A DNA stretch of 51,337 nucleotides, from the NCBI GenBank assembly GCA_025362395.1, contig JANYGK010000083.1, positions 1-51,337 of the forward strand, in the 5' to 3' direction. Shown piece by piece: positions 1 through 51,337 of the stretch. The translations under genes were made by a program, and so were the position numbers. Source of the DNA: Bacteroidota bacterium (GTDB lineage: Bacteria; Bacteroidota; Bacteroidia; B-17B0; Aurantibacillaceae). The notes under the pieces are model-generated. The model was not told the DNA's origin. It did no database searches and worked only from the letters and a program-made list of their open reading frames with translations. Within the stretch, counting starts at the first letter, position 1, and every line of letters begins with the position of its first letter.

Positions 1-153
1 AGTAACAACTTTAGAAAAGGCTGGGACGGTTCGGTAAAAGGAAGCGGTAAATCGGCCGAGCAAGGAGTATATGTTTACAAACTCATGATATTTGATATGC
101 AAGGCAACAAACACCCTTATGTAGGACACGTTACTGTTTTAAAATCGAATTAA
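1..153 (+). CDS. C-terminal end of a type IX-secreted surface protein (type B sorting / gliding-motility-associated tail), 5' truncated
   Basis: Only the last 50 codons are present; the rest lies left of the window. The visible residues include GWDGSVKG, GVYVYKLMIFDMQGN and YVGHVTVLK. This is the pattern of the gliding-motility-associated C-terminal domain (CHU_C / T9SS type B sorting signal) that directs Bacteroidota proteins through the type IX secretion system to the cell surface. Such proteins are usually very long and adhesin-like, but nothing can be said of the main body here. A strong hairpin terminator follows the stop codon directly, so this gene ends its own transcript. The domain assignment is from family knowledge; the partner protein function is unknown. 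Confidence 0.85.
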   Translation, partial: SNNFRKGWDGSVKGSGKSAEQGVYVYKLMIFDMQGNKHPYVGHVTVLKSN

Positions 154-173
154 AATTCAGCAACTTTAATTTA

Positions 174-210
174 AAGAGGTTCTCCTAATACGAGAGCCTC
201 TTTTGTTTTT
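174..210 (+). terminator. Rho-independent terminator of the surface-protein gene
   Basis: An 11-pair stem (174-184 with 192-202, one G-T pair) encloses a 7-base loop and is followed by a T-rich run broken by one G. It lies 20 bases after the stop codon at 153. Confidence 0.85.
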
Positions 211-253
211 ACATTATTTAAAAAAGACCGGTATATTTTTAATATCTATAATG

Positions 254-261
254 TATCTTTA
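254..261 (+). promoter_or_regulatory. Possible -7 box for lepA
   Basis: TATCTTTA differs from the Bacteroidota -7 consensus TAnnTTTG only in the last base and lies 18 bases before the lepA ATG. No clear TTTG is seen about 19 bases upstream. The same octamer occurs upstream of the O-antigen-ligase-like gene and recQ, which makes it a plausible local variant. Confidence 0.3.
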
Positions 262-279
262 CAGACTTATTAAAGATAG

Positions 280-2070
280 ATGAAGAACATACGCAACTTT
301 TGTATTATTGCACATATTGACCACGGCAAATCCACATTAGCAGATAGATTACTGGAATATACAAACACCATTTCTAAACGCGAAATGCAAGCACAGGTGT
401 TGGATGATATGGACTTGGAAAAAGAAAGAGGCATTACGATTAAAAGTCATGCTATACAAATGGATTATGTTTATAAAGGCGAAAAATATATTTTAAATTT
501 AATAGATACTCCCGGCCATGTTGATTTTAGTTATGAGGTATCGCGTTCTATTGCCGCGTGTGAAGGCGCTTTATTAATAGTAGACGCGGCACAAGGAATC
601 CAAGCACAAACTATTTCCAATTTATATTTAGCACTTGAGCATAACTTAACCATCATTCCTATTTTAAATAAAATAGATTTGCCAAGCGCAGAACCTGAAA
701 TGGTAAAAGACCAAATAGTTGACCTGTTAGGCTGCGAAAGAGAAGAGATCATGTCGGCTTCGGGGAAAACAGGAATGGGAGTTCATGAAATACTGGAAGA
801 AGTAGTGAATCGTATCCCCTCTCCTAAAGGGGATGAAAACGCGCCTTTACAGGCCTTAATATTTGATTCGGTATTTAACTCGTTCAGGGGAATTATTGCC
901 TATTTCCGCATTTATAACGGAAGCATTAAAAAGGGAGAAAAAGTTAAGTTTTTTAATACAGGCCAGGAATATAATGCCGATGAAATCGGCGTATTGCGTT
1001 TAAAGCAAGAACCACGTGATGCCGTGCATACAGGGGATGTAGGGTACATTATTTCAGGCATAAAAGAGGCAAAGGAAGTAAAGGTTGGAGATACGTTGAC
1101 TACGGTAGCAAACCCATGCAAGGAAAGTATACATGGATTTGAAGAGGTAAAACCCATGGTATTTGCAGGCATTTACCCGGTAGATACAGAAGATTTTGAA
1201 GAGCTGCGTTACAGTATGGAAAAGCTTCAGTTAAACGATGCGTCTTTAACTTGGGAGCCGGAATCATCGCTGGCATTAGGCTTTGGTTTCAGATGCGGAT
1301 TTTTAGGAATGCTGCACATGGAAATTGTTCAGGAGCGTTTAGAGCGTGAGTTTAATATGACCGTTATTACAACGGTTCCTAACGTTTCGTACATTGCCTA
1401 TCAAACTAACGGAGAGGTGGTAACAGTAAACAACCCAAGCGATTTACCCGACCCCGGAAGAATTAATTATATTGAAGAACCCTACATTAAAGCCAACATT
1501 ATTACTAAGGCGGATTTTATAGGCTCTGTAATGAGCTTGTGTATTGAGAAACGGGGAATTATTGTAACTCAAAATTATTTAACAGCCGACAGGGTTGAGC
1601 TGGTCTTTGAGATGCCGTTGGGGGAAGTGGTATTTGATTTTTTCGACAGGTTAAAATCTATTTCTAAGGGATATGCTTCTTTTGATTACCACCCCATAGG
1701 TATGAGAGAGTCAGACCTTGTAAAACTGGATATTCTTTTAAAAGGAGAACCCGTAGATGCCTTATCATGCTTAATACACAGAAGCAATTCCTATACTTTC
1801 GGAAAAAAAATATGTGAAAAATTAAAGGAGTTAATTCCTAAACAGCAATTCGAAATTCCTATACAGGCAGCTATTGGCGCTAAAATTATTTCGCGTGAAA
1901 CCATAAGCGCTATGCGTAAAGATGTAACCGCAAAATGTTATGGCGGTGACATTAGCCGTAAGCGTAAATTATTGGAAAAACAAAAAGAGGGTAAAAAGAG
2001 AATGAAACAGGTAGGTAATGTAGAGATCCCGCAAAGCGCCTTTATGGCTGTTCTTAAGCTTAACGATTAA
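280..2070 (+). CDS. lepA: Elongation factor 4 (LepA, ribosome back-translocating GTPase)
   Basis: A translational GTPase that acts on the ribosome in the cytoplasm; EF4 is reported to remodel or back-translocate stalled ribosomes. The full 596-residue length matches the family. Visible GTPase motifs are the P-loop AHIDHGKS (11-18), the switch I region ERGITI (49-54), DTPGH (76-80) and NKID (130-133). The C-terminal part carries the LepA-specific region ending in [18 protein letters not shown], a basic helix that contacts rRNA, followed by a short tail. The ATG at 280 starts the sequence directly at the G domain, as usual. It is monocistronic here: a terminator separates it from the upstream gene, and it converges on the next gene. 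Confidence 0.97.
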
Positions 2071-2109
2071 GGTTTGCATACAATCCGGAGGATTAATAAT
2101 GCACCTTAA
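2067..2109. terminator. Long imperfect hairpin between convergent genes, probable bidirectional terminator
   Basis: Nested arms TTAAGGT (2067-2073) / ACCTTAA (2103-2109), GCAT (2076-2079) / ATGC (2099-2102) and AATCC (2082-2086) / GGATT (2090-2094) form one extended stem. It begins at the lepA stop codon and lies in the short gap between two convergent genes. No clear T-run follows, so its terminator role is inferred from position. Confidence 0.5.
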
Positions 2110-2125
2110 CTCTCCATCCTTTCTA

Positions 2126-3706
2126 TCAAATAGTCTTTTCAATTCCTTTGGTTTCTTTACAAGAAGCTAACCACAGAAAAAGTGTTTGGAAGAATATAAA
2201 AAACGTAACGCCCGATTGTGTTTCTAGCGTGTCTTCAGTAAAGAATGATAATAAGGCGATCAGGAAAAAAGGCAAGTATAAAGGGTGTATTTTTTTTCTT
2301 AATACAATTGCCGGGTAAAATAAATAGACACTGAAAAAAAGCAGCCCAACTAAGCCGAACGCCACACCGGTTGCAAGGTATTGGTTGTGGCAGCGCAGGC
2401 GCCATTCGTTATCTAACTTAGAATGCGTTTCCTTATAGGCGTTATTAAAAGACAGTTGTATGTCGCCTGTACCTACCCCAAATACCAAGTGGTGTTTAAT
2501 AATGTAGCAGGCAGTATTCCAAAACTCTAATCGCATAATAAGGGTATGGCCCGACGGATTTTCTCCGCGCTTATATTTTGTGTATTCCCAAACTATTTCA
2601 CGCCAACGGGTAACAAGGCCGGGGTGATTGGCATATTGATAATTTGAAATACCTTTTTCAATGTTTTCAATATCACGGGGAGCTAAGGATTGCATGCCTA
2701 AAGAATCCTTAGTGAGTCCTTTGCTTGCCAGATAACGTAATACTGTGAAGCGCAAAGCATTCCCCTTTTTATCTTTTCCGTGATAAGGAATACTGCTTTT
2801 ACTTTCCCAAGATCTTTCAAGCTCAACATCATTAATATTTACGGTGATCAGGTTCCCGTTTTCTGCCTGTTTAAAAACAGTATCCTGCAGGTATGGCCTG
2901 CCGTTTAGCGTAGTTTTTAAAAGTGTGTTTGAAATATTATTTTTAACCACATCATACATATTTAAACTACGGTACGCATAATTAATCGGTATTAAAACCA
3001 CAACAGTAAGCACGGTTAATACACCTGCCGAAACTATCGTACTAAACCGGCGTATGCTGTAAAACACACACAGTATACCCGCAACCATTAACAGGCATAC
3101 AAAACCCGTAGCCATTTCGAGCCTATACATGAAAAATAAAAGCCAGCAGGAACACCCGAAACAAATAAGCTGAAGCATTAATTTTTTTTCATGGAACAAA
3201 TAGTAAAATAGACCTGTAACGGCAAAGGCTATAAATAAAGAGAAACGAATGTGTGACATAAATATGGACGCCTGTCTCACATCAACGATTGTTTTATGTG
3301 TGTAACCGGCATACACCAAGTAGCAACAGAAAGAACTGATCAGTACTGCCGAAAAGAAAAAAAGAAACACCGCTTTAAATTCTTTGCCCGATAAGGGTTT
3401 AGAGGAAAAAAAGAGTAAGGGTAAAATAAAAAGCGGTAATTTATTTCTGAGATCATCTAATCCGGCCTGCGTTTGCTCGGTATATAACATACCCATTATA
3501 TGAAGGAAGTAAAAGGAAATAAGCAGCAGGAATATCTTGTTAGTTTTTAACCGTTCCCATTTATACAAAAAATTACCTTCTAAAGCCCAGTTAGCAGCCA
3601 GTATAATTTGAGGAATACTTGTGGGAGCCGTACCAAACAACATTCCCGTAGCTAACCCGATAATTCCGATTAAAAAAATATAACGATGCAGGGTTTCGGA
3701 AAACAC
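2126..3706 (-). CDS. O-antigen ligase / Wzy-type polymerase family membrane protein
   Basis: A 526-residue protein with about ten or more hydrophobic segments through most of its length and one large hydrophilic loop in the middle to C-terminal third (roughly residues 260-420). That loop ends in a GVGTGDIQ segment and HNQYL (440-444), and a late ...FTEDTLETQSGV... segment follows. This is the layout of the Wzy_C / WaaL superfamily, which joins or polymerises lipid-linked glycans on the periplasmic side of the inner membrane. The start is GTG at 3706, with a -7-like TATCTTTA 12 bases upstream. No glycan genes lie nearby, so the substrate (O-antigen, exopolysaccharide or protein O-glycan) cannot be chosen. 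The family is fairly sure; the reaction is not. Confidence 0.8.
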   Translation of the reverse strand: MFSETLHRYIFLIGIIGLATGMLFGTAPTSIPQIILAANWALEGNFLYKWERLKTNKIFLLLISFYFLHIMGMLYTEQTQAGLDDLRNKLPLFILPLLFFSSKPLSGKEFKAVFLFFFSAVLISSFCCYLVYAGYTHKTIVDVRQASIFMSHIRFSLFIAFAVTGLFYYLFHEKKLMLQLICFGCSCWLLFFMYRLEMATGFVCLLMVAGILCVFYSIRRFSTIVSAGVLTVLTVVVLIPINYAYRSLNMYDVVKNNISNTLLKTTLNGRPYLQDTVFKQAENGNLITVNINDVELERSWESKSSIPYHGKDKKGNALRFTVLRYLASKGLTKDSLGMQSLAPRDIENIEKGISNYQYANHPGLVTRWREIVWEYTKYKRGENPSGHTLIMRLEFWNTACYIIKHHLVFGVGTGDIQLSFNNAYKETHSKLDNEWRLRCHNQYLATGVAFGLVGLLFFSVYLFYPAIVLRKKIHPLYLPFFLIALLSFFTEDTLETQSGVTFFIFFQTLFLWLASCKETKGIEKTI

Positions 3707-3987
3707 AATAATTAGAGCTAAAGATAAACTTTTAAAAGGTTATGCGCATGTTAAATTAGTTGTTTAACGCCTTATTATATAACGAAAACAGCGGTTACAT
3801 ATTGCCTTTAAAAACCATGGTATTAAATTAAGTGTGTAATAAATAGCGTGTTATTTAACTTATAAATGGCTTTTAAACCGTGTTATTATTAATTTGAATA
3901 TGTAATAAATTAAAATTATATGTTTTATATCATGTTATAATACTTCAATTTTGTGTAAGCATATAAATTAATTAAAACCATATAATC
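3707..3987. other. AT-rich intergenic region between divergent genes
   Basis: This stretch of about 280 bases has no convincing reading frame. On the minus strand it carries TATCTTTA (3719-3726), a likely -7 box for the O-antigen-ligase-like gene. A small inverted repeat GTTAAA/TTTAAC lies at 3750-3768, and several variants of GTGT(A/T)ATTA recur around 3830-3940. No consensus promoter was found for the plus-strand gene. Confidence 0.4.
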
Positions 3988-5679
3988 ATGAAAACAACCA
4001 TTAAAAAACTATCGGCTCTTGCCTTAAGTGTTTTTGCGTTAACAGCCTATGCACAATGTCCGAGTATTACGGGGTTTAACGTAACGCAAGGATCAACGGC
4101 TACCACCACTATAGTTCCTATTATGAGCGGAACAGTAAACCCTTCGCAAACCAATTACTACTGGCAGGTTTCACCTTCTGCTACAGTTATTTCAAACACA
4201 CAACAATCTACCGGATTAATCAATTTTCCCGGTAACGGAACCTATACGGTGTGCTTGCAATATAATGATTCAACTACCATGTGTTCAGGCAATACCTGTA
4301 CGCTTGTTACAATTACAACATCTACAGTCAGCACCAATTGTAACGCTTCATTTACAAATTATCAAGACAGCTCTTGTATAACTCATTTTGTAAATTCTTC
4401 AACCGGATCAAATTTAACGTATCAGTGGTACGATATGTCCGGCTTTAATTTATTAAGTACACAACAAAATCCTGCCTTAAACCTTGGCGCAGGCAATCAT
4501 TTTATAGCGCTGTATGTGTATGCATCCGGTCAGTTTTGCGATTCAACCACTGCAAGTATAAATGTTTCATGCACCAATACTGTTTCCGCGAGCTGTCATG
4601 CCGGTTTTACTTTTTCAACGGACTCAAATTGCGTAACCAATTTTGTAAACACCTCTACAGGTACAAATTTAACATATCAGTGGTACGACTCTTTTGGTTC
4701 GGGCATTTTAAGTTCACAACCTAGTCCTGCATTAAGCCTTGGTCATGGAAATCATTATATTTTATTATTTGTGTATTCAGGCGGGCAGTTTTGTGATTCT
4801 ATTGCCTTCATTGTAAACATTGCCTGCGCGGGCGGTACTATTTCGCCTTGCAACGCTTCATTTACGGCATATACTGATTCTTCATGCATAACACATTTAA
4901 CTAATTCAAGCACAGGTTTAGCTTTATCTTATCAATGGTATGATATGTCTAACTTTAGTTTATTAAGCTCTCAACAAAATCCTTCTCTTAATCTTAGTTC
5001 AGGAGGTCACATTATAGGGTTATACACCTATTCATCAGGTCAGTTCTGCGATTCTACAACCGTTTTTGTAAACGTGAGTTGTTCAGGCGGAGGAACCACC
5101 GGTTCTTGTCATGCTAATTCACAATTCTCTGTTTTTGCAGACAGTACACACGCCGGAAATTATTTTGCTTACAACCAATCATCAGGTACGGGTACCACAA
5201 GCTATTTATGGAACTTCGGTGACGGCTCTACCTCTAATCAGCCTTATCCGTTCCATCAATATGCAAGCCCGGGCCATTATGTTATTTGTTTAACGGTTAC
5301 GGGAACAAGCGGTACATTAACCTGTTCAGATGTGTATTGCGACTCATCGAGCGTACAAAGAATAGCTGCCGGGCATTTAATGAACCAATTTACTGTATTA
5401 CCTCAATCGGCAACAGGTATACAAGAACAGCAAACTCAGGCAACGTTAAAGGTATATCCAAACCCTATAGAAAATGAATTAACAATTGAGGTTCAGGCAT
5501 CTCAAAACGAACAACACATAAGTTACGTGTTAACAGACGCCTTAGGTAAAACAGTTTCAAGAAACAGTATTTCTTCTTTAAAAACAACCATTAGTACCGG
5601 CGAACTTGACAAAGGAATTTACTTTTTATCGGTTTTAGAAAACAATAGAATCATTAAAACAACAAAACTAATTAAGTAA
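3988..5679 (+). CDS. Secreted three-repeat PKD-domain protein with T9SS type A sorting signal
   Basis: A 563-residue exported protein. Residues 1-22 are a signal peptide ending in AYA-Q. An N-terminal Ig-like region (about 24-112) is followed by three copies of a 78-residue cysteine-containing unit at 118-195, 203-280 and 288-365, each with a ...YQWYD... core and a C-D-S motif near its end. A PKD domain (about 374-455) holds the typical WNFGDGS motif. Residues 488-563 form a type A sorting domain starting LKVYPNP and ending GIYFLSVL...TTKLIK. The protein should cross the outer membrane by the type IX system and be anchored on the surface or released. The regularly placed cysteine pairs suggest disulfides. 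Its ligand or role is unknown; an adhesin or structural function is a guess. Confidence 0.88.
   Translation: MKTTIKKLSALALSVFALTAYAQCPSITGFNVTQGSTATTTIVPIMSGTVNPSQTNYYWQVSPSATVISNTQQSTGLINFPGNGTYTVCLQYNDSTTMCSGNTCTLVTITTSTVSTNCNASFTNYQDSSCITHFVNSSTGSNLTYQWYDMSGFNLLSTQQNPALNLGAGNHFIALYVYASGQFCDSTTASINVSCTNTVSASCHAGFTFSTDSNCVTNFVNTSTGTNLTYQWYDSFGSGILSSQPSPALSLGHGNHYILLFVYSGGQFCDSIAFIVNIACAGGTISPCNASFTAYTDSSCITHLTNSSTGLALSYQWYDMSNFSLLSSQQNPSLNLSSGGHIIGLYTYSSGQFCDSTTVFVNVSCSGGGTTGSCHANSQFSVFADSTHAGNYFAYNQSSGTGTTSYLWNFGDGSTSNQPYPFHQYASPGHYVICLTVTGTSGTLTCSDVYCDSSSVQRIAAGHLMNQFTVLPQSATGIQEQQTQATLKVYPNPIENELTIEVQASQNEQHISYVLTDALGKTVSRNSISSLKTTISTGELDKGIYFLSVLENNRIIKTTKLIK
4339..5082 (+). repeat. Three in-frame coding repeats of 234 bp at a 255-bp period
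   Basis: Units lie at 4339-4572, 4594-4827 and 4849-5082 inside the surface-protein gene. Units 1 and 3 are closest in protein sequence (both have DSSCITH, YQWYDM and GQFCDSTT), and unit 2 is more diverged. Many differences are at third codon positions. Confidence 0.85.
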
Positions 5680-5696
5680 CATTCTTTCAACTCAAT

Positions 5697-5739
5697 AATA
5701 CATTAAAGTCTGCTAATTGTTGGCAGACTTTAATGTATT
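5697..5739. terminator. Perfect 17-bp hairpin between convergent genes
   Basis: AATACATTAAAGTCTGC (5697-5713) pairs without a mismatch with 5723-5739 across a 9-base loop. It lies 17 bases after the surface-protein stop codon and faces the 3' end of the minus-strand gene at 5868. The A/T-rich base of the stem could serve as a termination tract in both directions. Confidence 0.8.
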
Positions 5740-5867
5740 TATAAAGCAGATCAATTAATGCGGAAATGTATTTATATAGCTTACTTAACGTTGGCAAGCT
5801 CCGTTTTACCCAAAAAACTATATATACAGCTGTTTGTATCGGTAATGAAAAAGCTGCATCCCTGAAA

Positions 5868-7313
5868 CTAAACTTTACCTGCCAGCCATTCAGTATAATT
5901 AATAATGGTTTGATTTTCTTCAGCAGATGTAAATTTTTTAATAAAATGATTAATTTTTTCTTTCATGCTTCTCCACGAAGGAAAACTTTTATCAATATAC
6001 TGTTGCATTAATTGTAAAACCGCAATTTCAACAACCAGTGTTTCTTTATTTTTTAATTCGGCCAGTTTTTTATAAAGTAAAGTAGCCAGTTTTTCTGCCG
6101 GCTCTATTTCTCCGCTTTCTATTTTATTGCATAACTCAAAAACAGATATTTTTAGTTGAAAGGCTTCATCATAGTTTTTAAAAGCATCGCTTATATATAA
6201 CCGAACTAAATACTTACTCGCAGCTTTGTATTTATGAATATCGAAGTGAGTGATAGCAAGGTTTAGAAGCACAAAGCCCATATAGTTGGGTGTTTCCTTT
6301 ATAACAGGTTGTGTCTTTGCTTCCTCAAGTGTTTCTATGGCTTTTTCGGGGTTTGTTTTGCTGTAATTGTTTACGAGTATGTTATAATAGTAAAATATAT
6401 ATTTTTCATAACACAGCTTGTTGTATTCCGATAAAGCGTGTTGTAGTTTTTTTGCAAATGCCAATGCTTGTTGATGTTTTTTTAATACATAAGATGCGTT
6501 ACATAAATAAATATAAAGCTGAATTTTAATTTCGTGGGTTTCTTTATTAAAAAGGGTATCGTGTTCGAAATCGGCATTAGATTTTATTAAATAACTCTCT
6601 AATGCCGTATAGTCTTGCGTGAGTAATAATAATCGGCAAATATTTTGGAATACCTTAAACCGAAGCGTCGCGCTGTTTTTTACATACGATAAACCTTGTG
6701 TTTTCTCTAAAGTAGAATCCATCCATGCTTTAAAAGTCTTTGTAACAACAAGGTTTTGCGTGGTTTTTAGTTTATAGGATAGTAATGAAAAATTGTTTTC
6801 AAGCTCACGTAATAACGCTAAACGATTCGAGTTTTCTTCTCTTTTTTTTATATAGGTTTCGGGCGACTCTTTAATGTTTTGCAAACTGAGCTGTATGAAC
6901 AGCTCATAAATTATTTCCAAGGTTGAATAGTCTTCATGTGCGATGGCTTTTTTTTCGCTAAGTTTTAAATAATGTTGTGCCAGCTGCAATTGGTTCTTTT
7001 TAAAAAACACTTTTGATATAATGAGTAGGTGTAAGGCCTCTATTTCTTTTTCATTTCGGTTTAAATTGGAAAGAACCACCCCCACATCTTCATTTATTTT
7101 ATTTTTGAGCCTGTAATATCTACTATCGGGTTTCTCTTTATTATAGACAAGCTTAAAATGTTGCGCATCGCTCCACTCCGGATTAACTTTAATGCTATTA
7201 AAAAGCTCCAGATCAATTCTACCTTTGAAATCATGTGTTCTTTTAGAATAGAGTTTGTAACTTTTCAGCTCTTCTTTTTCTAAAGATTTAATAATGTCTT
7301 GTAAAATATCCAT
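5868..7313 (-). CDS. Conserved helical protein of unknown function, possibly TPR-like
   Basis: A 481-residue protein with no signal peptide, rich in Leu, Lys and Glu and almost entirely alpha-helical by inspection. The start MDILQDIIKSLEKEE and the run of paired helices resemble a group of uncharacterised Bacteroidota cytoplasmic proteins with degenerate TPR-like helices, but I see no catalytic motif and cannot assign a function. It is transcribed alone and convergent with the surface-protein gene. The ATG at 7313 lies in a 74-base gap shared with a divergent gene, which contains an inverted repeat (7338-7373). Confidence 0.75.
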   Translation of the reverse strand: MDILQDIIKSLEKEELKSYKLYSKRTHDFKGRIDLELFNSIKVNPEWSDAQHFKLVYNKEKPDSRYYRLKNKINEDVGVVLSNLNRNEKEIEALHLLIISKVFFKKNQLQLAQHYLKLSEKKAIAHEDYSTLEIIYELFIQLSLQNIKESPETYIKKREENSNRLALLRELENNFSLLSYKLKTTQNLVVTKTFKAWMDSTLEKTQGLSYVKNSATLRFKVFQNICRLLLLTQDYTALESYLIKSNADFEHDTLFNKETHEIKIQLYIYLCNASYVLKKHQQALAFAKKLQHALSEYNKLCYEKYIFYYYNILVNNYSKTNPEKAIETLEEAKTQPVIKETPNYMGFVLLNLAITHFDIHKYKAASKYLVRLYISDAFKNYDEAFQLKISVFELCNKIESGEIEPAEKLATLLYKKLAELKNKETLVVEIAVLQLMQQYIDKSFPSWRSMKEKINHFIKKFTSAEENQTIINYTEWLAGKV

Positions 7314-7337
7314 ATTTGAGTGTGTAATGAAATAATA

Positions 7338-7373
7338 AATTTACATAAAACCTGTTTAATAAATATGTAAATT
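7338..7373. promoter_or_regulatory. 9-bp inverted repeat in a divergent promoter, candidate operator
   Basis: AATTTACAT (7338-7346) and ATGTAAATT (7365-7373) are exact reverse complements separated by 18 bases, midway between two divergently transcribed genes. The half-sites are about two and a half helical turns apart, as for some dimeric regulators. In such AT-rich DNA chance is possible. Confidence 0.3.
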
Positions 7374-7399
7374 AGGTTATTATTTTAATGATCCGGAAA

Positions 7400-8086
7400 A
7401 TGAAAACAATAACCTTTATTATAAGTTTTTTTATTTCTCTTTCAAGCTTCGCGCAGGCAAAGCTCGGAATGAACAATTTTTACACTATTACCCCGGCTTC
7501 AGCCACCACCACTGTTGGAATAGCGTACAACAGTAATATCACAATTCGGTGCGCCGTTCAAAATAAGGGAAATGCCGTATTTAACGGGAATATTAATTTA
7601 TTAAGAAGCATAGTTTCAGGTACATTTCAGAGCACAACGCTATTAACCTACACAACAGCTGCGGTTACATTAAACCCGGGCGATACCATTAACCTTGTTT
7701 TTAACGATTCTGTTACTACAAGCAGCTACAGACAAAGCGGCAACGGCAACACCGTTGTGGTTTGGCCGGTTTCTTCGGCAGCAAGTACTATTGACAGCTT
7801 ACGAACCATCCCTATATATACCGCAGGTCCAAATAGTATTCATGAATTCGAAAAAAATGAGCTGATCATTTATCCGAACCCGGCAAACCAATTGCTTTTT
7901 ATTAAACCCGAACAAGGTGTCGATTATAAAGAGATCAGGATTTACGATATTCAAATGAAGGTTATTATGAAAACGCCTTTTAACGAAAGTGTAGATATCA
8001 GCAAATTGCCGGTAGGGTTATACAGGATCAATGTTTCCACTACTAAAGAAAAAGAGTATACGTCGCAGTTTACAAAAACAGATTAA
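7400..8086 (+). CDS. Small secreted protein with T9SS type A sorting signal
   Basis: The ATG at 7400 gives a clean signal peptide (MKTITFIISFFISLSSFAQA) and a protein of 228 residues; an in-frame ATG at 7388 would add only MIRK. The middle is a beta-rich segment of roughly 115 residues rich in Thr, Ser and Asn with no recognised domain. The end, from IIYPNPANQ to GLYRINVS and a short tail, is a type A sorting domain. The product is expected at the cell surface or in the medium; its function is unknown. Its TAA stop overlaps the stop codon of the convergent gene by three bases (8083-8086 region). Confidence 0.8.
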   Translation: MKTITFIISFFISLSSFAQAKLGMNNFYTITPASATTTVGIAYNSNITIRCAVQNKGNAVFNGNINLLRSIVSGTFQSTTLLTYTTAAVTLNPGDTINLVFNDSVTTSSYRQSGNGNTVVVWPVSSAASTIDSLRTIPIYTAGPNSIHEFEKNELIIYPNPANQLLFIKPEQGVDYKEIRIYDIQMKVIMKTPFNESVDISKLPVGLYRINVSTTKEKEYTSQFTKTD

Positions 8087-9771
8087 GCGAGAACCTCCTT
8101 TGTGTAGAACCACATTTTTTCCACATCCTTTATAACGTGTTGTTGAGGTTGTATCCCCTTGACATGTTCTGTTTCAGAATAAGGAGTTTTCAAAGAAATC
8201 TTATAAGGGTCAACTTTAACAGACATGGAGGTATCATGAATTTTATTACTGATCAGTTGAAACATAGAAGCCGCAACCTGTTCAAGCAACGCCATATTAT
8301 CTGCTACTTTTGCAATGATTTTATCGGGATTAACGTGCATTTCATCAATACCCCTTTGAAAGCTTTTCAGGTAGTCTAAATCTAAAGGGTCAATATAACG
8401 GTTCTCGAATGTTTGGTGATCGTGAGGCAACCAATCTAAAAACATATCCTGTACATTTTTATTAAGAACGCCGAATTTTCTTCCCAAACTTTTTTCTGAA
8501 ACAAATAATTCTTTTAATATTTTAAGATCTGTAAAGCCATGGTTTGTAAACAATAAACAGGGTACAGACCAATAAATAGCCCAATCCCAGAAGATCTTGA
8601 AGACCATGATCTGTGTATTACCCATCAGCTTATATTTATCTTGATATATCGGTAACCAACTTTGATACCACGCTAAATGTGTTTGCTCATAAATCTGAGC
8701 GCGCACCGTAATATCTTCGCCTTTGTAATCGCGTAAAATTAAATCGCTGAGCCATGTATTATTTAAGGAAATAAAATCACTTCCGGGAGAATAAAAAGGA
8801 TCAAGGAATGCCCCGGCCTCACCTGTTACAGCCCATCTGTCGGAAGAATAAATACGCCCACTGTCGTGTGCAAAATGTTTAAGGATCCGAAAATCCATTA
8901 AGTCCTCTTTTGGTGGGCAGACAAATTTTGCAGCTTGCGGCTCATGCTTGTTGATCCAGGCAACTGCTTTTTCGTATGTATTAATAGTATCAAACGGGTG
9001 AATGTCTTCATCAGCCACAATGCCAATGCTTGTGTTTTTTGAACCTAAAGGAATGATCCATAACCAATAGCCTTTATCCATAAAATGAACGGTACTAAGG
9101 TAGCGTAATTTTGGGGCAAGAAAAGTTTTCCATTTTTCATTTTCACTCCATTCATCAATATCAATAACGCCTTTAACCCTGTACCAGGCGGCATTTACAT
9201 TGTGCGGTGCTTCTTTCTGAAACCCTAACTTTCGTTTTAATAAACTGATGCGGCTTGTGGCATCTACCAGCCATTTAGTGCGAACCTTTTTATCTTCACG
9301 TTCATGCGCGTAAATGATCTCGTGTAAACCTCCGGCTTCACCAAACACAACATCTTTTGCACGGGCGGCCAATAAAAAATCGGTTCCTAATGATTTAGTG
9401 TGTTTTTCTAAATAATTTTCAAACGTACCTCTATCCAGCTGATGGCTTGGTACCGGTAACTTTAAGCGAGGGCCTAGTTCTACGCGGTTAGAGAGCTCTT
9501 CTTTTTTATCATCGGTAAAGAAAAATCGTAAGCCGTGTTTAGGCAATTCAAATTCTTCCAGGTATGCTTTTAAATTTAGTACTTCCCTGAAATAATGTGT
9601 AGCGAGTTCTACGGTGGATTCTCCCACTTTGTGTGCGGCTGTTTCAGCAGCTTTATCCCTACTCTCTAATATCAAAATAGAAATATCGGGGTTTGCCTGT
9701 TTAAGTTGTATGGATAAAGTTAGTCCTGCCAAACCTCCTCCGGCAATTACCACGTCGTATTCTTTAAGCAT
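8083..9771 (-). CDS. FAD-dependent oxidoreductase of the flavin-dependent halogenase family
   Basis: A 562-residue flavoprotein. The N-terminus has the FAD-binding motif VVIAGGGLAG (to residue 16), then KVGEST (48-53). WLWIIP at 236-241 fits the WxWxIP signature of flavin-dependent halogenases, and GEAGAFLDPFYSPG at 317-330 fits the second FAD contact of that family. Lys78 in LPKHGLRFFF lies where tryptophan halogenases have their catalytic lysine (my alignment by eye). Halogenases use FADH2, oxygen and halide to chlorinate or brominate aromatic substrates; the same fold also includes hydroxylases and reductases, so activity is uncertain. No biosynthetic genes or flavin reductase sit beside it. 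It is transcribed alone from a promoter at about 9795-9802, and its stop overlaps the convergent gene's stop. Confidence 0.8.
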   Translation of the reverse strand: MLKEYDVVIAGGGLAGLTLSIQLKQANPDISILILESRDKAAETAAHKVGESTVELATHYFREVLNLKAYLEEFELPKHGLRFFFTDDKKEELSNRVELGPRLKLPVPSHQLDRGTFENYLEKHTKSLGTDFLLAARAKDVVFGEAGGLHEIIYAHEREDKKVRTKWLVDATSRISLLKRKLGFQKEAPHNVNAAWYRVKGVIDIDEWSENEKWKTFLAPKLRYLSTVHFMDKGYWLWIIPLGSKNTSIGIVADEDIHPFDTINTYEKAVAWINKHEPQAAKFVCPPKEDLMDFRILKHFAHDSGRIYSSDRWAVTGEAGAFLDPFYSPGSDFISLNNTWLSDLILRDYKGEDITVRAQIYEQTHLAWYQSWLPIYQDKYKLMGNTQIMVFKIFWDWAIYWSVPCLLFTNHGFTDLKILKELFVSEKSLGRKFGVLNKNVQDMFLDWLPHDHQTFENRYIDPLDLDYLKSFQRGIDEMHVNPDKIIAKVADNMALLEQVAASMFQLISNKIHDTSMSVKVDPYKISLKTPYSETEHVKGIQPQQHVIKDVEKMWFYTKEVLA

Positions 9772-9794
9772 TTGTTTTGATTTTGTGAATAAAA

Positions 9795-9802
9795 CAAAAA
9801 TA
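9795..9802 (-). promoter_or_regulatory. -7 box of the halogenase-like gene
   Basis: Read on the minus strand this is TATTTTTG, an exact match to TAnnTTTG, 23 bases before the ATG at 9771. The -33 region is not a clear match. Confidence 0.45.
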
Positions 9803-9928
9803 CAATTTTATTGTGTTAACGCCCTTTTAAGGCTGAAAAATAAATATAAAAAACAAGTTTTGTTTAATATTTAGTATCATTGCGACGTGTTTTTCATCAA
9901 ATAATTAAACAAAAGTTTTACCTGCATT

Positions 9929-10348
9929 ATGAAGATCCGTGAGCCCGATAAAAATGATTTTCTTAAAATAAGAACGTTGATAGAATTATTTGAACTCGAC
10001 AACAGGCAACTGCTTAAGGAACAATTTTTAGCAACGTCTTCACAAATCGGTTTAATAGGCTTTGGAAGAATAAGAGATTATACGAACTGTAGTGAGCTGT
10101 GTTCCTTAGGAGTAATAGAGCCACAGCGCTATAAGGGTATAGGGAAACAATTGGTAAAAGCACTTATTCAAAAAGCAAAAAACCCCTTATACTTAGTTTG
10201 TGTTATTCCCGATTTTTTTGAGCCTTTAGGGTTTACTATAGTAAAGAAATACCCCGATGAATTAAAAGATAAATTAGAGTACTGTACAAGCACATTAGTA
10301 GTGGAAGAAAAATACGTTGTTATGAAACATGAAAAAAGTGACGATTAA
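9929..10348 (+). CDS. GNAT-family N-acetyltransferase
   Basis: A 139-residue single-domain GNAT protein. The acetyl-CoA loop is visible as RYKGIGKQL (about residues 67-75), preceded by the beta-4 strand ELCSLGVIEP and followed by YLVCVIPDFFEPLGF, the usual beta-5 and late-motif layout. Short members of this type resemble the ArgA-like acetyltransferase domain, but without argE/argJ neighbours the substrate cannot be told. The start ATG at 9929 puts the first residues directly in beta-1. It is divergent from the halogenase-like gene and 40 bases upstream of the VOC gene, with which it may be co-transcribed. Confidence 0.85.
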   Translation: MKIREPDKNDFLKIRTLIELFELDNRQLLKEQFLATSSQIGLIGFGRIRDYTNCSELCSLGVIEPQRYKGIGKQLVKALIQKAKNPLYLVCVIPDFFEPLGFTIVKKYPDELKDKLEYCTSTLVVEEKYVVMKHEKSDD

Positions 10349-10388
10349 CATTTTATAATTTTTATTTTTACATTTTTTAAATTAGTAT

Positions 10389-11450
10389 ATGGATTATATT
10401 ATTTCAGGAATACAACAACTAGGCGTGGGTAATACCGATGTAAAGGCCACCTTTAAATGGTACCGCAAGGCATTTGGAACAGATGTAAAAATATTTGAAG
10501 AGGCTGCTATGGCTGAACTAATGCTGCCTTATACAGATAATTTACCACATGCAAGGCATGCCATTTTAGCCATTAGTATGAATGGCGGCGGTGGTTTTGA
10601 GATTTGGCAATACACAAGCAGACGCGCTCAAAGCGCTGCGTTTACCATACAACTAGGGGACATAGGCATTTTTGCAGGAAAAATAAAATCGTATGATATA
10701 CAAGGCTCTTATAATCACTTAAAGCAATTTGGTGCAACGATGCTAACGGAGATTACAACTTCGCCCGATGGCAGAAAACATTTTTATATCCATGATCTTT
10801 GGAAAAATGTATATGAGGTGATCGAAGAAAAAACAGCGTGGTATCAGAAAAAAGATTTTACAACAGGTGGTATATTAGGCGCTGTTATTGGTGTTAAAGA
10901 CATTGAAAGATCGGTGAACTTATATAAAACAGTATTGGGTTTTGACAAGGTGATAAGCGATACAACTTCTGTTTTTGAAGATTGGAAAGGAGTAGAGGGG
11001 TCACAAAAAAAATTCAGAAGAGTAGTATTAAGAAATTCGAAACCGCGCGAAGGCAGCTTTGGCCCATTACTTGGTGATAACGAAATAGAATTGATACAAG
11101 CCTTAGACTATACGCCTAAAAAAATATTTGAAAATCGCTTGTGGGGCGATTGCGGATTTATTCATGTATGCTTTGATATTAAAAACATGAAAGCTCTGCA
11201 AGCGGCTTGTAACAAAGTCGGTCAGCCTTTTACGGTTGACGGCGGCGCAGGTTTTGAAATGGGTGAAGCAGCAGGACACTTTACGTATATTGAAGATGCC
11301 GACGGCACGTTAATAGAATTTGTAGAAACAAAAAAATTACCGGTCGTAAAAAAAATCGGATGGTATTTAGATCTTCGCAAGCGTGACCCTAAGAAACCAT
11401 TACCTAACTTTATTTTAAAAGCTTTGAGGTTTAGCAGAGTTAAAGATTAA
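10389..11450 (+). CDS. Two-domain VOC (glyoxalase/dioxygenase) family protein
   Basis: A 353-residue protein with two vicinal-oxygen-chelate domains: about residues 5-150, beginning IQQLGVGNTDVKATFKWY, and about 158-315, beginning GAVIGVKDIERSVNLYK. Both show the beta-alpha-beta-beta-beta start and a late metal-ligand-like segment (HFYIHDLWKNVYEVIEE; FTYIEDADGTLIEFVE). VOC proteins are metal-dependent lyases, isomerases or dioxygenases, or resistance proteins; the substrate is not predictable here. The last 20 codons (11391-11450) recur in diverged form at 12057-12116, beyond the toxin-antitoxin pair. Confidence 0.85.
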   Translation: MDYIISGIQQLGVGNTDVKATFKWYRKAFGTDVKIFEEAAMAELMLPYTDNLPHARHAILAISMNGGGGFEIWQYTSRRAQSAAFTIQLGDIGIFAGKIKSYDIQGSYNHLKQFGATMLTEITTSPDGRKHFYIHDLWKNVYEVIEEKTAWYQKKDFTTGGILGAVIGVKDIERSVNLYKTVLGFDKVISDTTSVFEDWKGVEGSQKKFRRVVLRNSKPREGSFGPLLGDNEIELIQALDYTPKKIFENRLWGDCGFIHVCFDIKNMKALQAACNKVGQPFTVDGGAGFEMGEAAGHFTYIEDADGTLIEFVETKKLPVVKKIGWYLDLRKRDPKKPLPNFILKALRFSRVKD

Positions 11451-11471
11451 AGTTTTTTGACAGTATTGGAT

Positions 11472-11502
11472 TTTGATAATGGCTTTGAAATTCTTAAATT
11501 TG
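11472..11502 (+). promoter_or_regulatory. Promoter of the toxin-antitoxin pair
   Basis: TTTG (11472-11475), a 19-base spacer and TAAATTTG (11495-11502) match the Bacteroidota TTTG / TAnnTTTG consensus exactly. The antitoxin ATG lies 19 bases beyond the -7 box. Confidence 0.75.
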
Positions 11503-11521
11503 ATTAAGAAAAAGCTCGAAA

Positions 11522-11740
11522 ATGAATATTTCACTTGAAATTGATAAAATCAAAAATGATCTTGAGGAACTTCATGATGAAAAGTTGATTGAAACGGTTA
11601 AAAGTCTTTTAGATTTTGCACGTAAGCGCATTTTTGAGAGCAGTTTAACGCCAATGCGCCTTGAAGAATATGTAGAGAGAGCATTAAAATCTGAGGCAGA
11701 TATAAAGTACGGCAGGCTTACGGATGCGGATGATCTATAA
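11522..11740 (+). CDS. Antitoxin of a ParE/RelE-type toxin-antitoxin module
   Basis: A 72-residue acidic, helical protein directly upstream of a RelE/ParE-like toxin (stop at 11740, toxin ATG at 11743). The middle (LIETVKSLLDFARKRI) is a long amphipathic helix, and LTPMRLEEYVERALKSEADIKYGR at the C-terminus (about 42-65) resembles the toxin-binding tail of Bacteroidota RelE/ParE partners. No classic ribbon-helix-helix or HTH is obvious, so DNA binding is uncertain. Its own consensus promoter lies 20 bases upstream, consistent with autoregulated expression of the pair. Confidence 0.75.
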   Translation: MNISLEIDKIKNDLEELHDEKLIETVKSLLDFARKRIFESSLTPMRLEEYVERALKSEADIKYGRLTDADDL

Positions 11741-11742
11741 AC

Positions 11743-12051
11743 ATGCACAAAGTATTAATTACTCAGTTTGCCAAGGACAATTTGAAATTTATTTATGAAT
11801 ATTATAAATCTACAGTAAGTATTTTATTGGCTGATAAGATCAAAAAGGAAATTAAATTGGCAATACTCGAACTTAAAAATGAAAAAGTAGATTGGCAAGA
11901 AGATGACTATTTAAGAGTTTTAAAGAAAGAACATCGAAGATTTATTTGTGGTAATTATAAAATTATTTACTACAGAGATAGTATTAAGCAAATAACATAT
12001 ATTACTGATATTTTTGATTCCAGGCAAGATCCAATAAATCAAACCGGCTAA
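11743..12051 (+). CDS. RelE/ParE superfamily toxin
   Basis: A 102-residue basic protein with the RelE/ParE fold pattern: an N-terminal strand (HKVLITQFAKDNLKFIYEYY), a helical hairpin, then YLRVLKKEHRRFICGNYKIIYY, and an end ITYITDIFDSRQDP typical of ParE-like toxins. RelE members cut mRNA in the ribosome and ParE members poison gyrase; the tail and the R-R-F-x-C-G-N-Y-K-I-I-Y core favour the ParE side, but this is not decisive. It follows the antitoxin by two bases. The pair sits between the VOC gene and a diverged duplicate of the VOC 3' end. Confidence 0.85.
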   Translation: MHKVLITQFAKDNLKFIYEYYKSTVSILLADKIKKEIKLAILELKNEKVDWQEDDYLRVLKKEHRRFICGNYKIIYYRDSIKQITYITDIFDSRQDPINQTG

Positions 12052-12053
12052 TA

Positions 12054-12116
12054 TCTAAAAAAGCATTACCGAATTTTATTTTAAAAGCTTTGCGGTTCAG
12101 TAGGGTTAAAGACTAA
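12054..12116 (+). pseudogene. Diverged duplicate of the VOC gene's last codons (gene-end remnant)
   Basis: Read in frame this gives SKKALPNFILKALRFSRVKD and a stop, against KKPLPNFILKALRFSRVKD at the true end of the VOC gene (11391-11450). Over 60 aligned bases there are 9 differences, 8 of them silent (only Pro to Ala changes the protein). No start or upstream VOC sequence precedes it: it begins 2 bases after the toxin stop codon. It is therefore a fragment of a once-functional VOC homologue. Confidence 0.9.
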
Positions 12117-12138
12117 AAGCCCCACAAATCCTTGTAAG

Positions 12139-12170
12139 AAGCCGCTTGTGTAAAAGCGGCTTTTTCTTTT
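12139..12170 (+). terminator. Rho-independent terminator after the toxin-antitoxin region
   Basis: AAGCCGCTT (12139-12147) pairs exactly with AAGCGGCTT (12154-12162) across a 6-base loop and runs into a T-rich tract. It probably was the original terminator of the VOC gene, since it directly follows the VOC remnant. Confidence 0.9.
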
Positions 12171-12217
12171 GTAAACCGACAAATTAATCGCATTTTTACT
12201 ATTCAAACAGCTCATAA

Positions 12218-14911
12218 ATGAAAATTAAACACGTATTTTTTTCTTCTGCAATTATAGCATTAGCGGTAGCATGTTCAGCTACTAAAAAAAGCAAACAAAC
12301 ACAAGCGGTTACCACCAACGAACCGTCTATTATACTTGATACCATAAGAGTAATAGCCAATGAAACTCCTAAAAAGAAAGTGTATCAAGCCACTGAAACC
12401 AAATTGAACGACATTATTCATACTAAATTATGGGTAAGCTTCGATTGGCAAAAGTCACAAATGTCGGGCAAAGCAGAGCTTTTAATTAAACCCTATTTTT
12501 ATCCTACTAACATGCTGTATTTGAATGCACGGGGTATGGAAATTAAAAGTGTAACCGGAACAGCGTTAGTCTATAAGCCGATTATTGTTAAACCCGGCCA
12601 AAAGGTAAGCGAAGAAGATTCGTATACTAAACTTCCGCTCACCGTAAAATATTTATATAGCAACGATTCTATCCGGATTGACCTTGGCAGGGTATTTAAA
12701 AAAGATCAACAATACAAAATTGAAATAGAATACATTGCTAAGCCGGAAGAGTTGAAAACAGGTGGAAGCGCTGCTATCAGCGAAGACAAAGGCTTATACT
12801 TTATTAATCCTACAGGGTCTGATCCGGATAAAATGCCACAGATATGGACACAAGGTGAAACTCAATCCAATTCTGTTTGGTTTCCGACCATTGATAATCC
12901 TACTGAGAAAATGACAGATGAGATTTATATGACGGTAGAAGATAAATATATAACTCTATCTAACGGTTTGCTGACGGACTCTAAGAAAAACGCTGACGGT
13001 ACACGAACCGATCACTGGAAAATGGATCTTCCGCACGCGCCTTATTTAGTAATGATGGCTGTAGGCGAATTTAAAAAAGTGACTGATGAACCTTGGAACG
13101 GGAAAGAGGTAAGCTATTATGTAGAAAAAGAATACGAACCGCATGCTAAAGCTATTTTCGGTAAGACAAAAAAAATGATCGAATTTTATTCTAGCAAGTT
13201 GGGAGTTCCTTATGCGTGGCCTAAATACTCGCAAATAGTAGTGCGTGATTACGTGAGCGGGGCCATGGAAAATACAAGCGCGACCTTACACGGTGACTTT
13301 ATGTGTTACCAAACTACACGCGAAATTATTGATGGCGCTAAAGGAGAAAGTACCATTGCACATGAATTGTTTCACCAATGGTTTGGCGATTTGGCAAGCT
13401 GCGAAAGCTGGAGTAATTTAACGTTGAACGAATCGTTTGCAACTTACGGAGAATACATGTGGGAAGAATATGAGAACGGAAGAGATGCAGCTGATGATCA
13501 CAGCGCACAATCACGCTTTGGCTACTTTGCACAGTCTGCTCAAAAACAAGTGGATTTGGTGCGTTTTGATTATGAAGAACGTGAAGATATGTTTGACGCG
13601 TTCAGCTATAACAAAGGTGGGCAGATCATTCACATGCTGCGCAAGTATGTTGGGGACGATGCATTTTTTGCTTCTTTGAAATTATATTTAGAAAAAAATA
13701 AATTCAAAACCGCTGAAGCTCATGACCTGCGCCTGGCATTTGAAGAAGTTACCGGTGAAGACCTGAATTGGTTTTTTAACGAGTGGTATTTTGCCAAAGG
13801 CCACCCGATACTCGACATTACAAAGTCGTATGATGCCAACACTAAAAAAGTAAAAATAGACGTTGTTCAAAAACAAGACTTTAAAGAAACACCTTTATAT
13901 AAATTGCCGATCGACATTGATATTTATGCCGGGGGAAAGAAAACAAGAACACGTGTTTGGATAGATGATGTGAAAAACACGTTTATGCTCGATGCTGCTG
14001 CAACTCCCGACCTGGTAAATTTTGATGCCGAAAAACAATTGTTGGCTAAGCTAACCTATCCTAAAACAAACCGGGAATATGTATTTCAATATAAAAATGC
14101 ACCATTATGGGGTGATAGAGATGAAGCCATGGATTATTTTAAAGACCACATGGCAGATGCGGATGTTTATGCTCTTATGAAATCTATCGCTAAAAAGGAT
14201 GTGTGGCGTAAATTCAGGACGCAGGCCATTGCGATGCTTAGTGATATGGGCAAAGATAAAGAGGCAGACCTTAAACCGTTATTTGTAGATATTTATAATA
14301 CAGATGCAAATACAAAAGTAAGAGCAGCAGCGCTTAAAGCCTTAGCGGCTAATTATAAGGGCGATGATTTAAATGCGTTATATGAAAAAGCATTGAATGA
14401 ACAGTCGTACGCTATTGCTTCTGAAGGCTTTGATGCTATTGCAAAAATTAATCCTGAGCTCGCATTGAAAAAAGCAAAAGGCTTAGAGAATGAACCGTCT
14501 AAAGAAATTATTTATTCGATTATGGATTTGTATTCTAAAAACGGGACAGACGACAATGCGGAATTCTTTAAAAAAGTAAAAAAACAATTTAACGGCTTTG
14601 AATTAATGGCTTACGGAAACATGTACGGTAAGTTTTTAAAACGCGCTACAAATCCTGCTACGGCCCTTGATGGGGCTAAAGAAGTAGCTAAGATGGGTAT
14701 GTCGGATAATAAGTATGTGAAATATACCGCGCAAAAAATAATGAAGGATAATTTATTGAATGTGTGGCAGGATAAAGAAGATAAGTTGAATGCAAAAATA
14801 GAAAAAGGCAAAAAAGAAAATCAGGATGTAACAGCATTAACTAGCGAGTTAAAGACTGTTGCTGATACGAAGAAACAAATTCTGGACTTGTATAATTCTA
14901 TAAAAAAGTAA
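12218..14911 (+). CDS. M1-family zinc aminopeptidase, lipoprotein
   Basis: An 897-residue gluzincin of the aminopeptidase N / leukotriene A4 hydrolase family. The N-terminal lipobox LAVAC puts the lipidated cysteine at residue 19, so the enzyme is membrane-anchored, probably periplasmic or surface-exposed. Exopeptidase motif GAMEN is at 348-352; the zinc site is HELFH at 382-386 with the third ligand Glu405 in NESFATY. A catalytic domain to about 560 is followed by a beta-sandwich and a C-terminal helical (HEAT/ARM-like) domain. It removes N-terminal residues from peptides. It heads a run of peptide-degrading genes (S9 peptidase, PepT) and then aspartase. Confidence 0.95.
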   Translation: MKIKHVFFSSAIIALAVACSATKKSKQTQAVTTNEPSIILDTIRVIANETPKKKVYQATETKLNDIIHTKLWVSFDWQKSQMSGKAELLIKPYFYPTNMLYLNARGMEIKSVTGTALVYKPIIVKPGQKVSEEDSYTKLPLTVKYLYSNDSIRIDLGRVFKKDQQYKIEIEYIAKPEELKTGGSAAISEDKGLYFINPTGSDPDKMPQIWTQGETQSNSVWFPTIDNPTEKMTDEIYMTVEDKYITLSNGLLTDSKKNADGTRTDHWKMDLPHAPYLVMMAVGEFKKVTDEPWNGKEVSYYVEKEYEPHAKAIFGKTKKMIEFYSSKLGVPYAWPKYSQIVVRDYVSGAMENTSATLHGDFMCYQTTREIIDGAKGESTIAHELFHQWFGDLASCESWSNLTLNESFATYGEYMWEEYENGRDAADDHSAQSRFGYFAQSAQKQVDLVRFDYEEREDMFDAFSYNKGGQIIHMLRKYVGDDAFFASLKLYLEKNKFKTAEAHDLRLAFEEVTGEDLNWFFNEWYFAKGHPILDITKSYDANTKKVKIDVVQKQDFKETPLYKLPIDIDIYAGGKKTRTRVWIDDVKNTFMLDAAATPDLVNFDAEKQLLAKLTYPKTNREYVFQYKNAPLWGDRDEAMDYFKDHMADADVYALMKSIAKKDVWRKFRTQAIAMLSDMGKDKEADLKPLFVDIYNTDANTKVRAAALKALAANYKGDDLNALYEKALNEQSYAIASEGFDAIAKINPELALKKAKGLENEPSKEIIYSIMDLYSKNGTDDNAEFFKKVKKQFNGFELMAYGNMYGKFLKRATNPATALDGAKEVAKMGMSDNKYVKYTAQKIMKDNLLNVWQDKEDKLNAKIEKGKKENQDVTALTSELKTVADTKKQILDLYNSIKK

Positions 14912-14915
14912 ATTT

Positions 14916-14942
14916 AACCACATAGTCACATAGTCAACATAG
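14916..14942 (+). repeat. Left terminal inverted repeat flanking the GxxExxY gene
   Basis: A 27-base sequence beginning AACCACATAGTCACATAG and ending AACATAG. Its reverse complement occurs at 15388-15414 with 25 of 27 bases matching. It contains internal repeats of a CATAGTCA-like unit. It begins 4 bases after the M1 peptidase stop codon. Confidence 0.9.
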
Positions 14943-14956
14943 GATAAGAATAATAG

Positions 14957-15373
14957 ATGAGTGTACTTACTAAAAAATATTTGGATGAGCTGACGTATGA
15001 AATAATAGGATCATCAATTGAAGTTCACAAAGCGCTTGGTCCCGGGTTGTTAGAGTCAGTTTATCATAAATGTTTAAGAAGAGAATTATCTATAAGAGGA
15101 ATTAGTTTTTTATCAGAGCTTTCTATCCCAATTTTTTATAAAGGTGATTCTTTAGATGTGGATTTAAAGTGTGATTTATTTGTAGAAAATGCCATAGTTT
15201 TAGAATTAAAATCAGTTGATAAGATGTTGCCTCTTTTTGATGCACAACTTTTAACTTACATGAAACTGTTAGAAGTATCTAAAGGAATTCTTATTAATTT
15301 TAACGTAAACAATATTTTTAATGAAGGTCAAAAAACATTGGTAAATGATCAATTTCGATTAATGCCTGAATAA
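14957..15373 (+). CDS. GxxExxY protein (PD-(D/E)XK-like nuclease fold)
   Basis: A 138-residue protein with the family signature around GPGLLESVYHKCL (about residues 28-40), which fits G-x-x-E-x-x-Y. The nuclease-like core is visible as YKGDSLDVDLKCDLFVENAIVLELKS: Asp in the DLF strand, then E-L-K, the usual D...ExK arrangement of PDDEXK folds. Function of the family is not established; a DNA-related or mobile-element role has been suggested from its spread. The ATG at 14957 begins 14 bases inside the left inverted repeat's inner edge, and the stop lies 14 bases before the right one. Confidence 0.88.
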   Translation: MSVLTKKYLDELTYEIIGSSIEVHKALGPGLLESVYHKCLRRELSIRGISFLSELSIPIFYKGDSLDVDLKCDLFVENAIVLELKSVDKMLPLFDAQLLTYMKLLEVSKGILINFNVNNIFNEGQKTLVNDQFRLMPE

Positions 15374-15387
15374 AACTTATACAAAAA

Positions 15388-15414
15388 CTATGTTTTCTAT
15401 GTGACTATGTGGTT
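15388..15414 (-). repeat. Right terminal inverted repeat flanking the GxxExxY gene
   Basis: Reverse complement of 14916-14942 with two mismatches; the outer 18 bases, CTATGTGACTATGTGGTT at 15397-15414, are a perfect match. It lies just upstream of the S9 peptidase start at 15431, so it may affect that gene's expression. Confidence 0.9.
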
Positions 15415-15430
15415 TATATACAACAACAAA

Positions 15431-17572
15431 ATGAAAAAATTCCTATTACTATCAAGCGTTTTTGTATTGAGTGTTTCAATAGCGCAAAATAAATTGCTTA
15501 CGATACAGGAAGCAGTATCAAAGGGCCGCACAACACTTGCGCCAAAGCGTTTACAGGGCATAAGCTTTATTACGGGAACCGATAAGTTTTCATATATAGA
15601 TAATAATACGTTGAAAATAGGCGATAATGTTTCAGGGAAAACAATGGATGCGGTATCCTTAAAAGACCTGAATATAAATTTAAAATCTTCGCAAAAAGAT
15701 ACCATGGCCGCTATTGCAACAGTGACATGGAAGAACGCGAATCAATTTTATTTTTCCAATAAAAAAGGAGAATGGATTTATTCTTTAGACAAAAAAAATA
15801 TTACTGAAACGGATCGTAAAGAAGATGAGGCCGACCAGGAAGCGTATGATAAAGAGCCTGTAACAAGAATTATTACGTATTGTAAGAACTATAATCTCTA
15901 TGTGTCTAAAGACGGCAAAGAAACACAGGTAACAACAGACGGCTCTTACGAAATAGTGTATACCGGTAAAAATGTACATCAAAATGAATTCGGGATCAGT
16001 AAAGGCACTTTCTGGAGTCCGGGAGGCAACTACCTTGCGTTTTATCGTATGGATCAAAGTGATGTAACGGATTATCCTATTATTGACTGGAATGTTCGCC
16101 CTGCAAAAAATGTAAATATTAAATACCCTATGGCCGGGAATAAAAGCCATTATGTAACCTTGGGAATTTATAATGTAAAAGCGAACAAAACATTGTATAT
16201 AAAAACAGAGGGGCCTAAAGAACAATATTTAACCAACATTGCCTGGAGCCCTGATGAAAAGCATGTTTACATTGCTGTGTTAAGTCGTGATCAAAACCAC
16301 ATGAAGCTAAATGAGTACGACGCTGCAACAGGTTTTTTTACACGTACATTATTTGAAGAAAACGATGATAAATATACGGAGCCCCTACACCCGATGTTAT
16401 TTGTAAAAAATAACCCAACGGAATTTATTTGGGAAAGTCGTAAAGACGGTTACAACCATTTATACTTGTATAATATTAACGGAACGTTGATTAAGCAATT
16501 AACCAAAGGTAATTGGGAAGTAAAAGACAAAACCGGGCTTGATGATAAAGGAGAACGGATTTTTTTTCATGCGAATGAGCAAAGCCCGGTGAATCAGGAT
16601 TTTTACAGTGTTAATTTGAAAAGCGGAGAAATAAAACGCCTTACTTATGGAAACGGCTTCCACACCTGCTTTCTAGACGTAAAAGGAAACTACATCATTG
16701 ATAATTTTTCGAGCTCAACTATACCGAGAGAATACAATGTGATTAATACAGCGAATAAAAAAGCGATTAATATTTTTAAAGCCGAAAACCCGATCAAGGA
16801 TTATAAACTGGGAACATGGAATTTGTTTACGATCAAAAATGCAGAAGGAATAGATTTGTATTGTCGTTTATTTAAACCCGTAAATTTTGACTCTACTAAA
16901 AAATACCCCGTGTTGGTGTATTTATATAACGGGCCGCACTCGCAAATGGTTACCAATACTTGGATGGCAGGCGGAGAGCTTTGGTATCAATACATGGCAG
17001 AAAAAGGTTTTATGGTGTTTACGGTTGACGGCAGGGGAACATCTTACCGAGGAAAAGCATTTGAGCAGGCAACGCACAGACAGTTAGGCACTAAAGAAAT
17101 GGAAGATCAGTTAAAAGGTGTTGAATATTTGAAATCGTTACCTTATGTGGATGCAAGTAGAATTGGGTTACATGGTTGGAGCTTTGGAGGTTTTATGACA
17201 ACATCGTTAATGACACGTCACCCGGGTGTTTATAAAGTAGCCGCTGCCGGTGGGCCTGTTATTGATTGGACCTACTACGAGATTATGTACACAGAACGTT
17301 ATATGGATTCGCCGCAGGATAATAAAGATGGATACGAGAAAAATAATTTGTTGAACTATGTAGATAAATTAAAAGGAAAGTTATTAATGATCCATGGCGC
17401 ACAAGACCCCGTAGTGGTTTGGCAGCATAGTATGATGTACCAACGTAAAGCGGTTGACAAAGGCATACAGCTTGACTATTATGTTTACCCGGGGCATGAG
17501 CACAATGTATTGGGTAAAGACAGGATGCATTTAATGGAAAAAATAACGGATTACTTTATTGAGAATTTATAG
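15431..17572 (+). CDS. S9-family dipeptidyl peptidase (DPP IV-like), exported
   Basis: The ATG at 15431 gives a proper signal peptide (MKKFLLLSSVFVLSVSIAQ) and 713 residues; the frame is open to 15401 but that part lies in the inverted repeat. An N-terminal beta-propeller (about 60-470) precedes an alpha/beta-hydrolase domain. The nucleophile is Ser584 in GWSFGG, with the acid Asp659 in GAQDPVV and the base His at about 691 in PGHEHN. The segment VHQNEFGISKGTFWSP corresponds to the double-Glu region that holds the substrate N-terminus in DPP IV; here only one Glu is seen. It releases dipeptides from exported or extracellular peptides and acts beside the M1 enzyme. Confidence 0.93.
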   Translation: MKKFLLLSSVFVLSVSIAQNKLLTIQEAVSKGRTTLAPKRLQGISFITGTDKFSYIDNNTLKIGDNVSGKTMDAVSLKDLNINLKSSQKDTMAAIATVTWKNANQFYFSNKKGEWIYSLDKKNITETDRKEDEADQEAYDKEPVTRIITYCKNYNLYVSKDGKETQVTTDGSYEIVYTGKNVHQNEFGISKGTFWSPGGNYLAFYRMDQSDVTDYPIIDWNVRPAKNVNIKYPMAGNKSHYVTLGIYNVKANKTLYIKTEGPKEQYLTNIAWSPDEKHVYIAVLSRDQNHMKLNEYDAATGFFTRTLFEENDDKYTEPLHPMLFVKNNPTEFIWESRKDGYNHLYLYNINGTLIKQLTKGNWEVKDKTGLDDKGERIFFHANEQSPVNQDFYSVNLKSGEIKRLTYGNGFHTCFLDVKGNYIIDNFSSSTIPREYNVINTANKKAINIFKAENPIKDYKLGTWNLFTIKNAEGIDLYCRLFKPVNFDSTKKYPVLVYLYNGPHSQMVTNTWMAGGELWYQYMAEKGFMVFTVDGRGTSYRGKAFEQATHRQLGTKEMEDQLKGVEYLKSLPYVDASRIGLHGWSFGGFMTTSLMTRHPGVYKVAAAGGPVIDWTYYEIMYTERYMDSPQDNKDGYEKNNLLNYVDKLKGKLLMIHGAQDPVVVWQHSMMYQRKAVDKGIQLDYYVYPGHEHNVLGKDRMHLMEKITDYFIENL

Positions 17573-17573
17573 C

Positions 17574-18011
17574 ATGCAAAAAAAACACATTCGTTGGGAA
17601 CAAAGATTCAGTAACTATAATAAAGCATTGTCAAAATTAAAAGAAGGCGTTGCAATTAATAGTGAACATATTACTGAATTGGAAAAGGAAGGAGTTATTC
17701 AACGTTTTGAATTTACACACGAACTCGCATGGAATGTAGTAAAAGATTATTGCTAGTACCAGGGAAATGCATCTATTAATGGATCAAGAGATGCGACCAG
17801 AGAAGCATTTAAGATAAATTTAATTACAAATGGTGAAGGATGGATGGACATGATCATCAGCAGGAATAAAACGTTCCATACCTATAACGAAGATACAATG
17901 CACGAAATATTTAATAAAATAATCCATTCGTATTATCCGTTATTTGAAGACTTTCAAAGAAAAATGGAAAAATTAAGATCAGGGGAACAAGAATCATTTG
18001 ATAAAGAATAA
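17574..18011 (+). pseudogene. HI0074-type nucleotidyltransferase-substrate-binding (HEPN-like) gene with in-frame amber
   Basis: The frame starts at ATG 17574, one base after the S9 peptidase stop, and reads IRWEQRFSNYNKALSKL...ELAWNVVKDYC, then TAG at 17754-17756, then continues without a shift: YQGNASINGSRDATREAF...GWMDMIISRNKTFHTYNE to TAA at 18009-18011. Both halves match the HI0074 family, and the stop replaces exactly one residue in the conserved DYxxYQG region. These helical proteins partner an MNT-type nucleotidyltransferase. The TAA overlaps the partner's ATG (TAATG). It may be a recent nonsense mutation, a sequencing error or a readthrough codon; the intact reading frame after the stop argues the change is recent. 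Confidence 0.88.
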
Positions 18012-18313
18012 TGAAATACGGGCTATTATTAGAAAATATAGATCGTATTATAAACGCGTTTGTTTCACATAAAGAAATTGAAGAAGTGGTGTTATATGGT
18101 TCAAGAGCAAAAGGAAACTATAAACCCGGCTCTGATATTGATCTTACTTTAAAAGGAGAAAAAATATCGGGCGGCATATTAAATAAAATTTGCATGGAGT
18201 TAGATGATCTGTTATTACCTTATACATTCGGTATTTCTATTTACGATGACCTGAATAACAGTGATTTGTTGGATCATATTAATAGAATTGGTTTTACGTT
18301 CTATAAAAAGTAA
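18011..18313 (+). CDS. MNT/HI0073-type minimal nucleotidyltransferase
   Basis: A 100-residue nucleotidyltransferase with the diagnostic motif LYGSRAKGNYKPGSDIDL (about residues 28-45): G-S then D-x-D, the metal-binding aspartates. In HEPN/MNT modules the MNT protein is the antitoxin and modifies the HEPN partner, often by adding AMP; HI0073/HI0074 pairs are the structural prototype of the two-protein form. The start overlaps the stop of the upstream partner gene by one base, so the two are translationally coupled. With its partner broken by an amber codon, this gene may be a leftover, but its own sequence looks intact. Confidence 0.9.
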   Translation: MKYGLLLENIDRIINAFVSHKEIEEVVLYGSRAKGNYKPGSDIDLTLKGEKISGGILNKICMELDDLLLPYTFGISIYDDLNNSDLLDHINRIGFTFYKK

Positions 18314-18342
18314 TTCAAATTAAAAATAAAAAACAAACAATC

Positions 18343-19593
18343 ATGGACTTTACTTCTTACAACTATACTGTTACCGAACGGTTTATACGTTACGCGAAAA
18401 TTGATACACAATCTGATCCCGATTCGCCAACCTGCCCAAGTACCATGAAACAAAAAAACCTTGGTAAGCTTTTGGTAGAAGAGCTGACGGCTATGGGAAT
18501 TACAGATGCCGAACTGGATGAGTACGGATATGTGTATGCTACTGTTCCTTCCAATACACAAAAAAACGTGCCTGTTATTTGTTTTTGTTCACACATGGAT
18601 ACCTCACCCGATTGCAGTGGTGAAAATGTGAACCCGGTGATTCAGACAAAATATAACGGAAAAGATATTATACTGAAAAATGATGCGTCACAGATCATTA
18701 AATTTGCAGAACATCCTGATTTGGCCGCACAAATTGGTAATGATATTATTACCACTGATGGCACCACTTTATTAGGAGCCGATAACAAAGGAGGCCTTGC
18801 TGAAATTATGGACGCTGCTAATTATTTAATGCAACATCCTGAAGTAAAACATGGCGCCATTCGTATTTTATTCACACCCGATGAAGAGATAGGAAGAGGA
18901 GCGGACAAAGTAAACATTAAAAAACTTGGCGCTAAATATGGCTATACCATGGATGGCGAGAGCTTAGGGCATTTGGAGAATGAAACCTTTAGTGCTGACG
19001 GTGTTTCTATTTTAATAAAAGGAGTACCCACCCATCCCGGTTTTGCAAAAGGTAAAATGGAACACTCCGTTAAAATTGCGGCGGAAATTATTAGTCGCAT
19101 TCCAAAAGATAAAACTCCTGAAACCACAGAACAAAAACAACCTTTTATGCACCCTGTTGCTATTAACGGAGGCTTAGAGCAGGTGGAAATAAAGTTTATT
19201 ATCCGTGCCTTTGATACCATAACTTTAAAAGCGCTTGAAAAAGAATTGGAAGAGATTACAAAAACAGTATTGACGGATTATAAAAAATCGAGCTACGAAT
19301 TTAAGGTAACAGAACAATACCGTAATATGAAAGATGTTTTGGATACCTGTTATTTTGTAGTGGAAAATGCCTTGGAGGCTATTAGCAGAACCGATGTAAC
19401 CCCTGTGTTATCAAGCATCCGCGGCGGCACCGATGGCTCACGTTTATCTTTTATGGGCTTGCCTTGTCCTAATATTTATGCGGGAGAACATGCTTTCCAC
19501 AGCAAGCTCGAATGGGTGAGCGTACAGGATATGCAAAAAGCTATGCAAACCATTGTGCACCTGTCGGCCATTTGGGAAGAGAAAGCTAATTAA
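18343..19593 (+). CDS. pepT: Peptidase T (tripeptide aminopeptidase)
   Basis: A 416-residue M20-family zinc exopeptidase that removes the N-terminal residue of tripeptides in the cytoplasm. Visible motifs: SHMDTSPD with His84 and Asp86, GADNKGG with bridging Asp147, TPDEEIGRG with Glu181/Glu182, and the C-terminal SIRGGTDGSRLS and GEHAFHSKLEW segments typical of PepT. Length agrees with the family. It follows the MNT gene by 29 bases and converges on the aspartase gene with an 8-base gap. With the M1 and S9 enzymes it completes a path from peptides to amino acids. Confidence 0.96.
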   Translation: MDFTSYNYTVTERFIRYAKIDTQSDPDSPTCPSTMKQKNLGKLLVEELTAMGITDAELDEYGYVYATVPSNTQKNVPVICFCSHMDTSPDCSGENVNPVIQTKYNGKDIILKNDASQIIKFAEHPDLAAQIGNDIITTDGTTLLGADNKGGLAEIMDAANYLMQHPEVKHGAIRILFTPDEEIGRGADKVNIKKLGAKYGYTMDGESLGHLENETFSADGVSILIKGVPTHPGFAKGKMEHSVKIAAEIISRIPKDKTPETTEQKQPFMHPVAINGGLEQVEIKFIIRAFDTITLKALEKELEEITKTVLTDYKKSSYEFKVTEQYRNMKDVLDTCYFVVENALEAISRTDVTPVLSSIRGGTDGSRLSFMGLPCPNIYAGEHAFHSKLEWVSVQDMQKAMQTIVHLSAIWEEKAN

Positions 19594-19601
19594 CCTAAAC
19601 C

Positions 19602-21020
19602 TTATTTACTGATAAAAGAAGGGTGTACCATATTCTCAAACGAATACAATTCATCCCATTTTTTTTGCGTAATTAAAGCCTTTTCCGTTACAACAATAGT
19701 ATGGATGGATTTTCCCGTTTCAAGCGCTTCTTTGGCAATAGCCGCTGAACTTTCATAACCTAAAATAGGATTTAATGCGGTTACAATGCCAATGCTGTTC
19801 ATTACAAAATCCGAACATACTTTTTCATTTGCTGTAATACCTTCAATACATTTTGTGGTTAACGCATTTACGGCATTCTTCATATACTCTAATGATGTAA
19901 ATAAGCTGAAGCTGATAACCGGTTCCATTACATTTAATTGTAACTGCCCTGCCTCAGCGGCCATGGTTATGGTTACATCCGCGCCAATCACATAAAAAGC
20001 CGTCTGGTTAACCGCTTCCGGAATTACGGGGTTTACTTTGCCGGGCATAATGGAAGAACCGGGTTGCATTTTCGGTAAATTAATTTCATTTAACCCGCAG
20101 CGGGGGCCTGAAGATAATAAGCGCAGATCATTACAGATTTTAGAAATTTTAATAACGCTGCGTTTTAATACACCTGAAAACTGCACGTAGTCACCTGTGT
20201 CAGAGCTTGCGTCAATTAGGTCTTTCGATAACTTTAATGGAACACCCGATAGTTCTGCCAAATATTGCGTTACCATTTTAGGATAACCCTTAGGCGTATT
20301 GATCATAGTGCCGATAGCCGTGCCACCCATATTGCAATCCGTAAATAATTTTCGGGCTTCCAATACCCGTTTTATATCTTCATTAATAGAACTGGCAAAA
20401 CCATGGAACTCATCACCTAGTAGCATTGGTACGGCATCCTGTAATTGCGTTCTTCCCATTTTTAATACGTGATTAAACTCACGCCCTTTTTTTGTAAAGG
20501 CCAATTTCAGATCTTCAATGGCAGCAATGTATTGTTCTGTCTTTTTATACAAGGCTAATTTTAATGCAGTAGGATACGCATCGTTGGTAGATTGCGAGCA
20601 ATTAACGTGATTGTTGGGATGCAGAAATTGATAGTCTCCTTTTTTATGCCCGAGGTATTCTAACCCAATATTTGCAATTACCTCATTGGCATTCATATTA
20701 ATAGAAGTTCCTGCGCCGCCCTGTATGAGGTCCGTAACAAATTGATCTGTATGTTTTCCCGAAATTAATTGGTCGCAGGCAAATACAATGGCTTCCGTAA
20801 TTTTAGGATCCAATATTCCGCAGTCGCGATTGGCAAGCGCTGCCGCCTTCTTTACAAAACCAAATGCTATTATAAATAAAGGCTCCTTCGAAATAGGAAT
20901 GCCCGTAATATTAAAATTTTCTAATGCCCTCAACGTTTGTACACCATAATATACCTCGTTCGATATTTCACGCTCTCCTATAAAATCATGTTCAAGCCTG
21001 TTGCCCGTTTTGTTTTCCAT
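19602..21020 (-). CDS. aspA: Aspartate ammonia-lyase (aspartase)
   Basis: A 472-residue member of the fumarase/aspartase superfamily. The family signature GSSIMPGKVNP is at 321-331 (the flexible loop with the catalytic serine); GGAGTSINMNANEV at 101-114 and SQSTNDAYPTA at 142-152 are the other active-site segments. The DCNMGGTAIGTMIN stretch and overall length favour aspartase over class II fumarase, but this distinction is by resemblance only. It would turn aspartate into fumarate and ammonium, feeding peptide-derived aspartate to central metabolism. It is transcribed alone; 150 AT-rich bases lie upstream before the kup gene's end. Confidence 0.88.
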   Translation of the reverse strand: MENKTGNRLEHDFIGEREISNEVYYGVQTLRALENFNITGIPISKEPLFIIAFGFVKKAAALANRDCGILDPKITEAIVFACDQLISGKHTDQFVTDLIQGGAGTSINMNANEVIANIGLEYLGHKKGDYQFLHPNNHVNCSQSTNDAYPTALKLALYKKTEQYIAAIEDLKLAFTKKGREFNHVLKMGRTQLQDAVPMLLGDEFHGFASSINEDIKRVLEARKLFTDCNMGGTAIGTMINTPKGYPKMVTQYLAELSGVPLKLSKDLIDASSDTGDYVQFSGVLKRSVIKISKICNDLRLLSSGPRCGLNEINLPKMQPGSSIMPGKVNPVIPEAVNQTAFYVIGADVTITMAAEAGQLQLNVMEPVISFSLFTSLEYMKNAVNALTTKCIEGITANEKVCSDFVMNSIGIVTALNPILGYESSAAIAKEALETGKSIHTIVVTEKALITQKKWDELYSFENMVHPSFISK

Positions 21021-21171
21021 AACTATTTAATTAATGTGTATTTAGTTTAAGCGAAATTAAAAACCTATATAATTTTAATTATACCGTACACGAAAAGTAA
21101 GCATAACAATAATATAAAGAACAAAAAAATCCTTAAAATTGTTAAAAGGGAACATAAGAAAATAAAATAAA

Positions 21172-23121
21172 TTATTCGATCCTTCTTAAATTAAGGTCCT
21201 TTGGCCTGCTTACTACCATAGGGAATTTTTCAACTTTTACAGAACTGCTGTCTAAACCAAATGCCTTTGCTTCACTTAAACTGAAGCGTTTTAAAAAGAA
21301 ATACACATTTAAAATTAATTTCTCGAAAAAAGGCAGATCATTTTCGTAAGAAAGGATTTTTTCGATGACTACAAATTTGAAATCACCGATCACATTATTT
21401 TTATTTAACGATTCATAACGACTGGTAATATCAACTTCTTTCCTATTCACAAGGTCTTCTACTACTTTTCTGAAAAGTAAATTTACTTTTGGCGCTACAC
21501 GGAACCCGATCCTGAAATCGATGCGAATAATATCATTACCTGCTACATGGGTTACTTTGTAATCCATACGGTAAGGTTCATTCATTACATCAACATGCAC
21601 AAACCAATACACATCGGCGCGTTTAGGGCGTTTCTGAAGAATAGAATAAATAATTTTCGCCTCTATCTCTTCAGGGTTATTTGCGCTAGTCATGTAAACA
21701 AGGTGTGTGGCGTATTTACTTAAGGATTCGTCGTTGCTGAGGTCAATCAATTTACTTTGATGGTCAGCCAGCTTAACCATATCCACATAGCGGTGCCGTA
21801 TTTTTTTTGCGAGATGCCAAACGGTCATAACAGTCATTAATGCCAAAGCAATGAGTAAGGTTATCCAACCGCCATGCGAAAATTTACTTAGGTTAGCTGC
21901 CAAGAAAGAGGATTCAATAATAACATACATGGTGATGATCGCATAAATAAACAGTTTGTTGTAGCGTTTCATGTGCATATAAAAATTGAGCAGCGTGGTA
22001 GTCATAAGCATACACAATACAATGGCTAAACCGTAAGCGGCCTCCATGTTTGATGATTCCCTGAAATACAAAACAACACCAATACAGCCTGACAACAACA
22101 ACCAGTTAAGAGAAGGAATGTATAACTGGCCCCTTAAGACCGATGGATATTTCACTTCTACTTTTGGCCATAAGCTTAAGCGCATGGCTTCATTAATAAG
22201 TGTAAACGACCCGCTTATTAATGCCTGCGAGGCAACAACAGCAGCTATGGTGGCAATAATAATTCCATAAGGCACAAAGCTTTCCGGCATCATGGCATAA
22301 AACGGGTTTGTTGATTTAAACATATCCATGGTTTTACCTTGTTGTGAAATTAACCAGGCACCTTGTCCGAAATAATTTAAGACCAGCATCGATTTTACAA
22401 AGACCCATGAAATACGGATATTTTGTTTACCGCAATGTCCCAGGTCAGAGTATAACGCTTCGGCCCCTGTAGTACAAAGAAACACAGCACCTAAAATTAA
22501 AAAACCGGATGGATGTGTTTTTAAAAGTAAATAGGTATAATAAGGATTTAAGGATGACAAAATAGACCAATCGCCTGTAAGCCTGTAAACACCAAGTACG
22601 CCCAACATTAAGAACCAAACGGTCATTAACGGACCAAAAAATTTACCTATAAAACTTGTGCCGAACTGTTGTAAAAAAAACAAACCGCATAAAATTCCGA
22701 TAACGATCGGGACGGTATTTAACCCCGGTTCAAAAAACCTTAAACCTTCTACAGCGGCAGACACGGAGATGGGCGGGGTAATGATCCCATCGGCAAGTAA
22801 AGCGCTTCCGCCAATAATAGCGGGAACTAGTAACCATTTGTACTTAGTACGTTTTACTAAAGTAAATAAGGAAAAAATACCGCCCTCACCTTTGTTATCT
22901 GCTCTCAACGTCAGGATCACATATTTTAAAGTAGTTTGTAGGGTCAGTGTCCAAAAAATGGCTGATATAGCACCTTTCACAATATCCGCGTTAATAGGAT
23001 CCTTTCCAAAAATAGCGCTCATTACATAGAGGGGCGATGTGCCGATGTCACCATAAATAATACCCAGTGTAACTAATAAGGTGCCTGCTGTAACTTTGTT
23101 AATATTATGCTGATTTTCCAT
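21172..23121 (-). CDS. kup: Kup-type potassium uptake transporter
   Basis: A 649-residue inner-membrane protein with the family's opening motif YGDIGTSPLY (23-32), about twelve membrane segments to roughly residue 430, and a hydrophilic C-terminal domain of some 200 residues as in other Kup/HAK/KT proteins. It imports potassium with protons. It lies 8 bases downstream of a porin-like gene on the same strand, so the two are very likely one operon: outer-membrane entry followed by inner-membrane uptake is an appealing but unproven reading. Confidence 0.95.
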   Translation of the reverse strand: MENQHNINKVTAGTLLVTLGIIYGDIGTSPLYVMSAIFGKDPINADIVKGAISAIFWTLTLQTTLKYVILTLRADNKGEGGIFSLFTLVKRTKYKWLLVPAIIGGSALLADGIITPPISVSAAVEGLRFFEPGLNTVPIVIGILCGLFFLQQFGTSFIGKFFGPLMTVWFLMLGVLGVYRLTGDWSILSSLNPYYTYLLLKTHPSGFLILGAVFLCTTGAEALYSDLGHCGKQNIRISWVFVKSMLVLNYFGQGAWLISQQGKTMDMFKSTNPFYAMMPESFVPYGIIIATIAAVVASQALISGSFTLINEAMRLSLWPKVEVKYPSVLRGQLYIPSLNWLLLSGCIGVVLYFRESSNMEAAYGLAIVLCMLMTTTLLNFYMHMKRYNKLFIYAIITMYVIIESSFLAANLSKFSHGGWITLLIALALMTVMTVWHLAKKIRHRYVDMVKLADHQSKLIDLSNDESLSKYATHLVYMTSANNPEEIEAKIIYSILQKRPKRADVYWFVHVDVMNEPYRMDYKVTHVAGNDIIRIDFRIGFRVAPKVNLLFRKVVEDLVNRKEVDITSRYESLNKNNVIGDFKFVVIEKILSYENDLPFFEKLILNVYFFLKRFSLSEAKAFGLDSSSVKVEKFPMVVSRPKDLNLRRIE

Positions 23122-23129
23122 GTATGGTT

Positions 23130-24506
23130 TTATAATCTGAAGAGTATGGCAAAAATGATCCGGTTTTCCGACTTAACAAGGTCCGGTTTCCAGTCTGTCG
23201 GTAATTGAGTGGTAGTATAGCCTGTGGGGGATGTGACTCCTCCATGCCCGGCAAAATAATTTACGCTCGACCGGCGGTGAACGTACTCTAAACGAAAACA
23301 AATGTGTTGGTTCGGCATCCAGTCTATATTTGTAGAATAATCGAAACCCGAAAACGGATCGCCGGGATTAGCGGTAAAAGGAAAAGCACCGGTGGTTTGT
23401 GTAGGATTGTTAGGGTTAGGTAAAGCGCTTGCCTGGCCCGGTGGCAGTAATACTAAATAACGCCCCGGGTTATTCATATACCCTCCGCCAAGTGTCCACG
23501 CAAAATGATTTTTTGCAAACCAAATACGGTTGTAAAACATAAGGCTTGTAAAGTATTGTGCAGGGCCTTGCGCAGAGTCACCGTTTTTTAAACCGTTTAC
23601 ACCGCCGCCTTTTTCCAAGCCAAAATCAGCGGTTAAAGAAAACGCCATTTTACTGATTCCTTTTGATTTAGGGTGGTTTAAATACCTTGCCAATATACTG
23701 TTATCAGTATGGAAGCGTTTACGGGAAGGGAGCCCTACGGCATCCGCACCATAATAATTATTGGTTAACACTTTAATGTTTTCGTTAGGGCTCCAGGTGA
23801 TGTTCCCGCCAAGGCCAGGCTGTTTATTAAACATGCCGTAACTTTGCCAACCGTTAATGATCCAGGGTTCAACCTTCAATTTTTTAGTGACGAATATCTG
23901 GAGCCTGATCCCGTTAAAGAACCAGGGTGTATTATCAGACGTAAAAGAAGCTTGATATTCCCAGTTTTCTACCTGGTAGTAAGAGTTTAAACCAATGTAC
24001 GACATAAACATGCCTGCATCAATATTAATACCATGCAACACATTAAAATGATAACCGGCATTTGCTTCCGCTAAATAACGGTACACATTATCCAACTGGT
24101 ATTGGCCCTTATAAACACTATAGTCGTTACGCGGAATAAGCACAGAGCGCGTACCGAATTGCGTAACAATATGTGCCCTTGCGTTTTTATAATTAAAATC
24201 GCCACCCAGGTGAACGGCCGAAACTTCCATTTCGTTATTACGCGCTATAGCGGTTGAGCCAACTACGGTGTTATCAATAGGATCGTTAAAAGAATAGGAA
24301 TAATTTGCGTCAACCATAACCGTTGGTGTAAAATATTTCCCTGCCATGGTTGGCTTTGAACGGCGGTCGCCTCCGTTCCACCATGAGCAGTCCATACCGT
24401 CTAAATATTCTCCTTTTTGTTTGTTTACAGGCTCAAGGGTGTCTTCTTGTGAATAGACAACTCTTACGCTTAAAAGGAGCAATAGAATAGGAATGGTTTT
24501 TTTCAT
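23130..24506 (-). CDS. Outer-membrane beta-barrel porin, probably BBP2/OmpL-like
   Basis: A 458-residue exported protein; the signal peptide begins MKKTIPILLLLLSVRVVYSQ. The ATG at 24506 is preferred over the in-frame ATG at 24512, because the -7 box ends at 24512. The mature part is rich in alternating aromatic/polar strands (for example VDANYSYSFND, GGDFNYKNARAHIV, FRLEYVHRRSSVNYF) and ends in an aromatic-anchored strand IIFAILFRL, as outer-membrane barrels do. The pattern resembles the putative BBP2-family porins of Bacteroidota. It is the first gene of an operon with kup. Confidence 0.75.
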   Translation of the reverse strand: MKKTIPILLLLLSVRVVYSQEDTLEPVNKQKGEYLDGMDCSWWNGGDRRSKPTMAGKYFTPTVMVDANYSYSFNDPIDNTVVGSTAIARNNEMEVSAVHLGGDFNYKNARAHIVTQFGTRSVLIPRNDYSVYKGQYQLDNVYRYLAEANAGYHFNVLHGINIDAGMFMSYIGLNSYYQVENWEYQASFTSDNTPWFFNGIRLQIFVTKKLKVEPWIINGWQSYGMFNKQPGLGGNITWSPNENIKVLTNNYYGADAVGLPSRKRFHTDNSILARYLNHPKSKGISKMAFSLTADFGLEKGGGVNGLKNGDSAQGPAQYFTSLMFYNRIWFAKNHFAWTLGGGYMNNPGRYLVLLPPGQASALPNPNNPTQTTGAFPFTANPGDPFSGFDYSTNIDWMPNQHICFRLEYVHRRSSVNYFAGHGGVTSPTGYTTTQLPTDWKPDLVKSENRIIFAILFRL

Positions 24507-24511
24507 TGGCA

Positions 24512-24519
24512 CAAAAGTA
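24512..24519 (-). promoter_or_regulatory. -7 box of the porin-kup operon, placed for a leaderless transcript
   Basis: On the minus strand the sequence is TACTTTTG, an exact TAnnTTTG match, followed by five bases and the ATG at 24506. Transcription would be expected to begin at or within a base or two of the start codon. No TTTG is seen at the usual -33 distance. The rest of 24520-24797 is AT-rich and shows no gene. Confidence 0.55.
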
Positions 24520-24797
24520 TACGTTAATCTACGAATATCATGTTAAGACAGCGTGCTTCATATCAATAAAAAATTAGAAAACCCCTGTAGTATTTTGACG
24601 CCACAAATGTACGTTAAGAATTAGGAGTTGCGCACTAAAACAGGATCAAAACAGGAAAAATTTTATACAACTTTTAATGTGTAGAAATTATAAAATTATC
24701 TATATAGCATTATATTTACCCCTTTGAAACACGTGGTTTTAATGGATAACACTAAAGGTAATTAACACCATACGTGTAGCTGTAATTAAGGAACGGT

Positions 24798-25850
24798 TTA
24801 TCCTCTTTCCCTTTTAATAGGGGTAAACGCCAGAGGGTTAGCAGAGATCTCATCCTCTAAATGCCTGTTCTTGTATATGTCAATGGCCATATACAGCGCT
24901 TCTCTGAAAGAAGATTCATCCGCTATTTGTTTTCCTGCAATTTCGTAAGCCGTGCCATGGTCAGGCGATGTACGTACAAAATTTAAACCCGCCGTAAAAT
25001 TTACACCGGTGCCAAACGCCAATGCTTTAAACGGTATTAGGCCCTGGTCGTGATACATAGCTAATACCCCATCAAATTGTGTTTGTGTATTGTTTCCAAA
25101 AAAACCATCGGCAGAATAAGGCCCGTAAACCAACATGGTTTCTTTTGCCTTTTCAATCGCAGGGATAATAGCTGTTTTTTCCTCATCACCAATAGCACCG
25201 TTTTCCCCTGCATGCGGGTTTAAACCCAACACGGCAATTTTTGGTTTACGAACACCAAAATCATGTTTTAACGAATGGTGCAATTGAATAATTTTTGCCA
25301 ATACCTTATCGGTTGTAATATGTTGCGATACATTTTTTAAAGGAACATGGCCTGTTACAACAGCAACCCGCAAATCGTTAGAACATAATAACATTAAAGG
25401 GGTTCCGCCAAGTGCTTCCCCCAAATATTCGGTATGGCCGGGATAATTAAACCCGGCCTCCTGCATGGTATGTTTATTAATAGGCGCGGTAACTAATACA
25501 TCGATTTTTCTTTCAAGAAGCGCTTTGGTTGCGGCTTCTAAAGATATTTTCGCATACTTGCCGCTTACTGAAGTAGGTTTTCCGGGCTCAATATTTACCT
25601 CTTCTTCATAGCAAATAAATACGTTAGGCTTTTTAGTATGAACTTGGCTAAAATCCCTTAAAGGATTAAAATTAAACTCTTCCAGGCCGAGTAATTTTCT
25701 AAAGTATGAAACCGTTTTTTGTGAACTGAATAAAATAGGAACACAGATTTCTGATAGACCCGGTTCAGATAATGTTTTTAAAATTATTTCTAAACCTATC
25801 CCGTTTAAATCTCCTTGCGAGATACCAATTACTATTTTATTATCGATCAT
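24798..25850 (-). CDS. pdxA: 4-hydroxythreonine-4-phosphate dehydrogenase
   Basis: A 350-residue enzyme of the pyridoxal 5'-phosphate (vitamin B6) DXP-dependent pathway; it oxidises 4-phosphohydroxy-L-threonine, the product of which is joined to DXP by PdxJ. Motifs: ISQGDLNGIGLE (10-21), TAPINKH (121-127), PGHTEYL (137-143) and metal-binding histidines in TGHVPL (168), NPHAGE (213) and YHDQG (267). Length fits the family. It lies 4 bases after the end of an upstream secreted-protein gene on the same strand, suggesting one transcript with that gene and the leucyl aminopeptidase. Confidence 0.96.
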   Translation of the reverse strand: MIDNKIVIGISQGDLNGIGLEIILKTLSEPGLSEICVPILFSSQKTVSYFRKLLGLEEFNFNPLRDFSQVHTKKPNVFICYEEEVNIEPGKPTSVSGKYAKISLEAATKALLERKIDVLVTAPINKHTMQEAGFNYPGHTEYLGEALGGTPLMLLCSNDLRVAVVTGHVPLKNVSQHITTDKVLAKIIQLHHSLKHDFGVRKPKIAVLGLNPHAGENGAIGDEEKTAIIPAIEKAKETMLVYGPYSADGFFGNNTQTQFDGVLAMYHDQGLIPFKALAFGTGVNFTAGLNFVRTSPDHGTAYEIAGKQIADESSFREALYMAIDIYKNRHLEDEISANPLAFTPIKRERG

Positions 25851-25854
25851 AATC

Positions 25855-26961
25855 TTATTGTTTTATCCAGCCTATTAAACAGGCCACTTCTTCACCGTCT
25901 ATCGCTTCCCACTTTGCTTTATACACATTGTAAACAGACATTCCTTGCTGGTAAGATTCATCGCCCATTACTATCTCTTTTACAATGGCCGCATAGTTTG
26001 CCGATGATTTAAAGTTTTTCAGATCAAAGTGGTCTTTCCCGATTTCTTTTCCTCTAACCCAAATACCGCGTCCGGTCGATTTTTCCTCCATTTCCACAGA
26101 AAACCCTGCATCATATTCTTTATAAAAACTTTGCAGCATGGTTTCCTTTGCAGGGTTAATTAAAAACAATTTATCTTTAAAATAAAATTCTACAAAGCTT
26201 CCTGATCCTTTAGCAATAGCATAAGTTGGAGGGATTTTGGCAGTTGAATTAAATACCCCGATCGGTTTAGCGGTTTTAGTAGAGATAGTATATTTAACAA
26301 TGCTACCTTCCAGATCTGTAATTTTTATATTAGGGAATAAAAAATTATCGTTATCAATCCAATAAATCGGCACATCATACATTTTGTTTGAAGAGGCGTT
26401 TACGCCTCCGTGCCCCGCATCGTCCAGCAACAAAATCTTTGGCTTATTTTGCGGATAAAAGTAAAGCTTGTAAGGTGATTTTCCCCGGTCAAATTCCACA
26501 TCCTGCCCTATAATAGGCTTAAAGGTTAGGCTTTTAATTTCGGCGTACGTATTAGTTTTAAGGTCAAAGTAAGAATAATATTTTCCTTTAAAAACATCGT
26601 TCGTAAAAAAAATGATACTGTCATTTGAGCAACGCACCAGTTTTGCCGTTCCGTCATACACTACTTTCTTTTCTTTAAGATCGATTACATTGCCGATCCC
26701 TGAAATTAAATAACGGTCTTTGTACAGTACATTATCTCCTTTGTCGCAGCGCACATAATCTTTTTCGTTTTTTCTGCCTGAAACGCTTAAAAGTTTTTCG
26801 CGGCCCGCATATACATTATTAACGTAATTGTATTTGTAAATAAACTGCCCGAGCTCCGCTTTTTTAGTGGGATCGTAATGCACTACAATTAAAGATTCCG
26901 TGGCAGATTGAGAAAACCCCGCGACAGAAAAAATTAAAAATATGTATACAAACAGCTTCAA
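25855..26961 (-). CDS. Exported protein of unknown function
   Basis: A 368-residue protein if started at TTG 26961, which is one base after the stop of the upstream aminopeptidase gene and gives a clean signal peptide (MKLFVYIFLIFSVAGFSQS). A GTG/ATG upstream at 27003 would overlap the aminopeptidase and spoil the signal peptide's N-terminus, so I prefer the TTG. The mature part is made of short beta-strands with many Tyr/Phe/Lys and no recognised domain; a propeller-like or beta-sandwich fold is only a guess. It is sandwiched between leucyl aminopeptidase and pdxA in what looks like a three-gene operon. Confidence 0.7.
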   Translation of the reverse strand: MKLFVYIFLIFSVAGFSQSATESLIVVHYDPTKKAELGQFIYKYNYVNNVYAGREKLLSVSGRKNEKDYVRCDKGDNVLYKDRYLISGIGNVIDLKEKKVVYDGTAKLVRCSNDSIIFFTNDVFKGKYYSYFDLKTNTYAEIKSLTFKPIIGQDVEFDRGKSPYKLYFYPQNKPKILLLDDAGHGGVNASSNKMYDVPIYWIDNDNFLFPNIKITDLEGSIVKYTISTKTAKPIGVFNSTAKIPPTYAIAKGSGSFVEFYFKDKLFLINPAKETMLQSFYKEYDAGFSVEMEEKSTGRGIWVRGKEIGKDHFDLKNFKSSANYAAIVKEIVMGDESYQQGMSVYNVYKAKWEAIDGEEVACLIGWIKQ

Positions 26962-26962
26962 G

Positions 26963-28396
26963 TTATAAATTAGAAAAGAAATCAAACAATAGCCTAACAC
27001 CATATCCCGTGCCGCCCTTACCTCTATAACTGTCTTTGGTTGTTACAAAAGCCGGCCCGGCAATATCAAAATGCATATAGGGGTAATCTGTAAATTTTTG
27101 TAAAAACTTCCCCGCCGTAATAGCCCCCCCATAAGGGCCGCCTAAATTTTTCTGATCCGCAATATCCGATTTTAATAATTCGTTATACTCATCCCAAAAC
27201 GGAAACTCTACTAAGCGCTCGTGCATGCGTAAGCCGCTAACCGTTAGCTTTGTTTTTTGTTCATCAGTTGCGGTGCCCATGCTCACAATACCATATTGGC
27301 CTATTGCAGCAGCAGCGGCGCCCGTTAAGGTTGCTAAATCAATAGTTAACTCAGGTTTATAACGTTTAGCGTAGTGGAGCGCATCCGCTAAAATCATTCT
27401 TCCTTCAGCATCTGAGTTCAGCATTTCAACCGTGCTTCCATCCATCATGTTAATAATATCTCCCGGGGCAAAGGCATTAAAACCCGGCCTGTTATCGGTA
27501 GCAGGAACAAGGCCGATAACGTGCACATTTAATTTTGCTTTAGCAATGGCGTAAATCGCACACCCAACAGCCGCAGCGCCTGCCATATCGCATTTCATAA
27601 GATCCATACTGTTAGCGGTCGGTTTAAGGCTTAAGCCACCGGTATCATAAACAACACCTTTGCCAACTAATACATACGGTTTTTTATTTTTAGCGTTCTT
27701 TGGTTTGTATTCCATTACCGTAAAGGTGGGAGGATCAACGCTGCCTTGGTTCACAGCTAATAAACCGCCCATGTTCAGCTGTTTTATTTTTGCTTTGTTA
27801 AATACTTCCACTTTAAAACCGGCTTGTTTGCCCATTGTTTTAAAAGCTTCCGCCAAGTCAACCGCGTTTAAAAAGTTAACGGGTTCGTTTACCAGGTCAC
27901 GCGCTTTTAATGTAGCATCCACTGCGATACTTAAATTAGAAACGTGCTGAGGTGTAATTTTGTTATCAATAATGAAAATAGAGCTTAAGGTGTTAACTTG
28001 TTTTTTTGCACTCGGTTTATGCTTAATGAACTGATAGTTTGCTAACGCGATTCCTTCAGCCAACGCTAAAGAAAGATCAGCTTCGGCAATTTCATTAATG
28101 CATTGTATTTCGTTATGTTTATTGGCGTTAAGGGCATCGGCAATAGTAGCACCATGTTTTCGCACAAGCTCAAGTGTAGTATAATGATTTTTAATTTCGG
28201 GGATAACCACTACAAAAACAAGTCGGCTTAATGTGTTAAGACTTATAAATTTTTTATCGTTCGCTTTTATTTCGTTCGAAATATAGTATGCTTGCTCTTT
28301 GCTTAACGCGTATTCGGTTTTTGGTTTAAATGCAGAACAGATAATAACCAAACCGGTTTTTGGCCCCGGCTTAGCTTTTTTAATAATAGTTGTCAT
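26963..28396 (-). CDS. Leucyl aminopeptidase family protein (M17)
   Basis: The ATG at 28396 gives 477 residues; an in-frame ATG further up (28474) would add an unlikely 26-residue hydrophobic extension. The C-terminal catalytic domain carries the di-metal site: KGVVYDTGGLSLK with Lys246, Asp251 and Lys258, an Asp in the MKCDMAG segment, and the family signature NSDAEGRM at 327-334 with Asp329, Glu331 and Arg333. M17 enzymes are cytoplasmic hexamers that remove N-terminal residues, chiefly leucine. A TAnnTTTG-like box lies five bases before the ATG. It is the first gene of a probable operon with an exported protein and pdxA. Confidence 0.92.
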   Translation of the reverse strand: MTTIIKKAKPGPKTGLVIICSAFKPKTEYALSKEQAYYISNEIKANDKKFISLNTLSRLVFVVVIPEIKNHYTTLELVRKHGATIADALNANKHNEIQCINEIAEADLSLALAEGIALANYQFIKHKPSAKKQVNTLSSIFIIDNKITPQHVSNLSIAVDATLKARDLVNEPVNFLNAVDLAEAFKTMGKQAGFKVEVFNKAKIKQLNMGGLLAVNQGSVDPPTFTVMEYKPKNAKNKKPYVLVGKGVVYDTGGLSLKPTANSMDLMKCDMAGAAAVGCAIYAIAKAKLNVHVIGLVPATDNRPGFNAFAPGDIINMMDGSTVEMLNSDAEGRMILADALHYAKRYKPELTIDLATLTGAAAAAIGQYGIVSMGTATDEQKTKLTVSGLRMHERLVEFPFWDEYNELLKSDIADQKNLGGPYGGAITAGKFLQKFTDYPYMHFDIAGPAFVTTKDSYRGKGGTGYGVRLLFDFFSNL

Positions 28397-28401
28397 ACGT
28401 G

Positions 28402-28409
28402 CGAATATA
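28402..28409 (-). promoter_or_regulatory. -7-like box placed five bases before the aminopeptidase ATG
   Basis: On the minus strand it reads TATATTCG, one base from TAnnTTTG, with exactly five bases to the ATG at 28396. The same spacing is seen at the porin and Tet-like exporter genes. Confidence 0.4.
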
Positions 28410-28472
28410 CTAAAAATCAATGGTTTGATAAAACAAGCATAATGTTTTATTAACTTAAACATGCTGATAACC

Positions 28473-28503
28473 AAAAAACCCGTTAACCGGAAGGCTAACG
28501 GGT
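28473..28503 (-). terminator. Rho-independent terminator of recQ
   Basis: Read on the minus strand, ACCCGTTA pairs with TAACGGGT, with a further CC/GG pair inside one mismatch, and a run of six Ts follows. It lies 25 bases after the recQ stop. Confidence 0.85.
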
Positions 28504-28527
28504 GTCAGGAACAAAAATTACTCAAAA

Positions 28528-30732
28528 TTAATTACCGAATTCACTTATAAATTTTATGCGCATTAACCTTACTTCCTCCTCGCTGTATTCGTCTTCACCA
28601 AGCTCTTTTAAAATAGCGTTAATGTCGTCGGCTTCCGCTTCACGAAGGCATTCGTAGATATCGTCTTTTTTATCGTCGTCAATTACCTGATCAATATAGT
28701 AATTGATATTTACTTTAGTTCCTGAAGTTACAATGGTCTCTATCTCTGTCAGCAAATCATTCATTTTAAGGTTTTTATTTTTAGCCATGTCTTCCAGGCT
28801 AACTTTCCTATCAATATTTTGAATAATAAACACTTTTAATCCCGACTTATTTACTACCGATTTAATGACCATATCACTCGGACGCTCTATCTCATTTTCA
28901 TCAACGTGTTTTTTGATCAGTTCTAAATAAGGCTTCCCGTATTTAGACGCCTTGCCCGCACCAACACCCGTAATTTTTGTCATCTCATCCATCGTAATCG
29001 GATAGTTAATTGACATTTCCTCTAAGGATATTTCCTGAAAAATAACGTACGGCGGTAAGCTGTTTTGTTTGGCAATTTTTTTAGTAAGGTCTTTTAGCAT
29101 GGCGTATAGTGCTTCATCTGCGCCACTACCCTTACCCGCAGCAACATCTTCGTCATGGTCGCTTTCCGCGTTACTAAAATCGTTATCGCGTGTAAACTTA
29201 ATGCTGTAAGGCTTTTTAAGGAATTCTTTTCCTTTATCTGTAAGTTTTAACAAGCCGTAGTTTTCAATGTCTTTAGCAAAAAACCCGTTAACAATAGCTT
29301 GGCGAAGCACAGCATTCCAAAACTTATCGTCTTTGTCGTGTTCAATACCTTTGCCCCAACATTCTAAGGCATCATGCTTATACGATTTGCCGGTGGCAGT
29401 TAAGGTGCCTGTTAAAATATTAATAATGTCTTTTACCTTATGTTTTTCTTTGCTTTCGGTAACGCATTCAATCGCTAATTCAAGATCTTCCTGCGCCTCA
29501 AACCTCTGTTTGGGATGCCGGCAATTGTCGCACATCTCATTACATAATACTTCGTTAAACTCTTCACCGAAATAATGTAGAATAAATTTACGCCTGCAAG
29601 AAGATGTTTCCGCAAAAGAAGCCGTTTCAGAAAGCATTTGTTTTCCTATTTCCTGCTCATTTACGGGCTTATCTTTCATAAACTTTTCCAACTTCATAAT
29701 ATCATCATAGCTGTAAAAGGTAAGGCAGTTTCCTTCACCTCCGTCACGCCCTGCTCGGCCTGTTTCCTGGTAATACCCTTCTAATGATTTTGGAATATCG
29801 TGGTGAATCACATAACGCACATCCGGTTTGTCAATTCCCATCCCAAAGGCAATAGTAGCAACAATCACGTTAATGTCTTCCATTAAAAAACCATCTTGCG
29901 TTTTAGCGCGTTCTTTAGCGTCTAAGCCCGCGTGGTAAGGTGACGCCTTAATGCCGTTAACCTGTAAGGCTTGCGCAATTTCTTCTACTTTTTTGCGGCT
30001 CAGGCAATAAATAATCCCTGATTTACCGTTGTTTTGCTTAACGTATTTAATAATTTCTTTAATAACGTTTTGCTTGGCGCGAACTTCATAATATAAATTG
30101 TCGCGGTTAAACGAAGATTTAAATAATTTGGCTTCCAGCATACCCAGGTTCTTTTGAATATCCTGTTGCACTTTTGGCGTAGCAGTAGCTGTTAAAGCCA
30201 TAACGGGTACAGAACCAAGCTTATCTATAATTGGACGTAAACGCCTGTATTCGGGCCTGAAATCATGGCCCCATTCGGAAATACAATGCGCCTCATCAAT
30301 AGCGAAAAACGAAATTTTAAATTCTGAGAAAAATTCAATATTATCTTCTTTATTAAGGGTTTCCGGGGCAACGTATAATAATTTGGTTTTACCGGAAAGT
30401 ACATCTTTTTTTACGGTGGCAATTTCCGACTTATTAAGTGATGAATTTAAAAAGTGGGCTATCCCTGTTTCATTGCTGAATCCGCGAATAGCATCTACCT
30501 GGTTTTTCATTAAAGCGATTAAGGGCGAAACGATAATCGCCGTTCCCTCGCTCATAATTGCAGGCAGTTGGTAGCATAATGATTTGCCCCCACCGGTGGG
30601 CATAATAACAAATGTATCTTGCTTATTGAGGATATTATTAATAATAGCTTCCTGAGTTCCTTTAAATCCCCCAAAACCAAAAAATGCTTTTAAAGGTTTA
30701 AGCAAATCATGGGTTTCAACTTCTGCAATCAT
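28528..30732 (-). CDS. recQ: ATP-dependent DNA helicase RecQ
   Basis: A 734-residue SF2 helicase. Walker A MPTGGGKS is at 44-51 and DEAH at 146-149, followed by the RecQ-specific aromatic loop (CISEWGHDFRP). The second helicase lobe ends with YYQETGRAGRDG. A zinc-binding region with C-R-R-K, MCDNCRH and a winged helix follow, then an HRDC-like domain around ALYAMLKDLTKKIAKQNSLPPYVIF (split here), and an acidic C-terminal extension of about 100 residues. It unwinds recombination intermediates and works in DNA repair. Longer than the E. coli protein because of the C-terminal extension, common in Bacteroidota. Monocistronic, with its own promoter and terminator. Confidence 0.96.
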   Translation of the reverse strand: MIAEVETHDLLKPLKAFFGFGGFKGTQEAIINNILNKQDTFVIMPTGGGKSLCYQLPAIMSEGTAIIVSPLIALMKNQVDAIRGFSNETGIAHFLNSSLNKSEIATVKKDVLSGKTKLLYVAPETLNKEDNIEFFSEFKISFFAIDEAHCISEWGHDFRPEYRRLRPIIDKLGSVPVMALTATATPKVQQDIQKNLGMLEAKLFKSSFNRDNLYYEVRAKQNVIKEIIKYVKQNNGKSGIIYCLSRKKVEEIAQALQVNGIKASPYHAGLDAKERAKTQDGFLMEDINVIVATIAFGMGIDKPDVRYVIHHDIPKSLEGYYQETGRAGRDGGEGNCLTFYSYDDIMKLEKFMKDKPVNEQEIGKQMLSETASFAETSSCRRKFILHYFGEEFNEVLCNEMCDNCRHPKQRFEAQEDLELAIECVTESKEKHKVKDIINILTGTLTATGKSYKHDALECWGKGIEHDKDDKFWNAVLRQAIVNGFFAKDIENYGLLKLTDKGKEFLKKPYSIKFTRDNDFSNAESDHDEDVAAGKGSGADEALYAMLKDLTKKIAKQNSLPPYVIFQEISLEEMSINYPITMDEMTKITGVGAGKASKYGKPYLELIKKHVDENEIERPSDMVIKSVVNKSGLKVFIIQNIDRKVSLEDMAKNKNLKMNDLLTEIETIVTSGTKVNINYYIDQVIDDDKKDDIYECLREAEADDINAILKELGEDEYSEEEVRLMRIKFISEFGN

Positions 30733-30790
30733 GGTTTTAATGATTAAAATGTATGTTTTATTGAGTAAACGATTTTGATAAATCGCATTA

Positions 30791-30823
30791 TAAAGATATA
30801 ATTAAAATTTTGAATAAAACAAA
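30791..30823 (-). promoter_or_regulatory. Probable recQ promoter
   Basis: On the minus strand TTTG (30820-30823), a 21-base spacer and TATCTTTA (30791-30798). The -7 box differs from consensus in the last base and is the same octamer seen before lepA. Confidence 0.45.
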
Positions 30824-30914
30824 ACAATTTGACGGTTAAATCGGATTTTCAGATTAATTAACGGATAATAGCGATGAACGAATTTAGAAAAAAGGCTTTT
30901 TGATAATTTTGTCA

Positions 30915-31262
30915 CTATAAGTTAGTATCCATTTTCCTATAATGGAAAAGAAAAACCGGTATAAAAAGGAGGGAATAAAAAATATTAAAATAAAAACGAA
31001 AATTATACATCTCTAAAAACATAAACGTAATAACCCGTATGGTAAACATAATTATAAACAGCTGCACGCCCCATCGTTTCATGTGCCACACGCCTATTAC
31101 AGACACGAACTGAAGGGTGATAACAATGCCGAGGATCATAGGCACAAAATCACCCATGTGTTTTATGGAAGGCATAAATAACATAGGGAATGCCAAGAGT
31201 ATGAGTATTATGGCAGTAACACTTATAACACTTATTATTTTTGGCCTTACAACCTGTGCCAT
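30915..31262 (-). CDS. Small integral membrane protein of unknown function
   Basis: A 115-residue protein with four hydrophobic segments (about 8-30, 37-57, 66-82, 90-107) and a short basic C-terminus (FHYRKMDTNL). No family is recognised. It lies 23 bases downstream of the ABC permease gene on the same strand and is probably co-transcribed with it. Confidence 0.7.
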   Translation of the reverse strand: MAQVVRPKIISVISVTAIILILLAFPMLFMPSIKHMGDFVPMILGIVITLQFVSVIGVWHMKRWGVQLFIIMFTIRVITFMFLEMYNFRFYFNIFYSLLFIPVFLFHYRKMDTNL

Positions 31263-31285
31263 GTTTAAGTTTAGAAAGTTATTGG

Positions 31286-32530
31286 TTAGTTAGTTCTTAT
31301 AGCTTCTACCGGATCTAATTGCGAGGCGCCATAGGCGGGTATAAAGCCGCTGATAATGCCTATGAGAACCGAAATAGTTAATCCCAAAATAATGTTTGAA
31401 CGGGTTAAGGTAATTTCCATATCAATAGCCCCGTCTGCTAAAAACGTAAGTCCATATATAAATAAGAGTCCTATCACGCCCCCCATTAAAGATAAAAAAA
31501 CGGCTTCGAATAAAAACTGTGCCAATATAAAATAATTTTTAGCTCCCAATGATTTCTGAATGCCGATAAGGTTAGTGCGTTCCCGTACGGATACAAACAT
31601 AATATTGGCAATGCCAAAGCCTCCTACCAAAATAGAAAAGCCTCCTATAATTGCGCCTGCAATACCTACAATGTCAAACAGGCCGTCGAAATTTTTACTG
31701 AGTAAATTGGTTTCGTTCAGTGCAAAGTTGTCATCTGCAATGGGTTTCAGGCCTCTAACGCTTCGCATAATGCCTGTGAGCTCGTCCTTTAATTGTGCGT
31801 TGGTTACACCCGGTTTTGCTTTGGCGGCAATAAACGGATCGCTGTTCTCAGACTTTACATCTAAAAATAAACGCGCAAAATTATAAGGTACCACAGCTTG
31901 GTTATCCATGCTGTTGCCCAACATACTTTCGCCTTCTTTTTTAAAAAGGCCAATTATTTTGCAGTTTCTGCCGGCTACTTTAATGGTTTTACCTATGGCG
32001 TATTCGTTATTAGGGAACAGGCCTTCGGCTAAGGCATTTCCTAGTATAACCACATTGTAGCCGCCTTCTGCCTCGTCTTCACGGAAATAACGTCCTTCCG
32101 ATATATCAAACGCTTTTACCTGTCCGTAACCATACGACCAACCCGAAACGATACCGTTTTCAACTGTGTTGTTTAGATGCTTTAATGTTTTACGTGCAGC
32201 AATCCTAAAGCCTATGGCTTCTACACCTTTTGCTTTACGCTGTACTTCGGCTAATTCACTGTAAACGGGAACAGGGCGGTTAATGTATTTCCACCAAGGA
32301 TAGTCGGGCCCAAAGGTCCAGGGCCATTTCATTACAAATACTACGTTGTCGCCCAGGCTTTGTACGCTTCCGCGGATGTTCCGTTCTAAACTGTCAACAA
32401 TGGTAAATACGGTAATGATGGCAAAAATACCAATGGTAATGCCTAAGAGGCTTAAAAATGTCCGGAGCTTATTTGCTATTAAAGCACCCCAGGCAAATAC
32501 AATGCTTTCCTTTAGAAGTGCAAATACCAT
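31286..32530 (-). CDS. MacB/FtsX-type ABC transporter permease
   Basis: A 414-residue permease with one N-terminal membrane helix (about 17-42, in a KLRTFLSLLGITIGIFAIITVF segment shared by MacB-like permeases), a large periplasmic core (about 50-280) and three C-terminal helices in an FtsX domain with the conserved VRERTNLIGIQKSLGAK segment. The end ASQLDPVEAIRTN is typical. Such permeases drive export or membrane-extrusion with a separate ATPase, which is not encoded next to it here. The start ATG at 32530 is 70 bases from the divergent Tet-like exporter; TATATTTA lies just four bases upstream of it. Confidence 0.93.
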   Translation of the reverse strand: MVFALLKESIVFAWGALIANKLRTFLSLLGITIGIFAIITVFTIVDSLERNIRGSVQSLGDNVVFVMKWPWTFGPDYPWWKYINRPVPVYSELAEVQRKAKGVEAIGFRIAARKTLKHLNNTVENGIVSGWSYGYGQVKAFDISEGRYFREDEAEGGYNVVILGNALAEGLFPNNEYAIGKTIKVAGRNCKIIGLFKKEGESMLGNSMDNQAVVPYNFARLFLDVKSENSDPFIAAKAKPGVTNAQLKDELTGIMRSVRGLKPIADDNFALNETNLLSKNFDGLFDIVGIAGAIIGGFSILVGGFGIANIMFVSVRERTNLIGIQKSLGAKNYFILAQFLFEAVFLSLMGGVIGLLFIYGLTFLADGAIDMEITLTRSNIILGLTISVLIGIISGFIPAYGASQLDPVEAIRTN

Positions 32531-32587
32531 AATGTAAATATAGCCTTAAGAAATTAATAAATACGTTTAATACTTATAATAGAATTG

Positions 32588-32595
32588 TATTTTTG
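32588..32595 (+). promoter_or_regulatory. -7 box of the Tet-like exporter, placed for a leaderless transcript
   Basis: TATTTTTG matches TAnnTTTG exactly and is followed by five bases and the ATG at 32601. A weak -33 element (GTTT/TTTA at 32565-32569) lies 18-19 bases upstream. Confidence 0.6.
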
Positions 32596-32600
32596 CAGCA

Positions 32601-33818
32601 ATGAAAACAAACCATAAAAACGCACTGCTGTTTATTTTTATTACGCTTTTAATTGACTGTACAGGCATTGGAATTATTATACCGGTTACACCAAAATTAA
32701 TTGAAGAACTAACGGGAGGCGGCGTGAGCGATGCGGCTAAGTATGGCGGCTGGTTGTCGGTAGCGTATGCAGTAATGCAGTTTTTGTTTTCGAGTGTGCT
32801 CGGCGGCTTAAGCGATAAATACGGGCGCAGGCCGGTACTTTTAATTTCGTTATTGGGTTTAGGGATCGATTATATTTTCCTTGCTTTTGCGCCCACTATT
32901 TTTTGGTTATTTATAGGCCGGATGGTTGCCGGTGTTTCAGGTGCCAGCTTTACTACGGCATCCGCTTACATTGCAGACATTAGCGTTCCCGAGAAACGCG
33001 CACAAAATTTTGGAATGGTAGGGGTGGCATTTGGCCTAGGATTTATTTTAGGCCCATTGATAGGTGGTGTTTTCAGCCATTTCGGAACTCGCGTGCCTTT
33101 TTTAATTGCAGCGGGCTTGTCATTATTAAACGCCTTATACGGTTATTTTGTGTTACCCGAATCGTTAGATAAAGAACACCGAAGGGCTTTTGATTGGAAA
33201 CGCGCAAACCCTGTTGGCATGCTTTTGAATTTAAGACGCTACAAACCTTTGTACGGGCTCATTTTAATTGTTTTTTTATTGAACATTGCAGGGCATTCAG
33301 CACAATCAACCTGGACCTATTTTACCATGCTCAAGTTTAACTGGACCGAAGAAATGGTTGGGTATTCATTGGCTTTTGTAGGCTTAACCATAGGTATAGT
33401 ACAAGGAGGTTTAATACGGGTTATTGTACCTAAAATAGGAGAAATGAAAGCTGTTTTTGTCGGGCTTGCTTTTTATTTGACGGGTTATATGTTGTTTGCC
33501 TTTGCAAACCACGGTTGGATGATGTTTGCTTTTATGGTGCCTTACGCTTTAGGCGGATTGGGCATGCCGGCCATTCAAAGTATTATTTCAAATAAAGTAC
33601 CCGCAAATGAGCAAGGCGAAATACAAGGCGTGTTAACAAGCTTAATAAGCCTTACGGCTATTATAGGACCTTTGCTGATGACTAACTCTTTTTATTATTT
33701 TACAAAGCCCGGCGCACCGGTCTATTTTCCCGGAATCCCTTTTATAATAGGAGCTGTATTAGCCCTGATGTGCATTTTTATTGCAGTTAAGGCCGTGCCT
33801 AAAGCTATAGCGCATTAG
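32601..33818 (+). CDS. Tet-family (TCR/Tet) MFS drug/proton antiporter
   Basis: A 405-residue, 12-helix major facilitator protein. Motif A GGLSDKYGRRP is at 68-78; the opening helix IDCTGIGIIIPVTPKLIEEL and the motif C-like segment VGVAFGLGFILGPLIGG are those of the TetA-like group. Such chromosomal members export varied small molecules with protons; tetracycline resistance should not be assumed. It stands alone, divergent from the ABC permease, with no TetR-type regulator nearby. Confidence 0.9.
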   Translation: MKTNHKNALLFIFITLLIDCTGIGIIIPVTPKLIEELTGGGVSDAAKYGGWLSVAYAVMQFLFSSVLGGLSDKYGRRPVLLISLLGLGIDYIFLAFAPTIFWLFIGRMVAGVSGASFTTASAYIADISVPEKRAQNFGMVGVAFGLGFILGPLIGGVFSHFGTRVPFLIAAGLSLLNALYGYFVLPESLDKEHRRAFDWKRANPVGMLLNLRRYKPLYGLILIVFLLNIAGHSAQSTWTYFTMLKFNWTEEMVGYSLAFVGLTIGIVQGGLIRVIVPKIGEMKAVFVGLAFYLTGYMLFAFANHGWMMFAFMVPYALGGLGMPAIQSIISNKVPANEQGEIQGVLTSLISLTAIIGPLLMTNSFYYFTKPGAPVYFPGIPFIIGAVLALMCIFIAVKAVPKAIAH

Positions 33819-33897
33819 TATATTTTAAGAGTTTGGCTGGAATATCCTATTTTATTATTAGTCAATAAAATGTAAATTTGGTTTTTAAACTAATCCC

Positions 33898-34485
33898 TTG
33901 AAAGTTTCCCGGTTATTGGTCATATTTAGTTTTTTAGCATTGCTCCTGCCAATGTGTAAGCCTGCGCATGTCTACGATAAATACATTAAGGAGCTTGATA
34001 GTTTAAAGGTTGTCGTGGAGCAAGCTGTCGATAATTTTAATACGGTTGACAGTTCACAGTGTTATAATACATATTCAAAACAATATACTTACAGCACGTT
34101 TATTAACGCACATTTAAAAGATACGGTTACAAAAGAGCAAGCAGAAGGGATGCAAAGGTTTTTTGCGATAGGAAAACCGTTGAATGATTACCTTGCTATG
34201 CGGCCGTTGTGGCTTACCGAGGCACGATTGAGAATTAAACAAGTATCGGCCCTTACAAACGACCTAAAAAATGGGAGCATAGAAACAGGCGAAGCCATTG
34301 AGTATATAAACGAAGAGAAAAAACAATCGGAAAAAATTATAGAAGAACTAAAAATTAATACAGCTTTAATACGGAAACATTTAGAGCTGTATGCTAAAAA
34401 CCTGCCTGTTGTGGAAAGTGTTTTAAGAAATATAAATTCAGAGAAGCTCCCCGACCTCATGAAACCTGAAATAAGAAGACATTGA
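33898..34485 (+). CDS. Putative lipoprotein of unknown function
   Basis: A 195-residue protein started at TTG 33898. The N-terminus (KVSRLLVIFSFLALLLPMC) is a lipoprotein signal peptide with Cys20 as the likely lipidation site. The mature part is helical with coiled-coil character in the middle (ARLRIKQVSALTNDLKNG... and EEKKQSEKIIEELKI). No family recognised. Its TGA overlaps the TTG start of the next gene, so it is translationally coupled to the TPR protein and probably works with it. Confidence 0.72.
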   Translation: MKVSRLLVIFSFLALLLPMCKPAHVYDKYIKELDSLKVVVEQAVDNFNTVDSSQCYNTYSKQYTYSTFINAHLKDTVTKEQAEGMQRFFAIGKPLNDYLAMRPLWLTEARLRIKQVSALTNDLKNGSIETGEAIEYINEEKKQSEKIIEELKINTALIRKHLELYAKNLPVVESVLRNINSEKLPDLMKPEIRRH

Positions 34486-36311
34486 AAAAAACAGTGCTTA
34501 TACTTTGTTTAATGATTGCCGTTTTTACTGATATGCAGGCGCAGCAAAAGAAAGGTAACGATGAACAGCTGGCCGTGTATTACTACGACAGGAAAGAATT
34601 TGATAAAGCGGCCGTTTATTTTGACAAACTGTACGATAAATTACCGGACGCGTATTATAACCAATATTACAACTGCCTGCTCGAGTTAAAAGATTACGGC
34701 AAAGCAGAAAAGATCACCAAAAAACAATTGAAGCGAAATGATGCCAATGTATACTTGTACGTTCGCCTCGGAACCATTTATAAGCTGCAAGGCAATCCCG
34801 ATAAGGAAAAAGAACAATATAACAAAGCCGTAAAAGAGTTGATTCCTGAGCAAAGCGCTATTTTTGCTTTAGCGCATTCGTTTGAAGACATCGGCTTATA
34901 TGATTACGCGATTGAAGTATACAAAAAAGGAAGAAAAGAATTTCCTACAACTTATCCGTTTTATTACGAGATAGCGGATCTGTATAAAAAGAAAGGCGAC
35001 CTTAAGGCAATGATCAACGAATACCTTGATGCTGTTGAGTTTAGAGAGAGCGAGCTTTATACGGCACAGGCAAACCTACAACAGTCGTTAGGGTATGATG
35101 ATAAGAAAGGCGGCTTTAATAACCCATTGTTGAAACAGGAATTGCAAAGACGCATTCAAAAAAATCCGGATAAAATTATCTTTTCCGAATTTTTAATTTT
35201 TTTACAAAACCAACAAAAAGATTTTGAAGGTTCTTTTATTCAAAATAAAGCATTGGATAAGCGCCAAAAGGAAGACGGGACGAGGATGATGGAGCTGGCC
35301 AAGCTTTGCATCAGCAACGAAAATTATGATGTAGCTGAAAAATGTTACCAATACATTATCAGTAAAGGAAAAGAAAATCCGTATTACGACCTCGCTATTA
35401 TTGAAAAGCTGAACACTAGTTACGCAAAGCTTACCCTGCAAAACAATCCGCCCGGTGCTGAGGTAACACAGCTGGAAGCCGCTATGGAAGCCGCTATTAA
35501 AGAGTATGGGATCAGTAATTTATCGTTACCGCTTATAAAAAAATCGGCCTTGTTAAAAGCATATTACCTTAACAAGCCTGAGGAAGCTATACAGAGCCTT
35601 GAAACTATTATTATGGAATACACGTTCGCTAAAAATGTGATGGCCGATATTAAGCTCGACCTGGGCGACATGAATTTATTAGTGGGGAATATTTGGGATG
35701 CATCTTTGCTGTATTCTCAAGTTGAAAAAGATTTTAAATATGAACCTGTAGGGCAGGATGCGAAATTCAGAAACGCAAAACTAAGTTACTACGCGTCTGA
35801 TTTTAAATGGGCCAAAACACAATGTGATATTCTGAAAGGCGCTACCAGCAAAGTTATTGCGAACGATGCGTTGGATCTTTCATTAATTATTACCGACGCT
35901 ATAGGGGTTGACACCAACGATGTGCCTTTGAGTATGTTTGCTTCGGCCGACCTGTTAATTCTGCAACATAAATATGATAAAGCTATTTTAAGATTAGACA
36001 GTATTAACACCCTGTTTAGTGAACATACGCTGGGAGATGATATTTATTTTAAGAAAGCGGAAATATACAAGCGCACAAACCGTTATGAAGAAGCCGCTAA
36101 AATGTACCAAAACATTGTAGAGTTTTATCCTACAGAATTATACGGTGATGACGCACAGTTTAAAGAAGCGGAGCTATATGAGCGTTATTTGAACGATAAA
36201 GAAAAAGCAAAACAACTATATGAAGAGGTACTGACCAAATATCCCGGAAGCATTTATGTAGTGGAAGCAAGAAAACGATACAGAGACCTGCGGGGCGATG
36301 TAGTAAATTAA
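34482..36311 (+). CDS. Exported tetratricopeptide-repeat protein
   Basis: A 609-residue protein started at TTG 34482, overlapping the previous gene's stop. Residues 1-20 are a signal peptide (KKTVLILCLMIAVFTDMQAQ). Many helix pairs with TPR spacing follow, for example ...YYDRKEFDKAAVYFDKLYDKLP at about 32-54, and a last well-formed set at about 500-600 (IYKRTNRYEEAAKMYQNIVEFYP). TPR proteins of this kind are periplasmic or outer-membrane scaffolds in Bacteroidota. No partner other than the upstream lipoprotein is suggested by the sequence. Confidence 0.85.
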   Translation: MKKTVLILCLMIAVFTDMQAQQKKGNDEQLAVYYYDRKEFDKAAVYFDKLYDKLPDAYYNQYYNCLLELKDYGKAEKITKKQLKRNDANVYLYVRLGTIYKLQGNPDKEKEQYNKAVKELIPEQSAIFALAHSFEDIGLYDYAIEVYKKGRKEFPTTYPFYYEIADLYKKKGDLKAMINEYLDAVEFRESELYTAQANLQQSLGYDDKKGGFNNPLLKQELQRRIQKNPDKIIFSEFLIFLQNQQKDFEGSFIQNKALDKRQKEDGTRMMELAKLCISNENYDVAEKCYQYIISKGKENPYYDLAIIEKLNTSYAKLTLQNNPPGAEVTQLEAAMEAAIKEYGISNLSLPLIKKSALLKAYYLNKPEEAIQSLETIIMEYTFAKNVMADIKLDLGDMNLLVGNIWDASLLYSQVEKDFKYEPVGQDAKFRNAKLSYYASDFKWAKTQCDILKGATSKVIANDALDLSLIITDAIGVDTNDVPLSMFASADLLILQHKYDKAILRLDSINTLFSEHTLGDDIYFKKAEIYKRTNRYEEAAKMYQNIVEFYPTELYGDDAQFKEAELYERYLNDKEKAKQLYEEVLTKYPGSIYVVEARKRYRDLRGDVVN

Positions 36312-36355
36312 CCCGAAATTAGTTTATAGTAAGACCAATTTAATTAGATAACAAC

Positions 36356-38050
36356 ATGAATAAATTTAACGGATTAATTACTTTAATATGTTTGTGTAAC
36401 CTTGGTAGAGCGCAGGAACAAACCATTCAAATTACACCTGATGTACAGTCGGCCGTTGTCTATTTAGACGGGGCAGAGCTTTATCAAAACAAACCCGTAA
36501 GCTTAAATGCGGGTCGTACACAAATTACCTTCAACGGTATCTCTTCAAAAGTTATTTCAAAAAGCATACAGGTTACCGCAAGCGGCGATGTAAATATTTT
36601 ATCAGTGACAGATAAATTAAACTTTATTGATCCGGTTGAAAATTCTCCAAAAACAAAAATGGTGCGTGATTCCATTAAGCTGTTAAACGATAATGTTTTG
36701 TTGTTGGGCTCTGACAGAGAAGCTTATGAGACTGAAAAAGAAATGTTGTTAAAAAACCAGTCTATTGGCGGCCAAGACAAAGGCGTATCCATTGCCGAAT
36801 TAAAATTGGCAGCAGATTTTTACAGGGCCCGTTTCAAAGAAATTAATTCGGAGCTTTACAGGATCGATAAAAAGATGACTGCGTACAATGAATCTTTAGT
36901 CAAACTAAATCAGGAACTTTATGAAATTAATGGCTCACCAAAGGGCCCTACCGCGGAGATCAAGGTATTAGTATCGAGCGCCACCAAGCAAACCATTTCG
37001 TTGGATTTAAAATATTTAGTATCTGATGCAGGTTGGGCACCAAGCTACGACATTGTTACAGAGGATGTAAATAAGCCCATTACCTTAAAATACAGGGCTA
37101 AAGTATATAATAATACGGATGTAGATTGGAAAAACATTAAGATTAAATTATCTACGGGCGACCCTACAAAAAACGCGTCGAAGCCTGAATTGGAAGAATG
37201 GTTTTTGAACTTTAATACTATGGATTATGATAATGCTAACAATGATAAGAGTAAAGTATCATCTCTCTCCAATCAAAACCTGATCAATTCGTTTAAAGGC
37301 CAAAATGAATACCAGCAATATTATGAAAGTAATAAACCTGCACAGGCCCAAGCAGCGCAGAAACAGGATATGCAGCAACCCGGTGTGGAAATGGAAGAGG
37401 TGGAAATTTCTGACCTGAGTGCTGAGTTTGATATTAAAACAGAATATACGATTCCGTCGGATGCCAAACCGTATATTATTGATGTAACGGTTTACAACTT
37501 GCCTGCGGCGTATAAATATTTCAGCATTCCTAAAACAGACAGAAGCGCTTTTATGCTGGCACGTATTACCGGTTGGGAAGAATTAGAGTTAGTGGCAGGT
37601 CCTGCTAATGTGTACTTGGGCGGAACTTATGTAGGACAATCTTACATTAATACAAAAAGCACTAATGATACGTTGGATCTTTCTGTGGGAAGGGATAATA
37701 AAATCATGGTGTCAAGAACCCAGTTAAAAGATTTTAATACAGAACGTGTAATCGGGAATAACAAAAAAACAACTTATTCCTACGAGATCGTTGTTAAAAA
37801 TAATCGTAAATCGGCTATTACTATTGACGTAGAAGATCAGATCCCGGTTTCTCAAAGCAGTGATATTACGGTTGAAACACTTGAGCTGTCGAAAGGAGAA
37901 TTAAACCCTTTAACGGGAAAAATAAAATGGACATTGACTATTGAACCCGGAGATGTAAAGAAATTACTGTTATCTTTCGCCGTAAAATACCCGCGGAATA
38001 AAGCGTTACAGGTAAAAAAATACAGAAGAGCGGTACACGCAAAATTTTAA
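36356..38050 (+). CDS. DUF4139/DUF4140 protein (mucoidy inhibitor MuiA-like), exported
   Basis: A 564-residue protein with signal peptide (to about residue 18). An N-terminal DUF4140 domain holds the SAVVYLDGAELYQN segment, a coiled-coil region (about 100-190) follows, then the DUF4139 domain with YLVSDAGWAPSYDI and the later FSIPKTDRSAFMLARI segment, ending KYPRNKALQVKKYRRAVHAKF. The family is named after a Streptomyces-type mucoidy inhibitor; its biochemical role is unknown. It begins 44 bases after the TPR gene and precedes DUF4286 by 2 bases, so it may head or continue an operon toward rsmA. Confidence 0.88.
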   Translation: MNKFNGLITLICLCNLGRAQEQTIQITPDVQSAVVYLDGAELYQNKPVSLNAGRTQITFNGISSKVISKSIQVTASGDVNILSVTDKLNFIDPVENSPKTKMVRDSIKLLNDNVLLLGSDREAYETEKEMLLKNQSIGGQDKGVSIAELKLAADFYRARFKEINSELYRIDKKMTAYNESLVKLNQELYEINGSPKGPTAEIKVLVSSATKQTISLDLKYLVSDAGWAPSYDIVTEDVNKPITLKYRAKVYNNTDVDWKNIKIKLSTGDPTKNASKPELEEWFLNFNTMDYDNANNDKSKVSSLSNQNLINSFKGQNEYQQYYESNKPAQAQAAQKQDMQQPGVEMEEVEISDLSAEFDIKTEYTIPSDAKPYIIDVTVYNLPAAYKYFSIPKTDRSAFMLARITGWEELELVAGPANVYLGGTYVGQSYINTKSTNDTLDLSVGRDNKIMVSRTQLKDFNTERVIGNNKKTTYSYEIVVKNNRKSAITIDVEDQIPVSQSSDITVETLELSKGELNPLTGKIKWTLTIEPGDVKKLLLSFAVKYPRNKALQVKKYRRAVHAKF

Positions 38051-38052
38051 GA

Positions 38053-38352
38053 ATGTATATATATAACGTAACCGTAAGTATAGATAAAGAAATAGCTAAA
38101 GAATGGTATCACTGGATGAAGACCGTTCATATACCACAGGTAATGGATACAGGCTATTTCACAGAATATAAAATGTGTAAGGTATTAAATGTGGACGATG
38201 AGGGAGAAACCTATTCCACACAATATACTTTTAAAGCAATGCCCGATATTGAAAACTATCAAAAACACGAAGCACCGCGCTTACAGGCAGAGATGAAAGT
38301 ATTGTATGAGGGCAAGTATATAGCGTTTAGAACCCTGTTGGAGATTGTTTAA
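38053..38352 (+). CDS. DUF4286 family protein
   Basis: A 99-residue ferredoxin-like-fold protein whose start (MYIYNVTVSIDKEIAKEW) and middle (YFTEYKMCKVLN, YSTQYTF) match DUF4286. Its function is not known. It lies in a tight run: 2 bases after the DUF4139 gene and 1 base overlap (TAATG) with the next gene, in the string that ends with rsmA. Confidence 0.9.
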   Translation: MYIYNVTVSIDKEIAKEWYHWMKTVHIPQVMDTGYFTEYKMCKVLNVDDEGETYSTQYTFKAMPDIENYQKHEAPRLQAEMKVLYEGKYIAFRTLLEIV

Positions 38353-38852
38353 TGAAGTTGCCGGGACTGATCATAGCACTTTTCTTTTTTGTTAATTCAT
38401 TTTCTCAAAAAATGTTGGATATACATTACCGTTCAATTTTTGGCAAAGAAAAATCGTTTCAGTTCTTTAACAATGCAAAACTGCATTATAAGCTTAAAGG
38501 GGAGTTAACTTACCGGACAAATAAGGTAGTAAACATGCAGGACAGTTTTTTGGTGTTTGATACTGACTCTGTTGTGAAACTTAGTTGTATAAAGGCGATA
38601 AGAATAGATGGTGTTATATTAAGCCCATATCTTTTTGGTGCAGGGGCTTTATTTTTTTTATTGGATACCGGGCATAATATTGCTTTTGGGCGTGAAAAAA
38701 TAGTGAATGAGCAAACGGTATGGGTAACCGCTGTTTGCTTTGCCGGTGGGTTAATTATGACTTATTTTCAAAATAAGCATGTGCGTATTCATAAAAGCAC
38801 GACCTTACGGATTATAGATGCGAATTATCAAAACATGAACTCAAAAAATTAA
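38352..38852 (+). CDS. Exported protein of unknown function, paralogue 1
   Basis: A 166-residue protein with an N-terminal signal peptide (KLPGLIIALFFFVNSFSQ). It has a beta-rich part with YKLKG and VVNMQDSF, two hydrophobic helices (about 96-113 and 126-142), and a basic C-terminal segment HVRIHKSTTLRIIDA. The next gene encodes a protein with the same layout and matching motifs, so the two are tandem duplicates. No named family is recognised. It sits between DUF4286 and rsmA. Confidence 0.78.
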   Translation: MKLPGLIIALFFFVNSFSQKMLDIHYRSIFGKEKSFQFFNNAKLHYKLKGELTYRTNKVVNMQDSFLVFDTDSVVKLSCIKAIRIDGVILSPYLFGAGALFFLLDTGHNIAFGREKIVNEQTVWVTAVCFAGGLIMTYFQNKHVRIHKSTTLRIIDANYQNMNSKN

Positions 38853-38854
38853 GA

Positions 38855-39352
38855 ATGAAGTTTTTTTTGTTTATCATATTTATGATTGCCTGTTTTAAAG
38901 AATTTAAAGCACAGGAATTTTTGGCTATTGATGTGTTTACATTGGGGCATTTTAAACGATTTGAAATTTCACAGAACGATCAAATGACCTATAAATTAAA
39001 AGGCAGTAGCCACAGGCAAACCCATACGATTGTTGATATGGAAGACAGCACTATATATATTGAAACAGGAGAGTCGATACAACTAAAAGAAATAAAAAAG
39101 ATCATTACCGACAGGTCAAATTTTTTGACACGAATAGTTTCAAATTTTTTTAGAATAGGCGGCGCAGGTTACATAGGGTTAGACGCGTTTAATAACGCTA
39201 TTAACGGGGAAGCACCGGTTTTTGAGGAAAGAACATTAGTTATTGGAGCAAGTTTGTTTGCAATGGGAGAAATTATTCATCTCGCAAACAAAAAAAGGAT
39301 CAGAGTAGGAAAACACGCGCGGTTAAAAATATTGAATTTAAGTCTTAATTAA
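38855..39352 (+). CDS. Exported protein of unknown function, paralogue 2
   Basis: A 165-residue protein, 2 bases after paralogue 1. Signal peptide (KFFLFIIFMIACFKEFKAQ), then YKLKG, TIVDMEDST, two hydrophobic segments, and RIRVGKHARLKILNL at the end. The match to paralogue 1 (YKLKG; VDM.DS / NMQDS; two mid helices; RI.K...L.I) shows a tandem duplication that has diverged strongly. Function unknown; the pair is co-transcribed with the rRNA methyltransferase gene rsmA that begins 3 bases later. Confidence 0.78.
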   Translation: MKFFLFIIFMIACFKEFKAQEFLAIDVFTLGHFKRFEISQNDQMTYKLKGSSHRQTHTIVDMEDSTIYIETGESIQLKEIKKIITDRSNFLTRIVSNFFRIGGAGYIGLDAFNNAINGEAPVFEERTLVIGASLFAMGEIIHLANKKRIRVGKHARLKILNLSLN

Positions 39353-39355
39353 ACT

Positions 39356-40132
39356 ATGGCATCACCCGTAAAAGCAAAAAAACATTTAGGCCAACATTTT
39401 TTAACCGACTTAAATATTGCACAAAAAATAGTAAACGCATTGCCGCAGGATGAGTTGCCAATTCTTGAAATTGGACCGGGTACGGGTGTACTGACGCAAT
39501 ATTTAATTGACAAAGAAAATTTTACCGCCTTCGATATCGACCAAGAATCCATAGAGTTTTTAAAACAAAAATACCCTCAACACGAAGACAAAATTCAACA
39601 CCAAGATTTTTTAGAAGCTGACCTGGCCCCTTTTGCAAGTAAAGGACAATTTAAAATAGTTGGTAATTTCCCTTATAATATTTCCACACAAATTATGTTT
39701 AAAGTGTTGGAACACCGTAATGATGTAACCTCTTTGGTAGGAATGTTTCAAAGAGAAGTAGCGCAGCGCATTGCTGAAAAACCAGGGACTAAAGCTTATG
39801 GCATTTTAAGCGTACTGTTACAGGCATTCTATAAAATAGAATATTTATTTACTGTGAGTGAACATGTATTTAACCCGCCGCCAAAAGTTAAATCCGCGGT
39901 GATCCGTTTAACACGCAATACTACCAATGCTTTAAACTGTAACGAAGAATTATTTTTTAAAGTAGTGAAAGCCTCTTTTAACCAACGAAGAAAAACGGTA
40001 CGTAATTCGGTAAAAGTACTAAGCGGAAACGCTGTAGTAGAATCCCGCTATCTTGATAAGCGCGCTGAGCAATTATCGGTGGATGAATTTGTGGCCTTAA
40101 CAAATTCGATAGAAACGGCAGTTAAAAAATAA
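39356..40132 (+). CDS. rsmA: 16S rRNA (adenine1518-N6/adenine1519-N6)-dimethyltransferase RsmA (KsgA)
   Basis: A 258-residue SAM-dependent methyltransferase that dimethylates two adenines in the 3' hairpin of 16S rRNA during 30S assembly. It begins with the KAKKHLGQHFLTD segment of the family; SAM motif EIGPGTG is at 38-44 and the adenine-binding catalytic motif NFPYNIS at 104-110. The C-terminal domain includes KVKSAVIRL and FNQRRKTVRNS. Length is normal. It is the last gene of a string starting at or before the DUF4139 gene. The 266 bases downstream hold no gene or clear terminator. Confidence 0.97.
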   Translation: MASPVKAKKHLGQHFLTDLNIAQKIVNALPQDELPILEIGPGTGVLTQYLIDKENFTAFDIDQESIEFLKQKYPQHEDKIQHQDFLEADLAPFASKGQFKIVGNFPYNISTQIMFKVLEHRNDVTSLVGMFQREVAQRIAEKPGTKAYGILSVLLQAFYKIEYLFTVSEHVFNPPPKVKSAVIRLTRNTTNALNCNEELFFKVVKASFNQRRKTVRNSVKVLSGNAVVESRYLDKRAEQLSVDEFVALTNSIETAVKK

Positions 40133-40398
40133 AAAATTTCACCGATACATAGGATTACTTTGCCTTGGTTACCTTATCTAATAATAAAGCAAAAAATGGT
40201 TTGGCACTCGCCCTTCAGACGTTATAAAATTCCATTTTTATTTAATTATAATTTCTAACAGTTTTGATTGTTTATTTTTTTCATGCTTTTAATATTAGGA
40301 TAACATTTAAAGCAACTGAAGCTGAAAGGCAAATGCAGAATTATATTATTGAAAGGTCCGGATCAATCCGCACTTTTATTTAATACTATTTCCGGGGT

Positions 40399-41028
40399 TT
40401 AATCAAACCTGTAAATATCTTCTATATCTTCTTTACCATCGTGTATTACTTTTAAATCGGTTATGAGGCCGCTGTTAAGGCCGTATACCCACCCGTGTAA
40501 ATGCAGTTCACGTGTTTTCCATGCTTCCTGTACAATCGATGTTTTAGCAAGGTTTCTAACCTGTTCAATTACATTCAGCTCCGTCAGCCTTTCTGTACGT
40601 TTATCCAAATCGCTGATGTTTTCCAACTCGACGGTATATTTATTGTAAACATCTTTAATGTTACGTAGCCAATTATCGACATAGCCATGGCGTTGATTTG
40701 TCATCGAGGCTTTTATACCGCCGCAGCCATAGTGTCCGCACACAATAATATGCTTAACGCCAATATATTTTACGGCGTATTCTAAAACACTAAGCACATT
40801 AAAATCGGTATGTACCACCATGTTTGCAATGTTTCGGTGCACAAACATTTCTCCCGCGTCAGTATTGGTTACTTCATTAGCGGGCACTCTGCTGTCGCTG
40901 CAGCCTATCCATAGGTATTCGGGTTTTTGGCCAAGCGCCAGTTTTTTAAAATATTCGGGGTCTTCAAATTTTTTTTCTAAAGAGTGTCGCCTGTTGCCGT
41001 CTATTAATTTTTGATATGCATTTTCCAT
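40399..41028 (-). CDS. can: Beta-class carbonic anhydrase
   Basis: A 209-residue zinc enzyme that interconverts CO2 and bicarbonate. The zinc ligands are visible: Cys43 in GCSDSRVP with Asp45 and Arg47 of the catalytic dyad, then His99 and Cys102 in GHYGCGG. Length and motifs match the Can-type beta carbonic anhydrases. Its ATG at 41028 lies one base after the SulP transporter's stop, so both are one operon, and the pairing points to bicarbonate or carbonate transport with hydration of CO2. Confidence 0.96.
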   Translation of the reverse strand: MENAYQKLIDGNRRHSLEKKFEDPEYFKKLALGQKPEYLWIGCSDSRVPANEVTNTDAGEMFVHRNIANMVVHTDFNVLSVLEYAVKYIGVKHIIVCGHYGCGGIKASMTNQRHGYVDNWLRNIKDVYNKYTVELENISDLDKRTERLTELNVIEQVRNLAKTSIVQEAWKTRELHLHGWVYGLNSGLITDLKVIHDGKEDIEDIYRFD

Positions 41029-41029
41029 A

Positions 41030-42553
41030 TTAATGAGTGTATTTTATAAGTTCAACTTTTACATTCCTGTTCTTTGAAGATATGATAAAATTAGCAATCA
41101 CATCTTTCGAATCCCTGTTTATTTTTTTATTAATGCTTCCGTCTATAATTACTTTGCTATTCGGTTTTATGGTTTTGAAAAATTTAATAAGATAACCCTT
41201 ATTAAAAAATGTAACATGCTGAGGTAATTTTATTAAGTAATATAACTCGCCTTGTATCAATTCGCTGCCTGTATCGAAGGAGGACCTTATATTATCGCGT
41301 ATAATATATATTACGGCTACTACTACACCCGCGCAAACTCCCTTTAACAGGTCGGTTATAAGCATTATACTAATAGTAATTATAAAAGGCAGAAACTGTT
41401 CGTGCCCGAATTTCCATTGTTCTTTAAAAATTTCAGGCTTGGTTAATTTAAACCCTGTTATAATTAAAATTGCTGCAAGGCACGCGTTTGGTATTAAGGT
41501 TAATATATTAGGCAATAAAAATACACTTACTAAAAGTAAGGTTGCCTGTATAATGGATGAAAGCTTTGACTTGGCCCCTGCGCTAATGTTTGCGGAGCCC
41601 CTTACAATAACAGAGGTAACAGGTAAGCCTCCTAAAAAGCCGCAGACAATATTTCCAATTCCCTGTGCAAGTAATTCTTTGTTTGTATCCGACTCATGTT
41701 TACCGGGATCTAATTTATCGGTTGCTTCAATTCCTAAAAGGGTTTCTAAGCTTGCCACAATTCCTAAGGTTATTACAATTGTCCAGAACGGAATGCCGGT
41801 TACAAAACTAAAATCAGGAAAGAGCAAGTTGGTTTTTAAATCGGATACTGTATTAATAACCGGGAGATTAACAAGGTGTTGCGGATCTATCCTTAAAAAA
41901 GGGTGCGCTCCGAACAATAAAGTAAACACTATCCCCAATATCACTACTAATAAAGGACCGGGGATGTTTGCCAGGACTTTGTTTTTTTTATAAAAAGATT
42001 TGTCGGCAACAATAAGAACTACAAAAGAAGTGATCCCAATAATTACTGCCCCCGGAGTAATGTAATTTATCATATTAATTAATTCCGTAAATGAATTTTC
42101 TCCATCTATTTGAATAAACTGTTCATCGCCTTCCGGGTCTTTATCATACCCGAATAGGTGAGGAACCTGTTTAATAATTAAAATAATTCCTATTCCGGCA
42201 AGCATTCCTTTTATAACTGCATTCGGTATATAATTTCCGATAGAACCCGCTTTTAAAATTCCAAGAATCAACTGAAAAACACCGGCAAAAACAACGGCTG
42301 CTAAAAAAGCCGGGAAGCTTCCCAACTGCGTTACAGAAGTTAATACAATAGCGGTGAGCCCGGCGGCAGGCCCTGAAATGCTATACCGTGAACCACTTAA
42401 AAGTGTTACGACAATTCCGCCAACCACGCCGGCAATAATGCCTGAAAATAATGGCGCTTGACATGCCATGGCTATTCCTAAGCATAATGGCAAAGCTACT
42501 AAAAACACCACTATACCTGCCTTAATATCGGCAAATACATTTTTTTGAAACAT
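41030..42553 (-). CDS. SulP-family anion transporter, probably bicarbonate
   Basis: A 507-residue membrane protein with the SulP opening (ADIKAGIVVFLVALPLCLGIAM), around 11-12 membrane segments to about residue 420, a GIEATDKLDPGKHESDTNKELLAQGIGN segment typical of the family, and a short C-terminal STAS-like domain (about 440-507) cut shorter than in plant/animal SLC26. SulP proteins carry sulphate, bicarbonate or other anions. One-base linkage to a beta carbonic anhydrase favours bicarbonate; the substrate has not been shown. A small secreted protein gene lies upstream on the same strand. Confidence 0.93.
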   Translation of the reverse strand: MFQKNVFADIKAGIVVFLVALPLCLGIAMACQAPLFSGIIAGVVGGIVVTLLSGSRYSISGPAAGLTAIVLTSVTQLGSFPAFLAAVVFAGVFQLILGILKAGSIGNYIPNAVIKGMLAGIGIILIIKQVPHLFGYDKDPEGDEQFIQIDGENSFTELINMINYITPGAVIIGITSFVVLIVADKSFYKKNKVLANIPGPLLVVILGIVFTLLFGAHPFLRIDPQHLVNLPVINTVSDLKTNLLFPDFSFVTGIPFWTIVITLGIVASLETLLGIEATDKLDPGKHESDTNKELLAQGIGNIVCGFLGGLPVTSVIVRGSANISAGAKSKLSSIIQATLLLVSVFLLPNILTLIPNACLAAILIITGFKLTKPEIFKEQWKFGHEQFLPFIITISIMLITDLLKGVCAGVVVAVIYIIRDNIRSSFDTGSELIQGELYYLIKLPQHVTFFNKGYLIKFFKTIKPNSKVIIDGSINKKINRDSKDVIANFIISSKNRNVKVELIKYTH

Positions 42554-42612
42554 AAATTTTAATTTTGTTTAATCGTAAATAAATAAGGACTTTAGGAAGT
42601 CGAACAATTGAA

Positions 42613-42927
42613 CTAAATTTTTGGCGGAGGAATAAGTATCTCTGAAGTATAAAATAAACAATCATCTTCTAGAGTTGGCCACATAATAGCAATACCGTGT
42701 TGTAATTCAGAAACCCTGAATGGGTTTTCCGGGAAAAAAATCAGGTCATCCGGAGATTCTTTCCCGGAATGGTTTTCTTCTTCTTCGGCAAGAGGTGTAT
42801 TTAAAGCCGAAGGCGATTTAGAAGATTTTGCGGGTTTATTTAAACTTAAAACAGTAGGCTGTAGCACCAAATTAACCATACAGATTAGTAAAAAGGCGAT
42901 AAAACTATTTTTTATTTTGAAGTTCAT
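42613..42927 (-). CDS. Small exported protein of unknown function
   Basis: A 104-residue protein with an N-terminal signal or anchor helix (about 9-30), an acidic Ser/Glu-rich middle, and the end FYTSEILIPPPKI. Small Bacteroidota proteins ending in a proline triplet are common but have no assigned role. It lies 59 bases upstream of the SulP gene, in the same direction, and may share its transcript. Confidence 0.65.
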   Translation of the reverse strand: MNFKIKNSFIAFLLICMVNLVLQPTVLSLNKPAKSSKSPSALNTPLAEEEENHSGKESPDDLIFFPENPFRVSELQHGIAIMWPTLEDDCLFYTSEILIPPPKI

Positions 42928-42987
42928 AAGGTTAAAACCGGCACTAAATTTACGTGATTAAACGGGAAGTTTAACGCCATAAAGCGC

Positions 42988-43524
42988 TTGAAAAATAACA
43001 AAATTAATCCTATTTTGATTAAATTTAAGGATTATTTAACAATCAATCTTCTTATGCTTAAGTGCACTGCTCTTTTATTATGTGTTTCAGTATGTACCTA
43101 TTCACAAAGTAAAAAAGACATTAAAAGAAATCATGTTGCCTCTGTAACCATTACAGAAACTACCAACGGTAAGACCCTAAAGGATGAAAAAACAAGCTAT
43201 AGTGATAAAGGCGAAGTAATTGAGAAAGTGGAATATAGTAAAGAAGGTTTATTAAAAAAGACCACAAAAAAAAGGCTTAATAATTTGGGGGATGTAACGG
43301 AAGAAGAAGAATATGATGAAAAGAATAATTTAAAAGAAAGAACGGTTGTAAAATATAATGCGTTTGGTGATAAAAAAGAAGAATGGATTTATGATACCAA
43401 TAAAAAGTTACTCAAAAAACATATTTACATGTATGATAATAAAGGATTAAAAACAGAGCGCAAAACCCTAGATGCTGCGGGGAAATTGGTGAGCAGCAAA
43501 AAATACACCTATACTTTTAAATAA
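42988..43524 (+). CDS. Exported protein with MORN/YwqK-like repeat tail
   Basis: A 178-residue reading frame from TTG 42988; an ATG at 43054 would give a shorter signal peptide MLKCTALLLCVSVCTYSQ and is at least as likely. After the signal, about 130 residues form short repeats of the kind ...EYDEKNNLKERTVV / YDTNKKLLKKHIYMYDNKGLK / LDAAGKLVSSKKYTY, i.e. a beta-hairpin repeat with Y-D-x-x-x-x-L-K, like toxin-system YwqK or Rhs-type repeats. The function is unknown. It is followed 4 bases later by the VTC-domain gene and may be co-transcribed. Confidence 0.7.
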   Translation: MKNNKINPILIKFKDYLTINLLMLKCTALLLCVSVCTYSQSKKDIKRNHVASVTITETTNGKTLKDEKTSYSDKGEVIEKVEYSKEGLLKKTTKKRLNNLGDVTEEEEYDEKNNLKERTVVKYNAFGDKKEEWIYDTNKKLLKKHIYMYDNKGLKTERKTLDAAGKLVSSKKYTYTFK

Positions 43525-43528
43525 TATT

Positions 43529-44284
43529 TTGTTGGATACCCTTAAACATAGCCTTTCGCAATTTGAAGCTATTACATTACAGGAAATGGAAAATGTAAAG
43601 TTAATGGAAAGAACGGATACAAAATATACATTTCATGTTTCGCAACTCTTAGCTGTGTTGCAGGAGTCTGTGCCGTTTTACAAAGTACTCATTGTTGAAA
43701 ACACCGGCATTAACCGTTATAAAACAATGTATTACGATACAGAGGGGTTTGATTTGTATAACAGCCACCACAGCGGAAAACTAAACAGGTATAAAATACG
43801 CCACCGAACCTACGTAGAAAGTAATTTGCGGTTTTTAGAAGTAAAATTTAAAAACAATAAAGGCACAACATTTAAAACCAGAATTAGAGAAGAGGAAAGC
43901 GCCGGCTTAAAAGCAGGGAAGGCGTATGATTTTTTAAAAAAACAATTACCGTTCGACCCCGCGACGTTAGTTCCTAAAATCCTAATTAACTACAGCCGTA
44001 TTACACTGGTAAATAAAATTTCAGCGGAGCGGCTGACAATAGATTTGAACCTTGAATTTAAAAAGAATGATGTTACAAAAACAGTAAGCCAAATAGTAAT
44101 TGCCGAGGTAAAGCAAGCCGGCAAGGCAAGTTCACCGTTCGTTTCTATTATGAAGCAAAAACATATCAGAGAAGGTGCTATTAGTAAATATTGTTTTGCA
44201 GTAGCAAGTTCTTATACCGAAGTGAAGAAAAATAATTTCAAGCAGAAGTTAGCTTACGTAACTAAATTAATTAACGCATCATGA
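43529..44284 (+). CDS. VTC-domain protein (polyphosphate polymerase-like)
   Basis: A 251-residue protein (TTG start at 43529, possibly the next TTG) with the VTC fold: LMERTDTKYTFH, YKTMYYDTEGFDLYNSHH, LNRYKIRHRTYV, RFLEVKFKNNKG, then IVIAEVKQAG. The R-x-D-x-K-Y-x-x, R-x-R-Y and E-x-K elements are the tunnel residues that bind triphosphate/ATP in the yeast polyphosphate polymerase Vtc4. Bacterial members usually sit beside a DUF4956 membrane protein and often CotH, as here with DUF4956 only. It probably modifies or handles polyphosphate or another nucleotide-derived polymer; this is not proven. It overlaps the next gene by 4 bases. Confidence 0.85.
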   Translation: MLDTLKHSLSQFEAITLQEMENVKLMERTDTKYTFHVSQLLAVLQESVPFYKVLIVENTGINRYKTMYYDTEGFDLYNSHHSGKLNRYKIRHRTYVESNLRFLEVKFKNNKGTTFKTRIREEESAGLKAGKAYDFLKKQLPFDPATLVPKILINYSRITLVNKISAERLTIDLNLEFKKNDVTKTVSQIVIAEVKQAGKASSPFVSIMKQKHIREGAISKYCFAVASSYTEVKKNNFKQKLAYVTKLINAS

Positions 44285-44928
44285 TTGCATTACAGGTAGC
44301 AAATAACGTAATTCCGGCGGTAACAGGCTATGAAGAATTACAAAAAATTTCAAGTAAAATATTTTTCAGATTATTGATCGATCTTTTTTCTGTTTTTATT
44401 TTAGTGCGAGTCATTTACTACCCGATATATAAGCACCGCGAACTATTTTTTACCTATTTTATTTTTAATACCGTTATTTTTCTGATCTCATTTTTATTAA
44501 ACAAGGTAGATCTCTCTATGGGCGCGGCTTTCGGGTTATTTGCCGTATTTAGCATGTTAAGGTACAAAACCGAAGAAATAGCTATTAAAGATATGACCTA
44601 TTTATTTTTGGTAATTGCAATAGGTTTAATATCGGCAGTTACTAAAATAAAAGACACAAGCGATGGCATTGAATACCTGTTTTTAATTGCGATAAACGCG
44701 GTTGTGCTGCTGATCGTCTACTTACTTGAAAGTAATATCTTAATGAAAAAAGAAGTAGTAAAAACTATTTTATATGAAAACATTGAATTGATCAAATCAG
44801 ATAAAAAAGAGGAGTTACTGGCAGACCTTAAGAACAGGACAGGATTTAACGTGCACCGTTATTCCGTGCATAAAATAGATTTTCTGAAGGATGCAGCGCA
44901 GATCAGGATCTATTATTACGAGAATTAA
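44281..44928 (+). CDS. DUF4956 membrane protein
   Basis: A 215-residue inner-membrane protein with four hydrophobic segments (about 30-48, 58-78, 80-118, 125-150) and a cytoplasmic C-terminal domain of about 65 residues (ENIELIKSDKKEELLADLKNR...). The FGLFAVFSMLRYKTEEIAIKDMTYLF segment is diagnostic for DUF4956. The ATG overlaps the VTC gene stop (ATGA), so the two are translated as a coupled pair. The family is usually genomically tied to VTC proteins and may anchor or energise that enzyme. Confidence 0.9.
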   Translation: MIALQVANNVIPAVTGYEELQKISSKIFFRLLIDLFSVFILVRVIYYPIYKHRELFFTYFIFNTVIFLISFLLNKVDLSMGAAFGLFAVFSMLRYKTEEIAIKDMTYLFLVIAIGLISAVTKIKDTSDGIEYLFLIAINAVVLLIVYLLESNILMKKEVVKTILYENIELIKSDKKEELLADLKNRTGFNVHRYSVHKIDFLKDAAQIRIYYYEN

Positions 44929-44929
44929 A

Positions 44930-44956
44930 TGCAAAAAAACCCCTTTATTTTTTGCA
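44930..44956 (+). terminator. Possible terminator hairpin after DUF4956, overlapping the tRNA promoter
   Basis: TGCAAAAAA (44930-44938) pairs exactly with TTTTTTGCA (44948-44956). No separate T-run follows, but the right arm is itself T-rich. The right arm includes the -33 TTTG of the tRNA promoter. Confidence 0.4.
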
Positions 44957-44981
44957 GATTTCAAAAAACCGTTTATATTTG
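44951..44981 (+). promoter_or_regulatory. Promoter of tRNA-Val
   Basis: TTTG (44951-44954), a 19-base spacer and TATATTTG (44974-44981), both exact to the Bacteroidota consensus and with the same spacing as the toxin-antitoxin promoter. The tRNA starts 13 bases further on. Confidence 0.85.
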
Positions 44982-44993
44982 CACTCCCAATTC

Positions 44994-45068
44994 GGGAGAT
45001 TAGCTCAGCTGGTTCAGAGCATCTGCCTTACAAGCAGAGGGTCACAGGTTCGAACCCTGTATCTCCCA
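44994..45068 (+). tRNA. tRNA-Val (anticodon TAC)
   Basis: A full cloverleaf: acceptor GGGAGAT with ATCTCCC, D stem GCTC/GAGC, anticodon stem TCTGC/GCAGA around CTTACAA with anticodon TAC at 45029-45031, T stem ACAGG/CCTGT around TTCGAAC. The 3' CCA is encoded (45069-45071). A promoter lies upstream and a hairpin terminator downstream. The reverse strand of its 3' half forms the last codons of the neighbouring recombinase gene. Confidence 0.98.
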
Positions 45069-46623
45069 CCACATTGGATGAGCCGCCTAACAAGGCGGCT
45101 TTCCTTTTTATACCCTCTTCCAAACTCCTTGCTATACTTGTGATTAAACGAATTACCGAATTTACTTTCGAGGTTCGATAATTGCTATTTTCTCTGTCAT
45201 ACAAAATTCCTTCAGGAAATATGATATTTTGGATTTCCATTTTAGCGTGGAATGATGCTTTTTCCCATAATGACGGTAGTTCCAAGCAAATATTAACGTA
45301 CTTCTTTATCTGATTTTCGAGGTTCGATAAATCCAATCGGGTACTTCCGATTTTTTCCTCAATATTGTTCTTCTCCGTTTTATACTTCAACAAAAACTTA
45401 TCGTATAATTCCCTATTTATCTCCTCTTGGATAAACTTTTCCTCTAAAGTCTCAATCTTCTTAACCACATCTGTCAACTGAGCCTTAAACAGCTTTACAT
45501 TATCCTTATTGCTATCGTTAGTTTTTACAATATATTTAACAAACTCATCTTTTATTGGCTCAATATGTTTTTTAAGGACTTCAAAATCTTTTAGATAGTC
45601 CTTAAAAAGTAGGTTAAGTATTTTTGCGCTTTTATTGCATTTGCAACCTTTCTTATTGCACTTGTAATAGTACAATCCTTTTGCCTTAACAATATAACCT
45701 GCGAATGCAGTACCACAAGTACCACATTTTATAAAATTCTTGAGCGGTGTTTCTTCAAACTCCTTTTTGAATTTTATGTTTTGACGTTTTTTATCGGTAT
45801 TAATTCGCAGGAACAATTCTTCCGAAATTAATTTTTCGTGCTTACCTTGAATTACTTTACCGGGCAATAAATTATGTCTGATTATTCCGCAATAAAAAGG
45901 ATTACGAAATATCTCCGTAATTTGTTGGTGAGAAACTTTAACACCCGCTGCGTGTAAACGCTCTAATATTTCAAGGTTGTTTAAATTATCATCAGCTTTC
46001 CAATAAAATGCTTTGCGTAATATTTTACCAGTATCATTTACTGTTATTCGTTGTTCTCTATGCTTTGTATATTGGTCGTAACCTAGCGGAGCTTTTTGTA
46101 TCCAGTAGCCTAAATTTAATTTTTCTTTCATTCCTGCCACGCACTTCTCTCTTCTCAAATCATTATCATATTCGCTAAAAATAAATTGAATATTTTGCTG
46201 AAGTTTGCCACTTGATGTTGCGGTATCCGATGGTTGGGTTACCGCATAAATATTAATATTTTCTTTGCGAAGTTCCGATGCAATAAAAATAGCGTTTGCA
46301 CCTGAGCGTGAAAATCTATCAACGCTATAAACCAATATGTAAGAGATTTTTTCTTTACTACGTCTTGCAAAAGTAAGCATCCGAGTAAACTCCTTGCGCT
46401 CATCATTTTTTGCGCTTTCATAAGTACCACCAAAATATGCTATGGTATATAAATTATTTTTTTGAGCGTAATGCTCTATTGCTTTGCGCTGAGTTTCTAA
46501 ACTATATCCTTCTTGTTGTTCTTTTGATGATACTCTAGTATAGATAATGCAATTAGAACCACTTATCCTTTCTGCTGTTTTATTGTTTTTAGCGAATTGA
46601 ATAAAGTTATTTATGTCGTTCAT
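45028..46623 (-). CDS. Large serine recombinase, C-terminus running into the antisense of tRNA-Val
   Basis: From ATG 46623 the protein has 531 residues. Resolvase catalytic domain: IIYTRVSSKEQ with nucleophile Ser32, and VDRFSRSGANAIF near 101-113. A recombinase domain, a zinc ribbon (KCGTCGTAFAGYIV...YYKCNKKGCKCN) and a coiled coil (about 400-450) follow, which is the layout of integrases/transposases of the large serine type. The last residues, KRKAALLGGSSNVVGDTGF and a few more, are encoded by the reverse strand of the tRNA terminator and tRNA, with the stop codon in the tRNA anticodon loop (45028-45030). The native end was probably changed by integration. A start further up (46671) would overlap the preceding small gene. 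Confidence 0.93.
   Translation of the reverse strand: MNDINNFIQFAKNNKTAERISGSNCIIYTRVSSKEQQEGYSLETQRKAIEHYAQKNNLYTIAYFGGTYESAKNDERKEFTRMLTFARRSKEKISYILVYSVDRFSRSGANAIFIASELRKENINIYAVTQPSDTATSSGKLQQNIQFIFSEYDNDLRREKCVAGMKEKLNLGYWIQKAPLGYDQYTKHREQRITVNDTGKILRKAFYWKADDNLNNLEILERLHAAGVKVSHQQITEIFRNPFYCGIIRHNLLPGKVIQGKHEKLISEELFLRINTDKKRQNIKFKKEFEETPLKNFIKCGTCGTAFAGYIVKAKGLYYYKCNKKGCKCNKSAKILNLLFKDYLKDFEVLKKHIEPIKDEFVKYIVKTNDSNKDNVKLFKAQLTDVVKKIETLEEKFIQEEINRELYDKFLLKYKTEKNNIEEKIGSTRLDLSNLENQIKKYVNICLELPSLWEKASFHAKMEIQNIIFPEGILYDRENSNYRTSKVNSVIRLITSIARSLEEGIKRKAALLGGSSNVVGDTGFEPVTLCL
45081..45110 (+). terminator. Terminator of tRNA-Val
   Basis: AGCCGCC (45081-45087) pairs exactly with GGCGGCT (45094-45100) around a 6-base loop, then a T-rich run. 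It lies 10 bases after the encoded CCA and inside the recombinase reading frame on the other strand. Confidence 0.88.
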
Positions 46624-46624
46624 T

Positions 46625-46858
46625 TTATTTTCTGTTTTCTTGTTGGTATATGTCAAATAATACTCTCGCAAATGTTTTGATTAACTTAATATGTTCTTTC
46701 GCTTCTTCTTCATCCACATCTTCAAAACCATCATAAGCACGCAACTTCTCAATCGTTAATTCCTCTTTAGCTTGTTCAATACCAAATGCACTATTTTCGG
46801 AAAGAACATCTTTATTCTTCCTTGTTGTTTGTTTGATATTTGAAGCACCGGATTTCAT
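46625..46858 (-). CDS. Small acidic protein next to the recombinase, function unknown
   Basis: A 77-residue protein, mainly helical, with an acidic stretch DGFEDVDEEEAKEHIKL. No family recognised. Its stop is one base before the recombinase ATG, so the two are coupled; such small genes beside serine recombinases may act as directionality or control factors, but this is a guess from position. A consensus -7 box lies 67 bases upstream. Confidence 0.6.
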   Translation of the reverse strand: MKSGASNIKQTTRKNKDVLSENSAFGIEQAKEELTIEKLRAYDGFEDVDEEEAKEHIKLIKTFARVLFDIYQQENRK

Positions 46859-46925
46859 TAAAATTCGGATGCTTTAAATTGATTTTTCAAGAAGAAAAAG
46901 AGCGATAACTGACGCTGTATTAAAT

Positions 46926-46958
46926 CAAACTTACGAATGTAAATATAATGATAATCAA
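46926..46958 (-). promoter_or_regulatory. Promoter of the recombinase operon
   Basis: On the minus strand TAAGTTTG (46926-46933) is an exact -7 match; TTG at 46956-46958 lies 22 bases upstream. The start codon of the first gene is about 62 bases beyond the expected transcription start. Confidence 0.45.
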
Positions 46959-46987
46959 CAAGTTACATAAATAAAAAGCAAAATAAC

Positions 46988-47034
46988 CACAAACCTCTAA
47001 CTGATTGGGAATCAGAATTTGTGTGTTTTTTTTT
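46988..47034 (+). terminator. Terminator-like hairpin with no plus-strand gene before it
   Basis: CACAAA (46988-46993) pairs with TTTGTG (47018-47023), and inside it CTGATT (47001-47006) with AATCAG (47010-47015); a run of nine Ts follows at 47026-47034. It is inside the 393-base gap (46859-47251) between the divergent gene groups and has no upstream coding sequence in its direction, so it could end a small RNA or a leader transcript. Confidence 0.6.
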
Positions 47035-47053
47035 AGATTATATTTTAGAAGTA

Positions 47054-47093
47054 AACTCATATTCTCTTTTGCTTCGGCAAAAGTGCATGAGTT
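47054..47093 (+). ncRNA. Strong stem-loop with cUUCGg loop in the element's control region
   Basis: AACTCAT (47054-47060) pairs with ATGAGTT (47087-47093); inside an unequal internal loop CTTTTGC (47066-47072) pairs with GCAAAAG (47077-47083) around TTCG, giving the very stable C-UUCG-G loop in RNA. It may be a small RNA, an attenuator, or part of an origin of replication or transfer. Only the structure is seen; the role is inference. Confidence 0.5.
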
Positions 47094-47119
47094 AATTTGG
47101 TTTCATTTTAAAAAGGTGC

Positions 47120-47158
47120 AATAAAGTAGAATAAAGTATAGATTTCTGGAAATTTCTG
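47120..47158 (+). repeat. Two pairs of direct repeats at 10-base spacing
   Basis: AATAAAGTA occurs at 47120 and 47130, and ATTTCTG at 47142 and 47152. Each pair is spaced by exactly one helical turn. In AT-rich DNA this could be chance, but it fits protein-binding iterons between the hairpin and the first plus-strand gene. Confidence 0.35.
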
Positions 47159-47251
47159 TAATAAAAAATGTGTCTTTAAGTGGCATTCATATCACAACTA
47201 ATTTTTCTTTAGAAATTTATTCTTGATTAATAACATCTAAACAAATTAACT

Positions 47252-47476
47252 ATGGAACAAGGAATTTTTTTAACAGTAAAAGATTTAATGAAGCTCAACG
47301 GAAGCAATAATTATAATAGTTGTGGCAACTATCTTAGAAATATTCGTTGGGTTATTTCGCCTAAAAAACGAAAATTAACAATTAAAGAATACTGTGATTA
47401 CGAAGTAATCGATTTTTATTATACTTGGAAGTATTTGAGAGGAGTAGAACATTTTAAAATAGACAACGATAATTAA
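47252..47476 (+). CDS. Small protein of unknown function, element-encoded
   Basis: A 74-residue protein with aromatic-rich helices (YNSCGNYLRNIRWVI, IKEYCDYEVIDFYYTWKYLRG). The opening LTVKDLMKLNGSNNYNSCGNYL resembles small DNA-binding proteins of Bacteroidota mobile elements, but I do not recognise a named family. It is the first plus-strand gene after the control region and may regulate it. Confidence 0.6.
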   Translation: MEQGIFLTVKDLMKLNGSNNYNSCGNYLRNIRWVISPKKRKLTIKEYCDYEVIDFYYTWKYLRGVEHFKIDNDN

Positions 47477-47596
47477 CAATAATTTAAAATGCACAATTCT
47501 ATCCAAATCTCCACATTATTATACTTTATTGAACATTTTTAAAACACCTGCTTTTTTATTGATGGTTATTTGTTGCTGAATTTTAAAAACAACAAC

Positions 47597-47890
47597 ATGA
47601 CAAAAATTATTGTTACCACAAAAGATGAATTACAAGAGATAATTCACGAATCTATTAAGTCTGCTATATCCGAACAAAATAGCCAACAGCAATCGGAAGT
47701 GCCCGATAGAATACTATCTCTTAAAGAAACAGCAATCTTCCTAAACCTTGCACAACAAACGGTTTACGGCTTTACATCTAAACAACAAATTCCTTTTATT
47801 AAAAAGGGGAAGAAATTATATTTCCGAAAATCGGAATTAGAAAAATGGTTGTTAGAAGGAAATGTAAAATCCGATTTAGAAGGGAGGTAA
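47597..47890 (+). CDS. Excisionase-type helix-turn-helix protein (HTH_17)
   Basis: The ATG at 47597 gives 97 residues. After a helical N-terminus, residues about 42-91 form the winged HTH of the MerR/excisionase kind: LSLKETAIFLNLAQQTVYGF, then IPFIKKGKKLYFRKSELEKWL. In mobile elements such proteins assist excision or regulate replication genes. The stop codon is embedded in the Shine-Dalgarno-like sequence of the next gene. Confidence 0.88.
   Translation: MTKIIVTTKDELQEIIHESIKSAISEQNSQQQSEVPDRILSLKETAIFLNLAQQTVYGFTSKQQIPFIKKGKKLYFRKSELEKWLLEGNVKSDLEGR
47882..47888 (+). promoter_or_regulatory. Strong Shine-Dalgarno sequence
   Basis: GGGAGGT lies five bases before the ATG at 47894 and overlaps the last codons of the HTH gene. 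Such a sequence is unusual in Bacteroidota, where most starts lack one, and suggests coupled translation or a foreign origin. Confidence 0.6.
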
Positions 47891-47893
47891 GCC

Positions 47894-48202
47894 ATGAAAA
47901 TTCAGCGAAGTATAACTTCTCTCGAAAGTATTATTCAAGGCTTAATTAAAGACCTTGAAAAATATGCACAGCGTGAAAATGCAAATCAACTTTATATTGA
48001 TAAGCAAAATAGTTTAATTAAAAATTTAGTTGGAATCCACAATACTATTAATTCAATTAGGTTTTTGGAGGTTTGGCAAAACATAGATAAAGAAATGCAA
48101 CGCTTAGAAAAAATTGATGATCAATTAAATAGTCATTCAATTTATCTGCATTGCCGACCTAGCGGACACAATTTTTCAAGAATTACTTATAACCCATTTT
48201 AA
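47894..48202 (+). CDS. Small helical protein of unknown function, element-encoded
   Basis: A 102-residue protein, almost all helix, with coiled-coil character (SLESIIQGLIKDLEKYAQ, IDKEMQRLEKIDDQLNSH). It starts with a strong Shine-Dalgarno and ends 2 bases before the ATPase gene's GTG. It probably acts with the HTH protein and ATPase in one operon; no domain recognised. Confidence 0.65.
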   Translation: MKIQRSITSLESIIQGLIKDLEKYAQRENANQLYIDKQNSLIKNLVGIHNTINSIRFLEVWQNIDKEMQRLEKIDDQLNSHSIYLHCRPSGHNFSRITYNPF

Positions 48203-48204
48203 TT

Positions 48205-49221
48205 GTGATTGACTACACACCCATACAAAAAAGCTTGAAACAAGAAGCAAAGGCGGAAGATGTAAATAATCTTTTGTTGGTGCGTTCTGTTAATCAATGT
48301 ATTAATGATGCTAAAAGACGACCAATACCAAAGATGTTGTTTTCCGAATTTTGGCACGAAGAAGAACTTTGTATTTTATTTGCCGATACTAATTTGGGCA
48401 AATCAATATTGGCGGTTCAAATTGCTAATTCCATTAGTAATGGCGAAGCTATCAGAGGTTTTAAATTAGAAGCGAAAAAACAAGTTGTAATGTATTTCGA
48501 TTTTGAAATGAGCGATAAACAATTTGAAAAATGTTATTCCATCAACTATGCGAATCATTATATTTTCGACAATAATTTTTTGCGTATTGAAATCAACCCT
48601 GATTGCACCGATTTTAATGATTTTGAAAAAGCTTTGTTTGAAGCGATTGAAAACAACATTGTCCTGTACGATGCTAAAATATTAATCATCGACAACTTAA
48701 CATATTTAAAAACGCAAGCGACTGAGACCGCAAAAGAAGCATTACCATTAATGAAACGCTTAAAAGAGCTAAAAATAAAGCACAACTTATCTATTCTTGC
48801 ATTAGCGCATACACCTAAGCGAAATTTAATTTACCCTATTACTAAAAACGACCTCGCAGGAAGTAAACACTTATCAAACTTTGCCGACAGCATTTTCGCT
48901 ATTGGCGAAAGCTGCAAGGATAAAAGCCTCCGCTATTTAAAACAGTTAAAAGCAAGAGCAACGGAAGTAGTTTACGATAGTGAGAATATTATTGTTACCG
49001 AAATATCTCAACCTTATAATTTTTTAGCATTTGAATTTGTGGATTTTAGTAATGAGCGAGAACATTTGAAGCAACCAACCGAAAACGAACAGGCTGATTT
49101 AGATGCGTCAATTATTTTATTAAAAGCATCCGAACCACATTTAGCCGACCGTGAAATTGCACGGCAATTAAATACCAATCCAGTTAAAGTTGGTCGAGTT
49201 TTAAAACGTAACAAAGTGTAA
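48205..49221 (+). CDS. RepA/DnaB-like AAA ATPase of a mobile element
   Basis: A 338-residue RecA-fold ATPase (GTG start at 48205). The P-loop is FADTNLGKS (59-67; the usual first Gly is replaced by Ala), the Walker B is AKILIIDNL (about 157-165), and a QAT/ALAHTPK segment follows as in RSF1010 RepA-type helicases. The C-terminus has a helix-turn-helix-like end (ADREIARQLNTNPVKVGRVL, about 312-331). It probably loads on or unwinds the element's origin. The phased GTAACA array begins inside its last codons, next to an AT-rich stretch, as expected for a RepA-linked origin. Confidence 0.82.
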   Translation: MIDYTPIQKSLKQEAKAEDVNNLLLVRSVNQCINDAKRRPIPKMLFSEFWHEEELCILFADTNLGKSILAVQIANSISNGEAIRGFKLEAKKQVVMYFDFEMSDKQFEKCYSINYANHYIFDNNFLRIEINPDCTDFNDFEKALFEAIENNIVLYDAKILIIDNLTYLKTQATETAKEALPLMKRLKELKIKHNLSILALAHTPKRNLIYPITKNDLAGSKHLSNFADSIFAIGESCKDKSLRYLKQLKARATEVVYDSENIIVTEISQPYNFLAFEFVDFSNEREHLKQPTENEQADLDASIILLKASEPHLADREIARQLNTNPVKVGRVLKRNKV

Positions 49222-49259
49222 CACTCTGTAACAGTGTAACAGGTGTTACACCCTGTTAC
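49208..49259. repeat. Phased GTAACA array with inverted half, candidate replication origin or operator
   Basis: GTAACA occurs on the plus strand at 49208, 49218, 49228 and 49236, and its reverse complement TGTTAC at 49244 and 49254. Most are exactly 10 bases apart, i.e. on one face of the helix. TGTAACA-GG-TGTTACA forms a central palindrome. A highly AT-rich stretch of about 110 bases follows to 49372. The array starts within the end of the ATPase gene. Confidence 0.75.
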
Positions 49260-49372
49260 AATACATTTTAAAACAGAATTTATTAATTGAAAAATGATTG
49301 TGTAGCAATTAAGAAGTAATTGAAAAACATTGAAAATAATTAGAAATCATTTAAGAATGTGTAGTTATTTTA

Positions 49373-51337
49373 TCAAACTAATCTTTCTTCGAGTAAATCT
49401 TTCCAAATAACAAACCCTTTTCGGTCATCAGAATAATCGTGAACAATACGACTAAAGTTATCAGGATTATTTTCAATGAATGTTTGCCTACCTTTTGTTC
49501 TGATTACTCCAAGAGCCTCATCAATTTGTTTCAACTTGCTTGAAAGATTGGCGTTTCCTTTATCTATGTGCCAAATGTATGTTGCCTCTTCGGTATCTAA
49601 TGTTTCAAGTAAGATATGGTATTGTTGCGCACCATTAATAAGAAATACAAACGAGAAAGGCGACAACACAAAACGGATTTTTAAAATGGAGCTATCGTGT
49701 TTCAGTGATAAATAACGGAGCTGTTTGCTATGCTTTACATTTTTCGAGTTTAAAATATCATCCAATAATTGTTCTTCGGATTGATATAATTGATTGCCTG
49801 TTTCATTGCCTTGTATTTGCCCTATACTTAATAAATTATCATTTTCTATTGGCATTCTGCCGATAATTCCTTTTGCAACAAATCGAAATTTTACGCCATC
49901 TATTATCTCTCTATTTATTTTTTGTATATCATCAGACGAAGCAAAATACGAATTAAGGTTTCCATTTTCAAACTGCGCAAATATTTCTACTTTAACATTT
50001 TTAGTTTTTAATATTTTAACGAAGTATGGTTTCAATACATCAAATTCAGGACGCATTTCTATATTTTCAATTTCAAACTCTATCTCTGTATTCACTTCAG
50101 GGATAAGATATTTAAAGGCTATTGCACCAAATCGAAATTCAAGTTGCTCAATCGGAATTTTGACTGATTTTTCATAAGTAAAACTATTTTCTTCTTGTTC
50201 AGGTACTTCATCAGGTTGATTAAACAGTGTGTCTGACTGGTTTATTTTTTTGTAATACGCATTTCGTTTCTGAAATAATTTTTCGAGGTAATCAATTTTC
50301 ACATCCCTGTAATCATATATGGTTGGCGTGATTTCCGAACGTTGAACCCTACCGATGTATTGAATTAACTTACCTTCAAACGAAAAAGGATAAACTAAAA
50401 ATAAACACTCTATGTTTTGAATGTCGCTACCCTCTCCAAAATATTGACCAGTTGTGATGAGTGCTTGAAAGTTCCCTTCATTTAACATTTTCCACTTTGC
50501 AGTCTTGTTTGATTCCGAATCTTCTCCGCTTAATGTTACCGTTTCATATTTCTGTTTTAAATACTGATTCAGCGTTTCAATGTGGTCTTTACGTTCTGTA
50601 ACAATTACAATCTTCTTTCCCTTACTCAATTCATTAAACACATCATCTAAAATAAGTTTGTTTCGAGCAGAATCGTGAACCAATATTTTTGATAGTGTTT
50701 CAAATTTATCCGTTTTTGAATTATAAGGAATTGATAGAATTGTGTCTCTGATTATAATTTTGGCACCGCCAGTTGTTTCTGTTAATAGCGGTTTTATTTC
50801 CGCAATTATTTCTCCTAAATAAGAAAAAATTAGCTTACCATCATTATATTTCCTGAATGGTGTAGCAGTTAATCCGTATAAATAAAATGAATGAAGTTTT
50901 GTGATTGTATTTCTGAAAGTATCGGCAGGAACGTGATGGCATTCATCTACGATAATTACACCAAAACTGTTTTCATATTTATTTGCCTCTGCTGATTTTA
51001 ATAATTTATCAAGGCTCTGAATCATAGCAATCGTAATCTGTTTGCCGATAGTGTTTTTACCTTGTCCAATTATTCCAATATCTTTTTTCGGAATACCTAA
51101 AAATGATTCAATCCGTTCAATCCATTGTATCGCCAATTGTTTCCGATGAACGACAATTAAAGCGGGCTGTTGTTTTTCTGCGATAATTGAAAGACCAATG
51201 ATTGTTTTACCTGAACCCGGTGGAGCTACAATAACGCCAAAATCTTTTTTAGTTGCGGCTTCCTTTACTACAACCTGTTGTTCTTTTAACTGAATGCTCG
51301 AATTAAAGAATACTGTTTCCTTTTTTATTCTCGCATC
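49373..51337 (-). CDS. SF2 (DEAD/DEAH) helicase, 5' end beyond the window; possible TOTE-like conflict protein
   Basis: At least 654 residues are visible, and the frame is open to the window edge. Walker A APPGSGKT is at visible residues 38-45, DECH at 131-134, TATPFR at 157-162, and the motif VI segment QYIGRVQRS begins at 326. A C-terminal region of about 260 residues with no recognised domain follows. The helicase core and its FFNSSIQLKEQQ entry resemble the helicase half of TOTE conflict-system primase-helicase proteins, so the missing N-terminal part may be a primase; a type I restriction-like subunit is another possibility. It faces the ATPase gene across the phased repeats. Confidence 0.8.
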   Translation of the reverse strand, partial: DARIKKETVFFNSSIQLKEQQVVVKEAATKKDFGVIVAPPGSGKTIIGLSIIAEKQQPALIVVHRKQLAIQWIERIESFLGIPKKDIGIIGQGKNTIGKQITIAMIQSLDKLLKSAEANKYENSFGVIIVDECHHVPADTFRNTITKLHSFYLYGLTATPFRKYNDGKLIFSYLGEIIAEIKPLLTETTGGAKIIIRDTILSIPYNSKTDKFETLSKILVHDSARNKLILDDVFNELSKGKKIVIVTERKDHIETLNQYLKQKYETVTLSGEDSESNKTAKWKMLNEGNFQALITTGQYFGEGSDIQNIECLFLVYPFSFEGKLIQYIGRVQRSEITPTIYDYRDVKIDYLEKLFQKRNAYYKKINQSDTLFNQPDEVPEQEENSFTYEKSVKIPIEQLEFRFGAIAFKYLIPEVNTEIEFEIENIEMRPEFDVLKPYFVKILKTKNVKVEIFAQFENGNLNSYFASSDDIQKINREIIDGVKFRFVAKGIIGRMPIENDNLLSIGQIQGNETGNQLYQSEEQLLDDILNSKNVKHSKQLRYLSLKHDSSILKIRFVLSPFSFVFLINGAQQYHILLETLDTEEATYIWHIDKGNANLSSKLKQIDEALGVIRTKGRQTFIENNPDNFSRIVHDYSDDRKGFVIWKDLLEERLV

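Follow-up and report, generated by a model that had tools for sequence, protein, structure and literature searches.

The window, as we call the whole stretch of DNA analyzed here (51,337 nucleotides), comprises the complete contig G000:C87 and contains a tRNA-Val gene whose 3' half is read in antisense by the gene of a large serine recombinase (LSR), followed by further genes of the element to which the LSR belongs (Table 1). Because the window is the whole contig, the other end of the element lies elsewhere. The LSR frame opens with an ATG at 46623 on the minus strand and stays open to a TAA at 45030-45028 that overlaps the tRNA-Val anticodon (45029-45031) inside the anticodon loop, in agreement with the initial annotation, which had placed the end of the frame there. 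The body of the LSR is intact at this filled site, leaving the catalytic gene unsplit. Its Resolvase (94 bits) and Recombinase (42 bits) domains are both above the Pfam cut-offs, and a putative zinc ribbon, with KCGTCG...KCNKKGC, scores just below its own (22.5 versus 25.3 bits). This domain content resembles that of the Listeria innocua (A118-type) integrase, Bxb1, and PhiC31, and the best matches in a fold search were LSR complexes, at TM-scores that were low (~0.2) with a floppy model. The closest relative of the window, L064 (G066:C26), has an LSR 90% identical and likewise located at tRNA-Val.

Table 1. Positions of the target tRNA gene, the recombinase, and other features of the element in the window.
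Feature	Positions	Strand	Basis
tRNA-Val(TAC), the host gene targeted; still complete after insertion	44994..45071	+	ARAGORN
LSR of the element, 531 aa, tail antisense to the tRNA	45028..46623	-	ORF and Pfam
Crossover core CCAC (on +), tRNA nt 71-74	45066..45069	.	Common to attL and attR; near-identical LSRs part after the core
Host-encoded LSR tail, 13 codons VGDTGFEPVTLCL and stop	45028..45069	-	
T-loop GTTCGA, proposed attB half-site for a zinc-ribbon-like domain	45048..45053	+	On the LSR strand, TCGAAC is at +16 relative to the core; in the attP arm, at +21
Terminator-like hairpin (45076-45104) and T tract (45105-45109), within the LSR coding sequence	45076..45109	+	
77-aa ORF directly upstream of the LSR	46625..46858	-	ORF list
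Small HTH_17/excisionase-like protein, candidate directionality factor	47597..47890	+	HTH_17 at 42.6 bits, above cut-off
AAA_25 ATPase of the element	48205..49221	+	Pfam
ResIII/Helicase_C protein of the element; frame leaves the contig end	49373..51337	-	Listed ORF 51136-49373

Searches of Pfam and NCBIfam gave no match for the 77-aa ORF. The candidate directionality factor matches TIGR01764 at 26.8 bits, under the cut-off of 28.8. Separately, this HTH protein weakly resembles MAD1 of the methylation-associated defence system (51.7 bits, cut-off 80), and the AAA protein weakly resembles MAD8 of the same system (22.8 bits).

The anatomy of the window recurs widely among related LSRs, whose carriers are found in many Bacteroidota, Chitinophaga polysaccharea and Flavipsychrobacter stenotrophus among them. 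We examined 110 LSR loci, of which 30 came from whole genomes (one locus from each of 30 of the 36 genomes, out of 60, with a match, including the window's own as L004) and 80 were genome-contig relatives (the best 80 of 139). Four loci were set aside as duplicates on the basis of identical first 900 nt, three of them true copies and the fourth L138, which has the LSR of L137 at another tRNA, leaving 106 distinct loci. The LSR frame enters the 3' end of a tRNA or tmRNA gene in the same phase and with no earlier stop at 80 of these, window included, and stops within the RNA gene in 65 and past it in 15. At 5 further loci and at L070, the frame meets a tRNA 3' fragment; 2 LSRs (L142 and L108) finish in another tail, 6 loci leave the contig end, 2 meet an RNA gene in a different phase, and 10 LSRs end otherwise, including L072 and L073 at a dispersed repeat, L112, L127, and L133 with earlier stops, and L089 and L093, which resemble decayed tRNA ends. 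An LSR that targets tRNA genes, as had been supposed for the window, is thus what the wider set displays. General integration hotspots do occur at tRNA 3' ends, according to the Islander report (PMC4383910), and LSR genes could in principle merely adjoin such hotspots, with the frame crossing the tRNA by accident. Chance adjacency was rejected given the single phase in 80 loci versus 2 in another; with the fixed positions of core and hairpin and the existence of empty sites, an accidental frame has a negligible probability.

Among the 80 LSRs of the tree set (which differs from the 80 in-phase loci by one row, with L138 in and L008 out), the targets are tRNAs for Leu, Met, Arg, Phe, Ala, Val, Glu, Ser, Asn, and Gln as well as tmRNA, amounting to 18 anticodon/RNA types; alignment A1 holds 39 LSRs. 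The tree requires at least 34 changes of target type, compared to a mean of 47.1 after shuffling (0 of 200 shuffles as low); targets are thus partly inherited yet often switched. The tmRNA cases (L014:1062-1457, stored strand; L106:6615-6988) are entered in the same phase. Two target tRNAs contain an intron according to ARAGORN run with introns allowed, a tRNA-Met of 706 nt (L033:830-1535, stored strand) and a tRNA-Leu of 303 nt (L128:11564-11866), and these are possibly group I introns. The two related LSRs in L072:11568-12465 and L073:11544-11703 lack a tRNA. Their ends fall within a dispersed repeat, GGTGAGC..CGCCGAACCATGAC, and in L072 several further copies of it are close by; here the target has perhaps switched to another GAAC-bearing repeat.

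Outside cellular contigs, a single-protein query of viral contigs found no relative, and an alignment query found one, L242, whose LSR ends in a tRNA-like 3' half. Phage records gave 244 with a match, all below 60% identity and with the top-ranked place at 27.7%, indicating that the LSRs described here are not typical phage integrases.

Near-identical LSRs lying in different tRNA genes part at tRNA nucleotides 71-74, which places the crossover at the tRNA 3' end. L137 and L138, from two different assemblies, have LSRs without a single difference in the last 1200 nt and sit in tRNA-Leu(taa) and tRNA-Leu(gag), respectively; L083 and L092 (97.3% identical LSRs) sit in tRNA-Met and tRNA-Arg; and L113/L115 (98.8%) and L140/L143 (93.3%, last 60 nt identical) each occupy two Leu types. 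Past the core, identity in these four pairs is 0.34-0.46, versus 0.94-0.99 in the same-tRNA control pairs L075/L090, L082/L092, and L129/L139, with same-tRNA controls staying alike past the core even where their LSRs are only 67% alike. The core itself consists of four bases, reading GTGG, GTAG, GTAC, or GCGG on the LSR strand. Of 107 rows in the T-loop table, 18 lack an in-phase T-loop, and 86 of the other 89 have the core G at the reference position, which was set from TCGAAC. Since related LSRs diverge past the core according to the tRNA, the tRNA part belongs to the host, which makes 13 codons and the stop host-written in the window; the earlier estimate of about 27 codons in host tRNA DNA was too high.

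The far end of the element had also been expected to carry a copy of the tRNA 3' end. When the window's genome was searched with the 25-nt tRNA 3' end at up to 3 mismatches, a search that decayed copies escape, as they do the DNA searches, the only match was the tRNA itself, and the far ends carry a native tail instead (see below). The far ends of these elements are without a displaced tRNA 3' fragment, unlike those of Islander-type tDNA islands, because only about 4 bp are shared, and attR has little in common with attL beyond the core. These observations bear on a different crossover point, in the anticodon loop or the T arm, for which the element would carry the tRNA 3' half itself, the tail would be constant, and integration would change nothing. 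The LSR stop codon does lie in the anticodon loop, which is a common crossover point of tyrosine integrases. Crossover inside the tRNA was rejected because near-identical, and in one case identical, LSRs carry different tRNA 3' halves and because a second tRNA-Val 3' end is absent from the 25-nt search of the window's genome; with the dissimilarity of attR and attL added, we regard this location as very improbable and take the crossover to be at the tRNA 3' end.

Uninterrupted target sites exist and, together with the target-switch pairs that part at the core, support the initial annotation's proposal of a chimeric C-terminus made by integration. Genome G032 has no match to the window LSR and is 94-95% identical to the flank of G026:C4 up to the end of tRNA-Ser, its downstream sequence resuming ~27 kb further along G026:C4, as for an empty and a filled site. 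The first 135 nt of this downstream flank align poorly, and for that reason the crossover point in G026:C4 was read from the core, tail, and terminator. In the comparison of G014 (empty) with G066:C26, the tRNA-Val terminator is displaced by 16.2 kb and stands directly before the core (56 nt, 89%). Five genomes of the same genus as the window match its upstream gene and tRNA-Val and then diverge at the tRNA end, each with what is by eye its own terminator-like hairpin after tRNA-Val. A third empty-site comparison, of G026:C2 with G061, fits an insertion between the tRNA and the right flank at a junction that is not pinpointed; the tRNA piece is inverted in G032, and the right flank of G026:C2 was not found in G065.

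The terminator-like hairpin and T tract, which read as such on the tRNA strand, lie between the LSR body and the core and within LSR codons. This feature had previously been taken for the tRNA's own terminator, and it belongs to the element: the hairpin stretch is unchanged in related pairs while the tRNA changes, and it differs from the sequence that follows tRNA-Val in the five same-genus genomes. Folding was stronger than in mononucleotide shuffles (z < -2, median -7.3) for 84 of 86 hairpins, the two failing being L070 and L091; these 86 are the 89 rows less the misassigned L008, L079, and L142. In an alignment (A2) of 35 of the 59 listed hairpins, both partners have changed in 10 of 13 base pairs (7.5 on average after shuffling; 8 of 500 shuffles as high). 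The covariation score reaches 0.420, compared to 0.208 after shuffling (0 of 500 as high), and is still 0.379 when the hairpin is slid by -1, because the stem registers differ. Located immediately after the tRNA, the hairpin would end the tRNA transcript once insertion has displaced the host terminator.

The same junctions point to how so many RNA genes might be addressed. Measured on the LSR strand, TCGAAC (the complement of the T-loop) is separated by 16 nt from the reference base of the tRNA, and in the attP arm its distance to the matching core base is 21 nt. Six places identified independently of the +21 spacing first revealed it: G026:C4, located through its empty site; G026:C2 and G007, located by similarity; and L142, L108, and L113. 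The spacing then became a search criterion, so that later finds are no fresh test of it. According to PMC3783163, the att sites of the Listeria integrase differ in the placement of the zinc-ribbon motif, which is 5 bp nearer the center in attB than in attP. The placement of the T-loop motif 5 bp nearer the core in the tRNA than in the attP arm, seen in one arm and at the sequence level, fits this attB/attP shift of LSRs, and the partner att arm fits it loosely by eye. The LSR may thus read the T-loop as the outer attB half-site; such an address would account for the range of targets, the T-loop being almost the same among all tRNAs. Not all of these LSRs have a canonical zinc ribbon, the instances being L142:9989-11656 and Leu-targeting LSRs: 27 of 88 show no more than one Cys where the zinc ligands would be expected, and almost all of these belong to the Leu-targeting group, making the zinc-ribbon reading of the T-loop less sure for about one-third of the LSRs in the hairpin set. 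In these Cys-poor, mostly Leu-targeting LSRs, the domain may recognize DNA with no zinc bound.

A far end or tandem junction was recognized in 11 of 27 long stretches and in none of the other 16. The far-end junctions hold a tail in frame with the LSR across the core, and the two junctions give different C-termini. We collected 18 such native tails, and a further one comes from the genome of the window itself; their form is V/A-x6-S-N, in most cases followed immediately by a segment resembling [FLQER].(.)(.)D[LF]..[IL]. Tail candidates arise often by chance, and those kept by eye have S-N at the motif and, in addition, a terminator-like hairpin or a homologous tail. Among the 18, L142 and L108 follow a whole LSR and may be tandem junctions; L113-left, G069C1, G075C20, and G024C33a follow an LSR-type hairpin, as in tandem insertions; and G023C6 has no clear hairpin before it.

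For the window itself, the far end was sought via the genes downstream of tRNA-Val in G005, and nothing was found by this route. The tail in its genome lies at G000:C18:17344-17422 (VEETMPESNEIIKDLARIQHVKFL, 79 nt) and is 94% identical to that of G066, with the likeness beginning exactly at the core. The last 853 nt of the helicase gene on the same contig overlap the window's end at 91.9%, an identity low enough that the tail may belong to a sister element; G000:C18 may hold the far end of the window's element or of such a sister. The tail there abuts the decayed end of an LSR that has a hairpin of its own, an arrangement that insertion of one element between the tRNA and an older element would produce. 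Type I restriction-modification genes HsdM, HsdS, and HsdR are also found on this contig (L240, 2171-9105).

The native tail is, judging from sequence comparison, conserved as protein across dissimilar families. In 10 dissimilar tails (mean nucleotide identity 0.39, highest 0.73), chosen from the 18 by leaving out five that carry a long insertion past S-N and three that are near copies, the score per residue pair is 0.109 in frame 0 versus -1.00 and -1.23 in the other frames, and 0 of 10000 shuffles scored as high as frame 0. The pS/pN values of two of four tail pairs are 0.284/0.055 and 0.466/0.110, and those of the other two are 0.209/0.154 (G024C33) and 0.203/0.285 (G055C1), with selection on the tail protein being clear in the first two and weak or absent in the latter. 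The native tail of G007 is frameshifted. An AlphaFold model of L142, a natural LSR with native tail, has a helix at residues 532-554 (pLDDT 70-77) following a linker with pLDDT below 50, the last five residues being at 39 and the overall pTM only 0.42.

The explanation that best accounts for these data draws on the anatomy, phase, att junctions, empty sites, target switching, and native-tail conservation read from the loci, with the circular form, T-loop binding, and terminator activity as its deduced members. In this mechanism, the LSR would insert the element, as a circle, at the 3' ends of tRNA and tmRNA genes, using the near-universal T-loop (GTTCGA) as outer attB half-site and crossing over at tRNA nucleotides 71-74. 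The attP site, its position deduced from both element ends, would lie inside the 3' part of the LSR gene, and the circular form would encode an LSR ending in the conserved native tail (SN...DL..I), predicted to be helical. Integration would leave the native-tail piece at the far end of the element, the LSR frame would then run into the host tRNA in antisense to acquire a short host-written tail, and the hairpin in the last codons of the LSR's own sequence would come to stand right after the tRNA and replace the displaced host terminator. Exchange of the tail on integration is well supported at the DNA level, and we consider all of these steps very probably correct apart from the role of the swap. 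That role is the weakest step: most likely, the swap would be a reversible mark of state by which the integrated enzyme differs from the free one, its capacity to recombine without help probably being reduced.

The conservation of the native tail makes a switch in activity on integration plausible, and it speaks, together with the low pN/pS in two of the four pairs, against a passive tail, where attP would simply overlap the end of the gene and the enzyme would be the same in both states with neither tail mattering. Host tails that vary freely in length (15 of 80 extend past the RNA gene), the variable ends of the native tails, and the low confidence predicted for the linker agree with such passivity, which we rate as quite possible, somewhat short of an even chance. 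Alternatively, the swap could be real and the native tail a degradation tag or autoinhibitory piece, in which case the integrated enzyme would be the more stable or active one. There is a precedent in the BPs repressor, a gene containing attP whose virus-encoded form has an ssrA-like tag (PMC4557955); no common ssrA-like ending was seen by eye among the 18 native tails, and we find this reading unlikely. The full proposal, in which the T-loop serves as a ready-made address for nearly any tRNA or tmRNA and the exchange of a helix for a host tail is a reversible record of the free or integrated state that controls the direction of recombination, is put forward tentatively as one possibility.

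Exchange of an integrase tail on integration is already known, from serine integrases of streptococcal ICEs and from a tyrosine integrase of a Myxococcus phage. The streptococcal rumA ICEs, with a single serine integrase, have their att site inside the integrase gene, and integration exchanges its 3' part and changes the length and sequence of the C-terminus as here; unlike here, these ICEs target a protein gene and exchange its 3' part as well, and the text consulted mentions neither a tRNA target nor an embedded terminator nor a conserved native tail (PMC4701971). In phage Mx8, attP likewise lies in the integrase gene, which gains a new 3' end on integration, with 112 residues replaced by 13 and the activity or specificity of the integrase altered; unlike the present enzymes it is a phage tyrosine integrase with two neighboring attB sites (PMC6070905 and PMC4701971). 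The LSR frame crosses the att core in the manner of these Mx8 and rumA types, for a circle here deduced from both ends. The 5-bp shift between attP and attB is shared with the Listeria innocua integrase (PMC3783163), and with the integration-dependent immunity of mycobacteriophage BPs our system shares an attP within a gene and a C-terminus that differs in the prophage, although the BPs gene is a repressor and not an integrase (PMC4557955).

tRNA targets are used by the archaeal SSV-type integrases. These "suicidal" enzymes resemble ours in having att within the integrase gene, but they are tyrosine recombinases that split into two inactive pieces, whereas here just the tail is exchanged; the review describing them states that self-disrupting recombinases are exclusively archaeal (PMC8371274). 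According to the 2014 Islander paper, serine-family integrases were not known to specify tRNA genes, from which the present LSRs differ (PMC4383910). A large-scale TIGER-based resource pairs serine integrases with att sites and may include unremarked cases of this kind (PMC12884075), and the literature collection we searched contained no report of tRNA-targeting LSRs with this anatomy. What is apparently new is the use of tRNA genes by serine integrases, along with the putative T-loop addressing and the likely built-in terminator.

A whole serine-integrase family targets at least 18 RNA types, and its anatomy suggests how one enzyme can move between unrelated tRNA genes and leave them unbroken: the tRNA is left whole, and the LSR coding sequence would bring a new terminator. 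Island finders that seek a displaced tRNA fragment would miss such elements, and database proteins with "[FIL]EP" tails need care, as those residues can be host tRNA. If the T-loop is the address, insertion next to tRNA genes of choice becomes testable, and the swapping of tails amounts to a natural experiment on direction control in serine integrases.

A further arrangement was observed in L144 (G001:C487:13001-21313), where an intact tRNA-Val is followed by ~6 kb of other genes and then by a tRNA-Val 3' half with the last LSR codons, the latter pair being 97% identical to the window. The 417-aa ORF beside this 3' half is a tyrosine integrase; apparently this tRNA hosts two elements, one of tyrosine type and, behind it, one with an LSR.
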